Source: an uncultured Polaribacter sp. (GTDB lineage Bacteria; Bacteroidota; Bacteroidia; Flavobacteriales; Flavobacteriaceae). From it: 64,000 nucleotides of DNA. The DNA lies in assembly GCF_947496195.1 (NCBI RefSeq), contig NZ_CANMBY010000001.1, forward strand, positions 682,001 through 746,000, in the 5' to 3' direction. The position numbers were made by a program, and so were the translations under genes. Below, piece by piece: positions 1 through 64,000 of the stretch; within the stretch, counting starts at the first letter, position 1; every line of letters begins with the position of its first letter. Below the pieces are notes generated by a model. It had not been told where the DNA came from. It saw only the letters and a program-made list of their open reading frames with translations, and ran no database searches.

Positions 1-319
1 AAGAAGAACGCAAATAAAAGATGGTGATAGAGTTATTGGAAACTCTACTAAAGTTAAAGTGGTAAAAAATAAAGTTGCACCACCATTTCAAACAGCAGAG
101 TTTGATATTATGTATGGAGAAGGAATTTCTAAGGTTGGTGAAATTTTAGATATAGGTGTAGAATTAGGAATTATAAAGAAAAGTGGTTCTTGGTTTAGTT
201 ATGGTGAAACCAAATTAGGACAAGGACGTGATTCTGTAAAAGGATTAATTAAAGACAATCCTGAATTAATGGAAGAACTTGAAAACAAAATAAAAGACGC
301 TATTGAAAATCAAGATTAA
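1..319 (+). CDS. recA: Recombinase RecA, C-terminal part (5' end outside window)
   Basis: An open frame runs from base 2 through the GTG at 59 to the stop at 317-319, so the gene begins upstream of the window. The visible residues include [19 protein letters not shown], then [18 protein letters not shown] and [16 protein letters not shown], which are the end of the RecA ATPase core and the start of the C-terminal domain. RecA forms filaments on single-stranded DNA, drives strand exchange and triggers LexA-type autocleavage. The acidic tail ([15 protein letters not shown]) is typical of the family. The GTG at 59 is an internal valine, not a start. A strong hairpin terminator follows at 350-384. 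Its modulator recX lies about 29 kb away in this window. Confidence 0.96.
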
Positions 320-349
320 GTTTTAAAAAGTTCTATTATTTATATAAAG

Positions 350-384
350 CTGCTTTAGAATTATTTTCTAAAGCAGTTTTTTTA
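350..384 (+). terminator. Rho-independent terminator after recA
   Basis: An 11-bp perfect stem (CTGCTTTAGAA at 350-360 with TTCTAAAGCAG at 366-376) has a 5-nt loop and is followed by seven T residues. It ends recA transcription. Read on the minus strand the same stem follows the PspC-like gene, with a weaker U tract, so it may work in both directions. Confidence 0.9.
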
Positions 385-534
385 TTCTTTAGATAACACT
401 TTAACTAACCATAAAATAAGATAAGCACCCACACCAAAACCAGCCAACAATACTGTTAATACAAAAAATATTCTAATATTTTTAGCAGTAAATTGTGTTT
501 TTGTACTTAACCATTCGCATACACCTAAAAGCAT
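382..534 (-). CDS. Small PspC-like membrane protein (50 aa)
   Basis: This gene reads on the minus strand from ATG at 534 to TAA at 382, giving 50 residues. It opens with MLLGVCEWLSTKTQFTAKNI and continues with one hydrophobic segment (about residues 22-44: IFFVLTVLLAGFGVGAYLIL). The pattern 'GVCxWL..' followed by a single membrane span is that of the small stand-alone PspC-type proteins, whose larger relatives sense membrane stress. It starts 12 bp after the stop of the 122-aa hypothetical gene and in the same direction, so it is probably the last gene of the esterase-dut operon. The family call rests on pattern only, but codon use and operon position support a real gene. Confidence 0.7.
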   Translation of the reverse strand: MLLGVCEWLSTKTQFTAKNIRIFFVLTVLLAGFGVGAYLILWLVKVLSKE

Positions 535-546
535 AGTTTTAAATTT

Positions 547-915
547 TTAATTATTATTTTTATAAGGAGGTAATTGCAAGACCAACTGTTCAATCTTTTT
601 AACAATTTCTAATCTATTTTTAGTCTTAAGTTCAAAATAGGGTTCTTCCCAATCACCTTCGTAATTTATATTTCCTTTTTTATTAGTTGTTTTTATTAGG
701 TTTAGAACACGTAAATAAAAAAAACCATTAGCATCATTTTCTGGTTTAAAATCTAAATTGATGGCTCTCATTAATTGATGATTTTCAATATGCAACAATG
801 AGCTAGCATCTAAATATTGCATAGTTTCATCAGAAGGGTCTACTTCGTAAAATAAATTCCATTCTATTAACCAACCAGAAGCAATTCTTAAAGGTTGTAA
901 TTCAATTTCACTCAT
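547..915 (-). CDS. Conserved hypothetical protein (122 aa)
   Basis: I do not recognise a named domain. The protein is soluble, acidic and rich in aromatic residues (SGWLIEWNLFYEVDPS, GDWEEPYFELKTKNR), has no signal peptide or membrane span, and ends in a helical stretch with KKIEQLVLQLPPY. It starts 2 bp after dut and 12 bp before the PspC-like gene on the same strand, so it should be co-transcribed with them. Size and acidity recall small immunity-type proteins, but no toxin partner is present and I do not assign that role. Confidence 0.75.
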   Translation of the reverse strand: MSEIELQPLRIASGWLIEWNLFYEVDPSDETMQYLDASSLLHIENHQLMRAINLDFKPENDANGFFYLRVLNLIKTTNKKGNINYEGDWEEPYFELKTKNRLEIVKKIEQLVLQLPPYKNNN

Positions 916-917
916 CT

Positions 918-1349
918 TTAAACCCCAGTGCTTCCAAAACCTCCAGAACCACGTTCAGTTTCACTTAAAACATCAACTTCTTGCCAAGTAACTCTTTCGT
1001 GTTTTGCTATGACTAATTGCGCAATTCTTTCACCATCATTCACCACAAAATCTTCGTTAGATAAATTTACTAAAATTACACCTATTTCTCCTCTATAATC
1101 TGCATCTACTGTTCCAGGTGAATTGAGTACAGTTATTCCTTTTTTTGCAGCCAAACCACTTCTTGGTCTAACCTGAGCTTCAAAACCTTGAGGTAGTGCA
1201 ATAAATAAACCTGTTTTAACAATAGCTCTTTCTAAAGGTTTTAGAGTTATGGCTTCTTCAATATTAGCTCTTAAATCCATGCCTGCTGCACCATCTGTTT
1301 CGTAAGCAGGAGTTATGTGTTTTGATTTGTTAATGATTTGTACGTTCAT
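918..1349 (-). CDS. dut: dUTP diphosphatase (dUTPase)
   Basis: The enzyme hydrolyses dUTP to dUMP and pyrophosphate, keeping uracil out of DNA and supplying dUMP for thymidylate synthesis. All five trimeric dUTPase motifs are visible in order: AAGMDLRA (motif 1), [11 protein letters not shown] (2), [12 protein letters not shown] (3), GERIAQLVI (4) and the C-terminal [10 protein letters not shown] arm (5). At 143 aa it has the normal length of a homotrimeric cytosolic enzyme. It lies 3 bp after the esterase gene and 2 bp before the next hypothetical gene, in one minus-strand operon. Confidence 0.97.
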
Positions 1350-1352
1350 GTT

Positions 1353-2219
1353 TTATTCTTTGTATAAAAACTCAATTACTTCTAAAAATTCACTCTTCCA
1401 AAAAGCTTCATTATGTTTGCCTTCAGCAACTATTTTTGACTTTAAATTGTCTTTTGGAAATCCTATTTCTAATAATAATTTTTCCATGTTTTCTGTATCT
1501 GGCACCATAGAATCTCCTTCTTTACCACCCACTAATAAAAATAATTTAGTGTTTTTTAAATTCCCTTTTGCTTTTGCAAAAGTGTTTACTTTATCAGAAA
1601 ACCAAAAAGAGGTAGATAAAGCACCTATTTTACTAAAAATTTCAGGATGCTCTAAACCACCATAAAAAGAGATTAAACCACCTAAAGAACTACCAATTAT
1701 AGCTGTTTCATTAGCTTCTGGTTTGGTTCTGTAATTTGCGTCTATGTATGGTTTTAATTCATTTGCTAAAAAATTGATATAAATAGCACCTTTTCCTCCT
1801 CCATATTTTTCATGTTTCCAAGGTGTATATTCTTCAATTCTTTTTTCACCTCCATTTTCTACTCCTACAACTATAAAACCTTTTCCTGTTTTATTATAAT
1901 AAGAATTTAGTATTTTATCAACACCCCATTCACCTACAAAAGATGTTTTGTCATCAAATAAATTTTGAGCATCATGCATGTAAATTACTGGATATTTTTC
2001 TGAAGAGTTCTTGTAATTTGGAGGTAAATACAACCAAACCTTATGAGAAATATCATTTAAACCTTTAATCACAAATTCTTTTTTTAAAATAGTAACGTTA
2101 TCAGATTTTGTAGATTTTTTCTCTTCTTTTTTAGGAGGATAAGCCTCTGTTTTTTCAATATCTTTTTTACAAGAGATAATGAAAAAGAAGGTTAAGCAAA
2201 CAATTAAAAAAGACCTCAT
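1353..2219 (-). CDS. Esterase D-like alpha/beta hydrolase lipoprotein
   Basis: The N-terminus is a lipoprotein signal (FLIVCLTFFFIISC, Cys at about residue 17), so the protein is probably anchored in a periplasm-facing membrane. The rest is an esterase-D/IroE-type alpha/beta hydrolase: KYPVIYMHDAQNLFDD, the nucleophile elbow GSSLGG (Ser), and a C-terminal catalytic-His candidate in AEGKHNEAFW. This family cleaves ester bonds in siderophores, S-formylglutathione or acylated sugars; the substrate here is unknown. It is the first gene of the esterase-dut-hypothetical-PspC operon and has a -7 box (TATATTTG) at 2238-2245. Confidence 0.88.
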   Translation of the reverse strand: MRSFLIVCLTFFFIISCKKDIEKTEAYPPKKEEKKSTKSDNVTILKKEFVIKGLNDISHKVWLYLPPNYKNSSEKYPVIYMHDAQNLFDDKTSFVGEWGVDKILNSYYNKTGKGFIVVGVENGGEKRIEEYTPWKHEKYGGGKGAIYINFLANELKPYIDANYRTKPEANETAIIGSSLGGLISFYGGLEHPEIFSKIGALSTSFWFSDKVNTFAKAKGNLKNTKLFLLVGGKEGDSMVPDTENMEKLLLEIGFPKDNLKSKIVAEGKHNEAFWKSEFLEVIEFLYKE

Positions 2220-2237
2220 ATTTTGATTGATTTATCA

Positions 2238-2245
2238 CAAATATA
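2238..2245 (-). promoter_or_regulatory. -7 box (TATATTTG) of the esterase-dut operon
   Basis: On the minus strand TATATTTG matches the Bacteroidota -7 consensus TAnnTTTG. It lies 18 bp upstream of the esterase ATG. No clear -33 TTTG is seen. Confidence 0.6.
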
Positions 2246-2285
2246 ATAATTCGAAATCCTATTTAAAGCTAGTAAATAGTTTTCT

Positions 2286-2293
2286 TACTTTTG
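2286..2293 (+). promoter_or_regulatory. -7 box (TACTTTTG) upstream of gpsA
   Basis: TACTTTTG matches TAnnTTTG and sits 18 bp before the ATG at 2312. It overlaps the TTG at 2291, which argues against that TTG as the translation start. Confidence 0.55.
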
Positions 2294-2311
2294 AAAAATA
2301 ATTTTAGATAT

Positions 2312-3307
2312 ATGAGCGAACATAAAAAAATAGCTGTTTTTGGAGGTGGTAGTTGGGCTACAGCTATCGTTAAAATGTTAACTGAAAATTTAGATACTGT
2401 AGGTTGGTACATGCGAAATGAGCAATCTATAGATCATATTAAGAAAAACGATCATAACCCAAAATATTTAAGGTCTGCAGAGCTAAAGGCTTCACAGCTA
2501 GATTTGTCTTCAGATATAAATAAAATGATTACGAATTATGATGTACTCATTTTTGCAATTCCTTCTGCTTTTTTAACTCAAGAATTAGAAAAAGTAACCA
2601 CTTCTTTAACTAATAAAATCGTTTTTTCTGCTATTAAAGGTATTGTACCTGAAACAGGTTTAATTGTGGGCGAACATTTTCATCAAGAATATGATATCCC
2701 TTTTCAAAATATAGGAGTTATCACAGGTCCTTGTCATGCAGAAGAAGTAGCTATGGAGCGTTTATCGTATTTAACTGTGGCTTGTCAAAATGAACAAAAT
2801 GCAAAAAACATGGCTAAAGCTTTAGAAAGCTGGTACATTAATGTAAAAACTTCTGATGATATTATTGGAACAGAATATGCAGCTATGTTAAAAAACATTT
2901 ATGCAATAGCTGCAGGTATTGCTCATGGTTTAGGTTATGGAGATAATTTTCAGTCAGTTTTAATGAGTAATGCCATTCGTGAAATGAAACGTTTTATAAA
3001 GAAAGTGCATAAAATGAAACGTAACATTAACAACTCTGCATACTTAGGTGATTTATTGGTAACAGGTTATTCTACCTTTAGTAGAAATAGACAGTTTGGT
3101 AACATGATTGGTAAAGGCTATACTGTAAAATCTGCTCAAATCGAAATGAGTATGATTGCAGAAGGGTATTATGCAACTAAAAGCGCTTATAAAATTCAAC
3201 AAGAAAAAGGTGGCAAAACTCCTATTATACAAGCTGTTTATAATATTTTGTATGATGACAAAGACCCTAAAAAAGAATTTAAAAAGTTGACGGTTAAATT
3301 AGATTAA
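2312..3307 (+). CDS. gpsA: Glycerol-3-phosphate dehydrogenase [NAD(P)+]
   Basis: GpsA reduces dihydroxyacetone phosphate to sn-glycerol 3-phosphate in the cytosol, the first step of phospholipid synthesis. The N-terminal Rossmann motif is IAVFGGGSWATAI. The catalytic and substrate region holds TGPCHAEEVA and then the conserved lysine region GTEYAAMLKNIYAIAAGIAHGLGYGDN, with the C-terminal helical domain GDLLVTGYSTFSRNRQFG. The length of 331 aa is normal. I prefer the ATG at 2312 (MSEHKK) to the in-frame TTG at 2291, because the TTG overlaps the likely -7 box. A hairpin containing the next gene's promoter follows the stop. Confidence 0.96.
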   Translation: MSEHKKIAVFGGGSWATAIVKMLTENLDTVGWYMRNEQSIDHIKKNDHNPKYLRSAELKASQLDLSSDINKMITNYDVLIFAIPSAFLTQELEKVTTSLTNKIVFSAIKGIVPETGLIVGEHFHQEYDIPFQNIGVITGPCHAEEVAMERLSYLTVACQNEQNAKNMAKALESWYINVKTSDDIIGTEYAAMLKNIYAIAAGIAHGLGYGDNFQSVLMSNAIREMKRFIKKVHKMKRNINNSAYLGDLLVTGYSTFSRNRQFGNMIGKGYTVKSAQIEMSMIAEGYYATKSAYKIQQEKGGKTPIIQAVYNILYDDKDPKKEFKKLTVKLD

Positions 3308-3329
3308 TTGTTTAATTTTGAACAATTAA
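3304..3329 (+). promoter_or_regulatory. Hairpin with embedded -7 box between gpsA and the ACT-like gene
   Basis: TTAATTGTT (3304-3312) and AACAATTAA (3321-3329) form a perfect 9-bp inverted repeat. Its 8-nt loop is exactly TAATTTTG (3313-3320), a TAnnTTTG -7 box. A TTG at 3287-3289 lies 23 bp upstream as a possible -33. The left arm overlaps the gpsA stop codon. Confidence 0.5.
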
Positions 3330-3350
3330 ATTTAATTTTAAACTTTTGTT

Positions 3351-4010
3351 ATGAAAACAATACAAGAGGTTGTTGAAAGTACCATTAGAAAAACACCTTT
3401 TATAGAAGAGGCGTTAAATGAAAAATTAATAAACGTTTCTTCTTTAGCAAGAATAATACTTCCTGAAGTATCGCAAACATTAAAGAAAGAAGTTAAAGTA
3501 GGTGCAGTTATGATGGCTATTAATAGGCTTTCACCTGCAAGCGAACTTCGTATTCGTAAAAACATAAAAAAACTAGCTTTAGATTTAGGTGATGTTATAG
3601 TAAGATCTGACTTATGTGATTTTACTTTTAAAAACACGACTTCACTCTTAAAAGAAATTGCAAAAATATTAACGAAATCTTCAGAAAGTCAAGATTACTT
3701 TTTAACGGTGTCACAAGGTATTTTTGAAACCAATATTGTTACCAGTAAGAACTTAAGACCTTTTGTTGAAGAAATTTTTGATAATGAAACCTTAACCAAT
3801 AGTATGCTAGATTTAGCATCTATAACCATAAAGCTTCCTAAAGAAAACCAAGAACAATCTGGTATTTATTATTTTATTTTAAAGCAATTGGCTTGGGCAG
3901 ATATTCCTTTACAAGAAATTATTTCTACAACTAATGAAATGACAATTGTTGTTAAAGAAAAAGACATCAATCAAACATTTGCCATTTTAATGGATATGAA
4001 ATTAAACTAA
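3351..4010 (+). CDS. Conserved protein with ACT-like C-terminal region (219 aa)
   Basis: This is a soluble protein with no signal peptide. The N-terminal half (residues about 1-95) is helical and basic (VVESTIRKTPFIEEAL, SELRIRKNIKKLAL). The C-terminal half reads as two ACT-like beta-alpha-beta units (about 110-150 and 165-219: SGIYYFILKQLAWADIPLQEI, EMTIVVKEKDINQTFAIL), like the regulatory tail of aspartate kinases. No kinase domain is present, so a catalytic role cannot be claimed; it may bind a small ligand such as an amino acid. It is followed by the MFS gene after 3 bp, suggesting co-transcription. Confidence 0.75.
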   Translation: MKTIQEVVESTIRKTPFIEEALNEKLINVSSLARIILPEVSQTLKKEVKVGAVMMAINRLSPASELRIRKNIKKLALDLGDVIVRSDLCDFTFKNTTSLLKEIAKILTKSSESQDYFLTVSQGIFETNIVTSKNLRPFVEEIFDNETLTNSMLDLASITIKLPKENQEQSGIYYFILKQLAWADIPLQEIISTTNEMTIVVKEKDINQTFAILMDMKLN

Positions 4011-4013
4011 TTC

Positions 4014-5282
4014 ATGGCAAAAAACGATCCTTATGCTGCACTAAGAATTAGAGAGTTTAATATTTTTTTATTTGTTCGCTTTCTTTTAGTTTTTGGTTGG
4101 TCTATGCAATTTATTGTCATTGAATGGCAAGTATATTCAATTACAAAAGATCCACTTTCTTTAGGTATCATAGGGTTAATGGAAATTATTCCTGCATTTA
4201 CTATGGCTTTGTTTGCTGGTCATATTGTAGATCAAAAAGAGAAACGCAATATGCTGTTAAAATGCACAGCAGCTTTTTCTTTTATTAGTTTAGGATTGTA
4301 TTTTTTTACATCAGATTATGTCACAAACAACTATGAAATCAATACCATTCTTTACGGTATTTATGCTCTGGTATTTTTTGGTGGATTTTTACGTTCTTTT
4401 TTTGGACCTACTATTTTTTCTTTAGTTGCGCTTTTGGTTCCTAAAAAAATCTATCATAATGCAGCAACTTGGAGTACAAGTACCTGGAAATTAGCATCAG
4501 TAACTGGAGCACTTGGTGGAGGTTTTTTCATAAGTTGGATTGATGTAGACAACACATTATTATTGATTTATATTTTAGTAATACTTTCTTTAATTTTTAC
4601 TTTTTTAATTAAGAAAAAACCTATTTTAAACACAAAAATTGGAGAACCTATAAAAGAAAGTTTAAAAGCAGGAGTAAAGTTTGTTTTTGAAAACAAGGCA
4701 ATTTTAGGAGCATTAACTTTAGATATGATTGCTGTTTTGTTTGGTGGCACAGTAGCTATTTTATCAGTCTTTGCACAAGATATTTTAAAGGTAGGGCCAG
4801 AAGGTTTTGGAATGTTAAATGCATCTATTTCTATAGGAAGCATTGTAACCATGTTTTTAACAACCTACATACCAATTAATAGAAATACAGGTAAAAAGAT
4901 GTTAATCTCTGTATTTATTTTTGGGGTAAGTATCATTGCTTTTGGTTTATCTTCTATTTTCTGGGTAAGTTTATTAGCCTTGTTTGTAAGTGGTGCTGCA
5001 GATGGAATTTCTATGGTCATCAGACAAACGATTCTTCAATTAAAAACTCCAGATGAAATGAGAGGTAGAGTCTCTTCTGTAAACTCAATGTTTGTGGGTT
5101 CTTCTAATGAACTAGGTGCTTTTGAAAGTGGTTTAGCAGCTAAATTAGTGGGGCCAGTTGCAGCTGTTGTTTTTGGTGGAACCATGACTATTTTAACAGT
5201 AGTTACTACTGCAGCAGTTAGCCCAACAATTAGAAATTTAGATTTAACAGAAGATATTAAAGCTTCTGAAATTGAAGATTAA
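4014..5282 (+). CDS. MFS transporter (EntS/MFS_3-like)
   Basis: This 422-aa inner-membrane protein has about 11-12 hydrophobic segments. It begins with a short cytoplasmic lead (YAALRIREFNIFLFVRFL) and has the loop 2-3 region AGHIVDQKEKRNMLL, a version of the MFS GxxxDrxxRr motif. The order resembles the EntS-type exporters (MFS_3) that expel siderophores or drugs; the late GRVSSVNSMFVGSSNELGAFESG segment is characteristic of that group. Substrate unknown. It is coupled to the ACT-like gene (3-bp gap) and overlaps the convergent DUF547 gene by 4 bp at its 3' end. Confidence 0.88.
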   Translation: MAKNDPYAALRIREFNIFLFVRFLLVFGWSMQFIVIEWQVYSITKDPLSLGIIGLMEIIPAFTMALFAGHIVDQKEKRNMLLKCTAAFSFISLGLYFFTSDYVTNNYEINTILYGIYALVFFGGFLRSFFGPTIFSLVALLVPKKIYHNAATWSTSTWKLASVTGALGGGFFISWIDVDNTLLLIYILVILSLIFTFLIKKKPILNTKIGEPIKESLKAGVKFVFENKAILGALTLDMIAVLFGGTVAILSVFAQDILKVGPEGFGMLNASISIGSIVTMFLTTYIPINRNTGKKMLISVFIFGVSIIAFGLSSIFWVSLLALFVSGAADGISMVIRQTILQLKTPDEMRGRVSSVNSMFVGSSNELGAFESGLAAKLVGPVAAVVFGGTMTILTVVTTAAVSPTIRNLDLTEDIKASEIED

Positions 5283-6046
5283 TTAAATTTTGGAAGCGTT
5301 CTGTAATTGCCTAAGCTTAGCGTCCAATCATAACTAGAAAATTTTAGTTTTTTAGGTTCTTGAGGTACAATATTATAATCTTTTAAGATTTTACAAGCAC
5401 CAGATTTTCCTCCAAAATCTGCCCTAAACCAAGACATTAACGCAACAGATGTAGCTGTTTTTGTTTCTTTATTAAATGTAGTTTGTTCCTTTAAATATTC
5501 TTTAGTCATAAAATCTAATTGTTTATTTAATTTTTCTGGTGAATAAACAGCTACAGGAGGACAGCTTTTTGCACCACAATTTAAAGCAAAGTGAATTCGC
5601 CAATCAATATCATCTACACGTAATTTACGCTCCCATTTTGCTCTAAAAGGAGTTCTTAAATAGCCCCAACTTAACTTACATCTTGATTTTCTAATAATTC
5701 CATGTTCTATATCATCAAAAGACAATATTTCTCCTGCTATTTTTACTCTTTCATCAGAAAAAAAAGCACCTCTATTTTTATACAAATCAGGTTTTTCAGA
5801 TAGAGAAATCTGAATAAAAGCATTGTAAATGTTTACCCAAAAAGCTATTTTTTGAGTATCTGTTGAAAATTGATGAATAAGTTCGTTTAAGGTAGATTTT
5901 TCAAGAATTTTAACTTGTTTTTCATACGACTTTCCATCAATAATATTTTGTAAAAGTACTTCTGATACTTTTTGATAATTTACTTTTTCTTGTGAAAAGA
6001 CTGAGCTAGATATTAAAAAAAAGAATGTGTAAATAAAAAGTTTCAT
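5279..6046 (-). CDS. DUF547 domain-containing secreted protein
   Basis: A cleavable signal peptide (MKLFIYTFFFLISSSVFSQ) directs the protein to the periplasm. The body is a DUF547 domain: KIAFWVNIYNAFIQI, then HGIIRKSRCKLSWGYLR, the conserved IHFALNCGAKSCPPVAVYSPEKL with its two cysteines, and a C-terminal SWFRADFGGKSG. DUF547 resembles papain-like transglutaminase folds, but its chemistry is not established. The start is only 23 bp from the divergent glycosyltransferase start. DUF547 genes are often found with TIGR04283-type glycosyltransferases in arsenosugar-type clusters, so the pairing may be functional. Confidence 0.88.
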   Translation of the reverse strand: MKLFIYTFFFLISSSVFSQEKVNYQKVSEVLLQNIIDGKSYEKQVKILEKSTLNELIHQFSTDTQKIAFWVNIYNAFIQISLSEKPDLYKNRGAFFSDERVKIAGEILSFDDIEHGIIRKSRCKLSWGYLRTPFRAKWERKLRVDDIDWRIHFALNCGAKSCPPVAVYSPEKLNKQLDFMTKEYLKEQTTFNKETKTATSVALMSWFRADFGGKSGACKILKDYNIVPQEPKKLKFSSYDWTLSLGNYRTLPKFN

Positions 6047-6069
6047 ATAAAATTACGTAAGTTTAAAAA

Positions 6070-6774
6070 GTGAAAATTTCTATAATTATTCCTACTTATA
6101 ACGAAAAAGAAAACCTTCTTAAAAGGTTGTCGTTTTTATGTAAACAAGCTAACAATTATCCTATAGAAATTATCATTGCTAACTCACCAGAAACTACAGA
6201 TGATTCATCTAAAATTTGTGCTAAAAAAAATAAAGTTAGGTTTTTAAATTCGATAAAAAAAGGAAGAGCAGCACAAATGAATTTTGGAGCTTCTATAGCC
6301 ACAGGTGATATTTTTCTGTTTTTACATGCAGATGTACAATTACCAAAAGATTTTTACACACAAATAGACAAAGTTATAAACGCTGGTTTTAAAGCTGGTT
6401 TTTTTGCCTATCAGTTTGATAAAGAATCTTCGTTATTAAACTTTAATAGTAGGTTTACAAAAAAAGATGGATTATTTGCTGGAGGTGGAGATCAATGTCA
6501 TTTTTTTACAAGAGAAACTTTTGAAAAATTAGGAGGTTATGATGAAGATTTTTGTATTATGGAAGACTTTGAAATGATAGATAGAATTAGAAAACAAAAT
6601 ATCCCTTTTACAATAATTCAGTCTAAAGCTATTGTAAGCGCAAGAAAATATGAAGATAATAGTTGGTTAAAAGTAAACCTGATTAATGGATATGTTTTTT
6701 TAAAATATAAACTAGGAGTACATCCTATGAAACTGAGAAAAACTTATAAGAGTTTATTAAGAGAATCAGTCTAA
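6070..6774 (+). CDS. TIGR04283-type family 2 glycosyltransferase
   Basis: This is a GT-A fold transferase of 234 aa without membrane spans. The start is GTG (ISIIIPTYNEKENL). It carries NSIKKGRAAQMNFGA, the LFLHADVQLP metal-binding segment, and the acceptor region GGYDEDFCIMEDFEMIDRIR with the catalytic Glu-Asp pair. The GRAAQMNFGA-HAD signature is that of the TIGR04283 group, named for arsenosugar biosynthesis. No ArsM, ArsS or TIGR04282 partner is in the window, so an arsenosugar role is unproven. It overlaps the convergent PNPOx-like gene by 9 bp. Confidence 0.85.
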   Translation: MKISIIIPTYNEKENLLKRLSFLCKQANNYPIEIIIANSPETTDDSSKICAKKNKVRFLNSIKKGRAAQMNFGASIATGDIFLFLHADVQLPKDFYTQIDKVINAGFKAGFFAYQFDKESSLLNFNSRFTKKDGLFAGGGDQCHFFTRETFEKLGGYDEDFCIMEDFEMIDRIRKQNIPFTIIQSKAIVSARKYEDNSWLKVNLINGYVFLKYKLGVHPMKLRKTYKSLLRESV

Positions 6775-7308
6775 TATTTTAGTAGGTAAACCATCTATAC
6801 TTTCTTGGTTTTTTTCTGTCCAATATTCTTTAATACCTTTTTTTCCTTTAGAAGACGCCCAATCATTTAACTCTTCTCTTTCGCCTTTATATTCAAAAAA
6901 AGGAATAGACATACCACAAGAAGTTTGTGCAGATTCTATGGTAATATCAAATATTTGTCTAGTACCAGGTGTTTCTGGAAAAAAACCAATTAACTCATTC
7001 CACTCATCATCACCTTCCTTTATTTCTTTACCTTTTCCATATAATCGTAAAATATTTGGAGCACCTTCAAAAGAACAAAACATCATTGTTATTCTTTTAT
7101 TTTCTAATAAATGAGCAGCAGTTTCATTTCCACTTCCAGTTACATTTAACCAAGCCACTCTATTTTCATCTAAAACACGAAAAGAATCCATTCCTTTTGG
7201 CGATAAATTAATACGACCATTATTTGGTGCTGTAGCCACAAAAAATATTTTTTGTGCTTCTATAAATTTCTGAATTCTTGATGAAATTTTTGTGTAGAAT
7301 TTTGCCAT
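6766..7308 (-). CDS. Pyridoxamine 5'-phosphate oxidase-like flavoprotein
   Basis: The 180-aa protein has the split-barrel FMN-binding fold of the PNPOx family: FVATAPNNGRINLSPKGMDSFRVLDENRVAWLNVTGSGNETAAHLLENKRITMMFCSF is split over residues about 23-82, followed by RLYGKGKEI. It lacks the specific C-terminal substrate motif of true PdxH, so it is probably a related FMN- or F420-type oxidoreductase of unknown substrate. It has its own -7 box at 7329-7336. Confidence 0.85.
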   Translation of the reverse strand: MAKFYTKISSRIQKFIEAQKIFFVATAPNNGRINLSPKGMDSFRVLDENRVAWLNVTGSGNETAAHLLENKRITMMFCSFEGAPNILRLYGKGKEIKEGDDEWNELIGFFPETPGTRQIFDITIESAQTSCGMSIPFFEYKGEREELNDWASSKGKKGIKEYWTEKNQESIDGLPTKILD

Positions 7309-7328
7309 TTTAAAGCGTTTTAGGAAAT

Positions 7329-7336
7329 CAAATTTA
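7329..7336 (-). promoter_or_regulatory. -7 box (TAAATTTG) of the PNPOx-like gene
   Basis: On the minus strand TAAATTTG matches TAnnTTTG and lies 20 bp upstream of the ATG at 7308. Confidence 0.55.
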
Positions 7337-7399
7337 CGAAATATGAATTATAGTTTCTGATATTAATTGTTACCTTTAACCCAAATAAACTACTTATTC

Positions 7400-8875
7400 A
7401 TGGAATACGGATTTTTATCAGTAATACCACCAATTATAGCCATAATTTTAGCATTAAGAACCAAACAAGTATATATTGCTTTATTATTTGGTATTTGGTT
7501 TTCTTGGTTAATTATAAAAGGTTGGCATCCTTTAGAAGGGACTTTAGCAATGATTGAAGGAATGGTAAATGTATTTCAATCTAAAGGAAACACAAGAACA
7601 ATCATATTTAGTGCTTTAGTGGGTTCTTTATTAGTATTTATTCAATACTCAAGAGGTGTAGAAGGTTTTATTAACATTATCAACAAAAGGTTAGTAAAAT
7701 TAGAGGCAAAAAAATCTGGATTTGCTAGAGTTATGGTCCAAATTTTAGCTACTATTACAGGGCTTTTATTATTTGTAGAAACTAGCATTTCGTCTTTAAC
7801 AGTGGGTACTTTATACAGACCAATTTTTGATAAATTAAAAATACCAAGAGAAAAACTAGCTTATATAGCAGACTCAAGTTCTGCTCCATCATCAATTTTA
7901 ATTCCCTTTAACGCTTGGGGAGCATTCATTATGGGGTTATTACTTACACAAGGTATAGATAAGCCTTTTTCAGTAATGATTGCCTCTATCAAATACAACT
8001 TCTATCCATTATTAGCTATCGGAATTTTATTCTTTATCATACTATCTAAAAAAGATTTTGGCTTGATGAAAAAAGCTGAACAAAGAACTAAGGAAACAGG
8101 ATTATTAATGAATGAAGGCTCTAAACCTATGGTTTCTGATGAGGTTACTTCTTTTCCTCCTAAAGAAGGAATACCTGCAAGAGCTTATAACATGATAGTT
8201 CCTTTATTGGTAATGGTTTGTATGATGCCTATTAATTTGATTTATACAGGATGGAACAATGTAGAAAAATATTCATCTACTTTCGATCATATAAAACAAG
8301 CAATTGGTGAAGGTTCAGGTTCTTCCTCTGTTTTATATGCAGTAATAACAGCTATTCTTGTAGCTATTGTTATGTATTTTGTACAAGGTATTTTAAAACC
8401 CAAAGAGGCTGTAAATTTAACTTTAAAAGGGATAAGTGAGTTAATGCCATTAGCACTTTTGATGCTGCTAGCTTTTGCCATAGGTGACGCTTGTAAAGCA
8501 TTAGATACAGGAAATTATGTAGCGAATATTACAGAAAGTTGGTTGTCTCCAGAATTATTACCTGCAGTAGTTTTTGTGGTAAGTTCTTTTATTGCCTTTT
8601 CTACAGGAACTTCATGGGGTACATTTGCAATTATGATGGCAATTTCTGTACCTATGGCTAATATTCATGGAGCAGACATTACCATTGTTGTAGCTGCAAC
8701 TTTAGGAGGAGGTATTTTTGGTGACCATTGTTCACCAATTTCAGATACTTCTATTATTTCTTCTATGGCTTCAGCAAGTGATCATATAGACCATGTAAAA
8801 ACACAATTACCTTATGCTTTGTTTGGTGGCTTAATAACAACATTATTGTATTTGATTATTGGGTTTTTAGGGTAA
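7400..8875 (+). CDS. Na+/H+ antiporter NhaC family protein
   Basis: This is an inner-membrane transporter of 491 aa (from ATG 7400) with about 11-12 spans. It carries the NhaC hallmarks: FSTGTSWGTFAIMMAISVPMA in one helix pair and GGGIFGDHCSPISDTSIISS near the C-terminus, whose acidic and polar residues form the ion path. The family exchanges sodium for protons, and some members swap organic substrates such as malate and lactate. The frame is open back to a TTG at 7367, but MEYGFLSVIPP at 7400 is the better start because it begins directly before the first membrane helix. Confidence 0.92.
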   Translation: MEYGFLSVIPPIIAIILALRTKQVYIALLFGIWFSWLIIKGWHPLEGTLAMIEGMVNVFQSKGNTRTIIFSALVGSLLVFIQYSRGVEGFINIINKRLVKLEAKKSGFARVMVQILATITGLLLFVETSISSLTVGTLYRPIFDKLKIPREKLAYIADSSSAPSSILIPFNAWGAFIMGLLLTQGIDKPFSVMIASIKYNFYPLLAIGILFFIILSKKDFGLMKKAEQRTKETGLLMNEGSKPMVSDEVTSFPPKEGIPARAYNMIVPLLVMVCMMPINLIYTGWNNVEKYSSTFDHIKQAIGEGSGSSSVLYAVITAILVAIVMYFVQGILKPKEAVNLTLKGISELMPLALLMLLAFAIGDACKALDTGNYVANITESWLSPELLPAVVFVVSSFIAFSTGTSWGTFAIMMAISVPMANIHGADITIVVAATLGGGIFGDHCSPISDTSIISSMASASDHIDHVKTQLPYALFGGLITTLLYLIIGFLG

Positions 8876-8881
8876 TTAATT

Positions 8882-9514
8882 ATGAGAATTTTCCAAAACA
8901 AAACAGATAAAGAGTTAATTAATATGGTGATTACTCTTATAACCGATCATTCAGACTTTATTAAGAATTGGACAGAATTAATTTATAATAATGACTTGAA
9001 AATACCTTCAGAAATTAAAAATAGAATATTTACTATATGGTTTTGTGGTACCATTGATACAGTTTCACAAGAAGAGCAAAATTACCTTAAATTATTAGGG
9101 GAATGTAAAATTCGTGACTTTCAGAATAATATTAATTTATTGATTCAATTTGGTAATTTAGTTGAAAGTATTAAAATACAGCTAAGAAAAGTTGAAAAGG
9201 ATAAACAATTAGGAATAATACTATTTAGAAATACTTTAGTTCATGGCAGAATTCATTCTGTTCACAATAAAAAAATAAAATATAGGGTTTTTGACAGTAA
9301 AGAAAATAGAACTTTAAGGGTTAATTATAATCAAAAAGAGTTTTGGAAAAGAATTGAAAATTTATGGAGTGATGGTATAGATAGTTTTTTAGAGCCTTTA
9401 AGGATAGAGTTTTTCGATAAGAACACTTATTATTATAATAACTTAAAAACTTTTTCCAAACCAAATTTTTTTCAGACAGTTAAGAAAATAGGGTATAAAG
9501 ATTTAGAACAATAA
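8882..9514 (+). CDS. Hypothetical protein with HEPN-like RxxxxH motif
   Basis: No named family is certain. The protein is 210 aa, largely helical, soluble and basic at the end. At residues 116-121 it reads R-N-T-L-V-H, matching the Rx4-6H motif of HEPN RNases and nucleotidyltransferase-associated HEPN proteins, and it sits after a long helix (NNINLLIQFGNLVESIKIQL) as in HEPN folds. It starts 6 bp after nhaC, so it may ride on that transcript, and ends 1 bp from the convergent 131-aa gene. No minimal nucleotidyltransferase or other defence partner is adjacent. It could be a toxin-like RNase or just a structural HEPN protein. Confidence 0.6.
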   Translation: MRIFQNKTDKELINMVITLITDHSDFIKNWTELIYNNDLKIPSEIKNRIFTIWFCGTIDTVSQEEQNYLKLLGECKIRDFQNNINLLIQFGNLVESIKIQLRKVEKDKQLGIILFRNTLVHGRIHSVHNKKIKYRVFDSKENRTLRVNYNQKEFWKRIENLWSDGIDSFLEPLRIEFFDKNTYYYNNLKTFSKPNFFQTVKKIGYKDLEQ

Positions 9515-9515
9515 T

Positions 9516-9911
9516 TTAATTTGTTATAACTCCACGCTTATTTAACTCAGGAATCAATAGTAAAGCACCTTCTTTAATGGTGTTTGCTTCAAAAGTAAAA
9601 GTTTTGTCATACAAAGTGTTTCCTTCAAAAAAAGTAACTTGAAATCTGTTAGAAAGAGAAAATAATTCAGGCTGAATGAGTTCTACTTTAGCAAAAGAAT
9701 TTGCAGGTAATTTTTCTAATTTTTTACGCAGTAAAGAAGTGGTTTTAGTTTTAGAAAAACCTTGTGAAACAATCACAACCATTTCTATATCTACGTTCTT
9801 TTTATTTATGATATACACATTCCAATCATCAGTTTTGTAGATATCATTGTATTCATAAACAATGGCCATTTCTACATCAGTAACTTCAGGTATTTGGATG
9901 TCTTTTTTCAA
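9516..9911 (-). CDS. Conserved hypothetical protein (131 aa)
   Basis: I do not recognise a named domain. It is a soluble protein without signal peptide, probably a beta-rich barrel (DWNVYIINKKNVDIEMVVIVSQGF, RFQVTFFEGNTLYDKTFTFEANTI). It starts 4 bp downstream of the META lipoprotein gene and so is probably the third gene of the pheS transcript. I infer no function. Confidence 0.75.
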   Translation of the reverse strand: MKKDIQIPEVTDVEMAIVYEYNDIYKTDDWNVYIINKKNVDIEMVVIVSQGFSKTKTTSLLRKKLEKLPANSFAKVELIQPELFSLSNRFQVTFFEGNTLYDKTFTFEANTIKEGALLLIPELNKRGVITN

Positions 9912-9915
9912 AAAA

Positions 9916-10341
9916 CTAGTCTTTTGTGAAAGTTAAAATTTTGTCACCATCTTTATTTAAAAAGACCAATGTATTAGTTTCTATTAAATAAGTATTTATA
10001 CTTGAAACTAATAGACTAAACGCATCAGGAATTTTCATTTCTAGACACATCATTTTTGTTTCTCCAAAAGGAGAAAATGTAATTGAATTTTTATCAATTG
10101 AATTAATTGAAGAGAAAAAACGGTTACATCCATTAGTGCCACTAATATTGTTTCCTTCAATTTTTATAAAAGGAATATTGTTTAAATCTTTCATGTCAGA
10201 TTTTGAAAATCCTTTCATATCAGAAAGGTTCCATTTACCTTCAATTATTTTTAAAAAATCCTTTTCAGTTTTTTTATTTTCAGGTTGCCCAATGCAAGAG
10301 AGCATAAGTAAAGAAAAAAACAAAAAAAAGGCATTTTTCAT
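9916..10341 (-). CDS. META (HslJ-like) domain lipoprotein
   Basis: A lipoprotein signal ends at MLSC (Cys about residue 16). The body is a META domain: GKWNLSDMKGF, PFIKIEGNNISGTNGCNRFFSSI, ITFSPFGETKMMCLEMK, then a final strand NTLVFLNKDGDKILTF. The SGxxGCNxF motif plus a later TKMMC is typical of the HslJ family, surface-exposed proteins linked to stress or antibiotic tolerance in other bacteria. It begins 1 bp after pheS, so it is co-transcribed with it. Confidence 0.88.
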   Translation of the reverse strand: MKNAFFLFFSLLMLSCIGQPENKKTEKDFLKIIEGKWNLSDMKGFSKSDMKDLNNIPFIKIEGNNISGTNGCNRFFSSINSIDKNSITFSPFGETKMMCLEMKIPDAFSLLVSSINTYLIETNTLVFLNKDGDKILTFTKD

Positions 10342-10342
10342 T

Positions 10343-11362
10343 TTAAATAATAGATTTAAACTGGTCTAAGAAACGTTTATCGTTTTCGTAAAACATTCTA
10401 ATATCTGGTATTTGATATAGTAACATTGCAATACGTTCTATACCCATACCAAAAGCATAACCAGAATATTTTGTTGGGTCTATATTACAGTTGGTAAGTA
10501 CGTTTGGATCTACCATTCCACAACCCATAATTTCTAACCAACCTGTACCTTTTGTAATTCTATAATCAGTTTCAGTCTCTAATCCCCAATAAATATCTAC
10601 TTCTGCACTTGGCTCTGTAAATGGGAAGTAAGAAGGTCTTAATCTAATTTTAGATTTACCAAACATCTCTTTAGTAAAGTATAAAAGTGTTTGTTTTAAA
10701 TCTGCAAAAGAAACATCAGTATCTATGTACAAACCTTCTACTTGATGAAAAATACAGTGAGCTCTAGCAGAAATATCTTCGTTTCTAAAAACACGACCAG
10801 GAGAAATAGTTCTTATTGGAGGCTCGTTATTTTCCATATAACGAACTTGCACAGAAGATGTATGTGTACGCAATAAAATATCAGGATTTTGTTCAATAAA
10901 GAACGTGTCTTGCATATCTCTTGCAGGATGATATTCAGGTAAATTTAAAGCAGTAAAATTATGCCAATCATCTTCTATTTCTGGTCCTTCAGAAACTGTA
11001 AAACCAATTCTATTAAAAACTTCAATAATTTGATTTTTTACCAATGATATTGGATGACGAGACCCTAATTCAATAGGTTCTGCAGGTCTAGTTAAATCTC
11101 CATAAACACCCTTTTCTTCAACAGCATTTTCTAAAGCATCATTTAGTTCTGCTACTTTATTTTCTGCAGAACTTTTTAAATTATTTAAAGCCTGTCCAAA
11201 ATCTTTACGTAACTCAGCATCAACATTTTTAAACTCAGCAAACAAACCTTTGAGTAAGCCTTTACTACCTAAATACTTAATTCTAAAAGCCTCTACCTCT
11301 TCTTTTGTTGTTGCAGAAAATGCATTAACATCACCAATCAGTTCTTTTACTTTATCTAACAT
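10343..11362 (-). CDS. pheS: Phenylalanyl-tRNA synthetase alpha subunit
   Basis: PheS is the catalytic subunit of the cytosolic (alpha-beta)2 enzyme that charges tRNA-Phe. The N-terminal coiled coil (residues about 1-85) binds tRNA. The class II core shows HPISLVKNQIIEVFNRIGF, motif 2 FRNEDISARAHCIFHQVEGLY, and motif 3 GYAFGMGIERIAMLLYQIPD. The length of 339 aa is normal. The pheT partner is not in the window. The gene heads a three-gene minus-strand transcript with its own -7 box at 11382-11389. Confidence 0.97.
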   Translation of the reverse strand: MLDKVKELIGDVNAFSATTKEEVEAFRIKYLGSKGLLKGLFAEFKNVDAELRKDFGQALNNLKSSAENKVAELNDALENAVEEKGVYGDLTRPAEPIELGSRHPISLVKNQIIEVFNRIGFTVSEGPEIEDDWHNFTALNLPEYHPARDMQDTFFIEQNPDILLRTHTSSVQVRYMENNEPPIRTISPGRVFRNEDISARAHCIFHQVEGLYIDTDVSFADLKQTLLYFTKEMFGKSKIRLRPSYFPFTEPSAEVDIYWGLETETDYRITKGTGWLEIMGCGMVDPNVLTNCNIDPTKYSGYAFGMGIERIAMLLYQIPDIRMFYENDKRFLDQFKSII

Positions 11363-11381
11363 TTTAAATAAAATTTGGGTA

Positions 11382-11389
11382 CAAATTTA
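11382..11389 (-). promoter_or_regulatory. -7 box (TAAATTTG) of pheS
   Basis: TAAATTTG on the minus strand matches TAnnTTTG, 19 bp upstream of the pheS ATG. Confidence 0.55.
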
Positions 11390-11515
11390 ATCTTTTTTAA
11401 AGAGTTTTGATTTCATTTTTAGAATAAATACACGAAACCAAACGAAATCGATTGAAATCAATACTTTGAATAATTTTTAAGAAAACTTTTTTATTTTATC
11501 ATATTTAAAATTAAC

Positions 11516-11523
11516 TATCTTTG
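11516..11523 (+). promoter_or_regulatory. -7 box (TATCTTTG) of gdhA
   Basis: TATCTTTG is a perfect TAnnTTTG box, 34 bp upstream of the gdhA ATG at 11558. The upstream sequence is very AT-rich and has no clear -33 TTTG. Confidence 0.65.
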
Positions 11524-11557
11524 CCACGTTAAAATTTTATTAATCTCGTAAAAAATT

Positions 11558-12913
11558 ATGGAGGAAAATATCAAATCGAAAATTGATGGTTTCATGGAGT
11601 TGGTAAAACAAAGAAATGGACATGAACCAGAATTTTTACAGGCAGTACAAGAAGTTGCTGAAACTGTAATCCCTTATATCATTCAACATGATATTTATCA
11701 TGGAAAAAACATTCTTTTAAGAATGGTAGAACCAGAAAGATTAATTTCTTTTCGTGTTTCTTGGGTAGATGATAATGGAGAGATTCAAGTAAATAGAGGC
11801 TATAGAGTACAAATGAACTCAGCAATTGGGCCTTATAAAGGAGGTTTGCGTTTTCATCCAACAGTAAATGCTAGTATTTTAAAGTTTTTAGCTTTTGAAC
11901 AAGTGTTTAAAAACTCTTTAACAACATTACCTATGGGTGGTGGAAAAGGAGGTTCTGATTTTGATCCAAAAGGAAAATCTGATAATGAAGTGATGCGTTT
12001 TTGCCATGCTTTTATGACAGAATTATTTAGACATATAGGTCATAACACAGATGTGCCTGCAGGAGATATTGGAGTTGGTGCTAGAGAAATTGGTTTTATG
12101 TTCGGAATGTACAAAAAACTTAAAAACTCATTTACAGGTGTTTTAACTGGTAAAGGTCAATCTTGGGGTGGTTCTTTAATTAGACCAGAAGCAACAGGTT
12201 ATGGAGCTGTATATTTTGCTCAAAACATGTTACAAAGAAAAGGTGATTCTTTCGAAGGTAAAACAGTAGTAATTTCTGGTTCTGGTAACGTTGCTCAATA
12301 TGCTGCTGAAAAGTCATTAGAGCTTGGTGCAAAAGTGGTAACACTTTCAGATTCTGCTGGATATATCTATGATAAAGAGGGTATAGACACAGAAAAGTTA
12401 AAGTTTGTAATGGACTTAAAAAACAATAGAAGAGGTAGAATTAAAGAATATCTTGATACATATCCAAATGCAGAATATTTTGAAGGAGAAAGACCTTGGT
12501 CTGTAAAATGTGATATTGCATTACCATGTGCAACTCAAAACGAATTAGATGGTGATGAAGCAAAACAACTAATTAAAAATGGTTGTATGTGTGTTGCAGA
12601 AGGTGCAAATATGCCTTCAACTGCAGAAGCAATTCATGAGTTCCAAAATGCAAAAATCTTATTTGCTCCAGGAAAAGCAAGTAACGCAGGTGGTGTTGCA
12701 ACTTCTGGATTAGAAATGAGTCAAAATGCATTACGTATGAGTTGGTCTCGTAAAGAAGTTGATGAAAAATTAAAAGATATTATGGAAGATATCCATGATT
12801 CTTGTGTAGAATATGGTAAAAATGATGATGGCTCTATAGACTATGTTAAAGGAGCTAATATTGCTGGTTTTGTTAAAGTAGCTGATGCTATGTTAGCACA
12901 AGGAATCATCTAA
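11558..12913 (+). CDS. gdhA: Glutamate dehydrogenase (hexameric, probably NADP-dependent)
   Basis: The enzyme makes glutamate from 2-oxoglutarate and ammonium in the cytosol. At 451 aa it fits the small hexameric class. The substrate site is seen in GPYKGGLRFHPTVNASILKFLAFEQ and MGGGKGGSDFDPKGKSD with the catalytic Lys at about residue 130. The nucleotide fold begins at KTVVISGSGNVAQYAAE. The second strand ends in TLSDSAGY, a Ser rather than an acidic residue two positions on, which favours NADP(H), hence biosynthesis. It has a perfect -7 box upstream and a strong terminator at 12943-12973. Confidence 0.95.
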   Translation: MEENIKSKIDGFMELVKQRNGHEPEFLQAVQEVAETVIPYIIQHDIYHGKNILLRMVEPERLISFRVSWVDDNGEIQVNRGYRVQMNSAIGPYKGGLRFHPTVNASILKFLAFEQVFKNSLTTLPMGGGKGGSDFDPKGKSDNEVMRFCHAFMTELFRHIGHNTDVPAGDIGVGAREIGFMFGMYKKLKNSFTGVLTGKGQSWGGSLIRPEATGYGAVYFAQNMLQRKGDSFEGKTVVISGSGNVAQYAAEKSLELGAKVVTLSDSAGYIYDKEGIDTEKLKFVMDLKNNRRGRIKEYLDTYPNAEYFEGERPWSVKCDIALPCATQNELDGDEAKQLIKNGCMCVAEGANMPSTAEAIHEFQNAKILFAPGKASNAGGVATSGLEMSQNALRMSWSRKEVDEKLKDIMEDIHDSCVEYGKNDDGSIDYVKGANIAGFVKVADAMLAQGII

Positions 12914-12942
12914 AAAAAGCAATTCTTATACTTTTTAAATCT

Positions 12943-12973
12943 AACGCGTTAATTTATTAACGCGTTTTTTTAT
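12943..12973 (+). terminator. Rho-independent terminator after gdhA
   Basis: AACGCGTTAA (12943-12952) pairs perfectly with TTAACGCGTT (12957-12966) around a TTTA loop, followed by a T run. The NotI-like GC core makes it stand out in the AT-rich sequence. Confidence 0.92.
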
Positions 12974-12984
12974 TTCTTTGATGT

Positions 12985-13605
12985 ATGAACATTTTATTGT
13001 GTATAATTTTAGGATTTATCATTGCATCAACAGGAAGTATATCTCCTAGTTTTTTAAATTTAACTGTTGTAAAGTTTAGTTTAAAAAGCGGTAAAAAAGC
13101 AGCCTTATTTTTAATTGGAGGTTTTGCAACAGTGCTTTTTTTTCAAGCCAATATAGGTGCTTATTTAGCGAGTATTTTAATGAAAAACTCATCCTACATT
13201 ACTTTAATTCAACAGTTAGGTACAGTAATATTATTCATACTTTCTGCCAATTTTTTAAGACTACACTTTAATCAAAATAAAACCACAAATAAGATTGAGA
13301 TTAAAAAATCTAAAGCTTATTTACATGGCTTAGGCATGTCTCTTTTAAACACTTTTGCGATACCTTTTTATTTTACAACTATCTCATTTTTAATAGGTTT
13401 AGAGTATTTCGAATATTCTTTTTTAAATGCATTTTACTTTTCAATTGGTTCTACTTTAGGATCTTTTACAACTTATTCAGTTTACGCAATTGTAGCTAAT
13501 AAAATTGAACATAAATTAACCAAAGTTACTCAAAAAATGGATTTAATTCTAGCAGTTTTAACAGGTGGAGTTGCAATTGTTAACCTAATTTTACTTTTAA
13601 AATAA
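12985..13605 (+). CDS. LysE/RhtB-family translocator
   Basis: This is a 206-aa inner-membrane protein with about six hydrophobic segments. The N-terminus (LLCIILGFIIASTGSISPSFLNLTVVKFSLKSGKKAALFLIGG) has the LysE-family 'P..N......s...G...a' layout. A conserved mid-protein LGMSLLNTFAIPFYF loop and terminal GGVAIVNLILLL span follow. LysE proteins export basic or neutral amino acids; its position after gdhA makes an amino-acid substrate plausible but this is inference. It starts just after the gdhA terminator, and no clear -7 box is seen. Confidence 0.85.
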   Translation: MNILLCIILGFIIASTGSISPSFLNLTVVKFSLKSGKKAALFLIGGFATVLFFQANIGAYLASILMKNSSYITLIQQLGTVILFILSANFLRLHFNQNKTTNKIEIKKSKAYLHGLGMSLLNTFAIPFYFTTISFLIGLEYFEYSFLNAFYFSIGSTLGSFTTYSVYAIVANKIEHKLTKVTQKMDLILAVLTGGVAIVNLILLLK

Positions 13606-13643
13606 TCACTAAAACTTTACTATTTTACTCAATTTTCATTTCT

Positions 13644-13651
13644 TAATTTTG
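13644..13651 (+). promoter_or_regulatory. -7 box (TAATTTTG) upstream of the hydrolase-dinB-biosynthetic run
   Basis: TAATTTTG matches TAnnTTTG and lies 18 bp before the ATG at 13670. It is the last clear promoter box before the closely packed genes that run to about 24 kb, although internal hairpins at 15.6 and 20.1 kb may divide the transcript. Confidence 0.55.
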
Positions 13652-13669
13652 TAAATTAAGTTCCTATTT

Positions 13670-14512
13670 ATGAAAATTATTAAAAACTTTAGTATTGAAG
13701 GCAAACATCAAAAACCAATAGTTACTGATGTTTTTTATAATGAGACTCATCAACCTAAAAAGGTAGTTATTTTTTGTCATGGTTATAAAGGCTTTAAAGA
13801 TTGGGGGGCTTGGAATTTAATGGCAGAAGCTTTTGCAAATGCTGGTTTTTTCTTCATAAAATTCAACTTTTCTCATAATGGAGGCACCCTTGAACAACCT
13901 ATAGATTTTCCAGATTTAGAAGCTTTTGGTAATAACAATTATACCAAAGAATTAGATGATTTAGCATCTGTAATCGATTGGATATTTAATACAAATGAGT
14001 ATAAAAATGAAGTTGATTTACAACAAGTTTCTTTAATAGGACACAGTAGAGCTGGAGGCATTGTGTTGCTTAAATCAAATGAAGACTCAAGAATTAAAAA
14101 AGTAATTACACTTGCTTCTGTTTGTGATTTTGGAAAAAGAACAGCAACAATTGGCGATTTAAATCAATGGAAAAAAGAGGGTGTAAAGTATGTGGTTAAT
14201 GGAAGAACAAAACAAAATATGCCACACTTTTATCAATTTTATGAAAATTTCATTCAAAATAAAGAACGCTTAGATATTAAAAAAGCTACAGAACAATTAG
14301 CTATTCCACATTTATTAATTCATGGAGATAGTGATACCTCTGTTTTAATAGATGAAGCAGAAAACTTGCAACTATGGAACCCAAATGCAGATTATAAAAT
14401 TATTAAAAAAGCAGATCATGTTTTTAATGTAAAACATCCATGGAAACAAAAAGACATGTCTAAACAAATGGAAGAAGTAGTTGACTTATGTATAAACTTT
14501 ATAAAAAAGTAA
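13670..14512 (+). CDS. Alpha/beta hydrolase
   Basis: This cytosolic 280-aa protein has the alpha/beta hydrolase fold. It shows the oxyanion-region VVIFCHGYKGFKDWGAW, the nucleophile elbow GHSRAGG (Ser), an acid candidate in LLIHGDSDTSV and the catalytic His in KADHVFNV. The family cleaves esters, thioesters or lactones; the substrate is unknown. It ends directly against dinB (stop at 14510-14512, ATG at 14513), so the two are translationally coupled. Confidence 0.88.
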   Translation: MKIIKNFSIEGKHQKPIVTDVFYNETHQPKKVVIFCHGYKGFKDWGAWNLMAEAFANAGFFFIKFNFSHNGGTLEQPIDFPDLEAFGNNNYTKELDDLASVIDWIFNTNEYKNEVDLQQVSLIGHSRAGGIVLLKSNEDSRIKKVITLASVCDFGKRTATIGDLNQWKKEGVKYVVNGRTKQNMPHFYQFYENFIQNKERLDIKKATEQLAIPHLLIHGDSDTSVLIDEAENLQLWNPNADYKIIKKADHVFNVKHPWKQKDMSKQMEEVVDLCINFIKK

Positions 14513-15595
14513 ATGCAATTACAACCTCCTTTCAGAAAAATTATTCATGTAGATATGGATGCTTATTATGCATCTGTAGCGCAATTGGATAATCCTGAAT
14601 TAAGAGGAAAACCTATTGCTGTTGGTGGTGGAGGAGATAGAGGTGTAGTTTCTGCTGCAAGTTACGAAGCCAGAAAATTTGGTGTTAAATCTGCCATGAG
14701 TAATGTATTAGCCAAACAAAAATGCCCACATATTATTTTTGTAAAATCAGACTTTAAACGATACAAAGAATTAACAGCTCAGATAAGAGAAATCTTTTAT
14801 GATTATACAGATTTAGTAGAACCCCTTTCTTTAGATGAAGCTTATTTAGATGTTACCGAAAATAAAAAAGGAAATCCTTCTGCAAACGATATTGCAAGAG
14901 AAATAAGACAGCGAATTTTTGAAGAAACAGGCTTAAGAGCTTCAGCAGGAATTTCTATAAATAAGTTTTTAGCTAAAGTTGCTTCAGATATTAATAAACC
15001 TAATGGACAAAAAACGGTTCATCCAGAAGAGGTTATCGATTTTTTAGAAAAGTTACCAGTAAATAAATTTTATGGTGTAGGTAAAGTTACAGCTGCTAAA
15101 ATGTACAATCTTGGCATATTTGTAGGAAATGATTTAAAGCAAAAATCATTAGAAGAATTGACAACTCTTTTTGGAAAATCGGGTCAACATTACTACAATA
15201 TTGTTAGAGGCATACATAACAGCCCTGTAAAACCAAATAGAATTCGTAAATCTGTTGGTGCAGAAAGAACATTTAGAGAAAATATTTCTTCTGAAATATT
15301 TATGTTAGAAAGACTAAATGATATTGCTGATGAGATTGAAAATAGAATGATAAAAAGTAATGCAAAAGGCAAAACAATTACATTAAAAATTAAATATTCT
15401 GATTTTACACAACAAACAAGAAGTAAAACAGTACACCATTTTATTTTTAAAAAGAAAGACTTTTTTCCAATTGTTAAAGAGTTATTGTATCAAGAAAAAA
15501 TTAAGAATTCTGTTCGACTTTTAGGCATTTCTTTTAGTAACTTAAACACCACAAAAAAAGAACCTGTTTGGGTGCAATTAAAATTTGATTTCTGA
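14513..15595 (+). CDS. dinB: DNA polymerase IV (Y-family)
   Basis: DinB is an error-prone translesion polymerase without proofreading. The catalytic carboxylates are in HVDMDAYYASV and LSLDEAYLDV. The thumb has an HhH-type region (LPVNKFYGVGKVTAAKMYNLGI) and a little-finger domain follows (residues about 240-345). At 360 aa it is full length. The usual C-terminal clamp-binding peptide is not obvious, but the final VWVQLKFDF could serve. A perfect palindrome and a hairpin repeat follow the stop codon. Confidence 0.96.
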   Translation: MQLQPPFRKIIHVDMDAYYASVAQLDNPELRGKPIAVGGGGDRGVVSAASYEARKFGVKSAMSNVLAKQKCPHIIFVKSDFKRYKELTAQIREIFYDYTDLVEPLSLDEAYLDVTENKKGNPSANDIAREIRQRIFEETGLRASAGISINKFLAKVASDINKPNGQKTVHPEEVIDFLEKLPVNKFYGVGKVTAAKMYNLGIFVGNDLKQKSLEELTTLFGKSGQHYYNIVRGIHNSPVKPNRIRKSVGAERTFRENISSEIFMLERLNDIADEIENRMIKSNAKGKTITLKIKYSDFTQQTRSKTVHHFIFKKKDFFPIVKELLYQEKIKNSVRLLGISFSNLNTTKKEPVWVQLKFDF

Positions 15596-15614
15596 CAAAA
15601 ACTAGTTTTTGTCA
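15593..15614. repeat. Perfect 22-bp palindrome at the dinB stop
   Basis: TGACAAAAACT is followed immediately by its exact reverse complement, and the left end contains the dinB stop codon. Together with the hairpin at 15614-15634 it makes a structured 42-bp boundary that may end or attenuate dinB transcription. Confidence 0.7.
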
Positions 15615-15640
15615 TTCTGAACTTGTTTCAGAATCTAAAA
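15611..15640. repeat. Dispersed hairpin element, copy 1
   Basis: ATTCTGAA (15614-15621) and TTCAGAAT (15627-15634) form a perfect 8-bp stem with a 5-nt loop, inside the frame GTCATTCTGAACTTGTTTCA-GAATCT. A second copy with a compensated base pair lies at 20141-20168. It extends the GNAT reading frame upstream with non-conserved residues. Confidence 0.75.
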
Positions 15641-15646
15641 AATTAT

Positions 15647-16102
15647 ATGATGAACACGATTGTAATTAGAACAAATTCAGAAAACAAAGAATTTGTAAAT
15701 CTTGTAAAACAGCTAGATGCTTACTTAAAAATCACAGATGGAGAAGAACACGATTTTTACAATCAGTTTAATAATATAGATGTTTTACAACACGTAGTTG
15801 TTTTGTATGAAAATGATGTAGCTGTGGGTTGTGGAGCTATAAAGAAGTTTGATAATGCGTCTATGGAAATAAAAAGAATGTTTGTAAAAGGCAATAAACG
15901 AGGTAAAGGATATGCACAAAAAATTATAGAAGAATTAGAAGTTTGGGCTAAAGAGTTAGAATATAAAAGATGTGTTTTAGAAACAGGCAAAAGACAAAAA
16001 GAAGCTGTGCGTTTTTATCATAAATGCGACTATAATGTGATACCAAATTATGGACAATATATAGGGATGGAAAACAGCGTGTGTTTTGAAAAACAATTAT
16101 AA
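15647..16102 (+). CDS. GNAT family N-acetyltransferase
   Basis: This is a small cytosolic acetyltransferase. The acetyl-CoA binding segment is KRMFVKGNKRGKGYAQKIIEEL, the Q/RxxGxG/A P-loop of GNAT enzymes, followed by LETGKRQKEAVRFYHKCDY. The substrate is unknown. The frame is open back to a TTG at 15623, but that stretch is the hairpin repeat; the ATGs at 15647/15650 (MMNTIVIRTNS) are better starts. The stop adjoins the next ATG at 16103, so the two genes are coupled. Confidence 0.87.
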   Translation: MMNTIVIRTNSENKEFVNLVKQLDAYLKITDGEEHDFYNQFNNIDVLQHVVVLYENDVAVGCGAIKKFDNASMEIKRMFVKGNKRGKGYAQKIIEELEVWAKELEYKRCVLETGKRQKEAVRFYHKCDYNVIPNYGQYIGMENSVCFEKQL

Positions 16103-17215
16103 ATGAACTACAGTTACTGGGAATTAAAAGAGTGGTTTACAGATATTGACTTCACAATTGTTGGAAGTGGAATTGTAGGTCTAAATTGTGCCATTACTTT
16201 AAAAAAAAATCACCCAAAAGCAAAAATTCTTATTCTTGAAAAAGGAATGTTACCTCAAGGAGCATCTACTAAAAATGCTGGTTTTGCCTGTTTTGGAAGT
16301 CTTTCAGAAATTATAGATGATTTAAATTCTCATACAGAAGAAGAAGTTTTTCATTTGGTACAAAAACGTTGGGAAGGGCTACAATTATTACGAAAAAATT
16401 TAGGAGATACTGCTATAGATTTTCAACAAAACAAAGGTTTCGAATTGTTTGATTCTGCATCTTTTTTTGAAGAGTGTATTTCCAAAAAAAATGAAATTAA
16501 TCAATTATTACAACCCATTTTTAATGATAATGTATTTTCAATTTCTGAAAACAAATTTGGGTTTCTAAAAGTACATGAGCAATATGCTGTTAATAATTTT
16601 GAAGGTCAAATAGATACAGGTAAAATGGCTGCTCAATTGTTATTAAAAGCGCAAAAATTAGGAATTAAAATTTTAAATAATATAACTCTAGAAGCACATC
16701 AAGAATCTAGTAATAAAGTTTATTTAAAAACCAACAGATCAGATTTTTATTCTAAAAAATTGCTAATTGCTACAAACGGATTTTCTAGAGAATTAATTCC
16801 AGAAAAAGTACAGCCAGCAAGAGCTCAAGTATTAATTACAAAACCCATTAAAAACTTACATATAAAAGGTACTTTTCATTTAGATAAAGGGTATTATTAT
16901 TTTAGAAATATAGACAACAGAATTTTATTTGGTGGAGGTAGAAATTTAGATTTTGAAACTGAAAATACTACTGAATTTGGACAAACAGACATCATTCAAA
17001 ATGAACTAGAAAAAATTCTAAGAGAAGTTATTTTACCAAATACAACATTTGAAATTGAGCATAGATGGAGTGGAATAATGGGGGTAGGAAATCAGAAAAA
17101 AGCTATTGTAAAACAATTGTCTAACAATGTGTTTTGTGGTGTTCGTTTAGGAGGAATGGGTGTTGCAATTGGAAGTTTAATAGGTAAAGAATTAGCTGAA
17201 TTGGTAGATGAATAG
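16103..17215 (+). CDS. DAO-type FAD-dependent oxidoreductase
   Basis: The 370-aa protein has an early FAD Rossmann motif (DFTIVGSGIVGLNCAITL, with ILEKG as the ribose-binding acid) and a DAO-fold core. The motif GASTKNAGFACFG is typical of glycine/D-amino-acid oxidase relatives, and the late HRWSGIMGVGNQKKAIVKQLSNNVFCGVRLGGMG-type FAD contact spans residues about 322-358. The substrate is unknown. It begins directly after the GNAT stop and its 3' end overlaps the next ORF's longer start. It may belong to the biosynthetic run or simply precede it. Confidence 0.85.
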   Translation: MNYSYWELKEWFTDIDFTIVGSGIVGLNCAITLKKNHPKAKILILEKGMLPQGASTKNAGFACFGSLSEIIDDLNSHTEEEVFHLVQKRWEGLQLLRKNLGDTAIDFQQNKGFELFDSASFFEECISKKNEINQLLQPIFNDNVFSISENKFGFLKVHEQYAVNNFEGQIDTGKMAAQLLLKAQKLGIKILNNITLEAHQESSNKVYLKTNRSDFYSKKLLIATNGFSRELIPEKVQPARAQVLITKPIKNLHIKGTFHLDKGYYYFRNIDNRILFGGGRNLDFETENTTEFGQTDIIQNELEKILREVILPNTTFEIEHRWSGIMGVGNQKKAIVKQLSNNVFCGVRLGGMGVAIGSLIGKELAELVDE

Positions 17216-17242
17216 AGATTTCTCGACTACACTCGAAATGAC
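17216..17242. repeat. Dispersed CTCGACTACACTCGA-type repeat
   Basis: ATTTC-T-CGA (17218-17226) pairs with TCGAAAT (17233-17239) around CTACAC, with one bulged T. Such TCGA-flanked short palindromes look like intergenic repeats of flavobacterial genomes. It lies exactly between two otherwise abutting genes and is read through in frame if the upstream ATG (17208) is used. Confidence 0.6.
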
Positions 17243-18368
17243 AAATAAAAAAGAATTTGATATAATTATCATAGGTGGAGGTTTAGCTGGTTTATGCAAT
17301 GCCATTCATCTTTCAAAGTTTGGAAAATCTGTTTTACTAATAGAAAAAAACAGCTATCCAAAGCATAAAGTTTGTGGAGAATACATTTCTAACGAAGTTT
17401 TATCTTATCTAAATTATTTAGACTGTAACCCTTTTGAGTATGGCGCAGTTAAAATTGATAATTTTCAATTATCAACCACAAATAACAAATTGATTTCTGC
17501 AAAATTACCTCTTGGAGGTTTTGGAATTTCTAGATTTACCCTAGACTTTGAGCTTTCTAAAAAAGCAATAACAAATGGAGTTGTAATTCTTCAAGATTCT
17601 GTATTAAACATTAATTTTAATGACGAGCAATTTAAAGTTGCAACCAAAGAAAATAATACTTTTACTTCAATAATTGCTATTGGTTCTTTTGGGAAAAGAT
17701 CAACTTTAGATGTTCAGTTAAACAGAAAGTTTATTCAAAAAAAATCTCCTTATTTAGGCATTAAACTTCATGTAAAAGGCATTCATCAAAAAGATATTGT
17801 AGCGCTTCATAATTTTAAAGGTGGTTATTGTGGGGTTTCTAAAGTAGAAAATGATGTCATTAATTTATGCTATATAACTAGTTATGCATCTTTTAAAAAA
17901 TTTAAAAATATAGACGATTTTCAAGATCATATTGTTTTTAAAAACCATTTTTTAAAAGAGATTTTTGAAAATGCAACACCATTATTTGAAAAACCATTAA
18001 CTATTAGTCAAATTTCATTTGAATCAAAAGAATTGGTTCAAAATCATTTAATTTTTTGTGGTGATGCTGCAGGTATGATTCATCCTTTGTGTGGCAATGG
18101 AATGAGTATGGCTATACAATCAGCACAAATAGCATCTCCCTTAATCATCGATTTTTTAAATGGTAATATTAATAGAAATCAGTTAGAAAAAAGTTATATT
18201 TCAAAATGGAATAAAGAATTTAAATGGAGGTTAAAAGCAGGTCATTTTATTGCTGCTTTGTTTCGAAAAGATTGGATTGCAAATGTTTTATTAAGAGTCA
18301 TTCAGAAACTTCCTTTTTTATTACCTATTATTATTAAACAAACTCATGGTAAACCCATAAAAATGTAA
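17238..18368 (+). CDS. PHBH-fold FAD-dependent monooxygenase or reductase
   Basis: The N-terminus carries the dinucleotide motif IIIIGGGLAGLCNAIHL, then EKNSYPKHKVCGEYIS. The second FAD motif is FCGDAAGMIHPLCGNGMSM, the GD-motif of the PHBH group (aromatic hydroxylases, geranylgeranyl reductases, flavin halogenases). Next to a methyltransferase and a type III PKS, an aromatic hydroxylase acting on the PKS product is the likeliest role (inference). I prefer ATG 17238 to 17208, because the ten extra residues are encoded by the repeat. The stop overlaps the next ATG (TAATG). Confidence 0.86.
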   Translation: MTNKKEFDIIIIGGGLAGLCNAIHLSKFGKSVLLIEKNSYPKHKVCGEYISNEVLSYLNYLDCNPFEYGAVKIDNFQLSTTNNKLISAKLPLGGFGISRFTLDFELSKKAITNGVVILQDSVLNINFNDEQFKVATKENNTFTSIIAIGSFGKRSTLDVQLNRKFIQKKSPYLGIKLHVKGIHQKDIVALHNFKGGYCGVSKVENDVINLCYITSYASFKKFKNIDDFQDHIVFKNHFLKEIFENATPLFEKPLTISQISFESKELVQNHLIFCGDAAGMIHPLCGNGMSMAIQSAQIASPLIIDFLNGNINRNQLEKSYISKWNKEFKWRLKAGHFIAALFRKDWIANVLLRVIQKLPFLLPIIIKQTHGKPIKM

Positions 18369-19078
18369 TGGCTTTTTTAGTAAACACAAAACAAAGAACA
18401 GACAAAGAAGAAATCATGGACGATTTTTCTATTGGAGGTGATTTGTTGCGAGATACTTTAGATAAATTAGAAAATATAAATCGTTGGCTAGGAGGTAATA
18501 AGGTAACTTTAAATGGGTTAAAAACGATTCTAAAAAATTACTCTAAAACCGAAGAAATTACAATAATAGATATTGGCTGTGGTCATGGAGATATTTTAAG
18601 AGACATCGCAAAATTTGGCAGAAAGTATAAGTATAAATTCAACTTAATTGGTATAGATGCAAACCCAACAGCTATACAATATGCAAACGAATTATCTGTA
18701 AATTACCCAGAATTGAGTTTTAAAACAGAAGATATTTTCTCTGAAGATTTTAAAAACAGAAAAGTAGATATTATTATAGCCACACTGTTTTTGCATCATT
18801 TTAAAGAAGAAGAATTGACCTCTTTTTTAAAACAATCTTTAAAACAAATAAATATTGGCATTGTAGTAAACGATTTACATAGACATAGATTAGCTTATTA
18901 TTTATTCCTTTTATTATCTATTTTTATAAAAAATAAAATGATTATTGAAGATGGTTTAACTTCTGTTTTAAGAGGATTTAAAAGAAAAGAATTAGAGTTA
19001 CTATCAAAAAAAATAAATGTAAAACCACAAATTTCATGGAAATGGGCATTCCGATTTTTATGGATAATTAAAAAATAA
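18368..19078 (+). CDS. SAM-dependent methyltransferase
   Basis: This is a class I methyltransferase of 236 aa. The SAM-binding motif I is IIDIGCGHGDILRDIA (residues about 66-81), with the acid after strand 2 in LIGIDANPTAIQYA and motif III/IV at VDIIIATLFLHHF. A C-terminal hydrophobic stretch (LAYYLFLLLSIFIKNKM) may give membrane contact, as in quinone- or polyketide-modifying enzymes. It overlaps the flavoprotein stop by 1 nt and ends 1 nt before the type III PKS. A role in C- or O-methylating the PKS product is inferred from that position. Confidence 0.87.
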   Translation: MAFLVNTKQRTDKEEIMDDFSIGGDLLRDTLDKLENINRWLGGNKVTLNGLKTILKNYSKTEEITIIDIGCGHGDILRDIAKFGRKYKYKFNLIGIDANPTAIQYANELSVNYPELSFKTEDIFSEDFKNRKVDIIIATLFLHHFKEEELTSFLKQSLKQINIGIVVNDLHRHRLAYYLFLLLSIFIKNKMIIEDGLTSVLRGFKRKELELLSKKINVKPQISWKWAFRFLWIIKK

Positions 19079-20131
19079 ATGGCAGTAAAAATAACAGCAG
19101 TAGCCAAACAACTACCTAAATATTACAAAGAAACAAAAGAGATCATTCCTTTTGTAAAGCTTTGGATGCAAGACCAAGAGTCTCGATTTCAAAGAAAAGT
19201 AATTAAATTGTTTGAAGGAGCAGGAGTTGATAAACGCTACTCAATTATGGATCCTGTAGAAGTTTTTACAGCCACATCTTTTGAAGAAAAAAACAACATT
19301 TATAAAAGAGAGGTTATTCAGTTAGCAGAACAATCTTTAAAAAAATCACTACAAAAAGCCAATTTAAAACCCACAGATTTAGATTACATTATTACTGTGA
19401 GTTGTACAGGTATCATGATTCCTTCTGTAGATGCTTATCTTATTAATTCTTTAGGGATGAAGCAAGATATTGTACGCTTACCAGTCACAGAAATGGGTTG
19501 TGCAGCTGGTGTTTCAGGTATTATTTATGCAAAGAATTTTTTAAAGGCAAACCCAAATAAAAGAGCAGCAGTTGTTGCAGTAGAAGCACCAACAGCCACA
19601 TTTCAATTAAATGATTTTTCGATGACAAATATTGTAAGTGCAGCAATTTTTGGTGATGGTGCTTCATCAGTAATTTTATCTTCTTTTGATGATGATAAAG
19701 GTCCAACAATCATTGATGAAGAAATGTATCATTTTTTTGATGCTACACACATGATGGGTTTTAATTTAGTAAACTCGGGCTTACAAATGATTTTAGACAA
19801 AGAAGTGCCTCAAAAAATAGCAGATCATTTTCCAGCGATTATTCATCCTTTTTTAGCACAAAATAAGCTAACTATAGAAGATATAAATCATTTAATATTT
19901 CATCCTGGAGGAAAAAAAATAGTACAAACAGTAGAAGATTTATTTGGTAAATTAGGTAAAAATATAAACGATACAAAAGAGGTTTTACGTTTGTATGGTA
20001 ATATGTCTAGTGCTACTGTATTGTATGTTTTAGAACGTTTTATAGACAGAAACCCAACAAAAGGAGAAAAAGGAATTATGTTAAGTTTTGGACCTGGGTT
20101 TTCTGCGCAAAGAATTTTGTTAGAATGGTAA
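19079..20131 (+). CDS. Type III polyketide synthase (chalcone/alkylresorcinol synthase family)
   Basis: The 350-aa enzyme has the complete type III PKS triad: Cys141 in TEMGCAAG, His275 in LIFHPGGKK and Asn308 in YGNMSSAT. The CHS-type active-site loop is SFGPGFSAQ (residues about 336-344). Such homodimers extend an acyl starter with malonyl-CoA and cyclise it to resorcinols, pyrones or phloroglucinols without an ACP on the growing chain. The neighbouring ACP, ketosynthase, dehydratase and enoyl reductase suggest a dedicated fatty-acyl starter. The flanking methyltransferase and flavoprotein match the PKS-methyltransferase-hydroxylase trio of the Streptomyces griseus srs operon. Product unknown. 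Confidence 0.93.
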   Translation: MAVKITAVAKQLPKYYKETKEIIPFVKLWMQDQESRFQRKVIKLFEGAGVDKRYSIMDPVEVFTATSFEEKNNIYKREVIQLAEQSLKKSLQKANLKPTDLDYIITVSCTGIMIPSVDAYLINSLGMKQDIVRLPVTEMGCAAGVSGIIYAKNFLKANPNKRAAVVAVEAPTATFQLNDFSMTNIVSAAIFGDGASSVILSSFDDDKGPTIIDEEMYHFFDATHMMGFNLVNSGLQMILDKEVPQKIADHFPAIIHPFLAQNKLTIEDINHLIFHPGGKKIVQTVEDLFGKLGKNINDTKEVLRLYGNMSSATVLYVLERFIDRNPTKGEKGIMLSFGPGFSAQRILLEW

Positions 20132-20140
20132 CAACTTGTT

Positions 20141-20168
20141 GTTATGCTGAATTTATTTCAGCATCTTT
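20141..20168. repeat. Dispersed hairpin element, copy 2
   Basis: ATGCTGAA (20144-20151) and TTCAGCAT (20157-20164) form an 8-bp stem with a 5-nt loop in the same frame as the copy at 15611-15640. The third base pair changes from T-A to G-C on both arms, so pairing is kept. It fills the only sizeable gap (48 bp) inside the biosynthetic run. Confidence 0.75.
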
Positions 20169-20179
20169 AAGATATAGAA

Positions 20180-20977
20180 ATGAGTAAAGAGTTTAAAAAT
20201 AAAAATGAATGGGCAATCATTCTAGGAGGTTCATCTGGCTTAGGTTTAGCAACTGCAAAAAAATTGGCTAAACACGGTTTAAATATTTGTATCATCCACA
20301 GAAATTCTAGAGTTCAATTACCTCAAATAGAAATTGAGTTTAATAAGATAAAAAAACAGAATATCGATTTTTTAAGTTTCAATATCGATGCTGTAAATGC
20401 TGAAAAAAGAAAGCAAACTATTGATGCGATCTCAGAAAAATTTAGAGACAAACATAAGATAAAAGTAGTGGTACATTCTATTGCAAAAGGCAATTTAAAA
20501 CCTATGGTTTCAGACAAAAATCAAACCTTAAAAAATGATGATTTTCAACTTACCATAAATGCAATGGCTATTTCTTTATACGATTGGTTTACAGATTTAT
20601 TTGAAGCAAATTTATTTTCAAATGATACAAGAATCATCAGTTTTACAAGCGAAGGCAATACTAAACCTTGGGAAAATTATGCTGCTGTTTCTGCTGCAAA
20701 AGTTACTTTAGAAGCTATTACAAGAAGCATTGCTTTAGAATTTGCAAAATTCGGAGTTAAAGCAAATTGCATTCAAGCAGGGGTAACCAATACAGATTCT
20801 CTTAATAGAATTCCGAATGCAGATGAAATAAAAACGCACACTTTACAAAGAAACCCATTTAACAGATTAACAACTCCAGAAGATGTTGCAAATGCTGCTT
20901 ATTTATTATGTAAAGAAGAAGCTTCTTGGATAAATGGAACTATTTTAAAAGTAGATGGAGGAGAAAGTTTACAGTAA
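20180..20977 (+). CDS. FabL-like enoyl-ACP reductase (SDR family)
   Basis: The 265-aa protein has an N-terminal SDR motif GGSSGLGLATAKKLA. Its active site is ENYAAVSAAKVTLEA, with Tyr167 and Lys174 separated by six residues. This YX6K spacing is that of enoyl-ACP reductases (FabI/FabL), not the YX3K of ketoreductases. The flanks (ITRSIALEF, TDSLNRIPN, NPFNRLTTPEDVANA, INGTILKVDGG) closely follow Bacillus FabL as I recall it. It would reduce enoyl-ACP to saturated acyl-ACP. The next gene starts directly after the stop. Confidence 0.82.
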   Translation: MSKEFKNKNEWAIILGGSSGLGLATAKKLAKHGLNICIIHRNSRVQLPQIEIEFNKIKKQNIDFLSFNIDAVNAEKRKQTIDAISEKFRDKHKIKVVVHSIAKGNLKPMVSDKNQTLKNDDFQLTINAMAISLYDWFTDLFEANLFSNDTRIISFTSEGNTKPWENYAAVSAAKVTLEAITRSIALEFAKFGVKANCIQAGVTNTDSLNRIPNADEIKTHTLQRNPFNRLTTPEDVANAAYLLCKEEASWINGTILKVDGGESLQ

Positions 20978-21427
20978 ATGAATACAGAAGAAATCATAGC
21001 ACTATTACCTTATCAAAAGCCTTTTTTGTTTGTAGATGAAATAACTTCAATCACAAAAAACCAGGTTTCAGGAAACTACACATTTCAAGAAAATGAGTTT
21101 TATTATCAAGGGCATTTTAAAGATAACCCTATAACTCCAGGTGTAATTCTTACAGAAGCTATGGCTCAAATTGGTGTGGTTTGTTTAGGTGTTTTTTTAC
21201 TAAAGGATCAAATTTCTACTCATAATAAACCACAAATTGCTTTAACTTCTCATCAAATAGATTTCTTTTTACCAGTGTTACCAAATGAAAAAGTAACAGT
21301 GGTCTCAGAAAAAATCTATTTTAGATTTAACAAACTAAAATGTGCTGTAAAGATGATGAATACTAAAAACGAATTAGTTTGTAGAGGTGAAATTTCAGGA
21401 ATGATAATACCTAACAATAATGAGTAG
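20978..21427 (+). CDS. 3-hydroxyacyl-ACP dehydratase (FabZ-like hotdog)
   Basis: The 149-aa single hotdog protein has the catalytic signature YYQGHFKDNPITPGVILTEAMAQIG, with His46 and Glu60 in the FabZ arrangement (GHFxxxPxxPGVxxxEA). It dehydrates 3-hydroxyacyl-ACP to the trans-2-enoyl form. It is longer and more divergent than housekeeping FabZ, as expected for a pathway-specific copy. It abuts the FabL-like gene and overlaps the ketosynthase gene by 8 nt. Confidence 0.9.
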   Translation: MNTEEIIALLPYQKPFLFVDEITSITKNQVSGNYTFQENEFYYQGHFKDNPITPGVILTEAMAQIGVVCLGVFLLKDQISTHNKPQIALTSHQIDFFLPVLPNEKVTVVSEKIYFRFNKLKCAVKMMNTKNELVCRGEISGMIIPNNNE

Positions 21428-22703
21428 AGTTGTAATTACAGGATTGGGAGTTGTTGCTCCAAATGGAGTAGGTTTACAAGCGTTTTCTGAAGCTATTCAA
21501 AAAGGAAAATCAGGTATTACTTTTCATCAAGAGTTAAAAGACAAAGGTTTTTCTTGTTGTATAGGAGGAATTCCAGAGGTGTCTGAAGAAAAAATTAGTC
21601 AATATTTAACGCCTTTACAATTAAGAGGATTTCATAGTACATCTATTTTATATGGAATAATTTCTGGCATTGATGCTTGGAAAGATGCAGGTTTTTCTGT
21701 GGATGAAAATTCAATTTTAGATTACGATACAGGAATCATTTTTGGAACAGGAACTTCAGGAATTGAAAAATTTAGAGAATCTATTTATAAGATAGATGAC
21801 CATAAAGTTAGACGTTTAGGAAGCACTTCAGTTGTACAAACGATGGCAAGTGGAATTTCTGCATATTTAGGAGGAATATTAGGTTTTGGTAATCAAATTA
21901 CAACCAATTCTTCTGCATGTACAACAGGTACAGAAGCTTTGTTAATGGGTTTTGAAAGAATAAAATCTGGCAAAGCAAAACGAATGTTAGTAGGTAGTTC
22001 TTCTGATAGTAGTTTGTATTCATGGGGTGGTTTTGATGCAATGAGAGTTATGACTTATAAGCATAATGAATCTCCAGAAAAAGGGTCTAGACCTATGAGC
22101 GAAACTGCTTCTGGTTTTGTTCCTGGAAGTGGAGGAGGAGCTTTAGTATTAGAATCTTTAGAAAGTGCTTTAGATAGAAATGCCACTATTTATGCAGAGG
22201 TTTTAGGAGGTAATGTAAATTCTGGAGGTCAAAGAAATGGAGGGTCTTTAACAGCCCCAAATGCTGAAGCTGTTCAAAAATGTATTATAGATGCATTAGT
22301 GGATGCTAATATAAAAGGTTCAGAAATAGATGCCATTAATGGACATTTAACAGCAACATCAAAAGACAGTTTAGAAATTGAAAATTGGACAAAGGCTTTG
22401 AGTTTACAGGGGCATAATTTTCCTTTGATTAATTCATTAAAATCACAAATAGGTCATTGTTTAGCAGCATCTGGAGCTATAGAATCTGTAGCATCAGTTT
22501 TACAAATTAAACAGCAATTTATCTTTCCAAACATTAATTGTGAAGATATACATCCAGAAATTTTAGCATTAATTTCAAAAGATAAAATTCCAACAAAGAG
22601 AGTAGAGAAAAATATCAAAATTGTGGCAAAAGCAAGTTTTGGTTTTGGTGATGTTAATGCTTGTGTTATCTTTAAGAAATATTCCTTAAAAAAAGATGAA
22701 TAG
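21420..22703 (+). CDS. Beta-ketoacyl-ACP synthase (FabF-like)
   Basis: This 427-aa condensing enzyme has a complete Cys-His-His triad: Cys167 in TTNSSACTTGTEA, His309 in INGHLTATSKDSLEIE and His346 in SLKSQIGHCLAASGAIE. It therefore should elongate acyl-ACP, not act as a chain-length factor. The motif around His309 (NGHLTATS) departs from the usual NAHGTST, a sign of a specialised clade. It overlaps its neighbours on both sides (8 nt each), showing tight translational coupling with the dehydratase and the ACP. Confidence 0.92.
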   Translation: MSRVVITGLGVVAPNGVGLQAFSEAIQKGKSGITFHQELKDKGFSCCIGGIPEVSEEKISQYLTPLQLRGFHSTSILYGIISGIDAWKDAGFSVDENSILDYDTGIIFGTGTSGIEKFRESIYKIDDHKVRRLGSTSVVQTMASGISAYLGGILGFGNQITTNSSACTTGTEALLMGFERIKSGKAKRMLVGSSSDSSLYSWGGFDAMRVMTYKHNESPEKGSRPMSETASGFVPGSGGGALVLESLESALDRNATIYAEVLGGNVNSGGQRNGGSLTAPNAEAVQKCIIDALVDANIKGSEIDAINGHLTATSKDSLEIENWTKALSLQGHNFPLINSLKSQIGHCLAASGAIESVASVLQIKQQFIFPNINCEDIHPEILALISKDKIPTKRVEKNIKIVAKASFGFGDVNACVIFKKYSLKKDE

Positions 22704-22944
22704 AGAAGAACTAATTAGCAAATTAAAAGTAATTGTAAAGCCATATATTCAAGATGAAGAAGCTTTCAATAACTTAACAGAAGACACTGATTTTATTAAT
22801 GATTTAAAAATAAACTCAGCCAATTTAGTAGATGTGGTATTAGATGTAGAAGACGAATTTGATATAGAAATTGACAACGATTCTATGGAAAAAATGCTAT
22901 CTGTAAAAGCTGCAATGGAAATTATTGAAGCAAAACTCGCTTAA
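22696..22944 (+). CDS. Acyl carrier protein
   Basis: The 82-aa acidic protein has the four-helix ACP layout. The phosphopantetheine attachment site is Ser41 in DLKINSANLVDVVLDVEDEF; the usual DSL is NSA here, which marks it as a pathway-specific carrier. It should carry the growing acyl chain for the adjacent KS, DH and ER. Its dedicated phosphopantetheinyl transferase is the next gene, 2 bp away. Confidence 0.9.
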   Translation: MNREELISKLKVIVKPYIQDEEAFNNLTEDTDFINDLKINSANLVDVVLDVEDEFDIEIDNDSMEKMLSVKAAMEIIEAKLA

Positions 22945-22946
22945 TA

Positions 22947-23522
22947 ATGGTTGGTAATGACATTGTTGATTTAAACCTCGCTTCTAAAGAAAGTAATTGG
23001 CAGAGAAAGGGGTTTTTAGACAAGCAGTTCACAACAAAAGAAAGAAGAGAAATTTTAGCTGCAGAAAATCCTTTTTTAAAAGTTTGGTTGTTTTGGTCTA
23101 TGAAAGAAGCAGCTTATAAGTGTTATACTCAAAAGTTTGAAAAAAGGTTTTTTGCTCCACAAAAATTTGAATGTAGCCTAACTTCAGAAGATACAGGAGT
23201 TGTAATTTTTAAAGAATTACCATTTTATACTTCAAGTGATTTAACTACATTTTACATTCATACAACTGCAGAAGATATTTTCATAGAGAATAATTCTGAA
23301 ATAAGAATGTATGCAGGTATAGGAAACCCAAACTTTGTTGCTAAATACTTAAAAAAAAGGCTTGAAGAAAAAACAGGAATTTTGGCACAAGAAATTGTAA
23401 AAAGAAAAACAAATATTGGTGCTCCTCAATTTTATCAAAAAGAAAAATTACTAACAAAATCTTGCTCAATTTCTCATCATGGAAACTATGGAGCATATGT
23501 ATTTATGTTGAATGAATATTAA
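22947..23522 (+). CDS. 4'-phosphopantetheinyl transferase
   Basis: The 191-aa protein has both conserved PPTase motifs: VGNDIVDL at the N-terminus (metal-binding Asp) and WSMKEAAYKCY (WxxKEAxxK) in the middle. It moves the phosphopantetheine arm of CoA to an ACP serine. Position directly after the ACP gene implies that ACP is its target. The last codons overlap the next gene by 11 nt. Confidence 0.92.
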   Translation: MVGNDIVDLNLASKESNWQRKGFLDKQFTTKERREILAAENPFLKVWLFWSMKEAAYKCYTQKFEKRFFAPQKFECSLTSEDTGVVIFKELPFYTSSDLTTFYIHTTAEDIFIENNSEIRMYAGIGNPNFVAKYLKKRLEEKTGILAQEIVKRKTNIGAPQFYQKEKLLTKSCSISHHGNYGAYVFMLNEY

Positions 23523-23961
23523 AGAAGAACTACTAAAAAAATGTCACCAATTTGTAAATAATCGTTTACAAAACATTGAGGAAACTATTTCTTCTAATCA
23601 GACTGCTTTGCAATCAGAAACAAAAAGTTCTGCAGGAGATAAACACGAAACAGGTAGAGCTATGTTGCAATTAGAAATGGAAAAAGCAGGTCAACAATTA
23701 GCTAATACTCAACAAATGAAAGAAACTTTAGCAAAAATTGATGTATTAAAAAAATCAACAAATGCTCATTTAGGAAGCCTTGTAAAAACAAATACAGGAA
23801 ATTATTTTCTATCTGTTTCTGCAGGACAATTGAAAGTAGATAATGAATTATATTTTGCAGTTTCACTATCTTCTCCTATTGGTAAATTGTTATTAGGAAA
23901 ATCAGTAAATGAGCAAGTTATGTTTAACTCAAAAAATATAAAATTGTTATCTATAAAATAA
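23512..23961 (+). CDS. GreA/GreB-like protein
   Basis: The first half (residues about 1-80) is a helical coiled-coil-like segment with SETKSSAGDKHETGRAMLQLE. The C-terminal half ends in YFAVSLSSPIGKLLLGKSVNEQVMF, the SPIGxxLLGKxxGDxV pattern of GreA/GreB FKBP-like domains. Homologues in flavobacteria are, as I recall, often labelled '3-oxoacyl-ACP synthase', but no ketosynthase feature is present. It may touch RNA polymerase or another partner. The 11-nt overlap with the PPTase gene shows co-translation. Confidence 0.75.
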   Translation: MNIKEELLKKCHQFVNNRLQNIEETISSNQTALQSETKSSAGDKHETGRAMLQLEMEKAGQQLANTQQMKETLAKIDVLKKSTNAHLGSLVKTNTGNYFLSVSAGQLKVDNELYFAVSLSSPIGKLLLGKSVNEQVMFNSKNIKLLSIK

Positions 23962-23966
23962 TTTTG
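23959..23966 (+). promoter_or_regulatory. -7 box (TAATTTTG) of the AraC gene
   Basis: TAATTTTG matches TAnnTTTG, overlaps the stop codon of the GreA-like gene and lies 29 bp before the AraC ATG. The leader holds a CCCCC run at 23988-23992. Confidence 0.55.
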
Positions 23967-23995
23967 TACTTTTATGATGCTTAAACTCCCCCATA

Positions 23996-24874
23996 ATGAA
24001 GCAACCTATATCTTTATTCGCTAACTATAGCCCAAAATTTTTAGTATCTGATTTCAACATCTTAAAAGTTGAAGATTTTTTTAATGATGTTGGCAATGAC
24101 ACGTTAAACAAAAATCAAAAGGTAGATTTTTACACTATTTTTTTAGTAACAGAAGACATTGGAAGACATACCATAGACTATAAAGATTATTATTATTCTA
24201 AAGGCACAGTTTTAGCCATTAGAAAAGATCAATTTCAAAGATTTCATATCAATAAAAATGTAAAAGGATATTTGCTTTTTTTTAACGAGGAGTTTTTAAA
24301 TAGATTTTTGAATGATGAAGAAGTTTCTAGCACTTTACAGATGTTTAATGAGTTGTTAGCATCACCAAAAACACAATTAGAAGAAAAAGAATTTGAAAAA
24401 GCTTTAAAAATTATAAAAGAGATTGAAGATGAAAATAGCAGATTGTCAGACAGTTACTCTTTAAAAATAATAAGAAGCTCTTTACATATTTTAATTACAT
24501 TAATACATAGGGTTAAAACAAAAGGGATAAATAAAGTACAATTAACAAATTATTTAAAAGAATTTATAAAGTTTCAAAATCTTTTAGAGAAGGAGTTTAA
24601 TAACTCTAAAAAAGTAAATTTTTACTCAGAAAAATTAGGTTTTTCGTCAAAAAAATTAAATTCAATTGTAAACTATGTAGCTAATAAAAGTGCTAAATCT
24701 TTTATAGATGATGTTATTATTATTAAAGCTAAAAAAGATTTGTTACACTCTAGCTTATCAGTTAAAGAAATAGCCTATAAACTTGGTTTTAAGGATCCTA
24801 CAAATTTTTTTAAATATTTTAAGAAAAACACAAGCTTTACTCCAGAATCCTACAAAAAGAGATATAAAAAGTAA
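23996..24874 (+). CDS. AraC-family transcriptional regulator
   Basis: The 292-aa protein has an N-terminal cupin-like sensing domain (residues about 1-150; FYTIFLVTEDIGRHTIDYKDYYYSKGTVLAI). The C-terminal AraC domain has two helix-turn-helix units; the second reads SLSVKEIAYKLGFKDPTNFFKYFKKNTSFTPESYKK. It has its own -7 box but follows the biosynthetic run on the same strand, so it is the natural candidate to control it (inference). The effector is unknown. Confidence 0.9.
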   Translation: MKQPISLFANYSPKFLVSDFNILKVEDFFNDVGNDTLNKNQKVDFYTIFLVTEDIGRHTIDYKDYYYSKGTVLAIRKDQFQRFHINKNVKGYLLFFNEEFLNRFLNDEEVSSTLQMFNELLASPKTQLEEKEFEKALKIIKEIEDENSRLSDSYSLKIIRSSLHILITLIHRVKTKGINKVQLTNYLKEFIKFQNLLEKEFNNSKKVNFYSEKLGFSSKKLNSIVNYVANKSAKSFIDDVIIIKAKKDLLHSSLSVKEIAYKLGFKDPTNFFKYFKKNTSFTPESYKKRYKK

Positions 24875-24936
24875 TTTATTTCCCGTTTTTACACTTCTTA
24901 GGCCTAAAACTACCTTAAATTTAGTTTTTATTAACC

Positions 24937-25067
24937 TAATTTTGTACTAGGATATAAAGATATATACCCCCCGACTTTTTTTTGTAATGCATTATAGGGG
25001 TCATTATTAAAAAAAGTCATTAATTTGTTCTAATCACCTTAATACTTGTATTAAGGTGATTTTTTTA
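24937..25067 (+). ncRNA. Candidate small RNA or structured leader between a promoter box and a terminator
   Basis: A TAnnTTTG box (TAATTTTG, 24937-24944) with no ORF behind it is followed by about 115 nt that end at a perfect hairpin and T run (25033-25067). The stretch holds CCCCCC (24967-24972) and GGGG (24997-25000), and GACTTTTTTT with a matching AAAAAAAGTC, so it can fold on itself. The longest ATG frame is seven codons. It may be an independent small RNA, or just the 3' region of the AraC gene. Confidence 0.35.
25033..25067. terminator. Bidirectional terminator between AraC and ABC ATPase genes
   Basis: ATCACCTTAATAC (25033-25045) pairs perfectly with GTATTAAGGTGAT (25048-25060), followed by seven T residues on the plus strand. 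The right arm encodes the last three codons and the stop of the convergent ABC gene. Confidence 0.85.
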
Positions 25068-25983
25068 TTTCTAAACAGATAGCTTTTTCTTTTTCTAAAA
25101 AAATTGTATGATTTAGAAAAATATTTTGTTCATTACATAGACACTCAATTAACCAATAAGAACCTTTAAAATAACAATTTAAAACACTTGCAGTTAATGT
25201 AGATTTATCTACTATTTTTATTTGATGAGGATAAACTAAAATGCTTTTGCCATTAATTTTAATAGAATTTACATCATCAAAAAGAGCTGCAATATATTTT
25301 TGTTTTGGATTATTGTATATCTTTTGAGGAGTATCAAAAGTGAGTATTTTATTACTTTTAATTACCATTAATTTGTCTGCAAATGAAAGAGCATCATTTT
25401 TATCATGAGTAGCAACAATACAAGCAATGTTTTTCTTTTTTAAATAGGAAAATAACTTTCTTCTTAAACCATTTTTCTTAAAGTTATCTATTTGGCTAAA
25501 TGGTTCGTCTAATAGCAATAAATCTGGTTCTTTGGCTAAGGCTCTAGCAATAGCAACCCTTTGCTTTTGGCCTCCACTTAAATTTTTAACTTTAGCGTTT
25601 TCAAAAGCTTTCATATCAATAACTTCAAGAAGTTCTTGTGTTCTTGTTTCACTTTCTTCTGGATAAAAACGAGATAGAAATTTTTTGATATTTTCTGCAA
25701 CAGAAATGTATGGCATCAAATCAAAATCTTGAGCTACATACTTGAACTTTTCAAAACCTGGCACTAAATTAAACTCGGGCCCTAAAATCTGATTTTCCTC
25801 CCAAAAAATAGATCCCTTTTGTAAATCTAATACACCATAAATAGCTTTAAGTAGAGTAGATTTTCCACATCCACTCTCTCCCATAACACATAAATGTTCT
25901 CCTTTTTTTAGTGAAAAGCTAAAATTATTGAGAACCACTTTTTGTTTAGAATACCCAAAAGTTATGTCTTTTACCTGTAACAT
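25051..25983 (-). CDS. ABC transporter ATP-binding protein (orphan)
   Basis: The 310-aa ATPase has Walker A GESGCGKSTLLKAIYG, Q-loop VAQDFDLMPYIS, signature LSGGQKQRVAIARAL, Walker B LLLLDEPF and the H-loop VATHDKND. The C-terminal about 80 residues look like a small TOBE-type regulatory domain (VYPHQIKIV, SYWLIECLCNE), as in MalK/FbpC-type importers. No permease or binding protein gene is in the window, so the substrate cannot be told. It starts 6 bp after the 160-aa conserved gene and probably shares its promoter. Confidence 0.9.
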   Translation of the reverse strand: MLQVKDITFGYSKQKVVLNNFSFSLKKGEHLCVMGESGCGKSTLLKAIYGVLDLQKGSIFWEENQILGPEFNLVPGFEKFKYVAQDFDLMPYISVAENIKKFLSRFYPEESETRTQELLEVIDMKAFENAKVKNLSGGQKQRVAIARALAKEPDLLLLDEPFSQIDNFKKNGLRRKLFSYLKKKNIACIVATHDKNDALSFADKLMVIKSNKILTFDTPQKIYNNPKQKYIAALFDDVNSIKINGKSILVYPHQIKIVDKSTLTASVLNCYFKGSYWLIECLCNEQNIFLNHTIFLEKEKAICLEIKKSP

Positions 25984-25989
25984 AAGATT

Positions 25990-26472
25990 TTACAAAAACC
26001 TATTATACCAACTATCTTCAATAGGAATTTCCCAGAAGTTTTTAAAGTCGTAATTATTAGCAACTAAATTATCAAAAATGATTGTTTTACCAGTGACAGC
26101 TTTGTTTTTCAGTAATTTTTTAAAGTCTTTAAGTTCTTTATATTGTACATATTTACCTTGTTTAAAACACACATTCATTTTGTCCAAAAGTTGCACATTA
26201 TACTCTTCTTGAAGTTTTAAAATAAAAGCAACAGAAGCATCTATATCTACATTTTGTAACGCACTCTTTTCATCATCAGCTATTAAAACGATAAATCGAT
26301 CGTATAAGAACTGAAAAGAAGCAGTAAAATCTTCATCACCTGCTTTCCAATTTTGGATAAATGATTGTATTTTTTGAGTTACCTCTTCAATTTCATTAGG
26401 ATAAAATTTTCTACTAGAAGGGTATACCCAAACTTTAGCAGTATCAGAAATTGTGGAGTATTCTACGAACAT
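25990..26472 (-). CDS. Conserved hypothetical protein (160 aa)
   Basis: I recognise this only as a conserved Bacteroidota protein that, as I recall, is often mislabelled 'ABC transporter ATPase'; it has no Walker A, signature or Walker B. It is soluble, with VEYSTISDTAKVWVYPSSRKF at the start, an aromatic QFLYDRFIVLIADDE core and a C-terminal WEIPIEDSWYNRFL. The mislabel may stem from its constant neighbour, the true ABC ATPase 6 bp downstream. It has a -7 box at 26493-26500. Confidence 0.8.
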   Translation of the reverse strand: MFVEYSTISDTAKVWVYPSSRKFYPNEIEEVTQKIQSFIQNWKAGDEDFTASFQFLYDRFIVLIADDEKSALQNVDIDASVAFILKLQEEYNVQLLDKMNVCFKQGKYVQYKELKDFKKLLKNKAVTGKTIIFDNLVANNYDFKNFWEIPIEDSWYNRFL

Positions 26473-26492
26473 TACTTTTTAATTTAGCACTG

Positions 26493-26500
26493 CAAAGATA
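26493..26500 (-). promoter_or_regulatory. -7 box (TATCTTTG) of the 160-aa gene and ABC gene
   Basis: TATCTTTG on the minus strand matches TAnnTTTG and lies 20 bp upstream of the ATG at 26472. Confidence 0.6.
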
Positions 26501-26509
26501 CACAAAGAA

Positions 26510-26541
26510 AAACCGCAAAATTGTAATCAATTTTGCGGTTT
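26510..26541 (-). terminator. Terminator of the thioredoxin-like gene
   Basis: AAACCGCAAAATTG (26510-26523) and CAATTTTGCGGTTT (26528-26541) form a perfect 14-bp stem with a 4-nt loop. On the minus strand it follows the thioredoxin-like stop and ends in a T-rich run, just upstream of the next promoter box. Confidence 0.88.
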
Positions 26542-26575
26542 AGATACTTTCAATAAAAAGTAATTAAGATTATTT

Positions 26576-27175
26576 TTAAATACTTTTATTAATTAATTCT
26601 TTAAAATCATTTTGTATACTTTCTCCTTTATCTTTATTGTACCAAACCTGTAAATCTTGTTTAAATTTGGCATCTAAAGAACCATGTTTAGTTTTATAGT
26701 CTAGAACCATATTTGTTGCTGTTTGTGGTCTTGGTCCCCAAGTAAAAAGTATGTTTAAATCTTTGTCTAATGCAATTAGTTTTGGAATAGATCTACCTCC
26801 GTTTGTTAAAAATAAATCCATTAACTCTAAATTTTCGTCACGTAAAACTAATTGTAGATTAATATTACTATTTACTTCTGCCATTTTATGTATTACAGGT
26901 AAGTTTTGAGCAGCATCTCCACACCAACCTTCAGTTAATACCAGCCAAGTTTGAGGGCTTTTTATAGTCTTTAAAAATTGTTTTGTATCATCAAGAATTT
27001 TAATGGTTTTATCTAAACGTTTCATTCTTTTATCATTTAACAAACTATAATTTGTTAAATCTTCAGATTGGTTTGGACCTGTAGATTTACCTTCTAATAA
27101 TAAGGTTTTTACTAAATCTTTATATGCTTGGTAAGTGTACGTTTTTTGTAAACTTTTTTTGATGATATCTTTCAT
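26576..27175 (-). CDS. Thioredoxin-like protein with WCGDA motif
   Basis: The 199-aa cytosolic protein has a thioredoxin fold in its second half, with the active-site-like motif LTEGWCGDAAQNLPVIHKMAE. The second cysteine of CxxC is replaced (C-G-D-A), so it cannot form the usual disulfide and may act through a single Cys. It also has a cis-Pro candidate in GGRSIPKLIALD. This matches the Thioredoxin_9-type proteins of Bacteroidota. No signal peptide is present. It has its own terminator and lies 67 bp after the threonine dehydrogenase gene. Confidence 0.87.
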   Translation of the reverse strand: MKDIIKKSLQKTYTYQAYKDLVKTLLLEGKSTGPNQSEDLTNYSLLNDKRMKRLDKTIKILDDTKQFLKTIKSPQTWLVLTEGWCGDAAQNLPVIHKMAEVNSNINLQLVLRDENLELMDLFLTNGGRSIPKLIALDKDLNILFTWGPRPQTATNMVLDYKTKHGSLDAKFKQDLQVWYNKDKGESIQNDFKELINKSI

Positions 27176-27242
27176 AATTTATTTTGATAAACTCAAGAAT
27201 TTAGACGAGAAAAAATAGATTTCTTACAGCAACTATTTTTGA

Positions 27243-28184
27243 CTATTTTTTTAAGTTTTTAAGAATATCTTTAGTCATCGTTTCTAAATCAAAATTGTGT
27301 TTCCAGTTCCAATCTTTTCTTGCATGATCATCATTTATAGATGAAGGCCAACTATCTGCAATAGCTTGTCTAAAATCTGGATTGTAAGTAATTTGAAAAT
27401 CTGGCACGTGTTTTTGAATTTCTGCAGCAATCTCTTTTGGAGTAAAATCGATGGCAGAAAGGTTATATGAAGTTCTAATTTTAATATTTTCAGACTTTTC
27501 TTGCATTAACTGTATGGTTGCATTCACAGCATCAGGCATATACATCATTGGCAATCTTGTGTTTTCAGATAAAAAACACTCATATTTTTTATCCTCTATA
27601 GCTTTAAAGTAAATATCTACAGCATAATCTGTAGTACCTCCACCTGGTTTAGTTTTCCAAGAAATTATGCCTGGGTAACGTATACTTCTTACGTCTACGC
27701 CATATTTTTGATGGTAATAATTGCACCAAAATTCACCAGAAATTTTACTGATACCATACACAGTAGAAGGCTCCATTATAGTTTGTTGAGGTGTATTGTT
27801 TTTTGGAGTTGATGATCCAAAAACAGCAATAGAACTAGGCCAATATACTTGTTGTATGTGTTTTTCTTTAGCTAAATCTAGAACAGCTAATAAAGAGCTC
27901 ATATTTAAATCCCAAGCTTTTTGAGGAAACTTTTCTGCTGTAGCAGATAGCATTGCAGCTAACAAATACACTTGGTTAACTTTATATTTTTGTACAACAG
28001 AAAGTATGGTTTCTTTACAAGTGGCATCTATAATTTCAAAAGGTCCAGAAGCCATCATTTCTGCATTTCCTTCTCTAATATCTGACGCAATTACATTAGT
28101 TTCACCATAAACTTCTCTAAGTTTTTGGGTAAGTTCTGTACCAATTTGACCACTAGCACCCAACACTAAAATAGTTGTATTCAT
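27243..28184 (-). CDS. SDR-type L-threonine 3-dehydrogenase
   Basis: The protein is an extended SDR related to UDP-galactose epimerase. It shows ILVLGASGQIGTELTQKL (NAD motif), VYLLAAMLSATAEKFP, WPSSIAVFG and the catalytic YGISK. This layout and the PGIISWKTKPGGGTTDYAV segment fit the short-chain threonine dehydrogenases known from flavobacteria, which oxidise threonine to 2-amino-3-ketobutyrate. The partner ligase is not in the window. I start it at ATG 28184 (313 aa), because the alternative ATG at 28214 overlaps the gene's own -7 box. Confidence 0.88.
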   Translation of the reverse strand: MNTTILVLGASGQIGTELTQKLREVYGETNVIASDIREGNAEMMASGPFEIIDATCKETILSVVQKYKVNQVYLLAAMLSATAEKFPQKAWDLNMSSLLAVLDLAKEKHIQQVYWPSSIAVFGSSTPKNNTPQQTIMEPSTVYGISKISGEFWCNYYHQKYGVDVRSIRYPGIISWKTKPGGGTTDYAVDIYFKAIEDKKYECFLSENTRLPMMYMPDAVNATIQLMQEKSENIKIRTSYNLSAIDFTPKEIAAEIQKHVPDFQITYNPDFRQAIADSWPSSINDDHARKDWNWKHNFDLETMTKDILKNLKK

Positions 28185-28211
28185 TGCAATAAATTGAATA
28201 ATTTTGACGAA

Positions 28212-28254
28212 CAAAGGTAATTAATTTTATTTTTCGCAATATTGTTTCGCAATA
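28212..28254 (-). promoter_or_regulatory. Promoter and direct-repeat operator candidate of threonine dehydrogenase
   Basis: On the minus strand TACCTTTG (28212-28219) is a TAnnTTTG -7 box 28 bp from the preferred ATG. Just upstream, TATTGCGAAA occurs twice in direct orientation (plus-strand 28232-28241 and 28245-28254) with a 13-bp period, the form of a two-site operator. Confidence 0.6.
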
Positions 28255-28349
28255 ATAAATATTTCATAAAACTTTATTGTTTTTTTAAATATTACTTAGC
28301 AATGTACTCTCTTAAAAATTAGTACTTTTACTGAAGATAATTAGTATAA

Positions 28350-28967
28350 ATGAGATATTGCTTACTTATTTTAATGGTTTTTTTATCTTGTAAAAAACAA
28401 GTACAAGAAGTAACTAAAAACAATGATGAAAATTCGGTTTTAAGTGTTGTAAAAAAACATCATGATTTTACAATGGTTATTCCAAGTTTTAAAAAAGAAG
28501 TCGAAGATTGGACAACACTTCAAAACACAGAAGATTTTTTAGAAAGATTTAAAAAAGGTTCTGCAAATGAAATTTTGAGTAATGCTTTAGAATTTAAAAC
28601 CATTTCTAAAGCTTTAAAAGATAGTATAAAGCCCACTTTGTTTAGTTTACCTTCTGTAGAGGCTAGGATAAACATTCTTTATAACGAGTCTTTACGACTA
28701 GCAGATATGACTTACATACCTGCAATTACTGCAGATGAAGTACATGAACAAACCAATAAAATTATGGATGCATTTTCATCTATAAATTCAAAAATAAATA
28801 CAGTTTTAAGAAAGAAGCAATTTGAAGATGCCATAGATATTGATGTTTCTTTTATAGGTTTAGATACTACTAAAATAGACAGTGTTTCTAAAAACGCTAT
28901 TTTAGAAAAACAAAAGGAAAAAAAAGATTTACAACCCATACAAGAACAATTAAAAAAGCAGAAATGA
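28350..28967 (+). CDS. Hypothetical lipoprotein (205 aa)
   Basis: A short lipoprotein signal (YCLLILMVFLSCKK, Cys at residue 14) is followed by a helical, charged protein with no recognised domain. The C-terminal tail is very Lys/Gln-rich (EKQKEKKDLQPIQEQLKKQK). It overlaps the next lipoprotein gene by 4 nt (ATGATGA arrangement), so the two are co-translated and probably act at the same membrane. I do not assign a function. Confidence 0.8.
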   Translation: MRYCLLILMVFLSCKKQVQEVTKNNDENSVLSVVKKHHDFTMVIPSFKKEVEDWTTLQNTEDFLERFKKGSANEILSNALEFKTISKALKDSIKPTLFSLPSVEARINILYNESLRLADMTYIPAITADEVHEQTNKIMDAFSSINSKINTVLRKKQFEDAIDIDVSFIGLDTTKIDSVSKNAILEKQKEKKDLQPIQEQLKKQK

Positions 28968-29488
28968 TGAAAAATATAGTAACATTTTTATGTTTTATTT
29001 TATTGATGAGCTCTTGTAATTTATCAAAAAAAGAAGCTATAAAAGTTAATAAAAGCTCTATTAAACAAGAAATAAATACCTTGTTAAACGATTGGCATTT
29101 AGCTGCAACAGAAGCCAATTACAAAAATTATTTTTCTAAAATGGATAGTGTTTCTGTTTTTATAGGTACAGATGCCACAGAAAATTGGAACAAGCAACAA
29201 TTTGAAGCTTTTAGTAAACCTTATTTTGATAATGGAAAAGCTTGGGATTTTAAAACTTTAGAAAGAAATATTTATTTAAATACAGAAGGTAATTTTGCCT
29301 GGTTTGATGAACTTTTAAATACTTGGATGGGTACTTGCAGAGGTTCTGGAGTATTAGAAAAAAAAGATAATTCTTGGGCAATAAAACATTACGTTTTATC
29401 TGTACCAATACCAAATGATGATATTCAAAAAGTTATTGCAGCTAAGCAAGAAAAGGACTCTATTTTTCTAAGTTCGTTTAAGAAGTAA
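28964..29488 (+). CDS. NTF2-like (SnoaL-type) lipoprotein
   Basis: A lipoprotein signal (CFILLMSSC) precedes an NTF2/SnoaL-like alpha+beta cone: LLNDWHLAATEANYKNYFSKMDSVSVFIGTDA is spread over residues about 38-70, then AWDFKTLERNIYLNTEGNFAWFDELLNTWMGTCRGSGVLEKKDN over about 90-135. This layout is that of 'nuclear transport factor 2 family' proteins of Bacteroidota. The pocket ligand is unknown. Its 3' end overlaps the convergent recX gene by 11 nt. Confidence 0.85.
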   Translation: MMKNIVTFLCFILLMSSCNLSKKEAIKVNKSSIKQEINTLLNDWHLAATEANYKNYFSKMDSVSVFIGTDATENWNKQQFEAFSKPYFDNGKAWDFKTLERNIYLNTEGNFAWFDELLNTWMGTCRGSGVLEKKDNSWAIKHYVLSVPIPNDDIQKVIAAKQEKDSIFLSSFKK

Positions 29489-29948
29489 CTTCATCTACAG
29501 TTTTATAGATTAACTCATTTTCATAACCTTTTCGCATTAAGAAGTCGATAAGTTTTCTTTTACGTTTGTAAATATTTGGTTCAGAAATGGCTTCATTTCT
29601 TTTTTCTGTGATACTGTAAATGGTTTTTAAGTACTCTTTTTCATCAATCTCTTTGAGTGAAGTTTTAATATTGTAGCTAGAAATATCTCTAAATTTTAAT
29701 TCTCTTACAATACGTTGTTTACCCCAATGTTTTATTCTAAATTTTCCTCGTGCAAAACTTTTAGCAAAACGTTCTTCATTTAAAAAATTGTCTTGTAGCA
29801 AGCTTAGTAAAATCATTTCTTTAGCTTCAGGAATTAAGTTGTATTCCCTCATTTTTTGCTCAACTTCTTTATGACATCTGTCTTGATAAACACAATATTG
29901 CTCTAATTTGCGCTTAATTTCATCTACAGTAAATACTTTGTTTTGCAT
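29478..29948 (-). CDS. recX: Regulatory protein RecX
   Basis: The 156-aa helical protein has the RecX three-helix repeat pattern: VDEIKRKLEQYCVYQDRCHKEVEQKM, LLQDNFLNEERFAKSFARGKFRIKHWGKQRI (the FAxxFxxxKxxxxxWGxxRI core) and a C-terminal RKRKLIDFLMRKGYENELI. RecX binds RecA filaments and limits their growth. I start it at ATG 29948, because the ATG at 29960 lies in the -7 box. The box ends 5 nt before 29948, so the mRNA may be leaderless. The gene lies 29 kb from recA rather than beside it. Confidence 0.92.
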   Translation of the reverse strand: MQNKVFTVDEIKRKLEQYCVYQDRCHKEVEQKMREYNLIPEAKEMILLSLLQDNFLNEERFAKSFARGKFRIKHWGKQRIVRELKFRDISSYNIKTSLKEIDEKEYLKTIYSITEKRNEAISEPNIYKRKRKLIDFLMRKGYENELIYKTVDEVTS

Positions 29949-29953
29949 AGTAA

Positions 29954-29985
29954 CAAACATACAAAAAGGGTAGAAATCATTACAA
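29954..29985 (-). promoter_or_regulatory. Promoter of recX
   Basis: On the minus strand TATGTTTG (29954-29961) is a TAnnTTTG box, with TTG at 29983-29985 exactly 21 bp upstream as the -33 element. The -33 part lies inside the terminator of the RND operon. The start codon follows 5 nt after the -7 box. Confidence 0.65.
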
Positions 29986-29999
29986 TTTCTACCCTTTTT
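29963..29999 (-). terminator. Terminator of the RND efflux operon
   Basis: AAAAAGGGTAGAAAT (29963-29977) pairs perfectly with ATTTCTACCCTTTTT (29985-29999). On the minus strand it ends the tetR-tolC-mfp-rnd transcript with a T run, and on the plus strand it is equally symmetric. Confidence 0.9.
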
Positions 30000-30019
30000 T
30001 AGTTAACAAAATAATTAAT

Positions 30020-33000
30020 TTATCCTCCTATTTCTTGTATTTGTATAGGCGCTTCTGCATTAGTTTTACCTAACTTTTTAAATAACCACATTTTAAAACG
30101 AGTAATTAAATAAAATAAAATAGGCACAACAATTAAGGTTAAAAAAGTAGCTACAAATAATCCATAAATTACAGTCCAAGCTAATGGACCCCAAAAGATA
30201 ACATTGTCTCCACCCATATAAATTTTTGGATCGAACTCACTAAATAATGAGAAGAAATCGATATTTAAACCAATAGCTAAAGGAATTAATCCTAAAATAG
30301 TAGTTATTGCTGTTAATAATACTGGTCTTAAACGAGCCTTACCTGCTTTTACAACATTTTCTAACAAATATTTCTTAGGTAAATAAGCATTATCATCTAA
30401 ATCTAGTTCCTCTTTTTTTCTGTCAATTAACAATTGGGTATAATCTAAGAGAACTACCCCATTATTTACAACAATACCTGCTAAAGATATAATACCCATC
30501 ATTGTCATCATAATTACAAAAGAAGACCCAGTAATTACAATACCACCAAACACACCAATGAAGCTTAAAAAGATAGCGATCATTATAATTCCTGGTTTAG
30601 AAACCGAATTAAATTGGAAAATTAAAATGAAAAATATTAACGCTAATCCTTTAAAGAAAGCTCCCATTAAAAAGGCTTGTTGTTTGTTTTGTTCTTCTAA
30701 CTGACCTGTATAATCAATTTGTATACCAGAAGGAAGCTCTTTAAAATTCTTCATTTCTTCCTTAATCTTATTTACAGCTGCTGCTGCATCTACATAACCA
30801 GGAGCTAATTGAGAATATACAGTTACCACTCGTTTTGTGTCTCTATGCTTAATAGCACTAAATCCAGAACTATTACTTTGCGTAGCAATAGCAGAAATAG
30901 GGATGGCTCTTACTTGACCAGAAGCCATATCTCTAAAGGTTATTTTTTGATTAAAAATAGCGTTTTTATTATATCTGATATCTTCTTTAAAACGAACATT
31001 TATATCATAATCATCACCATCTTCTTTGTAAATACCTGCTTTTGCGCCAAAAATAGCATTTCGCAATTGTTGACCCACTTGACCAGTAGAAACGCCAAGT
31101 TCACCAGCCTTTTGTCTATCAACAACCACTCTCATAGAAGGCTTGTCTTTATTTACATCTATCTTTAATTCATCTACTTCTGCAATGTTTCTAGAGTTTA
31201 CGTAAGCTCTCATTTTTTCTGCAGTAGCAATTAATTCTTCATAATCATCACCTTCTAACTCTATATTAATTGGAGCACCAGTTGGAGGGCCATTTGCATC
31301 TTTTTCAACAGAGATTAAAACTCCAGGATAAATACCTGTTAAGCCTTCTTGTACTTTTTGACGTAATTTTTCGCTATCTAATCCACGTCTATATTTATAT
31401 TGACGCATAGAAGCTGTAATCTTACCTTTATGAGGCATTTCTGCAGAAGAACCACCATCTGTATTTGGGTTTCCTGCACCTTCACCAACTTGGGAAACCG
31501 AACTTTCTACCATAAAATTATGATCTCCATCCATATACATCTCTTGATTTAAGATGCCATATACACGTTGTTCAATTTCTTTAGTGATTTTATTAGTTTC
31601 ATAAATATCTGTTCCTTGTGGATATTCTATATAAACTACAACTTGATTTGGTTTGTTGTCTGGAAAAAACTCAATTTTAGTTCTTTGTGTTCCAACAGAC
31701 CAACCAAAGCCTCCAAAAGCAGCAAAAAGTAATAGAAATGTACCAATTGTTATTACAACTGGTCTCCATCCTTTTAAAGCGCCTTGCAATGTTTTTTCAT
31801 ATACATTTTCTAACCAAACCAAAGTATTTCTTTGAAAATAATTAGCAGCTTTTCTTAAGATTAATCTATACACCCACAGCATAATTGCTGTAAAAACCAT
31901 TACAGAACCTAAACCTCTATATTCGCCACCAAAAATTAAAATGAATAACCCAACACCACAAACAATTGCAGAAATAGTTATGATTCTTTTTAAAGGCATG
32001 TCTTTATCTTCTGTGGTCATAAATTGTGAAACCAAAACAGAGTTAAAGAAAATAGCAACAACTAATGATGAACCTAATACTACAGAAAGTGTAATTGGGA
32101 AATAAATCATAAACTGACCAAAAAGCCCTGGCCATAAACCCAAAGGAACAAAGGCAGCTACAGTTGTGACTGTAGAAATAATAATTGGGTAAGCAATTTC
32201 TCCAATTCCTTTTTTAGCAGCTTCAATTCTTGTTAGTCCCTCTTCATCCATTAAACGATAGACGTTTTCTACAACCACAATTCCATTATCTACTAACATT
32301 CCTAGCCCCATAATTAATCCAAAAAGAATCATAGTGTTCAAGGTATACCCTAATGCTCCTAAAATTGCAAGAGACATAAACATAGACATAGGTATTGCAA
32401 AACCTACGAATAATGCATTTTTAAAGCCTAAGAAAAACATTAAAACAGTAACTACTAAGATGATTCCAAAAATGATGTTATTTACTAAATCATCTACTTG
32501 ACCAATAGTTTTATCTGATAAATCGTTAGTAATTACTACTTCTAAATCTGGAGGAAATCTTTCGTTAATAGCTTTATTTACGATGGTTTTAATTTCTTCT
32601 GCTGCTGCAACCATGTTTTTACCTGCTCGCTTTTTTACATCAAGCATTACAACAGGTTTACCTTCTTTTCTAGCAAATGTGGTTTTATCTTTTTCTCTAA
32701 AAGAAATAGTAGCTATATCTTTTAAATAGATAGAATTTCCTTTTTCTGATTTTACAACAAAATCTTTTAAGTCTGAAGGGTCTTCTATTTCACCTAGAAT
32801 TCTAATAGTTCTTCTTTGTCCGCTTGAAATTAAATTACCAGCAGAAGAAGTTACATTTCCTCTTTGGATAGCAGAAGTGATATCATCGAAACTAACTTGC
32901 ATAGCCATCATTTTATAGATGTCTACAGCAACTTCTACTTCTTTGTCTTGAACACCTCTAATATCTGCTTGTTTAACTTCAGATAAATCTTCTATTTCAT

Positions 33001-33535
33001 CTTGTAAATCTTCTGCAAATTCTTTTAACTTTTGAAGTGGGTAATCCCCAGAAATATTAATATTTAAAAACGGAATTTCCTCAGATAAATTTAAATCAAA
33101 AGCATTAGGGTCTACTTTTGCACCATTAAAAGTAGGCCAGTCTTCAGAAGCTTTTTCTGTATCTAATTTATCTTTTACACGTTGTTTGGCAACTTCAACA
33201 TTCATGTCATCATCAAATTCTACAATAATCATAGAATAATCTTCTTGAGATGTTGAGGTGATTTCTACAACACCACTTAAACCTTTTAATTGGTCTTCTA
33301 ATGGATCTGTAATTAGTTTCTCTATATCTTCTGCAGTGTTACCAGGGTAAAGTGTACTAATGTATATTTTAGTTTCTTTTATTTCTGGAAAATCTTCTCT
33401 AGGCATACTAAAATAGGCAGATATACCAAGAACAAGAATTAAGAATATAGCAACATACATAGTGGTTTTGTTGTTAATTGCCCACGATGAAAGTTTAAAT
33501 TCTTTATCTGTTTTTTTCTGTTGATTTTTTTTCAT
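30020..33535 (-). CDS. RND-family multidrug efflux permease (AcrB-like)
   Basis: At 1171 aa this inner-membrane proton-driven pump is longer than AcrB (about 1050). The extra length lies mainly after TM6, where two additional hydrophobic stretches occur (IITISAIVCGVGLFILIFGG and SVMVFTAIMLWVYRLIL). TM4 reads GMLVDNGIVVVENV: the first proton-relay Asp is kept but the second is Asn. TM10 reads GIVVNNGVVLLDY and lacks the AcrB lysine, a pattern seen in a separate AcrB-like subgroup. Adaptor and outer-membrane genes lie directly upstream in the same operon. Confidence 0.95.
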   Translation of the reverse strand: MKKNQQKKTDKEFKLSSWAINNKTTMYVAIFLILVLGISAYFSMPREDFPEIKETKIYISTLYPGNTAEDIEKLITDPLEDQLKGLSGVVEITSTSQEDYSMIIVEFDDDMNVEVAKQRVKDKLDTEKASEDWPTFNGAKVDPNAFDLNLSEEIPFLNINISGDYPLQKLKEFAEDLQDEIEDLSEVKQADIRGVQDKEVEVAVDIYKMMAMQVSFDDITSAIQRGNVTSSAGNLISSGQRRTIRILGEIEDPSDLKDFVVKSEKGNSIYLKDIATISFREKDKTTFARKEGKPVVMLDVKKRAGKNMVAAAEEIKTIVNKAINERFPPDLEVVITNDLSDKTIGQVDDLVNNIIFGIILVVTVLMFFLGFKNALFVGFAIPMSMFMSLAILGALGYTLNTMILFGLIMGLGMLVDNGIVVVENVYRLMDEEGLTRIEAAKKGIGEIAYPIIISTVTTVAAFVPLGLWPGLFGQFMIYFPITLSVVLGSSLVVAIFFNSVLVSQFMTTEDKDMPLKRIITISAIVCGVGLFILIFGGEYRGLGSVMVFTAIMLWVYRLILRKAANYFQRNTLVWLENVYEKTLQGALKGWRPVVITIGTFLLLFAAFGGFGWSVGTQRTKIEFFPDNKPNQVVVYIEYPQGTDIYETNKITKEIEQRVYGILNQEMYMDGDHNFMVESSVSQVGEGAGNPNTDGGSSAEMPHKGKITASMRQYKYRRGLDSEKLRQKVQEGLTGIYPGVLISVEKDANGPPTGAPINIELEGDDYEELIATAEKMRAYVNSRNIAEVDELKIDVNKDKPSMRVVVDRQKAGELGVSTGQVGQQLRNAIFGAKAGIYKEDGDDYDINVRFKEDIRYNKNAIFNQKITFRDMASGQVRAIPISAIATQSNSSGFSAIKHRDTKRVVTVYSQLAPGYVDAAAAVNKIKEEMKNFKELPSGIQIDYTGQLEEQNKQQAFLMGAFFKGLALIFFILIFQFNSVSKPGIIMIAIFLSFIGVFGGIVITGSSFVIMMTMMGIISLAGIVVNNGVVLLDYTQLLIDRKKEELDLDDNAYLPKKYLLENVVKAGKARLRPVLLTAITTILGLIPLAIGLNIDFFSLFSEFDPKIYMGGDNVIFWGPLAWTVIYGLFVATFLTLIVVPILFYLITRFKMWLFKKLGKTNAEAPIQIQEIGG

Positions 33536-33546
33536 CTTACGTTTAA

Positions 33547-34716
33547 TTAAGATTTAGATATTTTAACTTCTTGTCCGTTTTTTACGCTTCTAGCACCTGC
33601 TTCAATTAACACATCTCCAGAAGTTACACCTTCTAAAATTTCGATAACATCACCTTGAGTTTTTCCTGTTTTTACTACAGTTTGTGTAGCAATTCCTTTA
33701 TCATTATTCAAGTTTTTGATTACATATACATATTGTTCTCCATTTGCATTTTCAGAGATAATACTTTGCGGAATTAAAATAGCTTCTGCATTTGTATAAT
33801 CGTTTATTTTAAGTTTAGCAGTTAAATTAGGCTTAATGCTTCTGTCGTTATTTGGTACACCAACCTCTATCTTAAAAGTTCTATTAGCAGGATTTATAAA
33901 ATTACCTGTTTGTCTAACTTTAGTTTCTAAACTTTTACCTAACACAGGGAAGTCTATTTCTACATATTTACCAATTGTAACATCTGTAATATAACTTTCT
34001 GGAATATCAGCCTCTATAAACATATTGCTTAGGTTTACTATTCTAAAAATTTCTGCACCTGGCCCAGGAGCAACAACAGTACCTTGATCTTTAATAACAT
34101 CATCGATAACACCAGAAAAAGGAGCTCTAATTGTAAACTTATCTATTTGCTTTTTTAGTTGCGCTAATTGGTTTTTACTCGCTTCATAATTGGTTTTAGT
34201 TTGTAAATACTGAATTTCTGAACCAATTTTTTCATCCCACAATCTTTTTTGACGTTCAAAAGTTGTTTTAGCTAAAGCAGTAGTTGCTTCTAATTGAGCA
34301 ACTTGTTGTTCTAAACCACCATTATCTATTCTTCCTAAAGCTTGACCTTTTGAAACTTTTTGACCTTCTTTAACAAAAACCTTTTCTAAAGTACCTGCAA
34401 CTTCTGGATAAATTAAAACATTTTGTTTTGTAGTTACATTTCCTTGTAGCTCTAAAAAATGTGTGAATACTTCATTTTTAAGTTTTATAGCTGTTACTAA
34501 AGGCACTCTTTTTAAAGTGTCTAATATTTCGATTTCTGTATTTAATAACTTAATTTCTGCAGAAATTTGTTGCATTTTATTATCTAGTTCAGATTTTTTT
34601 GCACGAATTTGAGCTAAATCTTTACTGGCGATAACATCACTTAAAGATTGTTCTTTTTGACCTCCACAAGAAGATAAAACAAGAATAATGGCGAATATTG
34701 AATATATTTTTTTCAT
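33547..34716 (-). CDS. RND efflux periplasmic adaptor (membrane fusion lipoprotein)
   Basis: A lipoprotein signal (FAIILVLSSCGG) anchors the protein in the periplasmic face of the inner membrane. A coiled coil (about residues 25-65 and 135-185; QQISAEIKLLNTEIEILDTL) is flanked by a lipoyl half-motif (VLIYPEVAGTLEKVFVKEGQKVSKGQALGRID) and its partner (FTIRAPFSGVIDDVIKDQGTVVAPG). The beta-barrel and membrane-proximal domains follow. It bridges the RND pump and the TolC-like channel. It ends 11 bp before the permease gene. Confidence 0.95.
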   Translation of the reverse strand: MKKIYSIFAIILVLSSCGGQKEQSLSDVIASKDLAQIRAKKSELDNKMQQISAEIKLLNTEIEILDTLKRVPLVTAIKLKNEVFTHFLELQGNVTTKQNVLIYPEVAGTLEKVFVKEGQKVSKGQALGRIDNGGLEQQVAQLEATTALAKTTFERQKRLWDEKIGSEIQYLQTKTNYEASKNQLAQLKKQIDKFTIRAPFSGVIDDVIKDQGTVVAPGPGAEIFRIVNLSNMFIEADIPESYITDVTIGKYVEIDFPVLGKSLETKVRQTGNFINPANRTFKIEVGVPNNDRSIKPNLTAKLKINDYTNAEAILIPQSIISENANGEQYVYVIKNLNNDKGIATQTVVKTGKTQGDVIEILEGVTSGDVLIEAGARSVKNGQEVKISKS

Positions 34717-34727
34717 TGCTGATTAGT

Positions 34728-36059
34728 TTATTTAATTGGAATATTTAATGCGTTTTCTAAAGCTGCTTTTTTAGCAATTACATCTAACATAGATTGCAAA
34801 TAATTTTGTTGCTGGCTGTATAATTGATTTTGTGCTTGTAATAAATCGAAACTAGAAGAAAGACCTTCGAAAAATTTAATACGTTGTTTCTTTTCTATTC
34901 GTTCAGCAAGGTCTACGTTTTTCTTTGCTGTTTGATAACTTTCTACACTAAATTGATAATCATTTTTAGCACTTTCTACTTGTAATTTAAGTTTCTGTTT
35001 AGTTTCTTCTAAACGAATATCAGAATTTTCTAAGTCAATTTTAGCTTGTGCAGTTTTTGCTTTTCTACCAAAACTACTAAAAATAGGCACGTTTAAACTT
35101 ACACCTAAAAGTGAAGATTGAAACCAACGTTGATCGCTATCAAAAAAAGTAAACTCGTTAGAAAAAGCTTGCGTACCGTAATTAACGAATGCATTTAAAG
35201 TAGGTAAATTTTTACTCTTTTCTAGTTTTACCATTAAACGCTTTGTTTCTCTATCATTTTCTGCAATTTTATAGTCTATATGATTGTCTACCATAAAACT
35301 TTTTGAAATAAGATTTAGATTGATATTTTGTTCTGCAAGAGAATCTAGAGTATCTGTTAAAACTAAATTAACTTCAATTGGGTTTCCTAAAGCAAGGTTT
35401 AAAAATCGATAAGCTATAGTTTCTAATCTTTTAAAATTATTTAATTGATTTTTTAAACTACTTAAAGTAATTTCTAACTGTTCTACATCTTCTTCTTCAT
35501 TTAAACCATTTTCGAATATTTTTTTAGCATCATTATAATTTTTTTGAAGAATTTTAATGTTGCTTTCTAAAACTGTAATTGTACTTTCTGTAAGTAATAC
35601 ATTACCATAAGCATTTATTACAGCTTCTCTTGTTATATATTCTGTTTTTTGTTGTGCTTGTTCAGATATTTTTAAAAATGTTTTAGAAGCTTGTAAACCT
35701 ACAAGATAAGAACCATCAAATAACAATTGCCTTAGAGTTACAGCAACATTCATGTTTTGTTTTGTACCAAAAACAAACTCTTCATTTACTCCATCACCAT
35801 TTATATCTGCTACAGTAATAGGTTGTTTTAAAAAGTTTTGATAATCTACAGCTCCATTTATTTGAGGTAAACCAATTGTTGTAGTTTCCCAAACTTTTTT
35901 CTTTGCAGATTCTATATCATTAATGGCAACTTTTGCGTTGTAACTATTTTCTAAAGCAAATTCTATTGCTTGCCTTAAAGATAGCTGCATGGTTTTTTCT
36001 TGAGCATTAGTATTCATTACAAATGCAAACAGAAAAAAGAGAAAGCCTATTTTTTTCAT
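34728..36059 (-). CDS. TolC-family outer membrane efflux protein
   Basis: A signal peptide (MKKIGFLFFLFAFVMNTNAQ) leads into two TolC-type repeats: LSLRQAIEFALENSYNAKVAINDIESAKKKVWETTTIGLPQINGAVDY at the start and IRLEETKQKLKLQVESAKNDYQFSVESYQTAKKNVDLAERIEKKQRIKFFEGL in the second half, both spread over several helices. The 443-aa length is normal for a trimeric outer membrane channel. It lies 9 bp after tetR and 11 bp before the adaptor gene. Confidence 0.94.
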   Translation of the reverse strand: MKKIGFLFFLFAFVMNTNAQEKTMQLSLRQAIEFALENSYNAKVAINDIESAKKKVWETTTIGLPQINGAVDYQNFLKQPITVADINGDGVNEEFVFGTKQNMNVAVTLRQLLFDGSYLVGLQASKTFLKISEQAQQKTEYITREAVINAYGNVLLTESTITVLESNIKILQKNYNDAKKIFENGLNEEEDVEQLEITLSSLKNQLNNFKRLETIAYRFLNLALGNPIEVNLVLTDTLDSLAEQNINLNLISKSFMVDNHIDYKIAENDRETKRLMVKLEKSKNLPTLNAFVNYGTQAFSNEFTFFDSDQRWFQSSLLGVSLNVPIFSSFGRKAKTAQAKIDLENSDIRLEETKQKLKLQVESAKNDYQFSVESYQTAKKNVDLAERIEKKQRIKFFEGLSSSFDLLQAQNQLYSQQQNYLQSMLDVIAKKAALENALNIPIK

Positions 36060-36068
36060 ATTATAATT

Positions 36069-36665
36069 CTATTTTTCAAGTTGATTTTCTAATTGTTTTA
36101 TTCCTTTTGCTGTACAGATTCCTCTTAAATGATATTCGTAATAAAAGTTAAGAAGTGTTTTCATTGAATAATTTTTAAGCGGAAACATATCATTATCTTT
36201 TATGCCTGTAAGACCGTTAAAATATATTCTAGAGATAAATTCTAAATCTATATTTGGTCTATACAATCCTAATTCAATTCCTTTTTTTAAATTATCAATA
36301 ACACATTCTTGCATTACTTCGAATTGTTTTTTCTTTAAAGACAAAAAAATCTTTGGGTAGTATTTTTGTAGTTGATATTGAGGAGAAGATTTTTCGTCTT
36401 TTAAATGCTCCATCACAAATCTTTTTATTGAAAAAAGCTCATCAATAGGATTCATATTTAAATGACATATATGGTCTATTCCACAAGAAATTGAATCGAA
36501 AACATGATTGGTAACAGCATTTACCAAATCTGTTTTGTTATTAAAATATTTATAAATCGTTTTTTTAGAAACACCAAGAGCACTTGCTATTTCGTCCATA
36601 GTAACGCTTTTAAATCCAAGATTTAAAAACAACTCAGTTGATTTTTCTACTATTTTTTGTTCCAT
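36069..36665 (-). CDS. TetR/AcrR-family repressor of the efflux operon
   Basis: The N-terminal helix-turn-helix is SVTMDEIASALGVSKKTIYKYFNNKTDLV, typical of TetR/AcrR. The C-terminal about 140 residues form the ligand-binding and dimer domain. It is the first gene of the tolC-mfp-rnd operon, so it probably represses its own transcript until a pump substrate binds. I prefer ATG 36665 (198 aa, MEQKIVEKS) to 36686. A 13-7-13 palindrome centred on a -7 box (36691-36723) lies just upstream and is the likely operator. Confidence 0.92.
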   Translation of the reverse strand: MEQKIVEKSTELFLNLGFKSVTMDEIASALGVSKKTIYKYFNNKTDLVNAVTNHVFDSISCGIDHICHLNMNPIDELFSIKRFVMEHLKDEKSSPQYQLQKYYPKIFLSLKKKQFEVMQECVIDNLKKGIELGLYRPNIDLEFISRIYFNGLTGIKDNDMFPLKNYSMKTLLNFYYEYHLRGICTAKGIKQLENQLEK

Positions 36666-36690
36666 AATTTGAATGCAAAAATACAAATGG

Positions 36691-36723
36691 AAACTTTAGA
36701 AACAAAAATAGTTTCCAAAGTTT
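36691..36723 (-). promoter_or_regulatory. TetR operator palindrome with the -7 box in its centre
   Basis: On the plus strand AAACTTTAGAAAC (36691-36703) and GTTTCCAAAGTTT (36711-36723) are 13-bp inverted arms with one mismatch, separated by AAAAATA. On the minus strand the spacer plus the next base reads TATTTTTG, a perfect TAnnTTTG box, about 38 bp from the tetR ATG. A second TATTTTTG at 36676-36683 is too close to the ATG to be the main promoter. Confidence 0.75.
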
Positions 36724-36792
36724 TAAAGATTTTTTAACATTTACTTAAAAAAGAAGCATTTCTTTACATTATTTTTACAAAAAATTTCAGTT

Positions 36793-37764
36793 TTGGATAT
36801 TTTACATTATCAAAAAGAGTTTCTTTCTTATTTAGAATCAAAAGAATGGGTTCGTGAACCAAAAAATTTATACGAACCAATTGATTATATTTTGCAATTA
36901 GGAGGTAAGCGCATGCGTCCTATTTTAACACTCATGGCTGCAGATATTTTTTCTGGAGAATTTAAGAAAGCATTACCAGCTGCTTTAGCTGTTGAGGTTT
37001 TTCATAATTTTACTTTAGTGCATGATGATATAATGGATGATGCACCTTTAAGAAGAGGTAAAGAAACGGTTCATGAAAAGTGGGATACTAGCACAGGTAT
37101 TTTATCTGGAGATGCTATGCTAATTTTAGCATATCAATATTTTGAAAACTACGAACCAGAGGTTTTTCAAAAATTAGCAAAGCTATTTAGTAAAACAGCT
37201 CTTGAGGTTTGCGATGGCCAACAGTTAGATGTTGATTTTGAAACTAGAAAAAATGTAAGTATTGATGAATACATGAATATGATTCGTTTAAAAACATCTG
37301 TATTGGTTGCAGCAGCTTTAAAAATGGGTGCTATTGTTGCAAAGACTAATGATGAAAATGCAGATTTAATTTACGATTTTGGATTAAACCTAGGTTTGGC
37401 GTTTCAATTACAAGATGATTATTTAGATACTTTTGGAGACCCAGAGACTTTTGGCAAACAAGTAGGTGGAGATATTATAGAAAACAAGAAAACATTTTTA
37501 TATTTAAAAGCTTTAGAAGTTGCAGATAAAGAAACTGCTAAAAAATTAAAGTATTTCTATAAAAGAAAACGAAAAGACAATACTATTAAAGTAACAGAGG
37601 TTACTCGTATTTTTCAAATATTTGATATACCTTTATTAATATCAGAAGAAATAAAGAGTTATACACAAAAAGCTTTTGATACTTTAGATAGAATGAGCAT
37701 TAGTCAAGAAAATAAAGATAAATTAAAAAACTTTGGTACTTGGTTAATGAATAGAACAGTTTAA
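36793..37764 (+). CDS. Polyprenyl synthase (trans-isoprenyl diphosphate synthase)
   Basis: The 323-aa enzyme joins isopentenyl diphosphate to allylic diphosphates. The first Asp-rich motif is LVHDDIMDDAPLRRGKETVH and the second is LQDDYLDTFGDPETFGKQVGGDI; GGKRMRPIL contributes the N-terminal Lys-Arg. Small residues upstream of the first motif (EVFHNFTLVHDD) are compatible with geranyl/geranylgeranyl or longer products, which I cannot fix from sequence. The start codon is TTG (LDILHYQ in raw translation, read as Met). It is divergent from the tetR operon. Confidence 0.92.
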   Translation: MDILHYQKEFLSYLESKEWVREPKNLYEPIDYILQLGGKRMRPILTLMAADIFSGEFKKALPAALAVEVFHNFTLVHDDIMDDAPLRRGKETVHEKWDTSTGILSGDAMLILAYQYFENYEPEVFQKLAKLFSKTALEVCDGQQLDVDFETRKNVSIDEYMNMIRLKTSVLVAAALKMGAIVAKTNDENADLIYDFGLNLGLAFQLQDDYLDTFGDPETFGKQVGGDIIENKKTFLYLKALEVADKETAKKLKYFYKRKRKDNTIKVTEVTRIFQIFDIPLLISEEIKSYTQKAFDTLDRMSISQENKDKLKNFGTWLMNRTV

Positions 37765-37828
37765 TTATTCTTTAAATTAATTTGCAAATAATTTAAAATA
37801 AATAGTACATTTGCAAACCAAAATTATA
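37765..37828 (+). promoter_or_regulatory. Complete promoter (TTTG-N21-TACATTTG) of the tRNA gene
   Basis: TTTG at 37781-37784 and TACATTTG at 37806-37813 are separated by 21 bp. This is the clearest -33/-7 pair in the window. It lies 15 bp upstream of the mature tRNA 5' end. Confidence 0.8.
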
Positions 37829-37902
37829 GGTCCTATAGCTCAGTTGGTTAGAGCACCTGACTCATAATCAGGTGGTCCATGGTTCGAGTCCATGTGGGAC
37901 CA
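37829..37902 (+). tRNA. tRNA with CAT anticodon (elongator Met or Ile2)
   Basis: The 74-nt cloverleaf has acceptor stem GGTCCTA/TGGGACC (one G-T pair), D-arm AGCTCAGTTGGTTAGAGC, anticodon stem-loop CCTGACTCATAATCAGG with anticodon CAT, and T-arm ending in GGTTCGAGTCC. The CCA end is not encoded. The anticodon stem lacks the three G-C pairs of initiator tRNA, so it is not fMet. CAT may mean elongator methionine, or isoleucine after lysidine modification; I cannot decide which. Confidence 0.93.
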
Positions 37903-37907
37903 CAACT

Positions 37908-37953
37908 AAAAGCCTTAACTCTTATTTAAAATAAGTTGTTAAGGCTTTTTTTA
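37908..37953 (+). terminator. Terminator of the tRNA gene
   Basis: AAAAGCCTTAAC (37908-37919) pairs perfectly with GTTAAGGCTTTT (37938-37949), with an inner AT-rich stem and a long T run. The rest of the 356-bp gap up to 38120 holds no gene I can see; it is the leader of the sugar transporter. Confidence 0.9.
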
Positions 37954-38120
37954 GTTTCAAATTTATAAAAGCAGAACTAAACTTATCCAACAGGGTTTTT
38001 ATTTAAATTAACTTACAATCAGTGATATTTTATATATTTACATCTCATCAACTTATAAGGGAAGGGCACTTTTTTAAAAGTCATTTGAAGCTAAAATAAA
38101 TATAAATCAACACCAAATAT

Positions 38121-39443
38121 ATGTCAACAGATACACAAAAAAACAGCACTTTAGTACCTATTATCATTATTGCTGGTCTATTTTTTATATTTGGTTTTGT
38201 TACATGGATTAATGGAGCATTAATTCCTTTTATGAAAACCATAAACGAACTAACAGATGCTGAGTCTTATTTAGTAGCATCAGCATCTTACATATCATTT
38301 GTTGTCATGGCTTTACCTGCCTCATCTATCATCAATAAAATAGGGTATAGAAAAGGAATGTCATTAGGGTTAATAATCATGGCAATTGGTGCTTTGGTTT
38401 TTATACCTGCTGCAAACGCAAGAACATATTGGATGTTTTTAGCAGCAATATTTATACAAGGTGCAGGTATGACTTTATTACAAACAGCATCTAATCCTTA
38501 TATCACTATTTTAGGGCCTATAGAAAGTGCAGCAAAACGTATAGCAATAATGGGTATTGCTAATAAAGTAGCTGGTGCTTTAGGTTCTGTTATATTTGGT
38601 GCTATTCTTTTATCTGGTATAGATGAAATAAAAGATAAATTATCTAATGTAGATGCAGTTGAAAAAGCAGGCTTATTAAATACAATGGCTGATAGTGTTA
38701 TCACTCCTTACATAGCCATGGCTGTTGTCTTATTTATACTCGGAATTTTAATAAGAAAAGCACCTTTGCCACATGTAGAGGCTGCTCCAATAGAAGAATC
38801 TACTTCTAGTGAAAAAACAAAAAACAGTATTTTTCAATTTCCACATTTATGGTTAGGTGTATTAGCATTATTTGTCTATGTAGGTGTTGAGGTTGTTGCA
38901 GGAGACACCATTATTGCATATGGTATATCTTTAGAAATACCTGTAGAACAAGCTAAGTTTTTTACACTGTTTACATTGATGGCTATGGTTGCAACTTATG
39001 CATTAGGCGTATTTTTAATTCCAAAATATATTAGTCAAGCTTTTGCTTTAAAAGCGAGTGCTATTTTAGGTATTGCTTTATCTTTCTGTATTATTTTTAC
39101 TTCTGGGTATACCTCAGTTTTATTTGTTGCAGCATTAGGTATTGCAAATGCTTTGGTTTGGCCAGCTATTTGGCCATTGGCATTAACAGGATTAGGTAAA
39201 TTTACTAAAACAGCATCAGCTCTCTTAATTATGGCTATTTCTGGTGGTGCAATTATTCCTCCATTATATGGAGCTTTGGTAGACCATAAAAAAGAGAGTT
39301 TAATAGTAAGTGGTTTAAACGAAGCAACATCAATGGCAGAAGCTGCATCATTTGGTTATTGGATTTTACTACCTTGCTATTTAATTATTTTCTATTATGC
39401 TTTTTGGGGACATAAAGTAGGTTTAAAGAGTATAGATTCATAA
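38121..39443 (+). CDS. FucP-family sugar:H+ symporter (MFS)
   Basis: The 440-aa inner-membrane transporter has about 12 spans. The N-terminus (IIIIAGLFFIFGFVTWINGALIPFMK) and ASYISFVVMALPASSIINKIGYRKGMSLGL are FucP/GluP-type, as is QGAGMTLLQTASNPYITILGP. The family brings in L-fucose, glucose, galactose or N-acetylglucosamine with protons. The sugar is not deducible. It is convergent with a sodium:solute symporter gene, and no catabolic gene is adjacent. Confidence 0.9.
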   Translation: MSTDTQKNSTLVPIIIIAGLFFIFGFVTWINGALIPFMKTINELTDAESYLVASASYISFVVMALPASSIINKIGYRKGMSLGLIIMAIGALVFIPAANARTYWMFLAAIFIQGAGMTLLQTASNPYITILGPIESAAKRIAIMGIANKVAGALGSVIFGAILLSGIDEIKDKLSNVDAVEKAGLLNTMADSVITPYIAMAVVLFILGILIRKAPLPHVEAAPIEESTSSEKTKNSIFQFPHLWLGVLALFVYVGVEVVAGDTIIAYGISLEIPVEQAKFFTLFTLMAMVATYALGVFLIPKYISQAFALKASAILGIALSFCIIFTSGYTSVLFVAALGIANALVWPAIWPLALTGLGKFTKTASALLIMAISGGAIIPPLYGALVDHKKESLIVSGLNEATSMAEAASFGYWILLPCYLIIFYYAFWGHKVGLKSIDS

Positions 39444-39485
39444 TCAATATTAAAACTAAAGTAAAAGATAAAAAAAACAATTTTA

Positions 39486-41069
39486 TCAAGAAAAATAGAT
39501 ATAAATGCCAATTACTATTACACAGATAGCTATTCCTGTAATTTTAAGATACTTCCATGGTGTAATATCTACTTGTTTAGTGTAGGCTAACTCAAAAGCA
39601 ACTTCTCTTGGTTTTAACTTACCAATAATGAGCATTATTATAATGTTTAATGCAAATAATATAGCCATTACATGTAAAAAGTGAGGATAATTTTCTTCAC
39701 CTACCATTGGTTTTATAATAAACTGGCTTATAATGTATAAAACAGAACCAGAAATTACTCCGATTTTTGCTGCAAATGCAGGTACATACTTTGTTAAATA
39801 GCCTACAACAATAATGGTTAAAATAGGAATACTATAAATTCCGTTTGCTTCTTGAAGATATCCAAACAAACCATCAGAAGCATAAACCAACAAAGGAGCA
39901 ATACACATTGAAACTACAGCTAATACAATTCCGAATTTTTTACCAGCCCAAACTACTTGCGTTTCTGTAGCGTCTTTTTTAATATAAGATTGATAAATAT
40001 CTATACCAAACAGAGTTACAGAGCTATTTAAAGCAGAATTAAATGAACTTAGAATAGCACCAAACAAAACAGCTGCAAAAAAGCCCACTAAATAACTTGG
40101 TAAAACTTTAGTTACTAACATTGGGTAAGCCTCATCTGGGTTTTCTAAAGTTGTGCCAAACATATGAAATGCAATAATACCTGGAAGCACTACAATTAAA
40201 GGACCTAAAATTTTAATAAATGATGCTAATAATAATCCTTTTTGACCTTCTTTTAAATTTTTAGCACCTAATGCTCTCTGAATAATAGCTTGGTTTGTAC
40301 CCCAATAAAAAAGTTGCACCAACATCATTCCTGTAAAAATTGTTGCAAAAGGTATAGACGAGTCAGAACCACCTATAGCATTAAATTTTTCGGGATTAGC
40401 GTTAATCAAAGTAGAAACACCTTCAGAAACACTTCCATCACCAATAGCCATTAAACCAAAAAAAGGAATCATTAAACCACCAACTAATAAGCCAATAGCA
40501 TTTATTAAATCTGAAACAGCAACTGCTTTTAATCCTCCAAAAATCGCATAAATAGAACCTACAATTCCAATACCCCAAACAGTAATCCATAAGGCTGTGT
40601 TTTTAGAAACATCAAGCATTTCTGGCACATTAAACATAGAATTTATTGCTAAAGCACCAGAATATAATACAATAGGCAATAGTATAACAGCATAACCAGT
40701 TAAAAATAAACCAGATGTGATTGTCTTGGTCATTTTATCATACCTTTTCTCTAAAAATTGAGGAACAGTAGTAATACCACCTTTTAAATATCTGGGTAAT
40801 AAAAAAACAGCTGTAACTACCATAGCTATTGCAGCCAAGGTTTCCCAAGCCATAACTAAAATACCTTCTTTAAAAGCAGCACCATTTAATCCTACAATTT
40901 GTTCTGTAGATAGGTTTGTAAGTAAAAGGGAACCTGCAATTACAACTCCTGTTAAACTTCTGCCTCCAAGAAAATAACCATCAGATGATTTTTCGTCTGT
41001 ATTTTTAGTTTTTAGGTAAGATATAATCGCAACTAGTGCTGTAAACCCTATAAATGTGATGATTTGCAT
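39486..41069 (-). CDS. Sodium:solute symporter (SSS family, SGLT-like)
   Basis: The 527-aa protein has about 14 hydrophobic segments. It shows the SSS core: GGRSLTGVVIAGSLLLTNLSTEQIVGLNGAAFKEG over residues about 35-70, then VYLF-like GGLKAVAVSDLINA and FYWGTNQAIIQRALGAKNLKEGQKGLL, the SGLT signature region (about 255-285). These carriers import sugars or similar solutes with sodium. The substrate is unknown; vSGLT-like galactose or glucose transport is plausible next to a FucP-type carrier. Confidence 0.9.
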   Translation of the reverse strand: MQIITFIGFTALVAIISYLKTKNTDEKSSDGYFLGGRSLTGVVIAGSLLLTNLSTEQIVGLNGAAFKEGILVMAWETLAAIAMVVTAVFLLPRYLKGGITTVPQFLEKRYDKMTKTITSGLFLTGYAVILLPIVLYSGALAINSMFNVPEMLDVSKNTALWITVWGIGIVGSIYAIFGGLKAVAVSDLINAIGLLVGGLMIPFFGLMAIGDGSVSEGVSTLINANPEKFNAIGGSDSSIPFATIFTGMMLVQLFYWGTNQAIIQRALGAKNLKEGQKGLLLASFIKILGPLIVVLPGIIAFHMFGTTLENPDEAYPMLVTKVLPSYLVGFFAAVLFGAILSSFNSALNSSVTLFGIDIYQSYIKKDATETQVVWAGKKFGIVLAVVSMCIAPLLVYASDGLFGYLQEANGIYSIPILTIIVVGYLTKYVPAFAAKIGVISGSVLYIISQFIIKPMVGEENYPHFLHVMAILFALNIIIMLIIGKLKPREVAFELAYTKQVDITPWKYLKITGIAICVIVIGIYIYFS

Positions 41070-41143
41070 GTTAGTCTCTTTTGTTAGTTAAAAAGGGATT
41101 CTAAAGTAAGTTTATAAATTTAAAACTTTGTAAAAAACTTTAA

Positions 41144-42334
41144 TTAAATAAAATTAAGTTTATTAAATGAGTTATTTAAAATTGTGTTTTCATTAACATT
41201 TAACCAATTATTTAAAATAGTAGCATATATTTCTCTAAAGTCTATTTTATATATTAAATCTCCATTTTTATCTAAGTTAGATAGATTAGGAGCTTCATTA
41301 TAAATTCCTTTTTTATTTAAATTTTCGCCCATTATAAAAACATTATTTGCAGCTCCATGATCTGTACCTCCAGCTGCATTTTGTTTTACTCTTCTACCAA
41401 ATTCTGAGAAAGTTAGAATTAAAGTATCTTTAAAAGTATCATTCTTTTTTAAATCATTTATAAAAACTTCGATGGCAGAGCTATAAACTTCTAACAATTT
41501 TTTATGTCTTATGTTTTGATTTACATGAGTATCGAAACCTCCCATAGAAATATAATAAACCTTGGTGTCTAAATTTGAATTTATAAACTCTGCAGTTGTT
41601 TTTAATTGATTACCAAAAGCATTATTTGGGTACTCTTGAGAAGTTTTATAAGTCTTAGTAGTTTCATAAATATATTTAGCAGAAGATTTAGCATCTATCA
41701 TAGTTTTGTACAAGTAGCCCAAATTATGTTCACTTAAGTGCTCTTCTGTTTGATTTTTTAATATTTTAGAGAAAAATGGTGTATTTGTATTATGATATAA
41801 AATTCTTGCATTTTTTGTAGCTATACCATTCTTTTTTTCACCTTTCATTATTAGTGACAAACTATCATCTAACTCAATAGCTGCATAAGGGTTGTTATTG
41901 TATTGCTCTAAAAAACGACCTACCCAACCTGTAGTTAAATGTTCTTTTGAACCACTTGCTGTTTGCCATATATCTGTAGATCTAAAATGCGATCTGTTTG
42001 GGTTTGGATAACCAACATTATTAATTATTGATAAATACCCTTGATCATATAGGTTTTTTAAAGGTTGTAAACTTTCATGAAATCCTAAGCAATCTGTAAC
42101 CTTTAAAAGATTATTTTTTTTGATAGATAATTTTGGTCTACTTCTGTAATAAATATCATTTGTATAAGGTATTATAGTGTTTAAGCCATCATTACCACCA
42201 GATAATTGAATAATAACTAGTTTTTTATTATTAATTTTTTGTGAGGATAAATATTCTATATTTTTTACAAAATTTGGCACAAAAAATAAGCTACTAGCTA
42301 AGCTACTTTGTTTTAAAAAATCTCTTCTATCCAT
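41144..42334 (-). CDS. DUF1501 protein with twin-arginine signal
   Basis: The N-terminus MDRRDFLKQSSLASSLFFVP is a twin-arginine (Tat) signal with the RRDFLK motif, so it is exported folded. The body is a DUF1501 domain, part of the alkaline-phosphatase-like fold: VIIQLSGGNDGLNTIIPY, HFRSTDIWQTAS, FDTHVNQNIRHKKL and TLILTFSEFGRRVKQNAAGGTDHGAANNVFIMG spread along the chain. The Asp/His residues suit metal binding, though the reaction is unknown. It pairs with the DUF1800 gene 10 bp upstream. Confidence 0.9.
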   Translation of the reverse strand: MDRRDFLKQSSLASSLFFVPNFVKNIEYLSSQKINNKKLVIIQLSGGNDGLNTIIPYTNDIYYRSRPKLSIKKNNLLKVTDCLGFHESLQPLKNLYDQGYLSIINNVGYPNPNRSHFRSTDIWQTASGSKEHLTTGWVGRFLEQYNNNPYAAIELDDSLSLIMKGEKKNGIATKNARILYHNTNTPFFSKILKNQTEEHLSEHNLGYLYKTMIDAKSSAKYIYETTKTYKTSQEYPNNAFGNQLKTTAEFINSNLDTKVYYISMGGFDTHVNQNIRHKKLLEVYSSAIEVFINDLKKNDTFKDTLILTFSEFGRRVKQNAAGGTDHGAANNVFIMGENLNKKGIYNEAPNLSNLDKNGDLIYKIDFREIYATILNNWLNVNENTILNNSFNKLNFI

Positions 42335-42344
42335 AACTTTTAGT

Positions 42345-43739
42345 TTAACAAAGTTGGTATTCTGGTATTGACATTAATTGTACGCAAAAGTTCCTATTAG
42401 AGTTTACTTGTAAACTTTTTAAATAACTATATGTATCTTCATCTATTTTGGAGACAATTAAATTATTAATCAAATCATTTGTGCTTGAGTTTTTATACAT
42501 TTTATCAAAAGAAACCCAATTAACTTTAGTTTTTATAAACCTATTTCTATTTTTTGTTTTTTGATAATACTTTTCAAAACTATCTTCAAATTCACCTTTT
42601 TCTTCTAAATTAATAACAGCTTTATTTAGTAATAAAGCAGCTAATTTTAATCTAAACATTAATGAGTTTGCATCTATCCATGATTTACCACCTTTCCAAC
42701 CTGCAACATTTTCTGGGAACAATAATATTTGCCCCATCATTTTTTGTAAATAGTTTAATTGCTTAGGTTTTTCGAATTGTAATGGCACTACTTTTTGTAT
42801 ACCAACCAATAATTCTATGGGAGATTTTATTTTTACACCAATATTAGATTCATTATAAAACCATTTAGACTTAAAAATGTATTTCATAAGTTTTGCAATA
42901 TTGTAATCTTTATAAAAAATAGATGTTATTTCTTCTAATCTATTTTCATCAACAGTAGGATTTACAAAATATGTATAGATTTTTGTACAAATAAATTTAG
43001 CACATTGTCTTTGTTCTAGAATTATATCAATAATGTCATCGCCTCCAAATTCACCTGTTTTATTAAAGAAAGTTTTAACTCCATAATCATGATGCTTTTT
43101 TCTTAAAAAAAACGCACCACTTTCTTTAAAAGACCACCCAGTAAAAGCTCTAGCAGATTCTTTAATGTCTTGTTCTGTGTAATTACCTATACCTAATGTA
43201 AAAAGTTCCATAAGTTCTCTAGCAAAATTTTCATTTGGACTTCTCTTAATATTTTGCCTATTATTTAGGTATTTACTCATAGATGGCTCTTTGGCTATTG
43301 CTTTTACAAAATCGCCAAAATTACCTAATGCATGTTGTCTTAAGGTGTTATTGTATTGTTGAATATGAAAAATATTATTATCTCTACAAACAAAAACATT
43401 TGCCCAAAAGAGTGTCATTTTTTCTCTTAATTGCTGATTTGAATTCGTAAGTCTTTCTATCCATATACTATTTAAATCTCTTAGTTTTAATCGTATATTT
43501 TTTTGAATCTCTACCAGTTCTTTTTTTGAATACTGAGTTTTAAGCTCTTTATAAGTTTTATTTTTATAGATAGCTATATCAGATAGATCTAATTCTAAAG
43601 GAATAAATTCTTTTGATTCAGAAAAGAGCTTAGAGACTATTTTAGATTTTGTTTTTTTTTGAAGTTTTTCTTCATTTTTAAAATCAACTCCAAAACCAGC
43701 TCTCCAATATAAATGTTGAATATGCTTTTGCTTCATCAA
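42345..43739 (-). CDS. DUF1800 protein
   Basis: The 464-aa protein begins with HIQHLYWRAGFG and has the DUF1800 layout, including MTLFWANVFVC, NENFARELMELFTLGIGNYTEQDIKESARAFTGW and VAGWKGGKSWIDANSLMFRL over wide spacing. No signal peptide is visible, unlike its Tat-exported DUF1501 partner. The two always travel together in Bacteroidota and Planctomycetes; their joint task is unknown. The gene starts 122 bp downstream of the T9SS adhesin block on the same strand. Confidence 0.9.
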   Translation of the reverse strand: MMKQKHIQHLYWRAGFGVDFKNEEKLQKKTKSKIVSKLFSESKEFIPLELDLSDIAIYKNKTYKELKTQYSKKELVEIQKNIRLKLRDLNSIWIERLTNSNQQLREKMTLFWANVFVCRDNNIFHIQQYNNTLRQHALGNFGDFVKAIAKEPSMSKYLNNRQNIKRSPNENFARELMELFTLGIGNYTEQDIKESARAFTGWSFKESGAFFLRKKHHDYGVKTFFNKTGEFGGDDIIDIILEQRQCAKFICTKIYTYFVNPTVDENRLEEITSIFYKDYNIAKLMKYIFKSKWFYNESNIGVKIKSPIELLVGIQKVVPLQFEKPKQLNYLQKMMGQILLFPENVAGWKGGKSWIDANSLMFRLKLAALLLNKAVINLEEKGEFEDSFEKYYQKTKNRNRFIKTKVNWVSFDKMYKNSSTNDLINNLIVSKIDEDTYSYLKSLQVNSNRNFCVQLMSIPEYQLC

Positions 43740-43861
43740 ATTAAGTTTATTCTTAGACCAGTAAACTTTTATAAAGTTTAACTTATAATAATCTAAATAT
43801 AAAACATTTTGATTATCAAAACAGTAATTTTAAATATCCAATATAATAACGTTATATCTTT
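43740..43861. other. Gap between PorP/SprF and DUF1800 genes
   Basis: This 122-bp AT-rich stretch holds two short inverted repeats (AAACTTTTATAAAGTTT near 43767 and TTTTGATTATCAAAA near 43810) but no TAnnTTTG box on the minus strand. It may contain a weak terminator of the adhesin operon. I see no gene in it. Confidence 0.4.
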
Positions 43862-44824
43862 TTATTGAAACATGTAGTATTTTTGTGTACATCTTGCCAG
43901 ACTTTCTCTCTTCATAAAGTCGTATCCAAGAGTTATCATATGTGATCCCACATTAAAACTCTGAGTGTTATTTATATTAATACCAAAACCATAAGACGCA
44001 TACAAGTTTCCTGATTTAAGACCAATTAAAGGTGCAATAGTATTAGGGTTTAACAACTGATCATTTAAGAAATTATAAGTAAATCCTGCCCAAATATATC
44101 CACTAGAAGTTCTTTTTCTAACTTTTAAGTTTAAGTCTGTTCTAGACCTTTGATCTCCTTCAAAATATTCAACTAAAATTGAAGGTTCAATTTCATAATC
44201 GCCATAAAAACGCGTAAACACATAATAATTATATAGTGAGTATCTTCTTAAAATTACAGGCTCTCCATTAGAAAAAAAACGGTCTTTTTTATCTAGTAAA
44301 TTAGATACATTGAAACTTACTCCATAATCATTAAAACGATAAAGAAAACTTACATCGAAATTTGAAGAATTAAAATTAAGCTGATTGTTTAATCCTACAT
44401 CTAAATCATCGAAAGTGGATGCATCTATATTAAACATTACCAGGCTGTAGGTAAAACCAAATGAAAAAAAACTCTCATTAACTTCACTTAAAATTAAATG
44501 ACTTGCAAATGTAGCTTTTAATCCTTGTTGAGAGGTGTTACCATTGGCATCTTTAAAGATGACAAGGCCACCACCAAACCTATCTCCTAATCTACTTTCT
44601 ATAGATAAAGATTGGGTTTGTGGTGCATTTTTAATACCCACCCATTGAGTTAAACCATTTAAACGAAGACGCATACCAGAACCAATGCCTACATATGCAG
44701 GTGTAATTACAAAAGGGTTGTCTCCTAAATAGTTTAAATATTGAGGTAAATTTACTTCTTGTGCGTTAGTATTTAAACTAAAAAGTACTGTTAGAATTAA
44801 GATATATATTTTTTTCATGTTCAT
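43862..44824 (-). CDS. PorP/SprF-family type IX secretion membrane protein (partner of giant adhesin)
   Basis: A signal peptide (MNMKKIYILILTVLFSLNTNAQ) precedes a beta-barrel-like body. PorP/SprF features include LPQYLNYLGDNPFVITPAYVGIGSGMRLRLNGLTQWVGIKNAPQTQSLSIESRLGD over residues about 24-80, and repeated amphipathic strands. SprF proteins are outer-membrane partners needed for the export or surface attachment of SprB-type adhesins. It starts 7 bp after the giant adhesin stop, so it should serve that protein. Confidence 0.93.
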   Translation of the reverse strand: MNMKKIYILILTVLFSLNTNAQEVNLPQYLNYLGDNPFVITPAYVGIGSGMRLRLNGLTQWVGIKNAPQTQSLSIESRLGDRFGGGLVIFKDANGNTSQQGLKATFASHLILSEVNESFFSFGFTYSLVMFNIDASTFDDLDVGLNNQLNFNSSNFDVSFLYRFNDYGVSFNVSNLLDKKDRFFSNGEPVILRRYSLYNYYVFTRFYGDYEIEPSILVEYFEGDQRSRTDLNLKVRKRTSSGYIWAGFTYNFLNDQLLNPNTIAPLIGLKSGNLYASYGFGININNTQSFNVGSHMITLGYDFMKRESLARCTQKYYMFQ

Positions 44825-44831
44825 TAATCAA

Positions 44832-47800
44832 TTATCTGTATAGTGTAAAATTGCCCATTAATCTTCTTCTTTTTTGAGGTGTTTGGTTGTAATAAATTAC
44901 ATACCAATAGTCACCTGATGGTAGAGGTCTATTATTGTATAAGCCATCCCAACCCTCTACAATTCCTTTATAAGTTTTTAAAAGTCTGCTGTATCTATCA
45001 TATATTTTAACCTCTATATTATGATAGTCTTTTACCTTTTTAGGATACCAATAATCATGTTTACCATTTCCATTTGGGGTAAAGAAATTAGGGATATCTA
45101 TATCTATAAAAATGCCTTCTATAACTAGGCTTACTAAACACCCTCTACTATCTTTTACAGCAATTGTATAAAAACGAGTCTCGCTAATTACAAACTCATT
45201 ATTTGAAGTAAAATCACCATTATCTATGCTGTAAGTATAGGGTGGTACACCACCAGAAGCATTTGCAATTAAAGTGTTTTCTTTAGAAGTATCGATATCT
45301 AACTTTAACTCTGGTTTATCTTCTATTATAATAGTCTTAGTAACAGAACAACCGTTTTTATGAGTCGCTTTAATAAGATATTCTCCTTTAGGTAAGTTTG
45401 TAAAAATACCATCTGTTTGTGGGTTAGCACCATTAATGGTGTAGGTAACATCACCTTCATAAAGATCATCTACTAATGCAAAGACATTAGCATCGTTTGT
45501 ACAGTTATATTCTGGTTGAAGTACTAAATCTAAATCAACACCTTTTTCTATATCTACACTAAAAGAAGTTTCACAGTCATTGCTGTCTTTTACAAAAACA
45601 GTATAGGTATTTCCGCCTTCTAAATCAGAAAAAGAAAATTGATTTTGAACATAATTACCATTATCTAACTTAACGAAATAAGGTGCATTACCTCCTTGAA
45701 CATCAATTTCAAAACTACCTTTTTCGGTTGTAGCACATCCTACTTGTTGAATTGTTTTTAAAGAAACTTTTATTTCTTCAGTTTCGTTAATAATTACATC
45801 AGTAGAAACACGAGTACAATCTAATTCGTCTTTAACAGAAATTTGATAGGTACCTTTAGCAAGGTTATTAAAAGTAGCATTAGTTTGAAAGTTAACACCA
45901 TCTATAGTATAAAGAATTGTTCCTTGACCACCAGAAGCATTTACAGTAACAGACCCTGAATTTTCACCAAAACAAAGAATGTCTGTTGGAGTAACAGTAT
46001 CAATTGTAAGAGGAGTAGGGTTATTTATAATTACTTGCTCAGAAACAGAGCAACCGTTTTTATGTGTGGTTAAAACAGTATATGTTCCACTTGCTAAGTT
46101 TTCAAAAATATTTGAAGTTTGAGTAGCCCCATTGTTTAAGCTATACACAACATCATCTTTTAAAGCAGCATCAACATTGACTTCTATTGTAGAAAGATAA
46201 TTAATACAGGTCACTGTTGATGTAGCTGTAGCTTGAAGATCTATAGCGTTTTCTAAAGTAACTTCAATAGAAGAAGTACAACCATTGTTATCTTCAACAT
46301 CAACTTTGTAAGTTTTACCACCTTCTAAATTAGAGAAAGTTAGTTGATTATTTACAAAAGCAGCGCCATCTAAACTTGTTTTATAAGGAGCATTACCACC
46401 AGAAATAGTTAATTCGAAAGCCCCGTCTTTTTGATTAACACAAGATTCTTGTTGTATAATAGATGCAGTTACGTTAACAGCAGTAGGTTCATTAATAATT
46501 ACATCAGTAGAAACACGAGTACAATCTAATTCGTCTTTAATAGTAATTTGATAGGTACCTTTAGCAAGGTTATTAAAAGTAGCGTCTGTTTGGAAGTTAA
46601 CACCATCTATACTGTACATAAGATTTCCTTGACCACCAGAAGCATTTACAGTAATAGACCCTGAATTTTCACCAAAACAAAGAATGTCTGTTGGAGTAAC
46701 AGTATCAATTGTAAGAGGAGTAGGGTTATTTATAATTACTTGTTCAGAAACAGAGCAACCATTACTGTGAGTTGCAGTTATAGTATATGTTCCACTTGCT
46801 AAGTTTTCAAAAATATTTGAAGTTTGAGTAGTTCCATTGTTTATACTATATAACACATCGTTTTTTACATCATCATTAACATTAGCTTCTATTGTAGATA
46901 AATAATTTACACAACTTAATGCAGTTGCAGTAGATAAATTTACAGTTACAGCATTTTCTAAAGGTACAGCTATAAAAGTCTCACATCCTTTTGCATCTTC
47001 TATAAAAACTACGTAAGTTTTACCACCTTCTAATCCAGTAAAAGTAAGTTGATTTTCTATGTATGCACCACCATTTAAACTTGTTTTAAAAGGAGCAGTA
47101 CCTCCTGTAATATCTAATGTAAACGCACCATTTTTATCACCAGAACATAATTCTTGTTGAATATTAATTGCTTGTGCAGTTAATTCATTTGGTTCTGTAA
47201 TTGTTACAGATTCTGTTTTAAAACAACCCCTTTCATCTTGCACAACAACATCATAAACACCTGCAGAAAGGTTTAAGAATACATTACTTTCTTGGTATTT
47301 AACTTGGTCTATACTATATAATAATTTACCAGTACCACCAGAAGCATTTACAATTATACTACCATCTTCACTACCAAAACAAGAGATGTTGTTTACCTGA
47401 ACAGGAGTTGTAATTGCGATAACAACTGGCTCAACAATTTCATAGCTATTAGTTACAAATACACAATCTTTACTAAATACTTTTATTTTATAAATTCCTG
47501 CTGATAAATCAGCAAAAGTATCATCACTTTGTTGAGGTCTTATAATTGCATCATTTTCATCTAATAATTGATACGTATAGTTTCCAAAACCACCTGAAGC
47601 ATTTGCTTTTAACACAGCATTACTTTCACCAAAACAAGTTATTTGAGAAGCAGAGGTGTCTAATGTTGCTGTTAATGGAGCTACGTTTTCTATTTCTACA
47701 ATTGCAGAAGCATCAGAAATACAACCATTACTGTCTTTAGCATAAAACTGATGTAAGCCAACAGCAACATCAAAGGTATTTGCGGTGCTAAAATTGACTC

Positions 47801-50800
47801 CGTCTTTACTATAGGTGTAACCTCCAGAACCACCAGTTGCAGACACTGTAACACTAGCCGAATTTACTGAACATGAAATGGTTGTTGTAATAGATGCAGA
47901 CGCTATTACAGTTGAAGGGTTATCTATAGTTATAGGATATGATTTACTACATGAGTATTCATCAGAAATAGTTACTGTGTAGTTTCCTGCTGCTAAATTA
48001 TTAAAAGTATTGTTAGTTTGTTTTGCAGAGATTACTCCATTTTCTTTTTGCAATTGATAATAGTAAATCACAGGATTTCCTTGACCACCTGTTACAGTAT
48101 TTACTGTAATTGATGCATTATCATCGTCAAAACAAACTAAAGGAGTTGCATCTAAGGTCGCTGTAATTTCTGTAGGGTTTGTAAAAACAACAGACTTATC
48201 TACAACACAACCTAATTGATCTCTTACAGAAATTATATAACTATCAGCCACTAAATTTGTAAACGAATTTGTGTTTGAAAAGTCTTGAATAATAGTACCT
48301 GTTGATGTCGCTAATTTATATTGGTACTCTAACCAACCACCAAAAGCACTTACCAAAATTGATCCGCTATTTGTAGTATCACAATTTATTGGATTAGTTG
48401 TATAAGTAAAATCTAAAGCACTTGAAGGAGATTCAATAGAAAAAGGACTTGAATCTACCACACAGAAAGGGAAATCTAATTGTGTTACTCTAACAAAAAA
48501 TTCTCCTTCAGGTATTGAGTTTATTGTTGTTTTCCCACTATTTGTTCCACTTATTGAGGTTGCTGTATTAGTGTTATTATCAATTAATACATAGTTGTAA
48601 TTGTCTGAATAAAGAGTAGTTGCATCAAATTCAAAAGAAATACTACCTGAGTCATCATTAAAACAAGTGTTATCTTTTTCTTTAGTAACTACTAATTCAA
48701 ATTCATTTGGCTCATCAACTTCGTAGATGGTTTCTAAGAAACAATTCGTATCTAAATTAGTTACTCTTATTGTATAAATACCAGCAATTAAATTAGTAAA
48801 TACACCAGTAGTATTTGTATCAGAAAATCCACTTGTATTTGTTATTAAATAAGATTTGTTTGCTGAATTAACCTCTGCATTTGTATTTACAGTTATAGAT
48901 GCTCCTGTGTTACAGTCAGCTAACTTGTCTGTAACTATAGAAATATCTGTTAAAGGATTAAATGGATTTATGATCGCACTTGTAGATCCAAGACATCCTT
49001 TATCATCATAAACGTTTATAGTATAATTACCTCCGTTTTTATCATTTGAAGTAAAAATTGGATTATTATTAAATTGTACTACAACATCATCTGAAGCATC
49101 TGCAGTTCCTTGATTATTTATAAATTCAAATAATGTATAATTTCCACTTCCACCTGTAATTGATGCAGTATCAATAGTTATACTAGCTGTGTTACTAATA
49201 TTACCTATTGAACAAGAAAATTGTGAAACAAATGGAGTAGCTACATTAATTAAGGCCAACTCATCTATAACAATATTTATAGAGGTTGATGTACAAGCAT
49301 TATCTGCTGTTGCTGTTACTTGATAAGAACCTGGGGTTAAATTTGTAAAACTATTTGAGGCTGCATCAAAACTACCAACATTTGGTAAAATTGTATAGCT
49401 GTAATTTATTGCTGAATTTGTGTTGGTTAATTTTATTACTCCTTCATTACTTCCAAAACAAGTACTATTTTGAACTTCATAAGTAAATGTGGGTTCTTCT
49501 TTTTCAAGAATTTCGACATCTATAGATTTTGAACAATTTGTAATATTATCAAAAAGTGTAATCGTATAAACTCCAGAATTAGATAACTGAATTGTTTCAG
49601 TTGGATTTGTAAATGTTCTTCTAGAAATTATAGTTGTATTTACAGCATTTTTAACTTCAATATCAACATCACTAGAGCTATCTAAAAGATTAATTTCAAT
49701 AGTAGCGTCTGCAGTTAAAGAACAATCTAAATTTTTTGTTATAGCTGCTTCAAAATTTAAACTTGGATGCACTATAACAGCTTCAGATAAACTAATACAA
49801 CCATTGCTATCTATAACTTTAACTGTATAATTACCTTCTGCAACATTATTAAAAGTAGCATCAGATTGATAGTTTACTCCATTATCAATAGAATAAAAAT
49901 AAGGAGCTAAACCATTTGTTGCTGAAATAGTGATGCTTTTATTTGTATCACAAACATCAGTTGTAATGGTTTGTATTTCTGGTTTTTGACTTACATTTAA
50001 AACTACATTTCCAAGATCTTTAGCACAATCTGAACCATCTGTTACTGTTACATTTATTGTTGATGAAATAGTATTATCTACTAAGTTGTTAATATCAACT
50101 TCTATAGCAGTATTTTGTGTTGTTATTGGATTCACAAAGTTAGAACTTGTAAGCGTAAATTGGTAGTTGCCAAATCCACCAGAAAGTGAATTTATTGTTA
50201 TAATTCCTGGTTGATTACAAGTAATATCTCTAGTAACGATTGCATTCCCATTGATTTCTAAACCTCTGTTTATAGTTTCAGTTCTGCTTCCCCAAGAACA
50301 TAAATTGTTAGTTATCACTAAATAAAAATCACCTGCAGGTAAATTAGAAACAACAATATCATTGGTATTGTTTTGAGAGCCATTTCTAATTGCAGTGTTT
50401 GTATTTGCATCAAACAATTGCCAATTAATTGTTCCGCTTAAAATATTATTAGAATTGTCTATACTAAAAGTAATTTCTCCTGTATCTGAAGTAGCACAAG
50501 CTTCTTTAGTAACTGTACTAGTAATATTTACATCAGGAGTAAAATTATCATATACATCTACACTATTTTCTTTAATACAACCACTAGCATCTCTTACGTA
50601 AAATAGATAAGATAATCCTGGAATTAAGTTGGTAAAGGTATATGAATCTGATCCTGAAGTAACCCAGTTAGTTGTAGAATTAATCGAAAATTCGTAAGGT
50701 GCAACTCCATCTTGAGCTTGTACAATTGCTTGAAAACCATCTGCACAATTACCACTTGCATTTGCACTAACAATTAAGTTAGATACTTCAAAAGGCATTC

Positions 50801-53800
50801 TAAAATTATCTAAAGGTTTTATACACCTAACTGTTACACCATCAGTTTCTAATAAACGCAACATTGGTTTTAAAATAGTGCCAGATGCAATACCCATATA
50901 ATTTGTATTCGTAGACCAAGAAGTTCCATTATCTATAGAAAACTGTAAAGTGTAAGGAGCATAATTTTCTGTAACTACAAAATCAATTCCATATTGATTG
51001 ATATCTGTTACACCACAAGTTGGTAATATTGGGCTAATAGTTGCTTCTAACTCTTTTGGATTTTCTATTACTGCAGTAATTTGTTTCGTACAATTATTAG
51101 CATCTGTAACAGTAATAGTATAAGTGTCTGCAACTAAATTAAAGTACTCTTTTGTACTTGAAAAAATTGAAGAATTAGTATCTGAAAACCCTAAAGTATT
51201 TGTTACAGAAACAGTATAAGGTAATTTTCCCCCAGAAAAAGTTAAGTCTAAATTACCTGTTTCATTAAAACATTTAGGTTGAGTTTCATTTGCAGTAACA
51301 TCTAAATCTGGTGTTTTAGTAATGGTTACTGTTTCAGAGAATTCACAATAATTTGCAGCTCCATTTTTATCTCTCACATACACATCATAATTACCAGCTG
51401 TGTTTACAGTAGCTGTATTGGTTGATGAAAAGTTAGCAGCAGAAATTGTACTTCCTGATGTTACTATTGCATACACATAATTAGAATCTCCACCAGTTGC
51501 GTTTACAGTAATTGAACCATCATTACAGCTAATATCAGTAGCTAAAACAGCAGCATTTAATTGCGGATTAATGATTAAATTTTCTTCTGCAACCTCACAA
51601 GAGTAAGCGTCTTTAACACTTACTTTATATGTATCTGGTTGAAGATTGTTAAATGTAAATTGATTTGGAGTTGCACTGTTTGGAGATTGCCAAGGACCAT
51701 CATTTACACTAAAAACATAGCCTCCATTACCATCTGTAACTGTAATATTTATGGCTCCATTGTTGCCATTAAAACAATTTGTAACTGTAGTATTAAATAA
51801 TATATCTTTTGGACTATCAACAACAACATTTGCATTTATAGTTGAGATACAATCATTAGCGTCTTTTGCTATTACTGTATAATTACCAGCTAAAATATTA
51901 GTTAAATTGTTTACCCAAGTAACACCATTATCAATTGAAAATAGATAGGGAGCAGTACCTCCTGAAGCAGAAGCTGTAATTGTTGCACCTGTATTTGAAC
52001 AAGAAATTTCAGTAGCAATAGTTGCTGTTACATTAATTTCATCTGGTTCAGAAATTATAGCATCTCCTAAATCAATGATACAACTATCAGATTGAATCTT
52101 AATATTATAAGTACCCTGACTAAGATTATTAAGTATAAGTTGTGATGTGTTTGCTGTTACCCAAGTACCATTATTTATGGCATAAGTATAATCTGCACCA
52201 AAATTTTCTACATCTATAGTTATACTGCCATTTGCATCGCCAAAACAAGTTGCATTTGTAGAATTACTTATAAACCCATTAAATGCTTTATTAGGAAGTA
52301 CATTAAAATCTATGGTTTCTAAACAGTTTTGACCAATATTGATTTTTACAACATGATTTCCTTCAGGTAAATTTGAAAACGTATTAGAACTTGTAAACGC
52401 ACCTCCATTTAAACTATATGTAAATGTTGCGTTTGCAGGAAGAATTTCTACACTACCTAAACCATCACAATTGTAATTTATAGAACTTGTAAAAGTTGGT
52501 GCAATTGGTAAAGGATTAACAACAATATTTGGTAATTGTAACAAACAATCATTAGCATCTTTTATAAAAGGAGTATAAGTACCTTCTTGAATATTATTAA
52601 AAGTAAAAGAAGTAAAATAATTAACACCATCTAAACTATAGGTATATGGTGCTGTGCCTCCAGTAACTGAATCAAAAGAAATTACTCCATCTGCATCACA
52701 AGTATAATCTTGACTTAATGTTGCGTTTCCAGAAATCACAGTGGGTTCAGAAATGGTAATTGTTTTTTCATAAGCACAAGTGTCTATACTTTTAATAGCA
52801 TTAATTAAAATTTTATAATTCCCTGCACTTAAATTAGAGAACAGATTTTCTGTCTGATAAGTAGCACCATTATCTATACTATAACTAAAGTCATAATTGT
52901 TTAAGGGTTCGTTTGGTGATATTAAAACACTACCATTACTATCTCCATTACAACTAACATTTTGTATAGTTTCAGAAAATGTAAAAGGGGGTTCTAGTTC
53001 TATTGTTACTGGGTTAGAAAACACAAAACAATTGTTGTTGTCTACCATTACAAATTCATAAGTACCTTCATTACCAGGAGTAATTTCTAAGAAAGAATTC
53101 GTAAAAAACTCGATAATGGGAATGGTATTAACATTCGCATATTTTTGCACACCATTATAAGACCAAATAGCATAATTATACAAAGGAGTTCCTCCTGTTG
53201 TATTAAATTCAATCATACCATTAGTACAACTTATATCTTTAGTTGCAACTGCAGAAAAAGTAATTGGATCTGGTTTTATTATTTCTACTGTACCTTCGAA
53301 AGTACAATTATTAGGGGCTGAAACTTTTACAGTATAAGTACCTTCATCAGATACCTGAAAAGTATGATCATTATCTGCTTTTGGAGCAGTTTCTACCAAT
53401 AAATTTCCATCTTTTAAAAGTTGATAAATGTATTCCCCATCAACATTATTTACTTGTACTCTAATAGTTCCATCATCTTCTGCACATTGTATGGGTTCTA
53501 CAATTAAATCAACTTCAATATTTTTTTCGAAAACGTCAATTACAGGTAATTCATAAACACAAGATGTTGCAATACCACCTTTTTTTCTAATGTAAACAGT
53601 GTAACTACCTGCAGAGGTAATTGTAAAAGAATTATCATCTTGAAAAGTGTTTATATCATTAGTTAAACTAAATTGGTAATCGTCTGAAATGTTATTGATT
53701 GTAATGTTTCCTGGAGTGCCACAAATAATATCTGTTTTATCTACTAGAGGGTTAATTGATGCTTGAAAAACATCAAAATAATAACGCTTAAAACAACCAC

Positions 53801-55934
53801 CTTGAGCTCTAATTTCTAACCTAAATCTTCCTGGTTCGTTTGCTACATAGTCATTGCCTGTTTTTATGGTGTTCCATGTGCAAGAATTATTTGTGTTAGG
53901 ACAACTTTCATCATCATTATCTGTACAAGAATTTTCGTCTAATTTTTGCCAAATAAGTGTATTTGAATTAAAAATATTAGTTTGTATAAGTTTAGTGCTT
54001 TCTGAACCACATAAATAAATTTCTGATAATGTAGAACCATCATCTACACAGGTTTTAATTTCATCTGCAAAATTTATAATTGGGTTTGGTTGATTGATAA
54101 ATGAAACAACATTTATTATTTCTTGGCTACTAATACAACCAACAGGTGCAACTTTATCTACAGTATATCTACCTGTTTGAGATACAAAAATAGATTGTGT
54201 AGTTCCAATAATATTACCTGCACTATCTTTCCAAGTATAAGATAAAAAGCCAGAACCAGCAGTAAGTTCTACTTTGTCTGTACAAAGTACCTCTTCTCTT
54301 TCATAAGTACACTGATCTACATCTACTAAAAAGTTTGATGGCCCCTCAAAGCCTCTATTACAATTATCTACACCAAAATAACTAGGAGTATTGTTTGTAG
54401 TAACTCCGTTTATTTTACCAGTATAATCTACAAAAGCTTGATTTTGAATAATGTTAGAACAAACATCTCTTAACTCATTACAAGATTCTACTACTTTTAC
54501 TTTAAGTCTAATATTATATGTTGGATCTCCTTTTTCTACTAAATTGTCAGGTATAGTAAATATTAATTCCCCTCTAAATTGATTTGCTATTGTTGGTGCT
54601 TGATAGGTATAAGTTACACCTGCAGGAACAACAACTTCACTTTCAAAAAGATCTACATTTTTAGGAAGTCTGTCTACAATTTGTGTTAAAGTAGCATCAT
54701 CATTTCCTTTATTTCTAAAAGCAATATTATACCAAATTTCATTACCTAAAGTAACATCTCCACCAGCAATATCATTACCATTTACATCTTCTATGGTTTT
54801 TATAAGTTCTATATCTGGTTCAATAATTTCGACACTCATAGCATTTAAAAACACCCAATAACCATCCCCACTTGTGGTTAATCTTATATTTGCATCTGTT
54901 TGATTGTTTGCAATTAGTTGATTGTTAATATTGTTTAAATCAAATAAATCTGCATCAAAACCTAAAGTATTTTGGCTGCTAGGATTTCTATTAGCTAAAT
55001 ATTGATCGTTAATTGTAATAGAGCCATTAAAAAAGTTTCTTACAGGGTTTGTGTTTGGGGTTGATAAAGATTGATAAGTACCATTTACATCTTGAAAAGT
55101 AAAACGATCTCCTCTAATAGACTTATCACCTTCTAAAGCTGCTACTAGCATTTTTGCTCTTACAGGTCCAGTTGGTATGGTTTTAAATCCAGAATAGTTT
55201 ACTTCTGCATTTACAGAGTTAGACCCTCCTTTAACTGCTGTAAAACCATCAAAAATAGAAACTCTTCTAGTTGGCTCAAGTTCGTTTTCATAGATAACTA
55301 CTAATATCCAACCTGCAGAAGAACCAGTATTACTACTACCTCTAACTGTTGCTTTTATGTTTGCTGCAAAATAATCTCCATTAGGTGAGTCTTGAGCACC
55401 AACTATACCTGTTATATCTTTAAAGCATGTATAAACAACTTTTTCATTGTCACTTGGTAATGTTAACCCATCAAAAATAACCTCACCAGTTACATCTTGA
55501 TAAGAATCGTTTGGTAGTTTAAACTTAATGGTATTTACATCTGGGTCTCTAGTACTATTTACATCATTCCATAATTTTCTTGGATATACAGCAGACCAAT
55601 ATAAACCTGCAAATACAACTTTAGAACAACCAGGTAAGTTTAGCTGAGCTTTACTTGACGAGAAAGTTGTAGGATCGTTATCTACATCTATATAATCTAA
55701 GTTTAATCGATTATTACTTTCACTACCATTATAATTGTCATTAGGTACTGTACCATCTTGACTTTTACTAACAATACTGTTAGCAATAAATGTAATGTCT
55801 CCTTTTAAATTTACTCCACCATTTTGTAGCCTTTGTTTAAAAGGAACAAACGTTTGTGAATATGTGAAATTTGCCATGCAAACTATTGCAATACACGAAA
55901 GCAATAGAGTCTTTAATTTTGAGAAAGTATTCAT
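44832..55934 (-). CDS. Giant SprB-repeat surface adhesin with type B T9SS sorting domain (3700 aa)
   Basis: A signal peptide (LLLSCIAIVCMANFTYSQ) sends the protein to the periplasm. Residues about 27-360 form a conserved beta-rich N-terminal module and about 365-500 a DUF11-like domain (IELIKTIEDVNGND, NIAFRNKGNDDATL). From about 890 to 3570 run roughly thirty SprB-type repeats, each with a Cys, a SGG-T-xYxYSxD core and an end like LxAGxYxVxVxDxxGC. The final 87 residues (from IPNFFTPNGNGKHDYW) are the gliding-motility-associated type B sorting domain. It probably decorates the cell surface for adhesion or gliding. PorP/SprF genes lie on both sides. CCCCCC sits 4 nt before the ATG. Confidence 0.95.
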   Translation of the reverse strand: MNTFSKLKTLLLSCIAIVCMANFTYSQTFVPFKQRLQNGGVNLKGDITFIANSIVSKSQDGTVPNDNYNGSESNNRLNLDYIDVDNDPTTFSSSKAQLNLPGCSKVVFAGLYWSAVYPRKLWNDVNSTRDPDVNTIKFKLPNDSYQDVTGEVIFDGLTLPSDNEKVVYTCFKDITGIVGAQDSPNGDYFAANIKATVRGSSNTGSSAGWILVVIYENELEPTRRVSIFDGFTAVKGGSNSVNAEVNYSGFKTIPTGPVRAKMLVAALEGDKSIRGDRFTFQDVNGTYQSLSTPNTNPVRNFFNGSITINDQYLANRNPSSQNTLGFDADLFDLNNINNQLIANNQTDANIRLTTSGDGYWVFLNAMSVEIIEPDIELIKTIEDVNGNDIAGGDVTLGNEIWYNIAFRNKGNDDATLTQIVDRLPKNVDLFESEVVVPAGVTYTYQAPTIANQFRGELIFTIPDNLVEKGDPTYNIRLKVKVVESCNELRDVCSNIIQNQAFVDYTGKINGVTTNNTPSYFGVDNCNRGFEGPSNFLVDVDQCTYEREEVLCTDKVELTAGSGFLSYTWKDSAGNIIGTTQSIFVSQTGRYTVDKVAPVGCISSQEIINVVSFINQPNPIINFADEIKTCVDDGSTLSEIYLCGSESTKLIQTNIFNSNTLIWQKLDENSCTDNDDESCPNTNNSCTWNTIKTGNDYVANEPGRFRLEIRAQGGCFKRYYFDVFQASINPLVDKTDIICGTPGNITINNISDDYQFSLTNDINTFQDDNSFTITSAGSYTVYIRKKGGIATSCVYELPVIDVFEKNIEVDLIVEPIQCAEDDGTIRVQVNNVDGEYIYQLLKDGNLLVETAPKADNDHTFQVSDEGTYTVKVSAPNNCTFEGTVEIIKPDPITFSAVATKDISCTNGMIEFNTTGGTPLYNYAIWSYNGVQKYANVNTIPIIEFFTNSFLEITPGNEGTYEFVMVDNNNCFVFSNPVTIELEPPFTFSETIQNVSCNGDSNGSVLISPNEPLNNYDFSYSIDNGATYQTENLFSNLSAGNYKILINAIKSIDTCAYEKTITISEPTVISGNATLSQDYTCDADGVISFDSVTGGTAPYTYSLDGVNYFTSFTFNNIQEGTYTPFIKDANDCLLQLPNIVVNPLPIAPTFTSSINYNCDGLGSVEILPANATFTYSLNGGAFTSSNTFSNLPEGNHVVKINIGQNCLETIDFNVLPNKAFNGFISNSTNATCFGDANGSITIDVENFGADYTYAINNGTWVTANTSQLILNNLSQGTYNIKIQSDSCIIDLGDAIISEPDEINVTATIATEISCSNTGATITASASGGTAPYLFSIDNGVTWVNNLTNILAGNYTVIAKDANDCISTINANVVVDSPKDILFNTTVTNCFNGNNGAINITVTDGNGGYVFSVNDGPWQSPNSATPNQFTFNNLQPDTYKVSVKDAYSCEVAEENLIINPQLNAAVLATDISCNDGSITVNATGGDSNYVYAIVTSGSTISAANFSSTNTATVNTAGNYDVYVRDKNGAANYCEFSETVTITKTPDLDVTANETQPKCFNETGNLDLTFSGGKLPYTVSVTNTLGFSDTNSSIFSSTKEYFNLVADTYTITVTDANNCTKQITAVIENPKELEATISPILPTCGVTDINQYGIDFVVTENYAPYTLQFSIDNGTSWSTNTNYMGIASGTILKPMLRLLETDGVTVRCIKPLDNFRMPFEVSNLIVSANASGNCADGFQAIVQAQDGVAPYEFSINSTTNWVTSGSDSYTFTNLIPGLSYLFYVRDASGCIKENSVDVYDNFTPDVNITSTVTKEACATSDTGEITFSIDNSNNILSGTINWQLFDANTNTAIRNGSQNNTNDIVVSNLPAGDFYLVITNNLCSWGSRTETINRGLEINGNAIVTRDITCNQPGIITINSLSGGFGNYQFTLTSSNFVNPITTQNTAIEVDINNLVDNTISSTINVTVTDGSDCAKDLGNVVLNVSQKPEIQTITTDVCDTNKSITISATNGLAPYFYSIDNGVNYQSDATFNNVAEGNYTVKVIDSNGCISLSEAVIVHPSLNFEAAITKNLDCSLTADATIEINLLDSSSDVDIEVKNAVNTTIISRRTFTNPTETIQLSNSGVYTITLFDNITNCSKSIDVEILEKEEPTFTYEVQNSTCFGSNEGVIKLTNTNSAINYSYTILPNVGSFDAASNSFTNLTPGSYQVTATADNACTSTSINIVIDELALINVATPFVSQFSCSIGNISNTASITIDTASITGGSGNYTLFEFINNQGTADASDDVVVQFNNNPIFTSNDKNGGNYTINVYDDKGCLGSTSAIINPFNPLTDISIVTDKLADCNTGASITVNTNAEVNSANKSYLITNTSGFSDTNTTGVFTNLIAGIYTIRVTNLDTNCFLETIYEVDEPNEFELVVTKEKDNTCFNDDSGSISFEFDATTLYSDNYNYVLIDNNTNTATSISGTNSGKTTINSIPEGEFFVRVTQLDFPFCVVDSSPFSIESPSSALDFTYTTNPINCDTTNSGSILVSAFGGWLEYQYKLATSTGTIIQDFSNTNSFTNLVADSYIISVRDQLGCVVDKSVVFTNPTEITATLDATPLVCFDDDNASITVNTVTGGQGNPVIYYYQLQKENGVISAKQTNNTFNNLAAGNYTVTISDEYSCSKSYPITIDNPSTVIASASITTTISCSVNSASVTVSATGGSGGYTYSKDGVNFSTANTFDVAVGLHQFYAKDSNGCISDASAIVEIENVAPLTATLDTSASQITCFGESNAVLKANASGGFGNYTYQLLDENDAIIRPQQSDDTFADLSAGIYKIKVFSKDCVFVTNSYEIVEPVVIAITTPVQVNNISCFGSEDGSIIVNASGGTGKLLYSIDQVKYQESNVFLNLSAGVYDVVVQDERGCFKTESVTITEPNELTAQAINIQQELCSGDKNGAFTLDITGGTAPFKTSLNGGAYIENQLTFTGLEGGKTYVVFIEDAKGCETFIAVPLENAVTVNLSTATALSCVNYLSTIEANVNDDVKNDVLYSINNGTTQTSNIFENLASGTYTITATHSNGCSVSEQVIINNPTPLTIDTVTPTDILCFGENSGSITVNASGGQGNLMYSIDGVNFQTDATFNNLAKGTYQITIKDELDCTRVSTDVIINEPTAVNVTASIIQQESCVNQKDGAFELTISGGNAPYKTSLDGAAFVNNQLTFSNLEGGKTYKVDVEDNNGCTSSIEVTLENAIDLQATATSTVTCINYLSTIEVNVDAALKDDVVYSLNNGATQTSNIFENLASGTYTVLTTHKNGCSVSEQVIINNPTPLTIDTVTPTDILCFGENSGSVTVNASGGQGTILYTIDGVNFQTNATFNNLAKGTYQISVKDELDCTRVSTDVIINETEEIKVSLKTIQQVGCATTEKGSFEIDVQGGNAPYFVKLDNGNYVQNQFSFSDLEGGNTYTVFVKDSNDCETSFSVDIEKGVDLDLVLQPEYNCTNDANVFALVDDLYEGDVTYTINGANPQTDGIFTNLPKGEYLIKATHKNGCSVTKTIIIEDKPELKLDIDTSKENTLIANASGGVPPYTYSIDNGDFTSNNEFVISETRFYTIAVKDSRGCLVSLVIEGIFIDIDIPNFFTPNGNGKHDYWYPKKVKDYHNIEVKIYDRYSRLLKTYKGIVEGWDGLYNNRPLPSGDYWYVIYYNQTPQKRRRLMGNFTLYR
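45787..46165 (-). repeat. Internal direct repeat of the giant adhesin, copy A
   Basis: This stretch (about residues 3257-3383) is nearly identical to 46492-46870, exactly 705 bp (235 codons) away. The shared peptide includes DTVTPTDILCFGENSG and VNFQTNATFNNLAKGTYQ. It marks a recent in-frame duplication of about three SprB repeats. Confidence 0.85.
46492..46870 (-). repeat. Internal direct repeat of the giant adhesin, copy B
   Basis: This is the partner of the copy at 45787-46165, offset 705 bp (about residues 3022-3148). Between and beyond the near-identical cores the similarity falls off, so the recombination or duplication edges should lie close to these limits. Confidence 0.85.
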
Positions 55935-55938
55935 ATTT

Positions 55939-55944
55939 GGGGGG
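55939..55944 (-). promoter_or_regulatory. CCCCCC run in the giant adhesin's leader
   Basis: On the minus strand AAACCCCCCAAAT immediately precedes the ATG, in the 20-bp gap after the PorP/SprF-SPOR gene. It takes the place of a ribosome-binding site and recalls C runs before the AraC gene and the Ig-repeat gene. Confidence 0.35.
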
Positions 55945-55954
55945 TTTATGAATG

Positions 55955-57466
55955 TTAATTTTCAACTTGTAAAATCCATTTTTCGTGAATGTATTTACCA
56001 TTCACATTATTATAGATTAATTTTAATATTTCTTTTTTGTCTTTTGAATACGATATATAAACGTATCTATATTTTTTTATGGGATGAATAAAGTAATTAG
56101 GCGTTAAATTATTTTTTTCTAATTCTTTTATAAATGATTCTGCATATCTTTTTCTAGCAAAAACATTTACAATTAGGTAAAAACCTTCTTCTAATTCTTT
56201 ACTATTTTTTATTACTTCTGTTTTTGGCTCATAAGGTTTTTTATTTTCTACTTTTAAACTATCTTTTATTTCTAAGCCTGCTTTATTTTTAAGAATTGAT
56301 CTTGTGTTGCTTTTATTTAAAGAGTCTTTTGCAATAATTTTTTTGTCATCTTCTTTTGTAAGAGTATCATTTACATTATTGTAGGTGTTGAGCTTATTGG
56401 CTAAACTATCTTTTTGTTTTAATGTGTTCTTTTCTTTAGCTTTTATTTGAGTTTTACTTGTTTTTAATGTGTCTTTTACAATAATTTTTTTGTCATCTTC
56501 TTTTATAATAGGCTTTGAATTAGTATCGGTTTTTAGTGTAAAACTATAATTTATTGGGTTTTTTGGTTTTTTTGAGAAAGAATAAATAATTCCAATTTCA
56601 CTAGTTGGGCCTAAATCATTTTTACCAGTTTCATAAACATAAGAAACGGCCACTTTTTGCGATAATCTAATTCCTACTCCTGCAGAAGAACTAAAAAAGC
56701 CATCATAACCACCTTGTAACCAACCCAATTTTGGTAGATCTAACAGAATATTTCCTGTAAAACTACTATTGGTGTTATGGTTAGCACTATAAAAAAATCG
56801 TAATACCCCATCTTCTAATAATTTAATATTACTATTTAAAGGCTCTGAATATTGGGCATGTACAGAATAAGCTTTTTCTGATAAAGGGGTAATAAATTCA
56901 CCTTCTTTAATATTATAATCTACAACATCTCTTAAATGAATACCTATATTAAATTTACCATAGTTATAGCTTAAAGCAGTTTGTAATATAATATTTGTTT
57001 TTTCTTGAAAGTTAAAAATTACTGGATCTGAAGTTGGGTCTAAAATTCTTGTTCTATCTATATTTATATGACTAAACATAAAATTAAAGCCAAGAGAAAG
57101 ACTACTTTTAGTACTTAGTTTTATTCTGTAAGCATAGTTAGCAATAGCACCAAAGTTTGTAAAAACTCCAATTGTTTGTCTGTAAACTCCAACACCTGCT
57201 CCAATGTTTTCACTAATTTTTCCAGAAAAACCAAGAATGTTAACAACAGGTGAATCTTCGAAACCAATAAAACTATTTCTACTTAATAGTGCTATTGATT
57301 TACCTGTTTCATTTACCACTGTAAAAGTAGGGTTTAGCAAGTAAGTATTTTGTTTCACAAAACTTTGAGAAGAAAATCTGTTAAATATTTTTTCTACAGA
57401 ATCTTGCGAATACAGTGAGGTTACTGTACATAATAAAATAATGATATGTCGTTGTTTTTTAATCAT
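55955..57466 (-). CDS. PorP/SprF-family protein fused to a SPOR-like domain
   Basis: After a signal peptide (HIIILLCTVTSLYSQ) residues about 20-300 form the PorP/SprF barrel (KQNTYLLNPTFTVVNETG, SYVYETGKNDLGPTSEIGIIYSF). A Lys/Asp/Ser-rich linker (about 310-430) contains a repeated KEDDKKII-KD-L unit. The C-terminus is SPOR-like: EEGFYLIVNVFARKRYAESFIKEL and RYVYISYSKDKKEILKLI. SPOR domains bind denuded peptidoglycan, so the protein may tie the outer-membrane partner to the wall. It starts directly after the Ig-repeat protein's stop. Confidence 0.9.
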   Translation of the reverse strand: MIKKQRHIIILLCTVTSLYSQDSVEKIFNRFSSQSFVKQNTYLLNPTFTVVNETGKSIALLSRNSFIGFEDSPVVNILGFSGKISENIGAGVGVYRQTIGVFTNFGAIANYAYRIKLSTKSSLSLGFNFMFSHINIDRTRILDPTSDPVIFNFQEKTNIILQTALSYNYGKFNIGIHLRDVVDYNIKEGEFITPLSEKAYSVHAQYSEPLNSNIKLLEDGVLRFFYSANHNTNSSFTGNILLDLPKLGWLQGGYDGFFSSSAGVGIRLSQKVAVSYVYETGKNDLGPTSEIGIIYSFSKKPKNPINYSFTLKTDTNSKPIIKEDDKKIIVKDTLKTSKTQIKAKEKNTLKQKDSLANKLNTYNNVNDTLTKEDDKKIIAKDSLNKSNTRSILKNKAGLEIKDSLKVENKKPYEPKTEVIKNSKELEEGFYLIVNVFARKRYAESFIKELEKNNLTPNYFIHPIKKYRYVYISYSKDKKEILKLIYNNVNGKYIHEKWILQVEN

Positions 57467-60400
57467 TTATTTTATGATGTTTATTGTGCCTTTTTTAATA
57501 ATACTTTTATCATCTCTTATTATATAGAAATACAGACTAGCTGTTTTTACATTATTTTCTGGCCAATTATTTTGGTAATTTTTTTGTTTAAGAACAGTTC
57601 TACCTCCAATCGAAATAATTTCTACTTCAATATTATTTTTAAAAGCAAATTCAGGTGGTATTTTCCAAAAATCATTTACTCCATCTCCATTTGGAGTTAA
57701 AATATTTGGTACATATACATTACCAGAGATTACAATAACCGTAAACAATTTTTCTACAGAACAACCATTTAAATAAGCTACAACCCTATAATTACCTGCT
57801 TTATTTATCTCAATACTAGATGAGGTTTCTATAATATTATCATTTTCATCAAACCACTCGTAAGTGTCTGCTCCACTTGCAGAGATTACTATAGATTCTC
57901 CTTCTTGTATCGTTATTTCATCATCAAAATTAAATTCAATAGAGTTTGCATCAAAAGAGTTAATAATTATTTCTTGTGAAGTTTTGCTACAAGAGAATCC
58001 TTTAGCTTCTATTCTATAATTACCAACTTCAGAAACTTTAAGAGTTGGGTTTGTTGCTCCTGTAATTGCTAAATCATTAAAAAACCACTGATAACTTAAT
58101 CCATTAATTTGTGCAGTTGAAAGAGTAATATCTTTGTTACTACAAAGTGAAAAAGTATTATCAATTGAAGTAACATTAATTTCTGGTAGCCCAAGTTTTA
58201 CGTCTAAAGTATTTGATGTTGAAGTTACAGAACCATTTATAATTTCAAGAAAATAGCTGCCATTTTCTTCATAATTATTGATAGTAATTTCGCTATTGGT
58301 AAATCCGTTAAGCAAATTATTGTCTTTATACCATTTAAATTCTAAAAGTGCTATTTGTGCTGAAGATAACTCATGTGTTGTACCATTAGTGTCTTTAGCC
58401 TGAATATTATCTAAAAAAAGATTTGTTTGTAAAGAAGAACATTCAGAATAGCTAGGTAAAGTTTTAATTATTGTTGTAAAACTATCAATAGCACTAACTG
58501 TAATAGCGTTTATAGTTTTGGTTTCAGAGCATCCATTTAAACTTTTTTCGACTTGAGCATAATAAACTCCTGCTTCTGTTACGTTTAAATTATTTGTATT
58601 TGAATTAGGTATTTCTACATTGTCTTTAAACCATGTTATTTCTGCATTTTGTGCATTATGAGAAACATTAAGAACCTTTGTTTCTCCTGCTAATATAAAT
58701 GTAGATGAAGATGTAGCTGTAGAAATAGCAAAATCACTATCAAAATTTTCAATAGTATACTCGCTAGATTTTTTAGAACATCCATCTTGGTTGGTAACTT
58801 CAATTTGATACAAGCCTCCAGTTGTGATTTCTATATTAGTTCCTGTTGCATTTGCAATAGCAGAGCCGTTTAAAAACCATTGATAGGAAACACCATTTTG
58901 CTGAGTTGAACTCAACCTTATTTGCTTAGAGTCACAATATGTGTTTGTATGATCATTAGAAGTAATAACTGGCTCAAGAACTCCTAATTTTACTGCTACA
59001 GTATTTGACTGAGATTTTACAGTACCATTAGAAATTTCAAGAGAATAATTACCATTTTCTACATGAGAATTTATTGTAATTTGATTACCAGAAAAACCAT
59101 TAAGAGAATTATTGTTTTTGTACCAATTAAAATTTAATAAACTAATTTGATCATTAGTTAAGTCATAAATATTTTGATTTACATCTCTAGCTTTTACACT
59201 TTCTAATAATAATTGAGTTATTGTAGAGGTACACTCTGAATAATCAGGTAATGTTTTAATAGTTACATTAAACCCATCAACAGCACTAACAACCATACTT
59301 TCAGAAGTTTTAGTTTCTGAACAGCCATTTACAGTATTTTTTACTGTTGCATAATAAATACCAGGTTCAGTTATGGTTAAATTAGTAGAATTAGCATTAG
59401 GTATTTGAACACTATTTTTAAACCAATTGATTTCAGCATTTTGAGCATTATGTGTAATTTCTAAGACCTTAGTCTCTCCTGATAGAATAAATGCTGGACT
59501 TGAGTTAATGTTAATTGAAAAATCACTATTTACATTGGTTATACTAATTTCATTAGAATTACTAATACATCCTTTTGAGTTAGATAACTCTACATGATAC
59601 ACTCCTGCTTGTGTAATTTGTAAAGTATTGTTTGTTGCATTAGATATAGCTGTGTTATTTAAATACCATTGGTAATTTAAACCATTTATCATATCAGCTG
59701 TAAGTGTAATTTGTTTATTGTCACAGTAAGTATTTGTTGAATCATTGCTAGTAATTTCAACTTCAGGCAATTTTAAATTAACGTCTAAATGATTTGAATT
59801 AGAAGCAACTACGCCATTAGAAACTTCAAGAAAGTAATCACCATTATTTTCATAACCATTAACGTTAATTTGCTGGTTAGTAGCACCATTTAATAAAAGA
59901 TTATTTTTAAACCATTTAAAATTTAATAAAGCTATTTGGCTATTAGTTAAGCCATGAGAAACATCATTTACATCTATCGCTTTTACTAATTCTAATTGTA
60001 ATTGTGCTGTAGTAGAAACACATGCTGTATAATTTGATGTTGTACCAATATTTACTTCAAAGCTTTTAAAATTATTAACAATAATACTATCAGAAGTTTT
60101 AGTTTCTGAGCAATTATTTACTGTACTTTTAACAGTAGCAAAATAAGTTCCAGGCTCGTTAATATTTAAATTAACTGAGTTAGAATTTGGTATTTCAATG
60201 TTATTCTTATACCAAATAATTTCAGCATTTTGTGCATCATGAGTAATAGAAAGCACTTTAGTTTCTCCTGATAAAATATTTATAGGAGTAGCTGTATTTA
60301 TATTTACAGAAAAATTGGTGTTAACGTTGTTAATTGAAACTTCATTAGATGTGTAAGTACAACCAAATTCATTGGTAATTTCTAAAGAATAAGTGCCAAA

Positions 60401-61204
60401 ATCTGCTGCATTTGAAATATTTATTGATGGAGAATATGCAGGTAAATTATTAATTTTTACCCCATCTTTAAACCAACTATAAGTGTATAAATTATTACTT
60501 ACAGAGGCTTCAAGTGTGTATGATTCATTTTCACATAAGTAAACATTAGAGTCACCAATAATTTTAGCTTCTACAGCATCACCTATATTTACCTCTACAA
60601 TATTAGATGTTGCAGGCGAATTACAAGCCCCATAGTATATTTCACAATAATATAATCCTGGCTCATCAACAGTTATTGAAGTACCTCCTAATGTAAATTT
60701 TTGTCCATTTTTGTACCATTGTAGATTGTTTGTAGTAGCAGTAGCTACACTTATTTCTTTAGATTCACCTTCGCAAAGTGTTACGTTTTCAAAATTATTT
60801 AGCACTAAGTTTTCTAATGACATAAAATAAGCTTCAAATGCATCAGATTCTGGGCTAATTTTTTCTGGAGAGGATGATTTTACTCGAATTTTATAATCAC
60901 TACCTGCAGTATTTTGAGGTATGCTAAAAGTTGTAGTAAATCTAAAAGTATTGTTTTGGTTTGATATTGTTTTTATAGCAGTTGGCGAAGAAAAATCACC
61001 AGAAGCGTCTGAAAGTTCTAAAGTAAAAGTGTTATCTGTATTAAAGGTAGCAGCTATGTAAGTCACCTCAACATCATACATGTTAAAGGAATTGCTTGCA
61101 CAAGCATTCGTAAATTTTAAAACAGGCTTTAAAAGTTCTTGTGATTCAAGAACTTGAGACGCGAGTAATAAAAGGAGTATTATGGGGGCACCTTTTCTAA
61201 TCAC
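57467..61204 (-). CDS. Ig-like repeat surface protein with type B T9SS sorting domain (1245 aa)
   Basis: A signal peptide (APIILLLLLASQVLESQ) is followed by an N-terminal beta domain and then Ig-like modules with YxWYxNxxxI and CSxxS patterns. Three long repeats of 263-264 residues follow, each with GETKVL, WFKNxVxIPNxN, ECxxxxTQL and YCDxKQI blocks. The last about 85 residues (VPNILTPNGDGVNDFWKIP to the end) are a type B sorting domain, so T9SS carries it to the surface. It is the first gene of a four-gene operon and abuts its PorP/SprF-SPOR partner. Confidence 0.93.
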   Translation of the reverse strand: MIRKGAPIILLLLLASQVLESQELLKPVLKFTNACASNSFNMYDVEVTYIAATFNTDNTFTLELSDASGDFSSPTAIKTISNQNNTFRFTTTFSIPQNTAGSDYKIRVKSSSPEKISPESDAFEAYFMSLENLVLNNFENVTLCEGESKEISVATATTNNLQWYKNGQKFTLGGTSITVDEPGLYYCEIYYGACNSPATSNIVEVNIGDAVEAKIIGDSNVYLCENESYTLEASVSNNLYTYSWFKDGVKINNLPAYSPSINISNAADFGTYSLEITNEFGCTYTSNEVSINNVNTNFSVNINTATPINILSGETKVLSITHDAQNAEIIWYKNNIEIPNSNSVNLNINEPGTYFATVKSTVNNCSETKTSDSIIVNNFKSFEVNIGTTSNYTACVSTTAQLQLELVKAIDVNDVSHGLTNSQIALLNFKWFKNNLLLNGATNQQINVNGYENNGDYFLEVSNGVVASNSNHLDVNLKLPEVEITSNDSTNTYCDNKQITLTADMINGLNYQWYLNNTAISNATNNTLQITQAGVYHVELSNSKGCISNSNEISITNVNSDFSININSSPAFILSGETKVLEITHNAQNAEINWFKNSVQIPNANSTNLTITEPGIYYATVKNTVNGCSETKTSESMVVSAVDGFNVTIKTLPDYSECTSTITQLLLESVKARDVNQNIYDLTNDQISLLNFNWYKNNNSLNGFSGNQITINSHVENGNYSLEISNGTVKSQSNTVAVKLGVLEPVITSNDHTNTYCDSKQIRLSSTQQNGVSYQWFLNGSAIANATGTNIEITTGGLYQIEVTNQDGCSKKSSEYTIENFDSDFAISTATSSSTFILAGETKVLNVSHNAQNAEITWFKDNVEIPNSNTNNLNVTEAGVYYAQVEKSLNGCSETKTINAITVSAIDSFTTIIKTLPSYSECSSLQTNLFLDNIQAKDTNGTTHELSSAQIALLEFKWYKDNNLLNGFTNSEITINNYEENGSYFLEIINGSVTSTSNTLDVKLGLPEINVTSIDNTFSLCSNKDITLSTAQINGLSYQWFFNDLAITGATNPTLKVSEVGNYRIEAKGFSCSKTSQEIIINSFDANSIEFNFDDEITIQEGESIVISASGADTYEWFDENDNIIETSSSIEINKAGNYRVVAYLNGCSVEKLFTVIVISGNVYVPNILTPNGDGVNDFWKIPPEFAFKNNIEVEIISIGGRTVLKQKNYQNNWPENNVKTASLYFYIIRDDKSIIKKGTINIIK
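57930..60310 (-). repeat. Three tandem 263-264-codon repeats
   Basis: The GETKVL codons recur at about 60261, 59472 and 58680, offsets of 789 and 792 bp. Each unit contains three Ig-like modules in fixed order. The units have diverged more than the near-identical repeat in the giant adhesin. Confidence 0.8.
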
Positions 61205-61400
61205 TTTTTAATAATATTCAATAACTATTTACAATAGTTATGGGGGTTTGAATTGACTAATGTACAATTTTATTGATTATAATTGAAAATTTAGATTAAA
61301 TTTTTAGTCATTTTTTCCTTATTTATAAAATTCTTTATTTTAAGTGTCTCAATTTTAGTAATTGTTTTAAAAACTGTAATGTTATTGATAAAATTACGAC
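61205..61400. other. Intergenic region between the adhesin operon and trxA
   Basis: The divergent region holds a perfect 8-bp inverted repeat (ATAACTAT 61221-61228 and ATAGTTAT 61234-61241) followed by GGGGG (61242-61246). Both lie in the leader of the Ig-repeat protein when read on the minus strand. No TAnnTTTG box is seen for the minus strand, so this operon's promoter is of another type or is further up. Confidence 0.5.
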
Positions 61401-61408
61401 TAGTTTTG
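61401..61408 (+). promoter_or_regulatory. -7 box (TAGTTTTG) of the thioredoxin gene
   Basis: TAGTTTTG matches TAnnTTTG, 19 bp before the ATG at 61428. Confidence 0.6.
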
Positions 61409-61427
61409 TACACAATAAATTAAAAGA

Positions 61428-61787
61428 ATGACAGAAAATTTAACTAGAGAAACTTTTTTAGAAAAGGTTTTTAATTATACAGAAAATAAAGATTGGAAGT
61501 TTGAAGGTGATAAACCAGCATTAATTGATTTTTATGCAGATTGGTGTGGTCCTTGTAAAATGTTGGCTCCTATTTTAGAAGAATTATCTGAAGAATATGG
61601 AGACAAAATCAATATTTACAAAATTGATACTGAAGCAGAGCAAGAATTAGCTGCAGCATTTGGTATTAGAAGTATTCCTTCTATGCTCTTTTGTCCTATG
61701 GATGCAGAACCACAGATGGCAAATGGAGCTTTACCAAAAGCTGAATTAGAAAGAGTAATTGCAGATGTTTTAAAAGTAGAAAAATAA
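61428..61787 (+). CDS. trxA: Thioredoxin
   Basis: The 119-aa cytosolic protein has the classical active site IDFYADWCGPCKMLAPIL and the cis-Pro loop GIRSIPSMLFC. It has no signal peptide. It reduces protein disulfides using electrons from thioredoxin reductase, which is not in the window. A short N-terminal extension (about 25 residues, ENLTRETFLEKVFNYTENKD) precedes the fold. A -7 box lies upstream and a perfect terminator downstream, so it is a single-gene unit. Confidence 0.95.
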   Translation: MTENLTRETFLEKVFNYTENKDWKFEGDKPALIDFYADWCGPCKMLAPILEELSEEYGDKINIYKIDTEAEQELAAAFGIRSIPSMLFCPMDAEPQMANGALPKAELERVIADVLKVEK

Positions 61788-61808
61788 GCTTAAGTTTTTA
61801 AATGTTAG

Positions 61809-61845
61809 AAACTCGAACATTATAATGTTCGAGTTTTATTTTTGT
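61809..61845 (+). terminator. Terminator of the thioredoxin gene
   Basis: AAACTCGAACATTA (61809-61822) is followed directly by its exact complement TAATGTTCGAGTTT (61823-61836) and a T-rich run. Confidence 0.9.
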
Positions 61846-61854
61846 TAAAATTTA

Positions 61855-61895
61855 ATACATAAGAATTTTATGCATAAAAAAATTATGTATATTTG
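61855..61895 (+). promoter_or_regulatory. PadR operator-like array overlapping the -7 box
   Basis: ATACAT (61855-61860), ATGCAT (61870-61875) and ATGTAT (61885-61890) are spaced by exactly 9 bp each, making a symmetric array around a palindromic centre. PadR-family repressors typically bind ATAC/ATGT dyads. The right site overlaps the -7 box TATATTTG (61888-61895). Confidence 0.65.
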
Positions 61896-61899
61896 TTTT

Positions 61900-62238
61900 A
61901 TGGGAAATCAAAAATTATATAAAGGTTCTTTACAAACCATTATTTTAAAATTATTAGCTAGCCATTCTAAAATGTATGGTTATGAAATTACTCAGAAAGT
62001 AAAAGAATTAACTAAAGGAGAGCTTAATATTACAGAAGGTGCTTTGTATCCTGCTTTACACAAATTAGAAGCAGATGGTTTGCTAGATGTAGAGGTTGCT
62101 AAAGTGGGTAACAGATTACGAAAATATTATAAGTTAACAGAAAGAGGTACAAAAGAAACTGCCAATAAATTACAAGAAATGCAAGAGTTTTTAAAAACCA
62201 TGCAGCATTTAGTAAACCCAAAATTTAGTGTAGAATAA
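61900..62238 (+). CDS. PadR-family transcriptional regulator
   Basis: From ATG 61900 the protein has 112 aa and a winged helix: GSLQTIILKLLASHSKMYGYEITQKVKELTKGELNITEGALYPALHKLEADGLL over residues about 9-65, then the wing GNRLRKYYKLTERG. The GYEI and EGALYPALxxLE motifs define the family. The ATG at 61870 lies inside the operator array and before the -7 box, so it is not the start. The -7 box ends 4 nt before 61900, so the mRNA may be leaderless. It precedes three HAAS-like membrane protein genes, its probable partners. Confidence 0.92.
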   Translation: MGNQKLYKGSLQTIILKLLASHSKMYGYEITQKVKELTKGELNITEGALYPALHKLEADGLLDVEVAKVGNRLRKYYKLTERGTKETANKLQEMQEFLKTMQHLVNPKFSVE

Positions 62239-62249
62239 TTTTTGTAATT

Positions 62250-62906
62250 ATGGAATTAACTAAAAGCCAAATACAGCAAATAGACAACCGTTTAAAATCT
62301 GGTGGAATAAGATATTGGGATTTACGCCTTGAAATTATAGACCATATTGCAACAGATTTAGAGCAAAATTCAAAAAGTAATGACTTTAATAAAGAACTAA
62401 ACAATGCTTTAAAACGAATTGGTTACCTAAATAATTTATCAGCAGTAAATACAAAAGGTTGGCAAAATGTAAATAAATTTTATAGAAAGAGATATTTAGA
62501 TAATATTAAAACGTATTTAAAAAAACCATTGATTTTACTCTTAGTAGTTTTAAGTATAGTTATAAATTATTTTCTATTCGAATATCTACCATTAAAAACT
62601 TTTAAGCTACTTAACTTTTCTCTTTACATTATTTTTTCTATTCCTTTTTTTGTTTTAACCACAAAACTTTGGTTAAAGAAATATGGTAAATCTGTACACT
62701 TAGATTATGGTATTTTTTACTTCGGATTTGCTTTAATAATGATAAACTTACCTATACAGTTTGCTGGATATTTTGAAGCTATTTATCAAAAAATATTTTT
62801 AATACTATTGTTACCTATTTTTATATTGGCTTCAATTTCTGGGCATCAACTTTTTAATGAATCAATTCAAAAAGTAGAAAGAATTAGAAAAGAATTAAAT
62901 CTATGA
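62250..62906 (+). CDS. HAAS-like PadR-associated membrane protein, paralogue 1
   Basis: The N-terminal about 80 residues are a helical domain (LTKSQIQQIDNRLKSGGIRYWDLRLEIIDHIATDLE over residues 3-38) of the type found beside PadR genes (HAAS). About four or five membrane spans follow (from LILLLVVLSIVINYFLF at about 93). It starts 11 bp after padR and overlaps the next gene by 4 nt. Such proteins are thought to pass a membrane signal to PadR. It is the most divergent of the three copies. Confidence 0.8.
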   Translation: MELTKSQIQQIDNRLKSGGIRYWDLRLEIIDHIATDLEQNSKSNDFNKELNNALKRIGYLNNLSAVNTKGWQNVNKFYRKRYLDNIKTYLKKPLILLLVVLSIVINYFLFEYLPLKTFKLLNFSLYIIFSIPFFVLTTKLWLKKYGKSVHLDYGIFYFGFALIMINLPIQFAGYFEAIYQKIFLILLLPIFILASISGHQLFNESIQKVERIRKELNL

Positions 62907-63601
62907 AACTTACAGAAAATCAAATAGACAATCTGTATAAGTTTACACGTCAACATTATGTTGAATATTATGATGTGCAAACAGAATTGGTAGATCATTT
63001 AGCCAATGATATAGAGCAGATTTGGGAAGAAAATCCAAATATTTCATTTGAAGAAGCCAGAGATAAATCATTTAAAAAATTTGGCATATTTGGCTTTATG
63101 GATGTTGTTCAGGCTAAAGAATGGCAGATGACAAAATCATATATTAAACTTGTTTTAAAATTTGTAAAACAATGGTTTCAATTGCCAAAAATTCTGTTCA
63201 CTCTTATCATATATTTTACTTTTTTTAAACTTCAAGAGTTTAAAGTTGGATACACCATCTACATAAGTATTTTTATTAGCGTTCTTGTATTTCAGTTAGT
63301 TTTTATGATTGTTAATGGAAAAAAAATAAAACAGAAACAAAAGAAAACAGGTAAAAAATGGTTGCTAGAAAATGTAATTTTTGTTAATGGCATTTCAAAT
63401 ATTTTAGTTTTGATGATTTGGTTTTGGGATTTTCCTTTTGATAATATGCAAGAGTTTTTAGCTATGGGTAATTTTACAAAAATACTTTCAGCTTTTTTAA
63501 TTACATTTTTAATCATTGTAGGGTTTATAACACTAATTGTTATTCCTAAAAAAGCAGAAGAATTATTACAAGAAACGTATCCTAATTATCAAATTTCTTA
63601 A
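62903..63601 (+). CDS. HAAS-like PadR-associated membrane protein, paralogue 2
   Basis: The 232-aa protein has the helical N-terminal domain (LTENQIDNLYKFTRQHYVEYYDVQTELVDHLANDIE over residues 3-38; then FEEARDKSFKKFGIFGFMDVV) followed by four to five membrane spans. Its first about 75 codons are nearly identical to paralogue 3, 709 bp downstream with no indel. The membrane parts differ more. It is coupled to paralogue 1 by a 4-nt overlap. Confidence 0.82.
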   Translation: MKLTENQIDNLYKFTRQHYVEYYDVQTELVDHLANDIEQIWEENPNISFEEARDKSFKKFGIFGFMDVVQAKEWQMTKSYIKLVLKFVKQWFQLPKILFTLIIYFTFFKLQEFKVGYTIYISIFISVLVFQLVFMIVNGKKIKQKQKKTGKKWLLENVIFVNGISNILVLMIWFWDFPFDNMQEFLAMGNFTKILSAFLITFLIIVGFITLIVIPKKAEELLQETYPNYQIS

Positions 63602-63839
63602 GCTAGATTTTATGAAACTCACAGAAACTCAAATAGAGGCTTTATACAAGTTTACACGTCAACATTATGTGTATCATTATGATGTGCAAACAGAATTGGT
63701 AGACCATTTAGCCAATGATATAGAGCAAATTTGGGAAGAAAACCCAAAGTTTTCTTTTGAAGAAGCAAGAGATAAATCGTTTAAAAAGTTTGGCATATTT
63801 GGTTTTATGGATGTTATTGAAGCCAAAGAAAAACAAATG
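62903..63839 (+). repeat. Tandem duplication of the HAAS-like coding region
   Basis: Bases 62903 to about 63130 match 63612 to about 63839 at a constant 709-bp offset, with only scattered, mostly silent differences. The similarity stops where the membrane part begins. Confidence 0.85.
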
Positions 63840-64000
63840 AATAAACGTTACTGGAAACTGATTTGGCGATTTACAAAAGAATGGTTTAGTATACCAAAAA
63901 TCATCATCACAATATCATTATTTCTTGGTATTTTATTATTAATTCAGATTAAAAACTCAGAGTATTTTATACTTACTTTCTTGGCTGTTGCTGTCTTTTT
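63612..64000 (+). CDS. HAAS-like PadR-associated membrane protein, paralogue 3 (3' end outside window)
   Basis: The frame opens at ATG 63612, 10 bp after paralogue 2, and runs off the window edge after 129 codons. It begins MKLTETQIEALYKFTRQHYV and continues with the same HAAS-like domain as paralogue 2 (TELVDHLANDIEQIWEENPK, FGIFGFMDVIEAKEKQM) and then the first membrane span (IIITISLFLGILLLIQI). It is a recent tandem duplicate. Confidence 0.82.
   Translation, partial: MKLTETQIEALYKFTRQHYVYHYDVQTELVDHLANDIEQIWEENPKFSFEEARDKSFKKFGIFGFMDVIEAKEKQMNKRYWKLIWRFTKEWFSIPKIIITISLFLGILLLIQIKNSEYFILTFLAVAVF

Follow-up and report, generated by a model that had tools for sequence, protein, structure and literature searches.

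The 64,000-nucleotide stretch of Polaribacter DNA analysed here (the window) carries a four-gene efflux operon that begins with a gene for a TetR-type repressor, and an inverted repeat in front of this gene very probably serves that repressor as its docking site. We estimate a probability of about 0.85 that the site is the operator through which the repressor would control its own operon, from a promoter whose −7 element lies just downstream of the repeat. The system is of an ordinary type; what is notable is the strict conservation of the operator, combined with a repressor gene that is predicted to be nearly leaderless. Three consequences deserve mention. One is that a precise operator can be proposed for an RND efflux repressor, found once per genome in all 66 genomes that have the exact motif, while in the literature searched no regulator of this kind with a mapped site turned up for Flavobacteriaceae. 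Another is that the position of the promoter is corrected: the operator would cover its upstream part, and not the part named in an earlier note on this DNA. The last is that the site might serve as an inducible promoter in the genetics of Flavobacteriaceae.

The efflux operon and its repressor

The genes are arranged in the order tetR, tolC, adaptor gene and RND pump gene, with tetR nearest to the promoter:

36069–36665, minus strand: tetR, TetR/AcrR-type repressor, 198 aa (TetR_N PF00440, 5e-14, 52.2 bits, cut-off 24)
34728–36059, minus strand: TolC-type outer-membrane factor (PF02321, 4.9e-47)
33547–34716, minus strand: RND periplasmic adaptor (TIGR01730, 5.4e-59, above the cut-off)
30020–33535, minus strand: RND permease, 1171 aa (PF00873, 1.1e-164)

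The tolC gene directly follows tetR in 117 of the 118 testable loci, L063 being the sole exception. A strong inverted repeat, AAAAAGGGTAGAA / TTCTACCCTTTTT, is located at 29962–30000, just past the RND gene, and is a probable terminator of the operon.

The structural model of the repressor is all-helical and TetR-like (pLDDT 92.5). In the comparison with solved folds, TetR-family regulators fill the top rows, headed by 3f0c (Z 17.2, rmsd 2.8, 182 residues aligned), and a sequence search of solved structures returned only distant TetR-family chains (best 6.3e-08). The recognition-helix residues S33, K34, K35, T36 and Y38 are the same in all of 50 orthologues (32–100% identity), and so are K44 and L47, as would be expected if one DNA sequence were recognised throughout.

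The inverted repeat in the window

Operator positions are counted on the tetR strand, with the first G of GGAAAC as position 1, and the window coordinate is 36717 minus the position. Two descriptions of the repeat are used:

36691–36723, no strand assigned: palindrome of the earlier note, with 13-bp arms and a 7-bp spacer
36689–36716, minus strand: core operator GGAAACTATTTTTGTTTCTAAAGTTTCC, with strong half-sites GGAAACT and AGTTTCC (GGAAAC-N16-GTTTCC)

The arms AAACTTTAGAAAC (36691–36703) and GTTTCCAAAGTTT (36711–36723) are indeed, as the earlier note had it, 13 bp long, inverted, 7 bp apart and complementary except for one mismatch (92%); equally correct was its reading that the spacer plus position 36703 gives a perfect TAnnTTTG box, TATTTTTG, on the minus strand. 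The segment that it delimited, 36660–36723, also includes the start codon of tetR (an ATG whose A is at 36665) and, at 36683–36676 on the minus strand, a further perfect TAnnTTTG that it did not mention. Taken singly, the palindrome is weak and hardly above chance, because when the 127-bp intergenic region (19% GC) was dinucleotide-shuffled 4000 times, 252 of the shuffles had an equally good one, and the 64-kb window has such palindromes at 8 separate places (17 overlapping records). It is conservation that carries the case.

When the whole Polaribacter genome was searched, as had been proposed, the operator site was found in a single copy. Shorter patterns were rejected as markers. GAAAC-N7-GTTTC alone is not diagnostic, with 15 places in this genome and 3 for the reversed control, and the loose pattern GGAAACN{15,18}GTTTCC is unspecific (82 forward matches versus 46 for the reversed control, summed over 59 genomes). 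An 18-base pattern, GGAAACTNNNNNNGTTTNNNNAGTTTCC, which corresponds to the 28-bp GGAAACT-N6-GTTT-N4-AGTTTCC, was therefore used in place of the loose one.

Conservation of the operator

We compared two samples. The first consists of genome contigs chosen by peptides of this TetR itself, a choice biased towards close relatives. The 128 loci of TetR orthologues gave 121 distinct upstream regions, after L061, whose upstream is truncated at the end of its contig, and L112, which lacks the N-terminus, were left out and 5 upstreams of identical sequence were merged; 107 of them form the same-family set and 14 are distant. Since these loci lean to close relatives, a second sample of 100 Flavobacteriaceae genomes, one per genus, was drawn. 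A set of 130 sites was assembled from the 107 same-family sites and the sites of 23 orthologues with inexact motifs in the second sample, whose 66 genomes with the exact motif were not added.

GGAAAC-N16-GTTTCC was found with 0–1 mismatch in all 107 same-family upstreams. The operator core, with N16 or N17 and again 0–1 mismatch, was also present in 13 of the 14 distant upstreams; the one without it, L063, is a 32% identity match that lacks tolC and is probably not an orthologue. In the second sample, the 18-base motif occurs exactly once in each of 66 of the 100 genera, and its reversed pattern in none of the 100 genomes. A TetR orthologue is present in 89 of these genomes, among them all 66 with the exact motif, and every one of these 66 motifs lies on the same contig and strand as the orthologue, 19–114 bp before its protein match. 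The other 23 orthologue-bearing genomes have the motif with one (16), two (6) or three (1) mismatches, and the 11 genomes that lack an orthologue, some of them incomplete assemblies, have no exact motif. The chance that 66 sites would all fall among the 89 genomes is 2e-6 if the genomes are taken as independent, which they are not. Across the 130 sites, which share descent so that the columns are not independent, 19 operator columns (−6 to 28) keep one base in at least 95% of the sites; outside the operator, only two columns of the −7 box reach this level in the compared stretch. The absence of a palindrome in front of orthologous operons, which the earlier note had named as evidence against its proposal, is thus excluded for the 107 same-family upstreams and the 89 genomes with an orthologue, and its basic claim of a TetR operator for the efflux operon is well supported by this comparison.

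Four half-site units and the number of dimers

The near-invariant columns of the 130 sites fall into four units. Unit a comprises A−6, A−4 and C−3; unit b, GAAAC(T) at positions 2–7; unit c, G14, T15 and T17; and unit d, AGTTTC(C) at positions 22–28. Units b and d belong to the strong half-sites, and the other two are as follows:

36720–36723, minus strand: outer weak unit a, AAAC, positions −6 to −3 (A−6 130/130, A−4 130/130, C−3 129/130)
36700–36703, minus strand: inner weak unit c, GTTT, positions 14 to 17 (G14 and T15 130/130, T16 111/130, T17 127/130)

Both a and c vary at the corresponding inner base (−5 and 16, respectively), and this suggests a single type of weaker half-site. The GAAAC/GTTTC sub-sites that the earlier note rightly saw in its arms are accordingly part of a conserved set of four.

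Two symmetries are built on these four AAAC/GTTT units. The axis of the earlier note (position 10) mirrors b with c and a with d. The other axis (position 14.5) mirrors b with d and pairs the GG and CC that remain unpaired on the former; it belongs to the most conserved symmetry, GGAAAC-N16-GTTTCC (36689–36716), and lies 4.5 bp away. With 0–1 mismatch, the full 13-bp arms of the former are found in 30 of the 130 sites and the 9-bp arms of the latter in 120, while mean pairing over 18 positions is higher for the former (0.620 versus 0.552). The covariation excess over column independence (0.06 for the former, 0.07 for the latter) does not choose between the axes, the operator being too invariant, and for this reason we argue from the invariant columns.

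The spacing bears on the number of bound dimers. At 3.4 angstroms per bp, b and d are separated by 20 bp (~68 angstroms) and b and c by 11 bp (~37 angstroms). In QacR, the recognition helices are ~39 angstroms apart, in a form described as similar in this respect to the DNA-bound one (PMC3022030). Judged by this geometry, one TetR-type dimer could span b–c, but not b–d. Two dimers on the operator are therefore the likely arrangement, as the strong pair b–d would be too far apart for one; the earlier note's suggestion that two dimers could bind is thus plausible.

Predicted promoter, transcription start and leader

Four features are relevant to the promoter:

36703–36710, minus strand: box A, TATTTTTG, operator positions 7–14, taken as the −7 box in the earlier note and read here as the −33 region
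36676–36683, minus strand: box B, TATTTTTG, operator positions 34–41, conserved −7 element
36671, minus strand: predicted transcription start, from box B and published spacing, with the leader at 36671–36666
36729–36740, minus strand: upstream A-tract, ATGTTAAAAAAT (column −19 T 117/130, column −17 A 122/130)

In Bacteroidetes, the housekeeping promoter consists of a −33 TTTG and a −7 TAnnTTTG element, the latter occupying −12 to −5 in Flavobacterium (PMC6847099, PMC9723704). Box B is located 27 bp downstream of box A, just outside the operator. At its place, TAnnTTTG, which agrees with the Bacteroidetes sigma-A −7 element, is found in 105 of the 107 same-family sites and in 125 of all 130, versus 13 of 130 at the place of box A. 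From the Flavobacterium spacing, the start is predicted at about 36671, with a leader of ~6 nt; a start far from 36697, which the earlier note had named as evidence against its proposal, is thus what the sequence predicts. With this start, box B would match the housekeeping promoter in position as well as in consensus; the operator core would extend from −45 to −18 and the whole operator from about −52 to −18, the −33 region included, and the TTG of the spacer would occupy −34 to −32, that is, the −33 position. This TTG (operator positions 12–14) is seen in 74 of the 130 sites. The −33 element is thus only partly conserved here, and it is also described as weak or partly conserved in F. johnsoniae (PMC6847099).

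In 92 of 105 same-family sites, a gap of 6–10 nt separates box B from the start codon, which would correspond to a leader of 2–6 nt in most of Flavobacteriaceae. Such a short leader is not universal, because the gap is at least 13 nt in 9 of the 105. It would be unusual in this group: leaders exceed 10 nt in 87% of the predicted transcripts of F. johnsoniae (PMC6847099), and leaderless mRNAs are put at 5.5% in F. psychrophilum (PMC9723704). In one locus, L105, the operator is 142 bp before the aligned tetR start, and a stop comes only a few codons after the ATG in the usual position, so the tetR start there differs from that of the other loci.

Relative to the predicted start, the A-tract ATGTTAAAAAAT would occupy about −69 to −58. 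The tract, given as GTTAAAAAA, is kept in 6 of the 7 loci in which the divergent gene is more than 1.1 kb away, with the form GTTAAATAA in L123. Since it stays with tetR where that gene is far, it seems to be a part of the tetR promoter.

Alternative explanations

The earlier note proposed that the operator is built around the −7 box, with box A in the spacer as this element, a start near 36697 and the repressor sitting directly on it. Box A is a perfect TAnnTTTG, and the resulting leader of ~32 nt would be close to the 33-nt average of F. johnsoniae (PMC6847099). The scarcity of box A relative to box B is, however, difficult to reconcile with this promoter: operator and operon are kept in orthologues that have no box A, and no TTG is present at the right distance upstream of it. 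We consider this arrangement improbable, and the promoter assignment and start of the earlier note are very probably wrong, although box A could provide a second start in those species that have it. A chance palindrome in AT-rich DNA would explain why shuffled sequences and other places in the window match its quality, but not the 19 conserved columns or the occurrence of one copy per genome at one gene; conservation refutes this explanation, and we give it practically no weight.

A polyprenyl synthetase gene runs divergently from tetR, from about 36793, and the palindrome might mainly serve this gene or a regulator common to both. The synthetase is indeed found upstream on the opposite strand in 106 of 119 testable loci. 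In 7 of these 106, however, it is more than 1.1 kb away (L098, L123, L132, L135, L138, L142 and L143), and it did not turn up in the available flank of the loci from distant families, L053 excepted; the operator nevertheless adjoins tetR in all 7 and in the distant families, except in L063. Moreover, the full motif never occurs without TetR in the 100 genera. A main role at the synthetase is thus very unlikely, and control of the operon by its own repressor, with the promoter at box B, is the reading retained below. As to the synthetase itself, its start in the listed frame is TTG at 36793; of 98 relatives (ten commonest classes), 44 also have TTG at the aligned position, and near relatives may thus share a start other than ATG.

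Proposed mechanism and comparison with known systems

RNA polymerase would use the −7 box at 36683–36676 together with a −33 region that the middle of the operator provides, and start at about 36671. When no inducer is present, the repressor, probably as two dimers, would occupy GGAAACT-N14-AGTTTCC and the weaker AAAC and GTTT units. It would thereby cover about −52 to −18 and bar the polymerase from the −33 region and the spacer. A substrate of the pump would free the operator of repressor, so that pump and repressor would be produced together, while the almost leaderless mRNA would hold repressor synthesis at a modest level.

Riemerella belongs to the same bacterial order. The operon is likened by gene order to raeR-raeC-raeA-raeB of Riemerella anatipestifer, which also comprises genes for a TetR regulator, an outer-membrane factor, an adaptor and an RND pump, and whose pump contributes to aminoglycoside and detergent resistance (PMC5727081). 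The main text of that report mentions no operator, and the strings 'palindrom' and 'operon' are absent from it. A search of the mostly open-access literature, including one for GGAAACTTT together with TetR, gave no described operator for this repressor among the matches listed.

The mode of binding would resemble that of QacR of Staphylococcus aureus, a TetR-family repressor of an efflux gene with the same fold, whose site IR1 is a large inverted repeat that overlaps the promoter and is bound by a pair of dimers (PMC3022030). The large inverted repeat here would likewise overlap the promoter, its 28 bp reaching from −45 to −18 relative to the predicted start. DNA-bound QacR (1jt0) superposes on the TetR model with Z 15.2 and rmsd 3.6 over 180 aligned residues. 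The two differ in that identity over the fold is 18% and that IR1 is located at the pump gene qacA, whereas the present operator precedes the operon to which the repressor gene itself belongs; a pair of dimers is stated for QacR and is the likely arrangement here. The acuR-acuI-dddL operon of Rhodobacter sphaeroides is similar in that a TetR-family gene is the first of the operon and the operator overlaps the promoter (PMC3017554). Its mRNA is leaderless, with the start mapped exactly to the AUG, so that a TetR-type operon without a leader has a precedent by measurement, whereas a leader of ~6 nt is predicted here; its operator, TAATAGAC-n6-GTCTATTA, is unlike the present one in sequence (PMC3017554).

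The operator in distant families and operator-like second sites

In 8 of the 11 distant loci with a −7 box, the distance from the operator start to this box is 42–46, versus 32–33 in the same family, that is, about one helical turn more. A GTxT unit after d, at the mirror place of a, was found in 5 of these 8 loci (L050, L051, L052, L057 and L060), with a background rate of 2% in the upstream DNA of the same sequences; the pattern was noticed post hoc, and two of the five, L057 and L060, belong to a single family. The unit is absent in the 3 distant loci with the short distance and in L059, one of the 8. The exact upstream AAAC unit is present in 5 of 13 distant loci (L051, L053, L057, L059 and L060), including 3 of the 8.

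We tentatively suggest a scheme that, taken as a whole, is more doubtful than probable. The operator would combine two strong half-sites, GGAAACT and AGTTTCC at a distance of 20 bp, with weak units (AxAC/GTxT) placed 9 bp to their outside or inside. Some other families would have it ~11 bp farther from the −7 box and with a downstream outer weak unit in addition. In Flavobacteriaceae, it would lie one turn nearer to the start, with the −7 box replacing the downstream unit and the inner weak unit at −33. The repressor would thus have held its helical phase with the polymerase while promoter elements took the place of half-sites, and across the whole of Flavobacteriaceae its mRNA would have almost no leader.

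A second operator-like site was observed in two other members of the genus, at 2515–2542 of L147 (G035) and 2527–2554 of L148 (G002). It is flanked by genes that we take, from their translations, to be anhydromuramic acid kinase-like and glutamate dehydrogenase-like, and it precedes the latter. The site may be either a second member of the regulon or a relic of a lost tetR copy, and its position before the glutamate dehydrogenase gene in these two members suggests that the regulon is not always one operon.

Follow-up and report, generated by a model that had tools for sequence, protein, structure and literature searches.

Two large secreted proteins that alternate on one strand with two PorP/SprF barrels raise the question of which barrel carries which protein, and of how a loaded carrier is held to the moving track of a gliding cell. 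The question was addressed here for one such locus in a window of 64,000 nucleotides (the whole stretch of DNA that was analysed). The reading that we favour, with a probability of about 0.82, is that the locus is the sprCDBF gliding operon, with SprF carrying SprB and, as proposed here, SprD carrying SprC.

Identity of the operon

This locus of a Flavobacteriaceae bacterium is not a new operon type; it is the sprC-sprD-sprB-sprF operon already known for producing and mounting the surface adhesins of gliding motility. The operon name is established in the literature, and in F. psychrophilum the operon is known as remFG-sprCDBF. While the identity of the operon was thus already known, the loss, in the lineage of this bacterium, of one of two cysteines in the components by which such adhesins, and also the secretion machinery, are clamped to the moving track is new. 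The features of the locus are the following.

57467..61204, minus strand: sprC homologue, 1245 aa, a secreted Ig-repeat protein with a GTG start; position and C-terminus as in relatives and F. johnsoniae
57713..60008, minus strand: three tandem units of ~263 aa in SprC (aa 399-1164), a direct repeat with spacings of 792 and 789 nt
57482..57712, minus strand: SprC sorting domain (CHU_C); PF13585 46.5 bits, cut-off 27
55955..57466, minus strand: sprD homologue, 503 aa, a PorP/SprF barrel, low-complexity linker and one SPOR domain; TIGR03519 182 bits, model and homologue alignments
55958..56191, minus strand: SprD SPOR domain, about aa 426-503; pLDDT 94.8, PDB matches, PF05036 in homologues
44832..55934, minus strand: sprB homologue, 3700 aa, with SprB repeats; PF13573 337 bits, TIGR04131 96.7 bits
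44835..45101, minus strand: SprB type B sorting domain, aa 3612-3700; TIGR04131 96.7 bits, over the cut-off of 35
43862..44824, minus strand: sprF homologue, 320 aa, the PorP/SprF carrier of SprB; PF11751 218 bits
43889..43891, minus strand: single SprF tail cysteine, Cys312, aligning with F. johnsoniae Cys326, with Ala at the place of Cys324

The open reading frames, all four on the minus strand, confirmed the gene order and the intergenic gaps of 0, 20 and 7 bp that the first-pass annotation of this DNA had given. The range of 44832-61204 in which it placed the four genes holds the first three, and the fourth, sprF at 43862-44824, lies outside it. Both barrels exceed the curated cut-offs of PF11751 and TIGR03519, the 320-aa protein with 218 and 170 bits and the 503-aa protein with 151 and 182 bits, respectively.

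The F. johnsoniae locus was located by using the sprD deletion primer of Shibata et al. 2023 (PMC9870892) as a probe. The primer had one match in 398 Flavobacterium genomes (genome G463, F. johnsoniae) and no match in the window's own genus, which is not Flavobacterium. The order in G463 is sprC, sprD, sprB, sprF, and the proteins are of the same kinds as in the window: an Ig-type SprC of 483 aa, a 1588-aa SprD with a barrel, a long coiled coil and a SPOR-like end, then SprB and SprF. The tail cysteines of this SprF are residues 324 and 326, in agreement with Liu et al. 2025 (PMC12635249). A profile search started with the window proteins picked up SprD and SprF of G463; SprC and SprB were identified as their neighbours, with C-terminal domains that match those of the window. 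Between the N-termini of the two SprB proteins there was no detectable match. The two operons are thus alike in gene order, domain kinds, contiguous or near-contiguous genes, sorting domains, PorP/SprF carriers and the SPOR end of SprD. They differ in the length of SprC (1245 compared to 483 aa), in SprD, which in the window has 503 aa and a short linker in place of the long coiled coil, and in the tail cysteines of SprF and PorG, single in the window and twin in F. johnsoniae.

The genes sprC, sprD and sprB also occur together in Maribacter, Arenibacter, Muricauda and Eudoraea. Since the order recurs across genera of the Flavobacteriaceae, the four-gene arrangement is not due to chance, and a chance joining of two unrelated adhesin modules was rejected. 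The other Flavobacteriaceae (Maribacter, Arenibacter, Muricauda and others) share with the window the sprC-sprD-sprB order and a SprC C-terminus of the type ...KQGTITVIR, but differ from it in a SprC of 727-780 aa, in having two SPOR domains in most of the named genera and in the SprF tail SNCRCTY.

Unlike the remFG-sprCDBF operon of F. psychrophilum, the window has no remF or remG upstream. The F. psychrophilum operon is driven partly from a sigma-54 site; a consensus search upstream of sprC found no such site in the window. Upstream of sprC and divergent from it, at 61870-62906, lie the genes of a PadR-type regulator and of a membrane protein of 218 aa, the latter with no Pfam or NCBIfam match; in F. 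johnsoniae this place is taken by further genes of the operon.

SprC and its tandem units

SprC of the window is unusually long. The protein has 483 aa in F. johnsoniae, 727-780 aa in the full-length copies of the named genera and ~700-750 aa in most of the window's genus (usual overall range 480-780), whereas it reaches ~1220-1245 aa in the window and in the two genomes closest to it. The extra length is due to a tandem Ig unit of ~263 aa present in three copies (pairwise identity 56%, 43% and 42%), of which the third has diverged most and continues into the sorting domain; 1245 aa minus two such units leaves 719 aa. The first-pass annotation had described SprC as a giant. It is indeed a large Ig-repeat protein, but an ordinary SprC that has been enlarged by tandem units. 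The same annotation let both large proteins end in type B sorting domains, which is clear for SprB; for SprC the domain is type B-like and weak, scoring below the TIGR04131 cut-off (25.5 bits vs 35) and above that of CHU_C, whereas the SprB domain exceeds the two.

In the subclade of the window, sprC seems to be without an ATG start (window 61190-61204 and sister loci L267-L272). In four or five of the six genomes there is no ATG, GTG or TTG before the signal peptide. These genomes have in common an ATT or ATC at the equivalent place, and in the window GTG stands just before it. It is possible that sprC has a conserved AUU/AUC start, as in infC.

The SPOR domain of SprD

The Pfam SPOR model did not match the window SprD, even at E<10, although PF05036 was matched in 13 of the 14 members of the homologue set, the window SprD being the exception. 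As Pfam was blind on this protein, the domain was settled via homologues and structure: the part in question was predicted at pLDDT 94.8, and the three best PDB matches of its model are SPOR domains (1x60, 6ztg and 6i09, of CwlC, DedD and RlpA). The earlier description of the protein as a PorP/SprF-SPOR fusion was therefore right. There is one SPOR domain in the window SprD and in its two closest relatives and two in several others.

The model of the whole SprD is of no more than fair quality (pLDDT 64). Its barrel resembles outer-membrane barrels, among which is chain F of 8gl6, the type IX translocon complex of F. johnsoniae. Searches of PDB sequences with SprD and SprF gave no match. The mature SprD of the window has no cysteine, and the same is true for 64 of 68 operon copies. 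A comparable arrangement is PorE-PorP-PG1035 of P. gingivalis, in which a PorP barrel with a link to the cell wall likewise holds a type B substrate, but with wall binding on a separate OmpA-type protein, whereas in the window the SPOR domain is fused to the barrel (PMC9143113).

A second SprD-like family of ~540-600 aa, lacking a sprC neighbour and in some cases having cysteines, was also observed (L054, L067, L069, L074, L075, L077 and similar loci). It is common in Allomuricauda, Flagellimonas and relatives.

Proposed pairing of carriers and adhesins

The first-pass annotation had paired SprC with the SPOR fusion and SprB with the plain PorP, and had named phylogenetic co-variation as a check. 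Distance matrices of the SprC sorting domain, the SprD barrel, the SprB sorting domain and SprF were compared for the complete sprCDBF quartets of 66 genomes, at least one of which is present under two handles, and partial correlations were calculated for each pair with the other two proteins held constant. Both neighbour pairs, SprC sorting domain with SprD barrel (0.665) and SprB sorting domain with SprF (0.680), were above all cross pairs (SprC-SprF 0.378, SprD-SprB 0.296, SprD-SprF 0.086, SprC-SprB -0.192). In the window's genus alone the values for the neighbour pairs were 0.698 and 0.709, respectively. The correlation of the SprC sorting domain with SprF was also positive, reaching 0.54 among the other genera.

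The co-variation was domain-specific. The controls gave -0.01 for the SprC N-terminus against the SprD barrel, 0.07 for the SprC sorting domain against SPOR and, as a test of linkage, -0.12 for SprD against the N-terminus of SprB, the part adjoining sprD. These values close to zero fit an interface between sorting domain and barrel and speak against linkage alone, which was rejected as the cause on the basis of the SprB N-terminus. The proposed pairing is supported in silico, and with it SprD as the probable carrier of SprC; the support is that of a correlation and not proof of binding, and the co-variation and the joint loss described next would also be compatible with plain operon co-inheritance.

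Among 47 genomes of the window's genus SprD and SprF are present in the same 19, and the other 28 have neither, a pattern that needs at least five changes on the PorG tree. In 149 genomes of the family, as read from tables, both occur in 89 and there are four exceptions: G022, G103 and G127, having a SprF-like protein without the cysteine pair, and G088, a fragmented assembly.

Tail cysteines of SprF and PorG

In the SprF of F. johnsoniae the bond to GldK is made through Cys326, with Cys324 as the residue that donates and resolves it; gliding stops on loss of either cysteine, and the Cys-X-Cys motif has been called invariant in close homologues (Liu et al. 2025, PMC12635249). PorG binds the same GldK cysteine, mainly via Cys225. 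The SprF tail of the window reads LARCTQKYYMFQ, compared to ISNCPCTQ in F. johnsoniae and SNCRCTY in most other genera. All 19 SprF proteins of the window's genus have ...ARCT..., i.e. Cys326 is kept and Cys324 is replaced by Ala. The periplasmic Cys-X-Cys was accordingly found in 0/19 proteins of the genus and in 103/104 rows elsewhere (a few genomes being counted twice in the latter), the lone exception being G030, with cysteines further apart.

PorG has undergone the same change. All 43 genomes of the genus that were tested, together with G030, G022, G103 and G127 (47 clade genomes), encode a PorG with a single cysteine, Cys225 having been kept, compared to two tail cysteines in 20/20 genomes outside the clade. 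A single branch of the PorG tree, with 100/100 support, separates the two states, and this is thus one joint switch and not a replicated correlation. GldK of the window genome has kept its two non-lipid cysteines, Cys280 and Cys337.

It is about an even call that this clade changed its track-clamping set as a whole, SprF and PorG, the two known clients of the GldK track cysteine, having lost the resolving cysteine and kept the one bonding GldK, so that no internal thiol could undo the adhesin bond, and cysteine-free SprD riding via SPOR as a second, non-covalent route to the track. The SPOR domain is a candidate coupler of SprD to the track. The 2025 model requires two SprF cysteines, one bonding GldK and one donating and resolving, and a genus with the bonding cysteine alone in both SprF and PorG is a natural experiment on it. 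If these species glide on a one-cysteine clamp, the resolving step is dispensable or has been replaced; otherwise they would use SprB for something other than gliding. A SprD that has a SPOR tail and no cysteine further raises the question of how cargo could be carried along the track in the absence of a disulfide. Of these results, the single-cysteine clade most deserves to be followed up.

Proposed mechanism and alternative readings

In the favoured reading the SprB adhesin would cross the outer membrane via the type IX secretion translocon and pass to SprF, a barrel carrier of its own, which would hold it and whose periplasmic tail cysteine would bond GldK in the moving track. SprC would be handled likewise by SprD, of the same barrel family, with a SPOR periplasmic end instead of a cysteine tail. 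The basis within this analysis is the identity of the operon, its order and domains, the co-variation of sorting domains and barrels and the joint presence and absence of the carriers, and F. johnsoniae experiments demonstrate SprF carrying SprB while disulfide-bonded to GldK (PMC12635249). We infer that SprD is the carrier of SprC, possibly linked by its SPOR domain either to peptidoglycan or to the track; the SprF of this genus, with its single cysteine, probably still bonds GldK.

It is unlikely, though the most plausible of the alternatives, that the adhesins share carriers, SprF or an orphan PorP exporting both and SprD being a structural or peptidoglycan-binding part without cargo. An orphan PorP is present in the window genome (G000:C1:323047-324027), an orphan carrier of F. 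johnsoniae serves three orphan type B substrates (PMC12618676), and the SprC sorting domain correlates with SprF. The co-variation of that domain with the SprD barrel is, however, stronger and specific to barrel and sorting domain, and SprD retains a complete PorP/SprF barrel (182 bits). We consider it very improbable that a joint surface filament is built from SprC and SprB; the first-pass annotation had proposed one surface structure of the two. They share a single operon and are always retained or lost together, but their sorting domains do not co-vary and their carriers differ, leaving that proposal unsupported. Moreover, Rhodes et al. 2011 reportedly found SprB still secreted and propelled in F. 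johnsoniae with nonpolar mutations of sprC or sprD. SprC has been reported to move on the track in F. johnsoniae, and in single-molecule tracking of sprF C324A its movement was normal and that of SprB impaired (PMC12635249).

The latter mutant is also the starting point for a further reading, in which the SprF tail has decayed and gliding was lost, leaving the operon as a remnant or for static adhesion. Since the natural state of SprF in this strain equals that of the non-gliding C324A mutant, gliding of the strain is only putative, and most of the other genomes sampled in the genus lack the operon. We nevertheless regard decay as improbable. All four frames are open, close sister genomes retain them at 70-87% identity, and the cysteine kept is the GldK-bonding one, identical in 19/19 genomes, which is unlike decay.

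Other type B proteins and PorP carriers of the genome

Two further PorP/SprF proteins, each with a single tail cysteine, are encoded in the genome (C1:323047-324027 and C3:41763-42713), one being the orphan carrier and the other adjoining a 1578-aa type B protein, and four further type B proteins are without an adjoining PorP. At G000:C1:608360-635392 (L044-L045) a larger type B adhesin of 8173 aa is followed by a PorP that has no cysteine in its tail and by an OmpA-like protein of the PorE type; such a layout has been proposed for static, wall-anchored adhesins.
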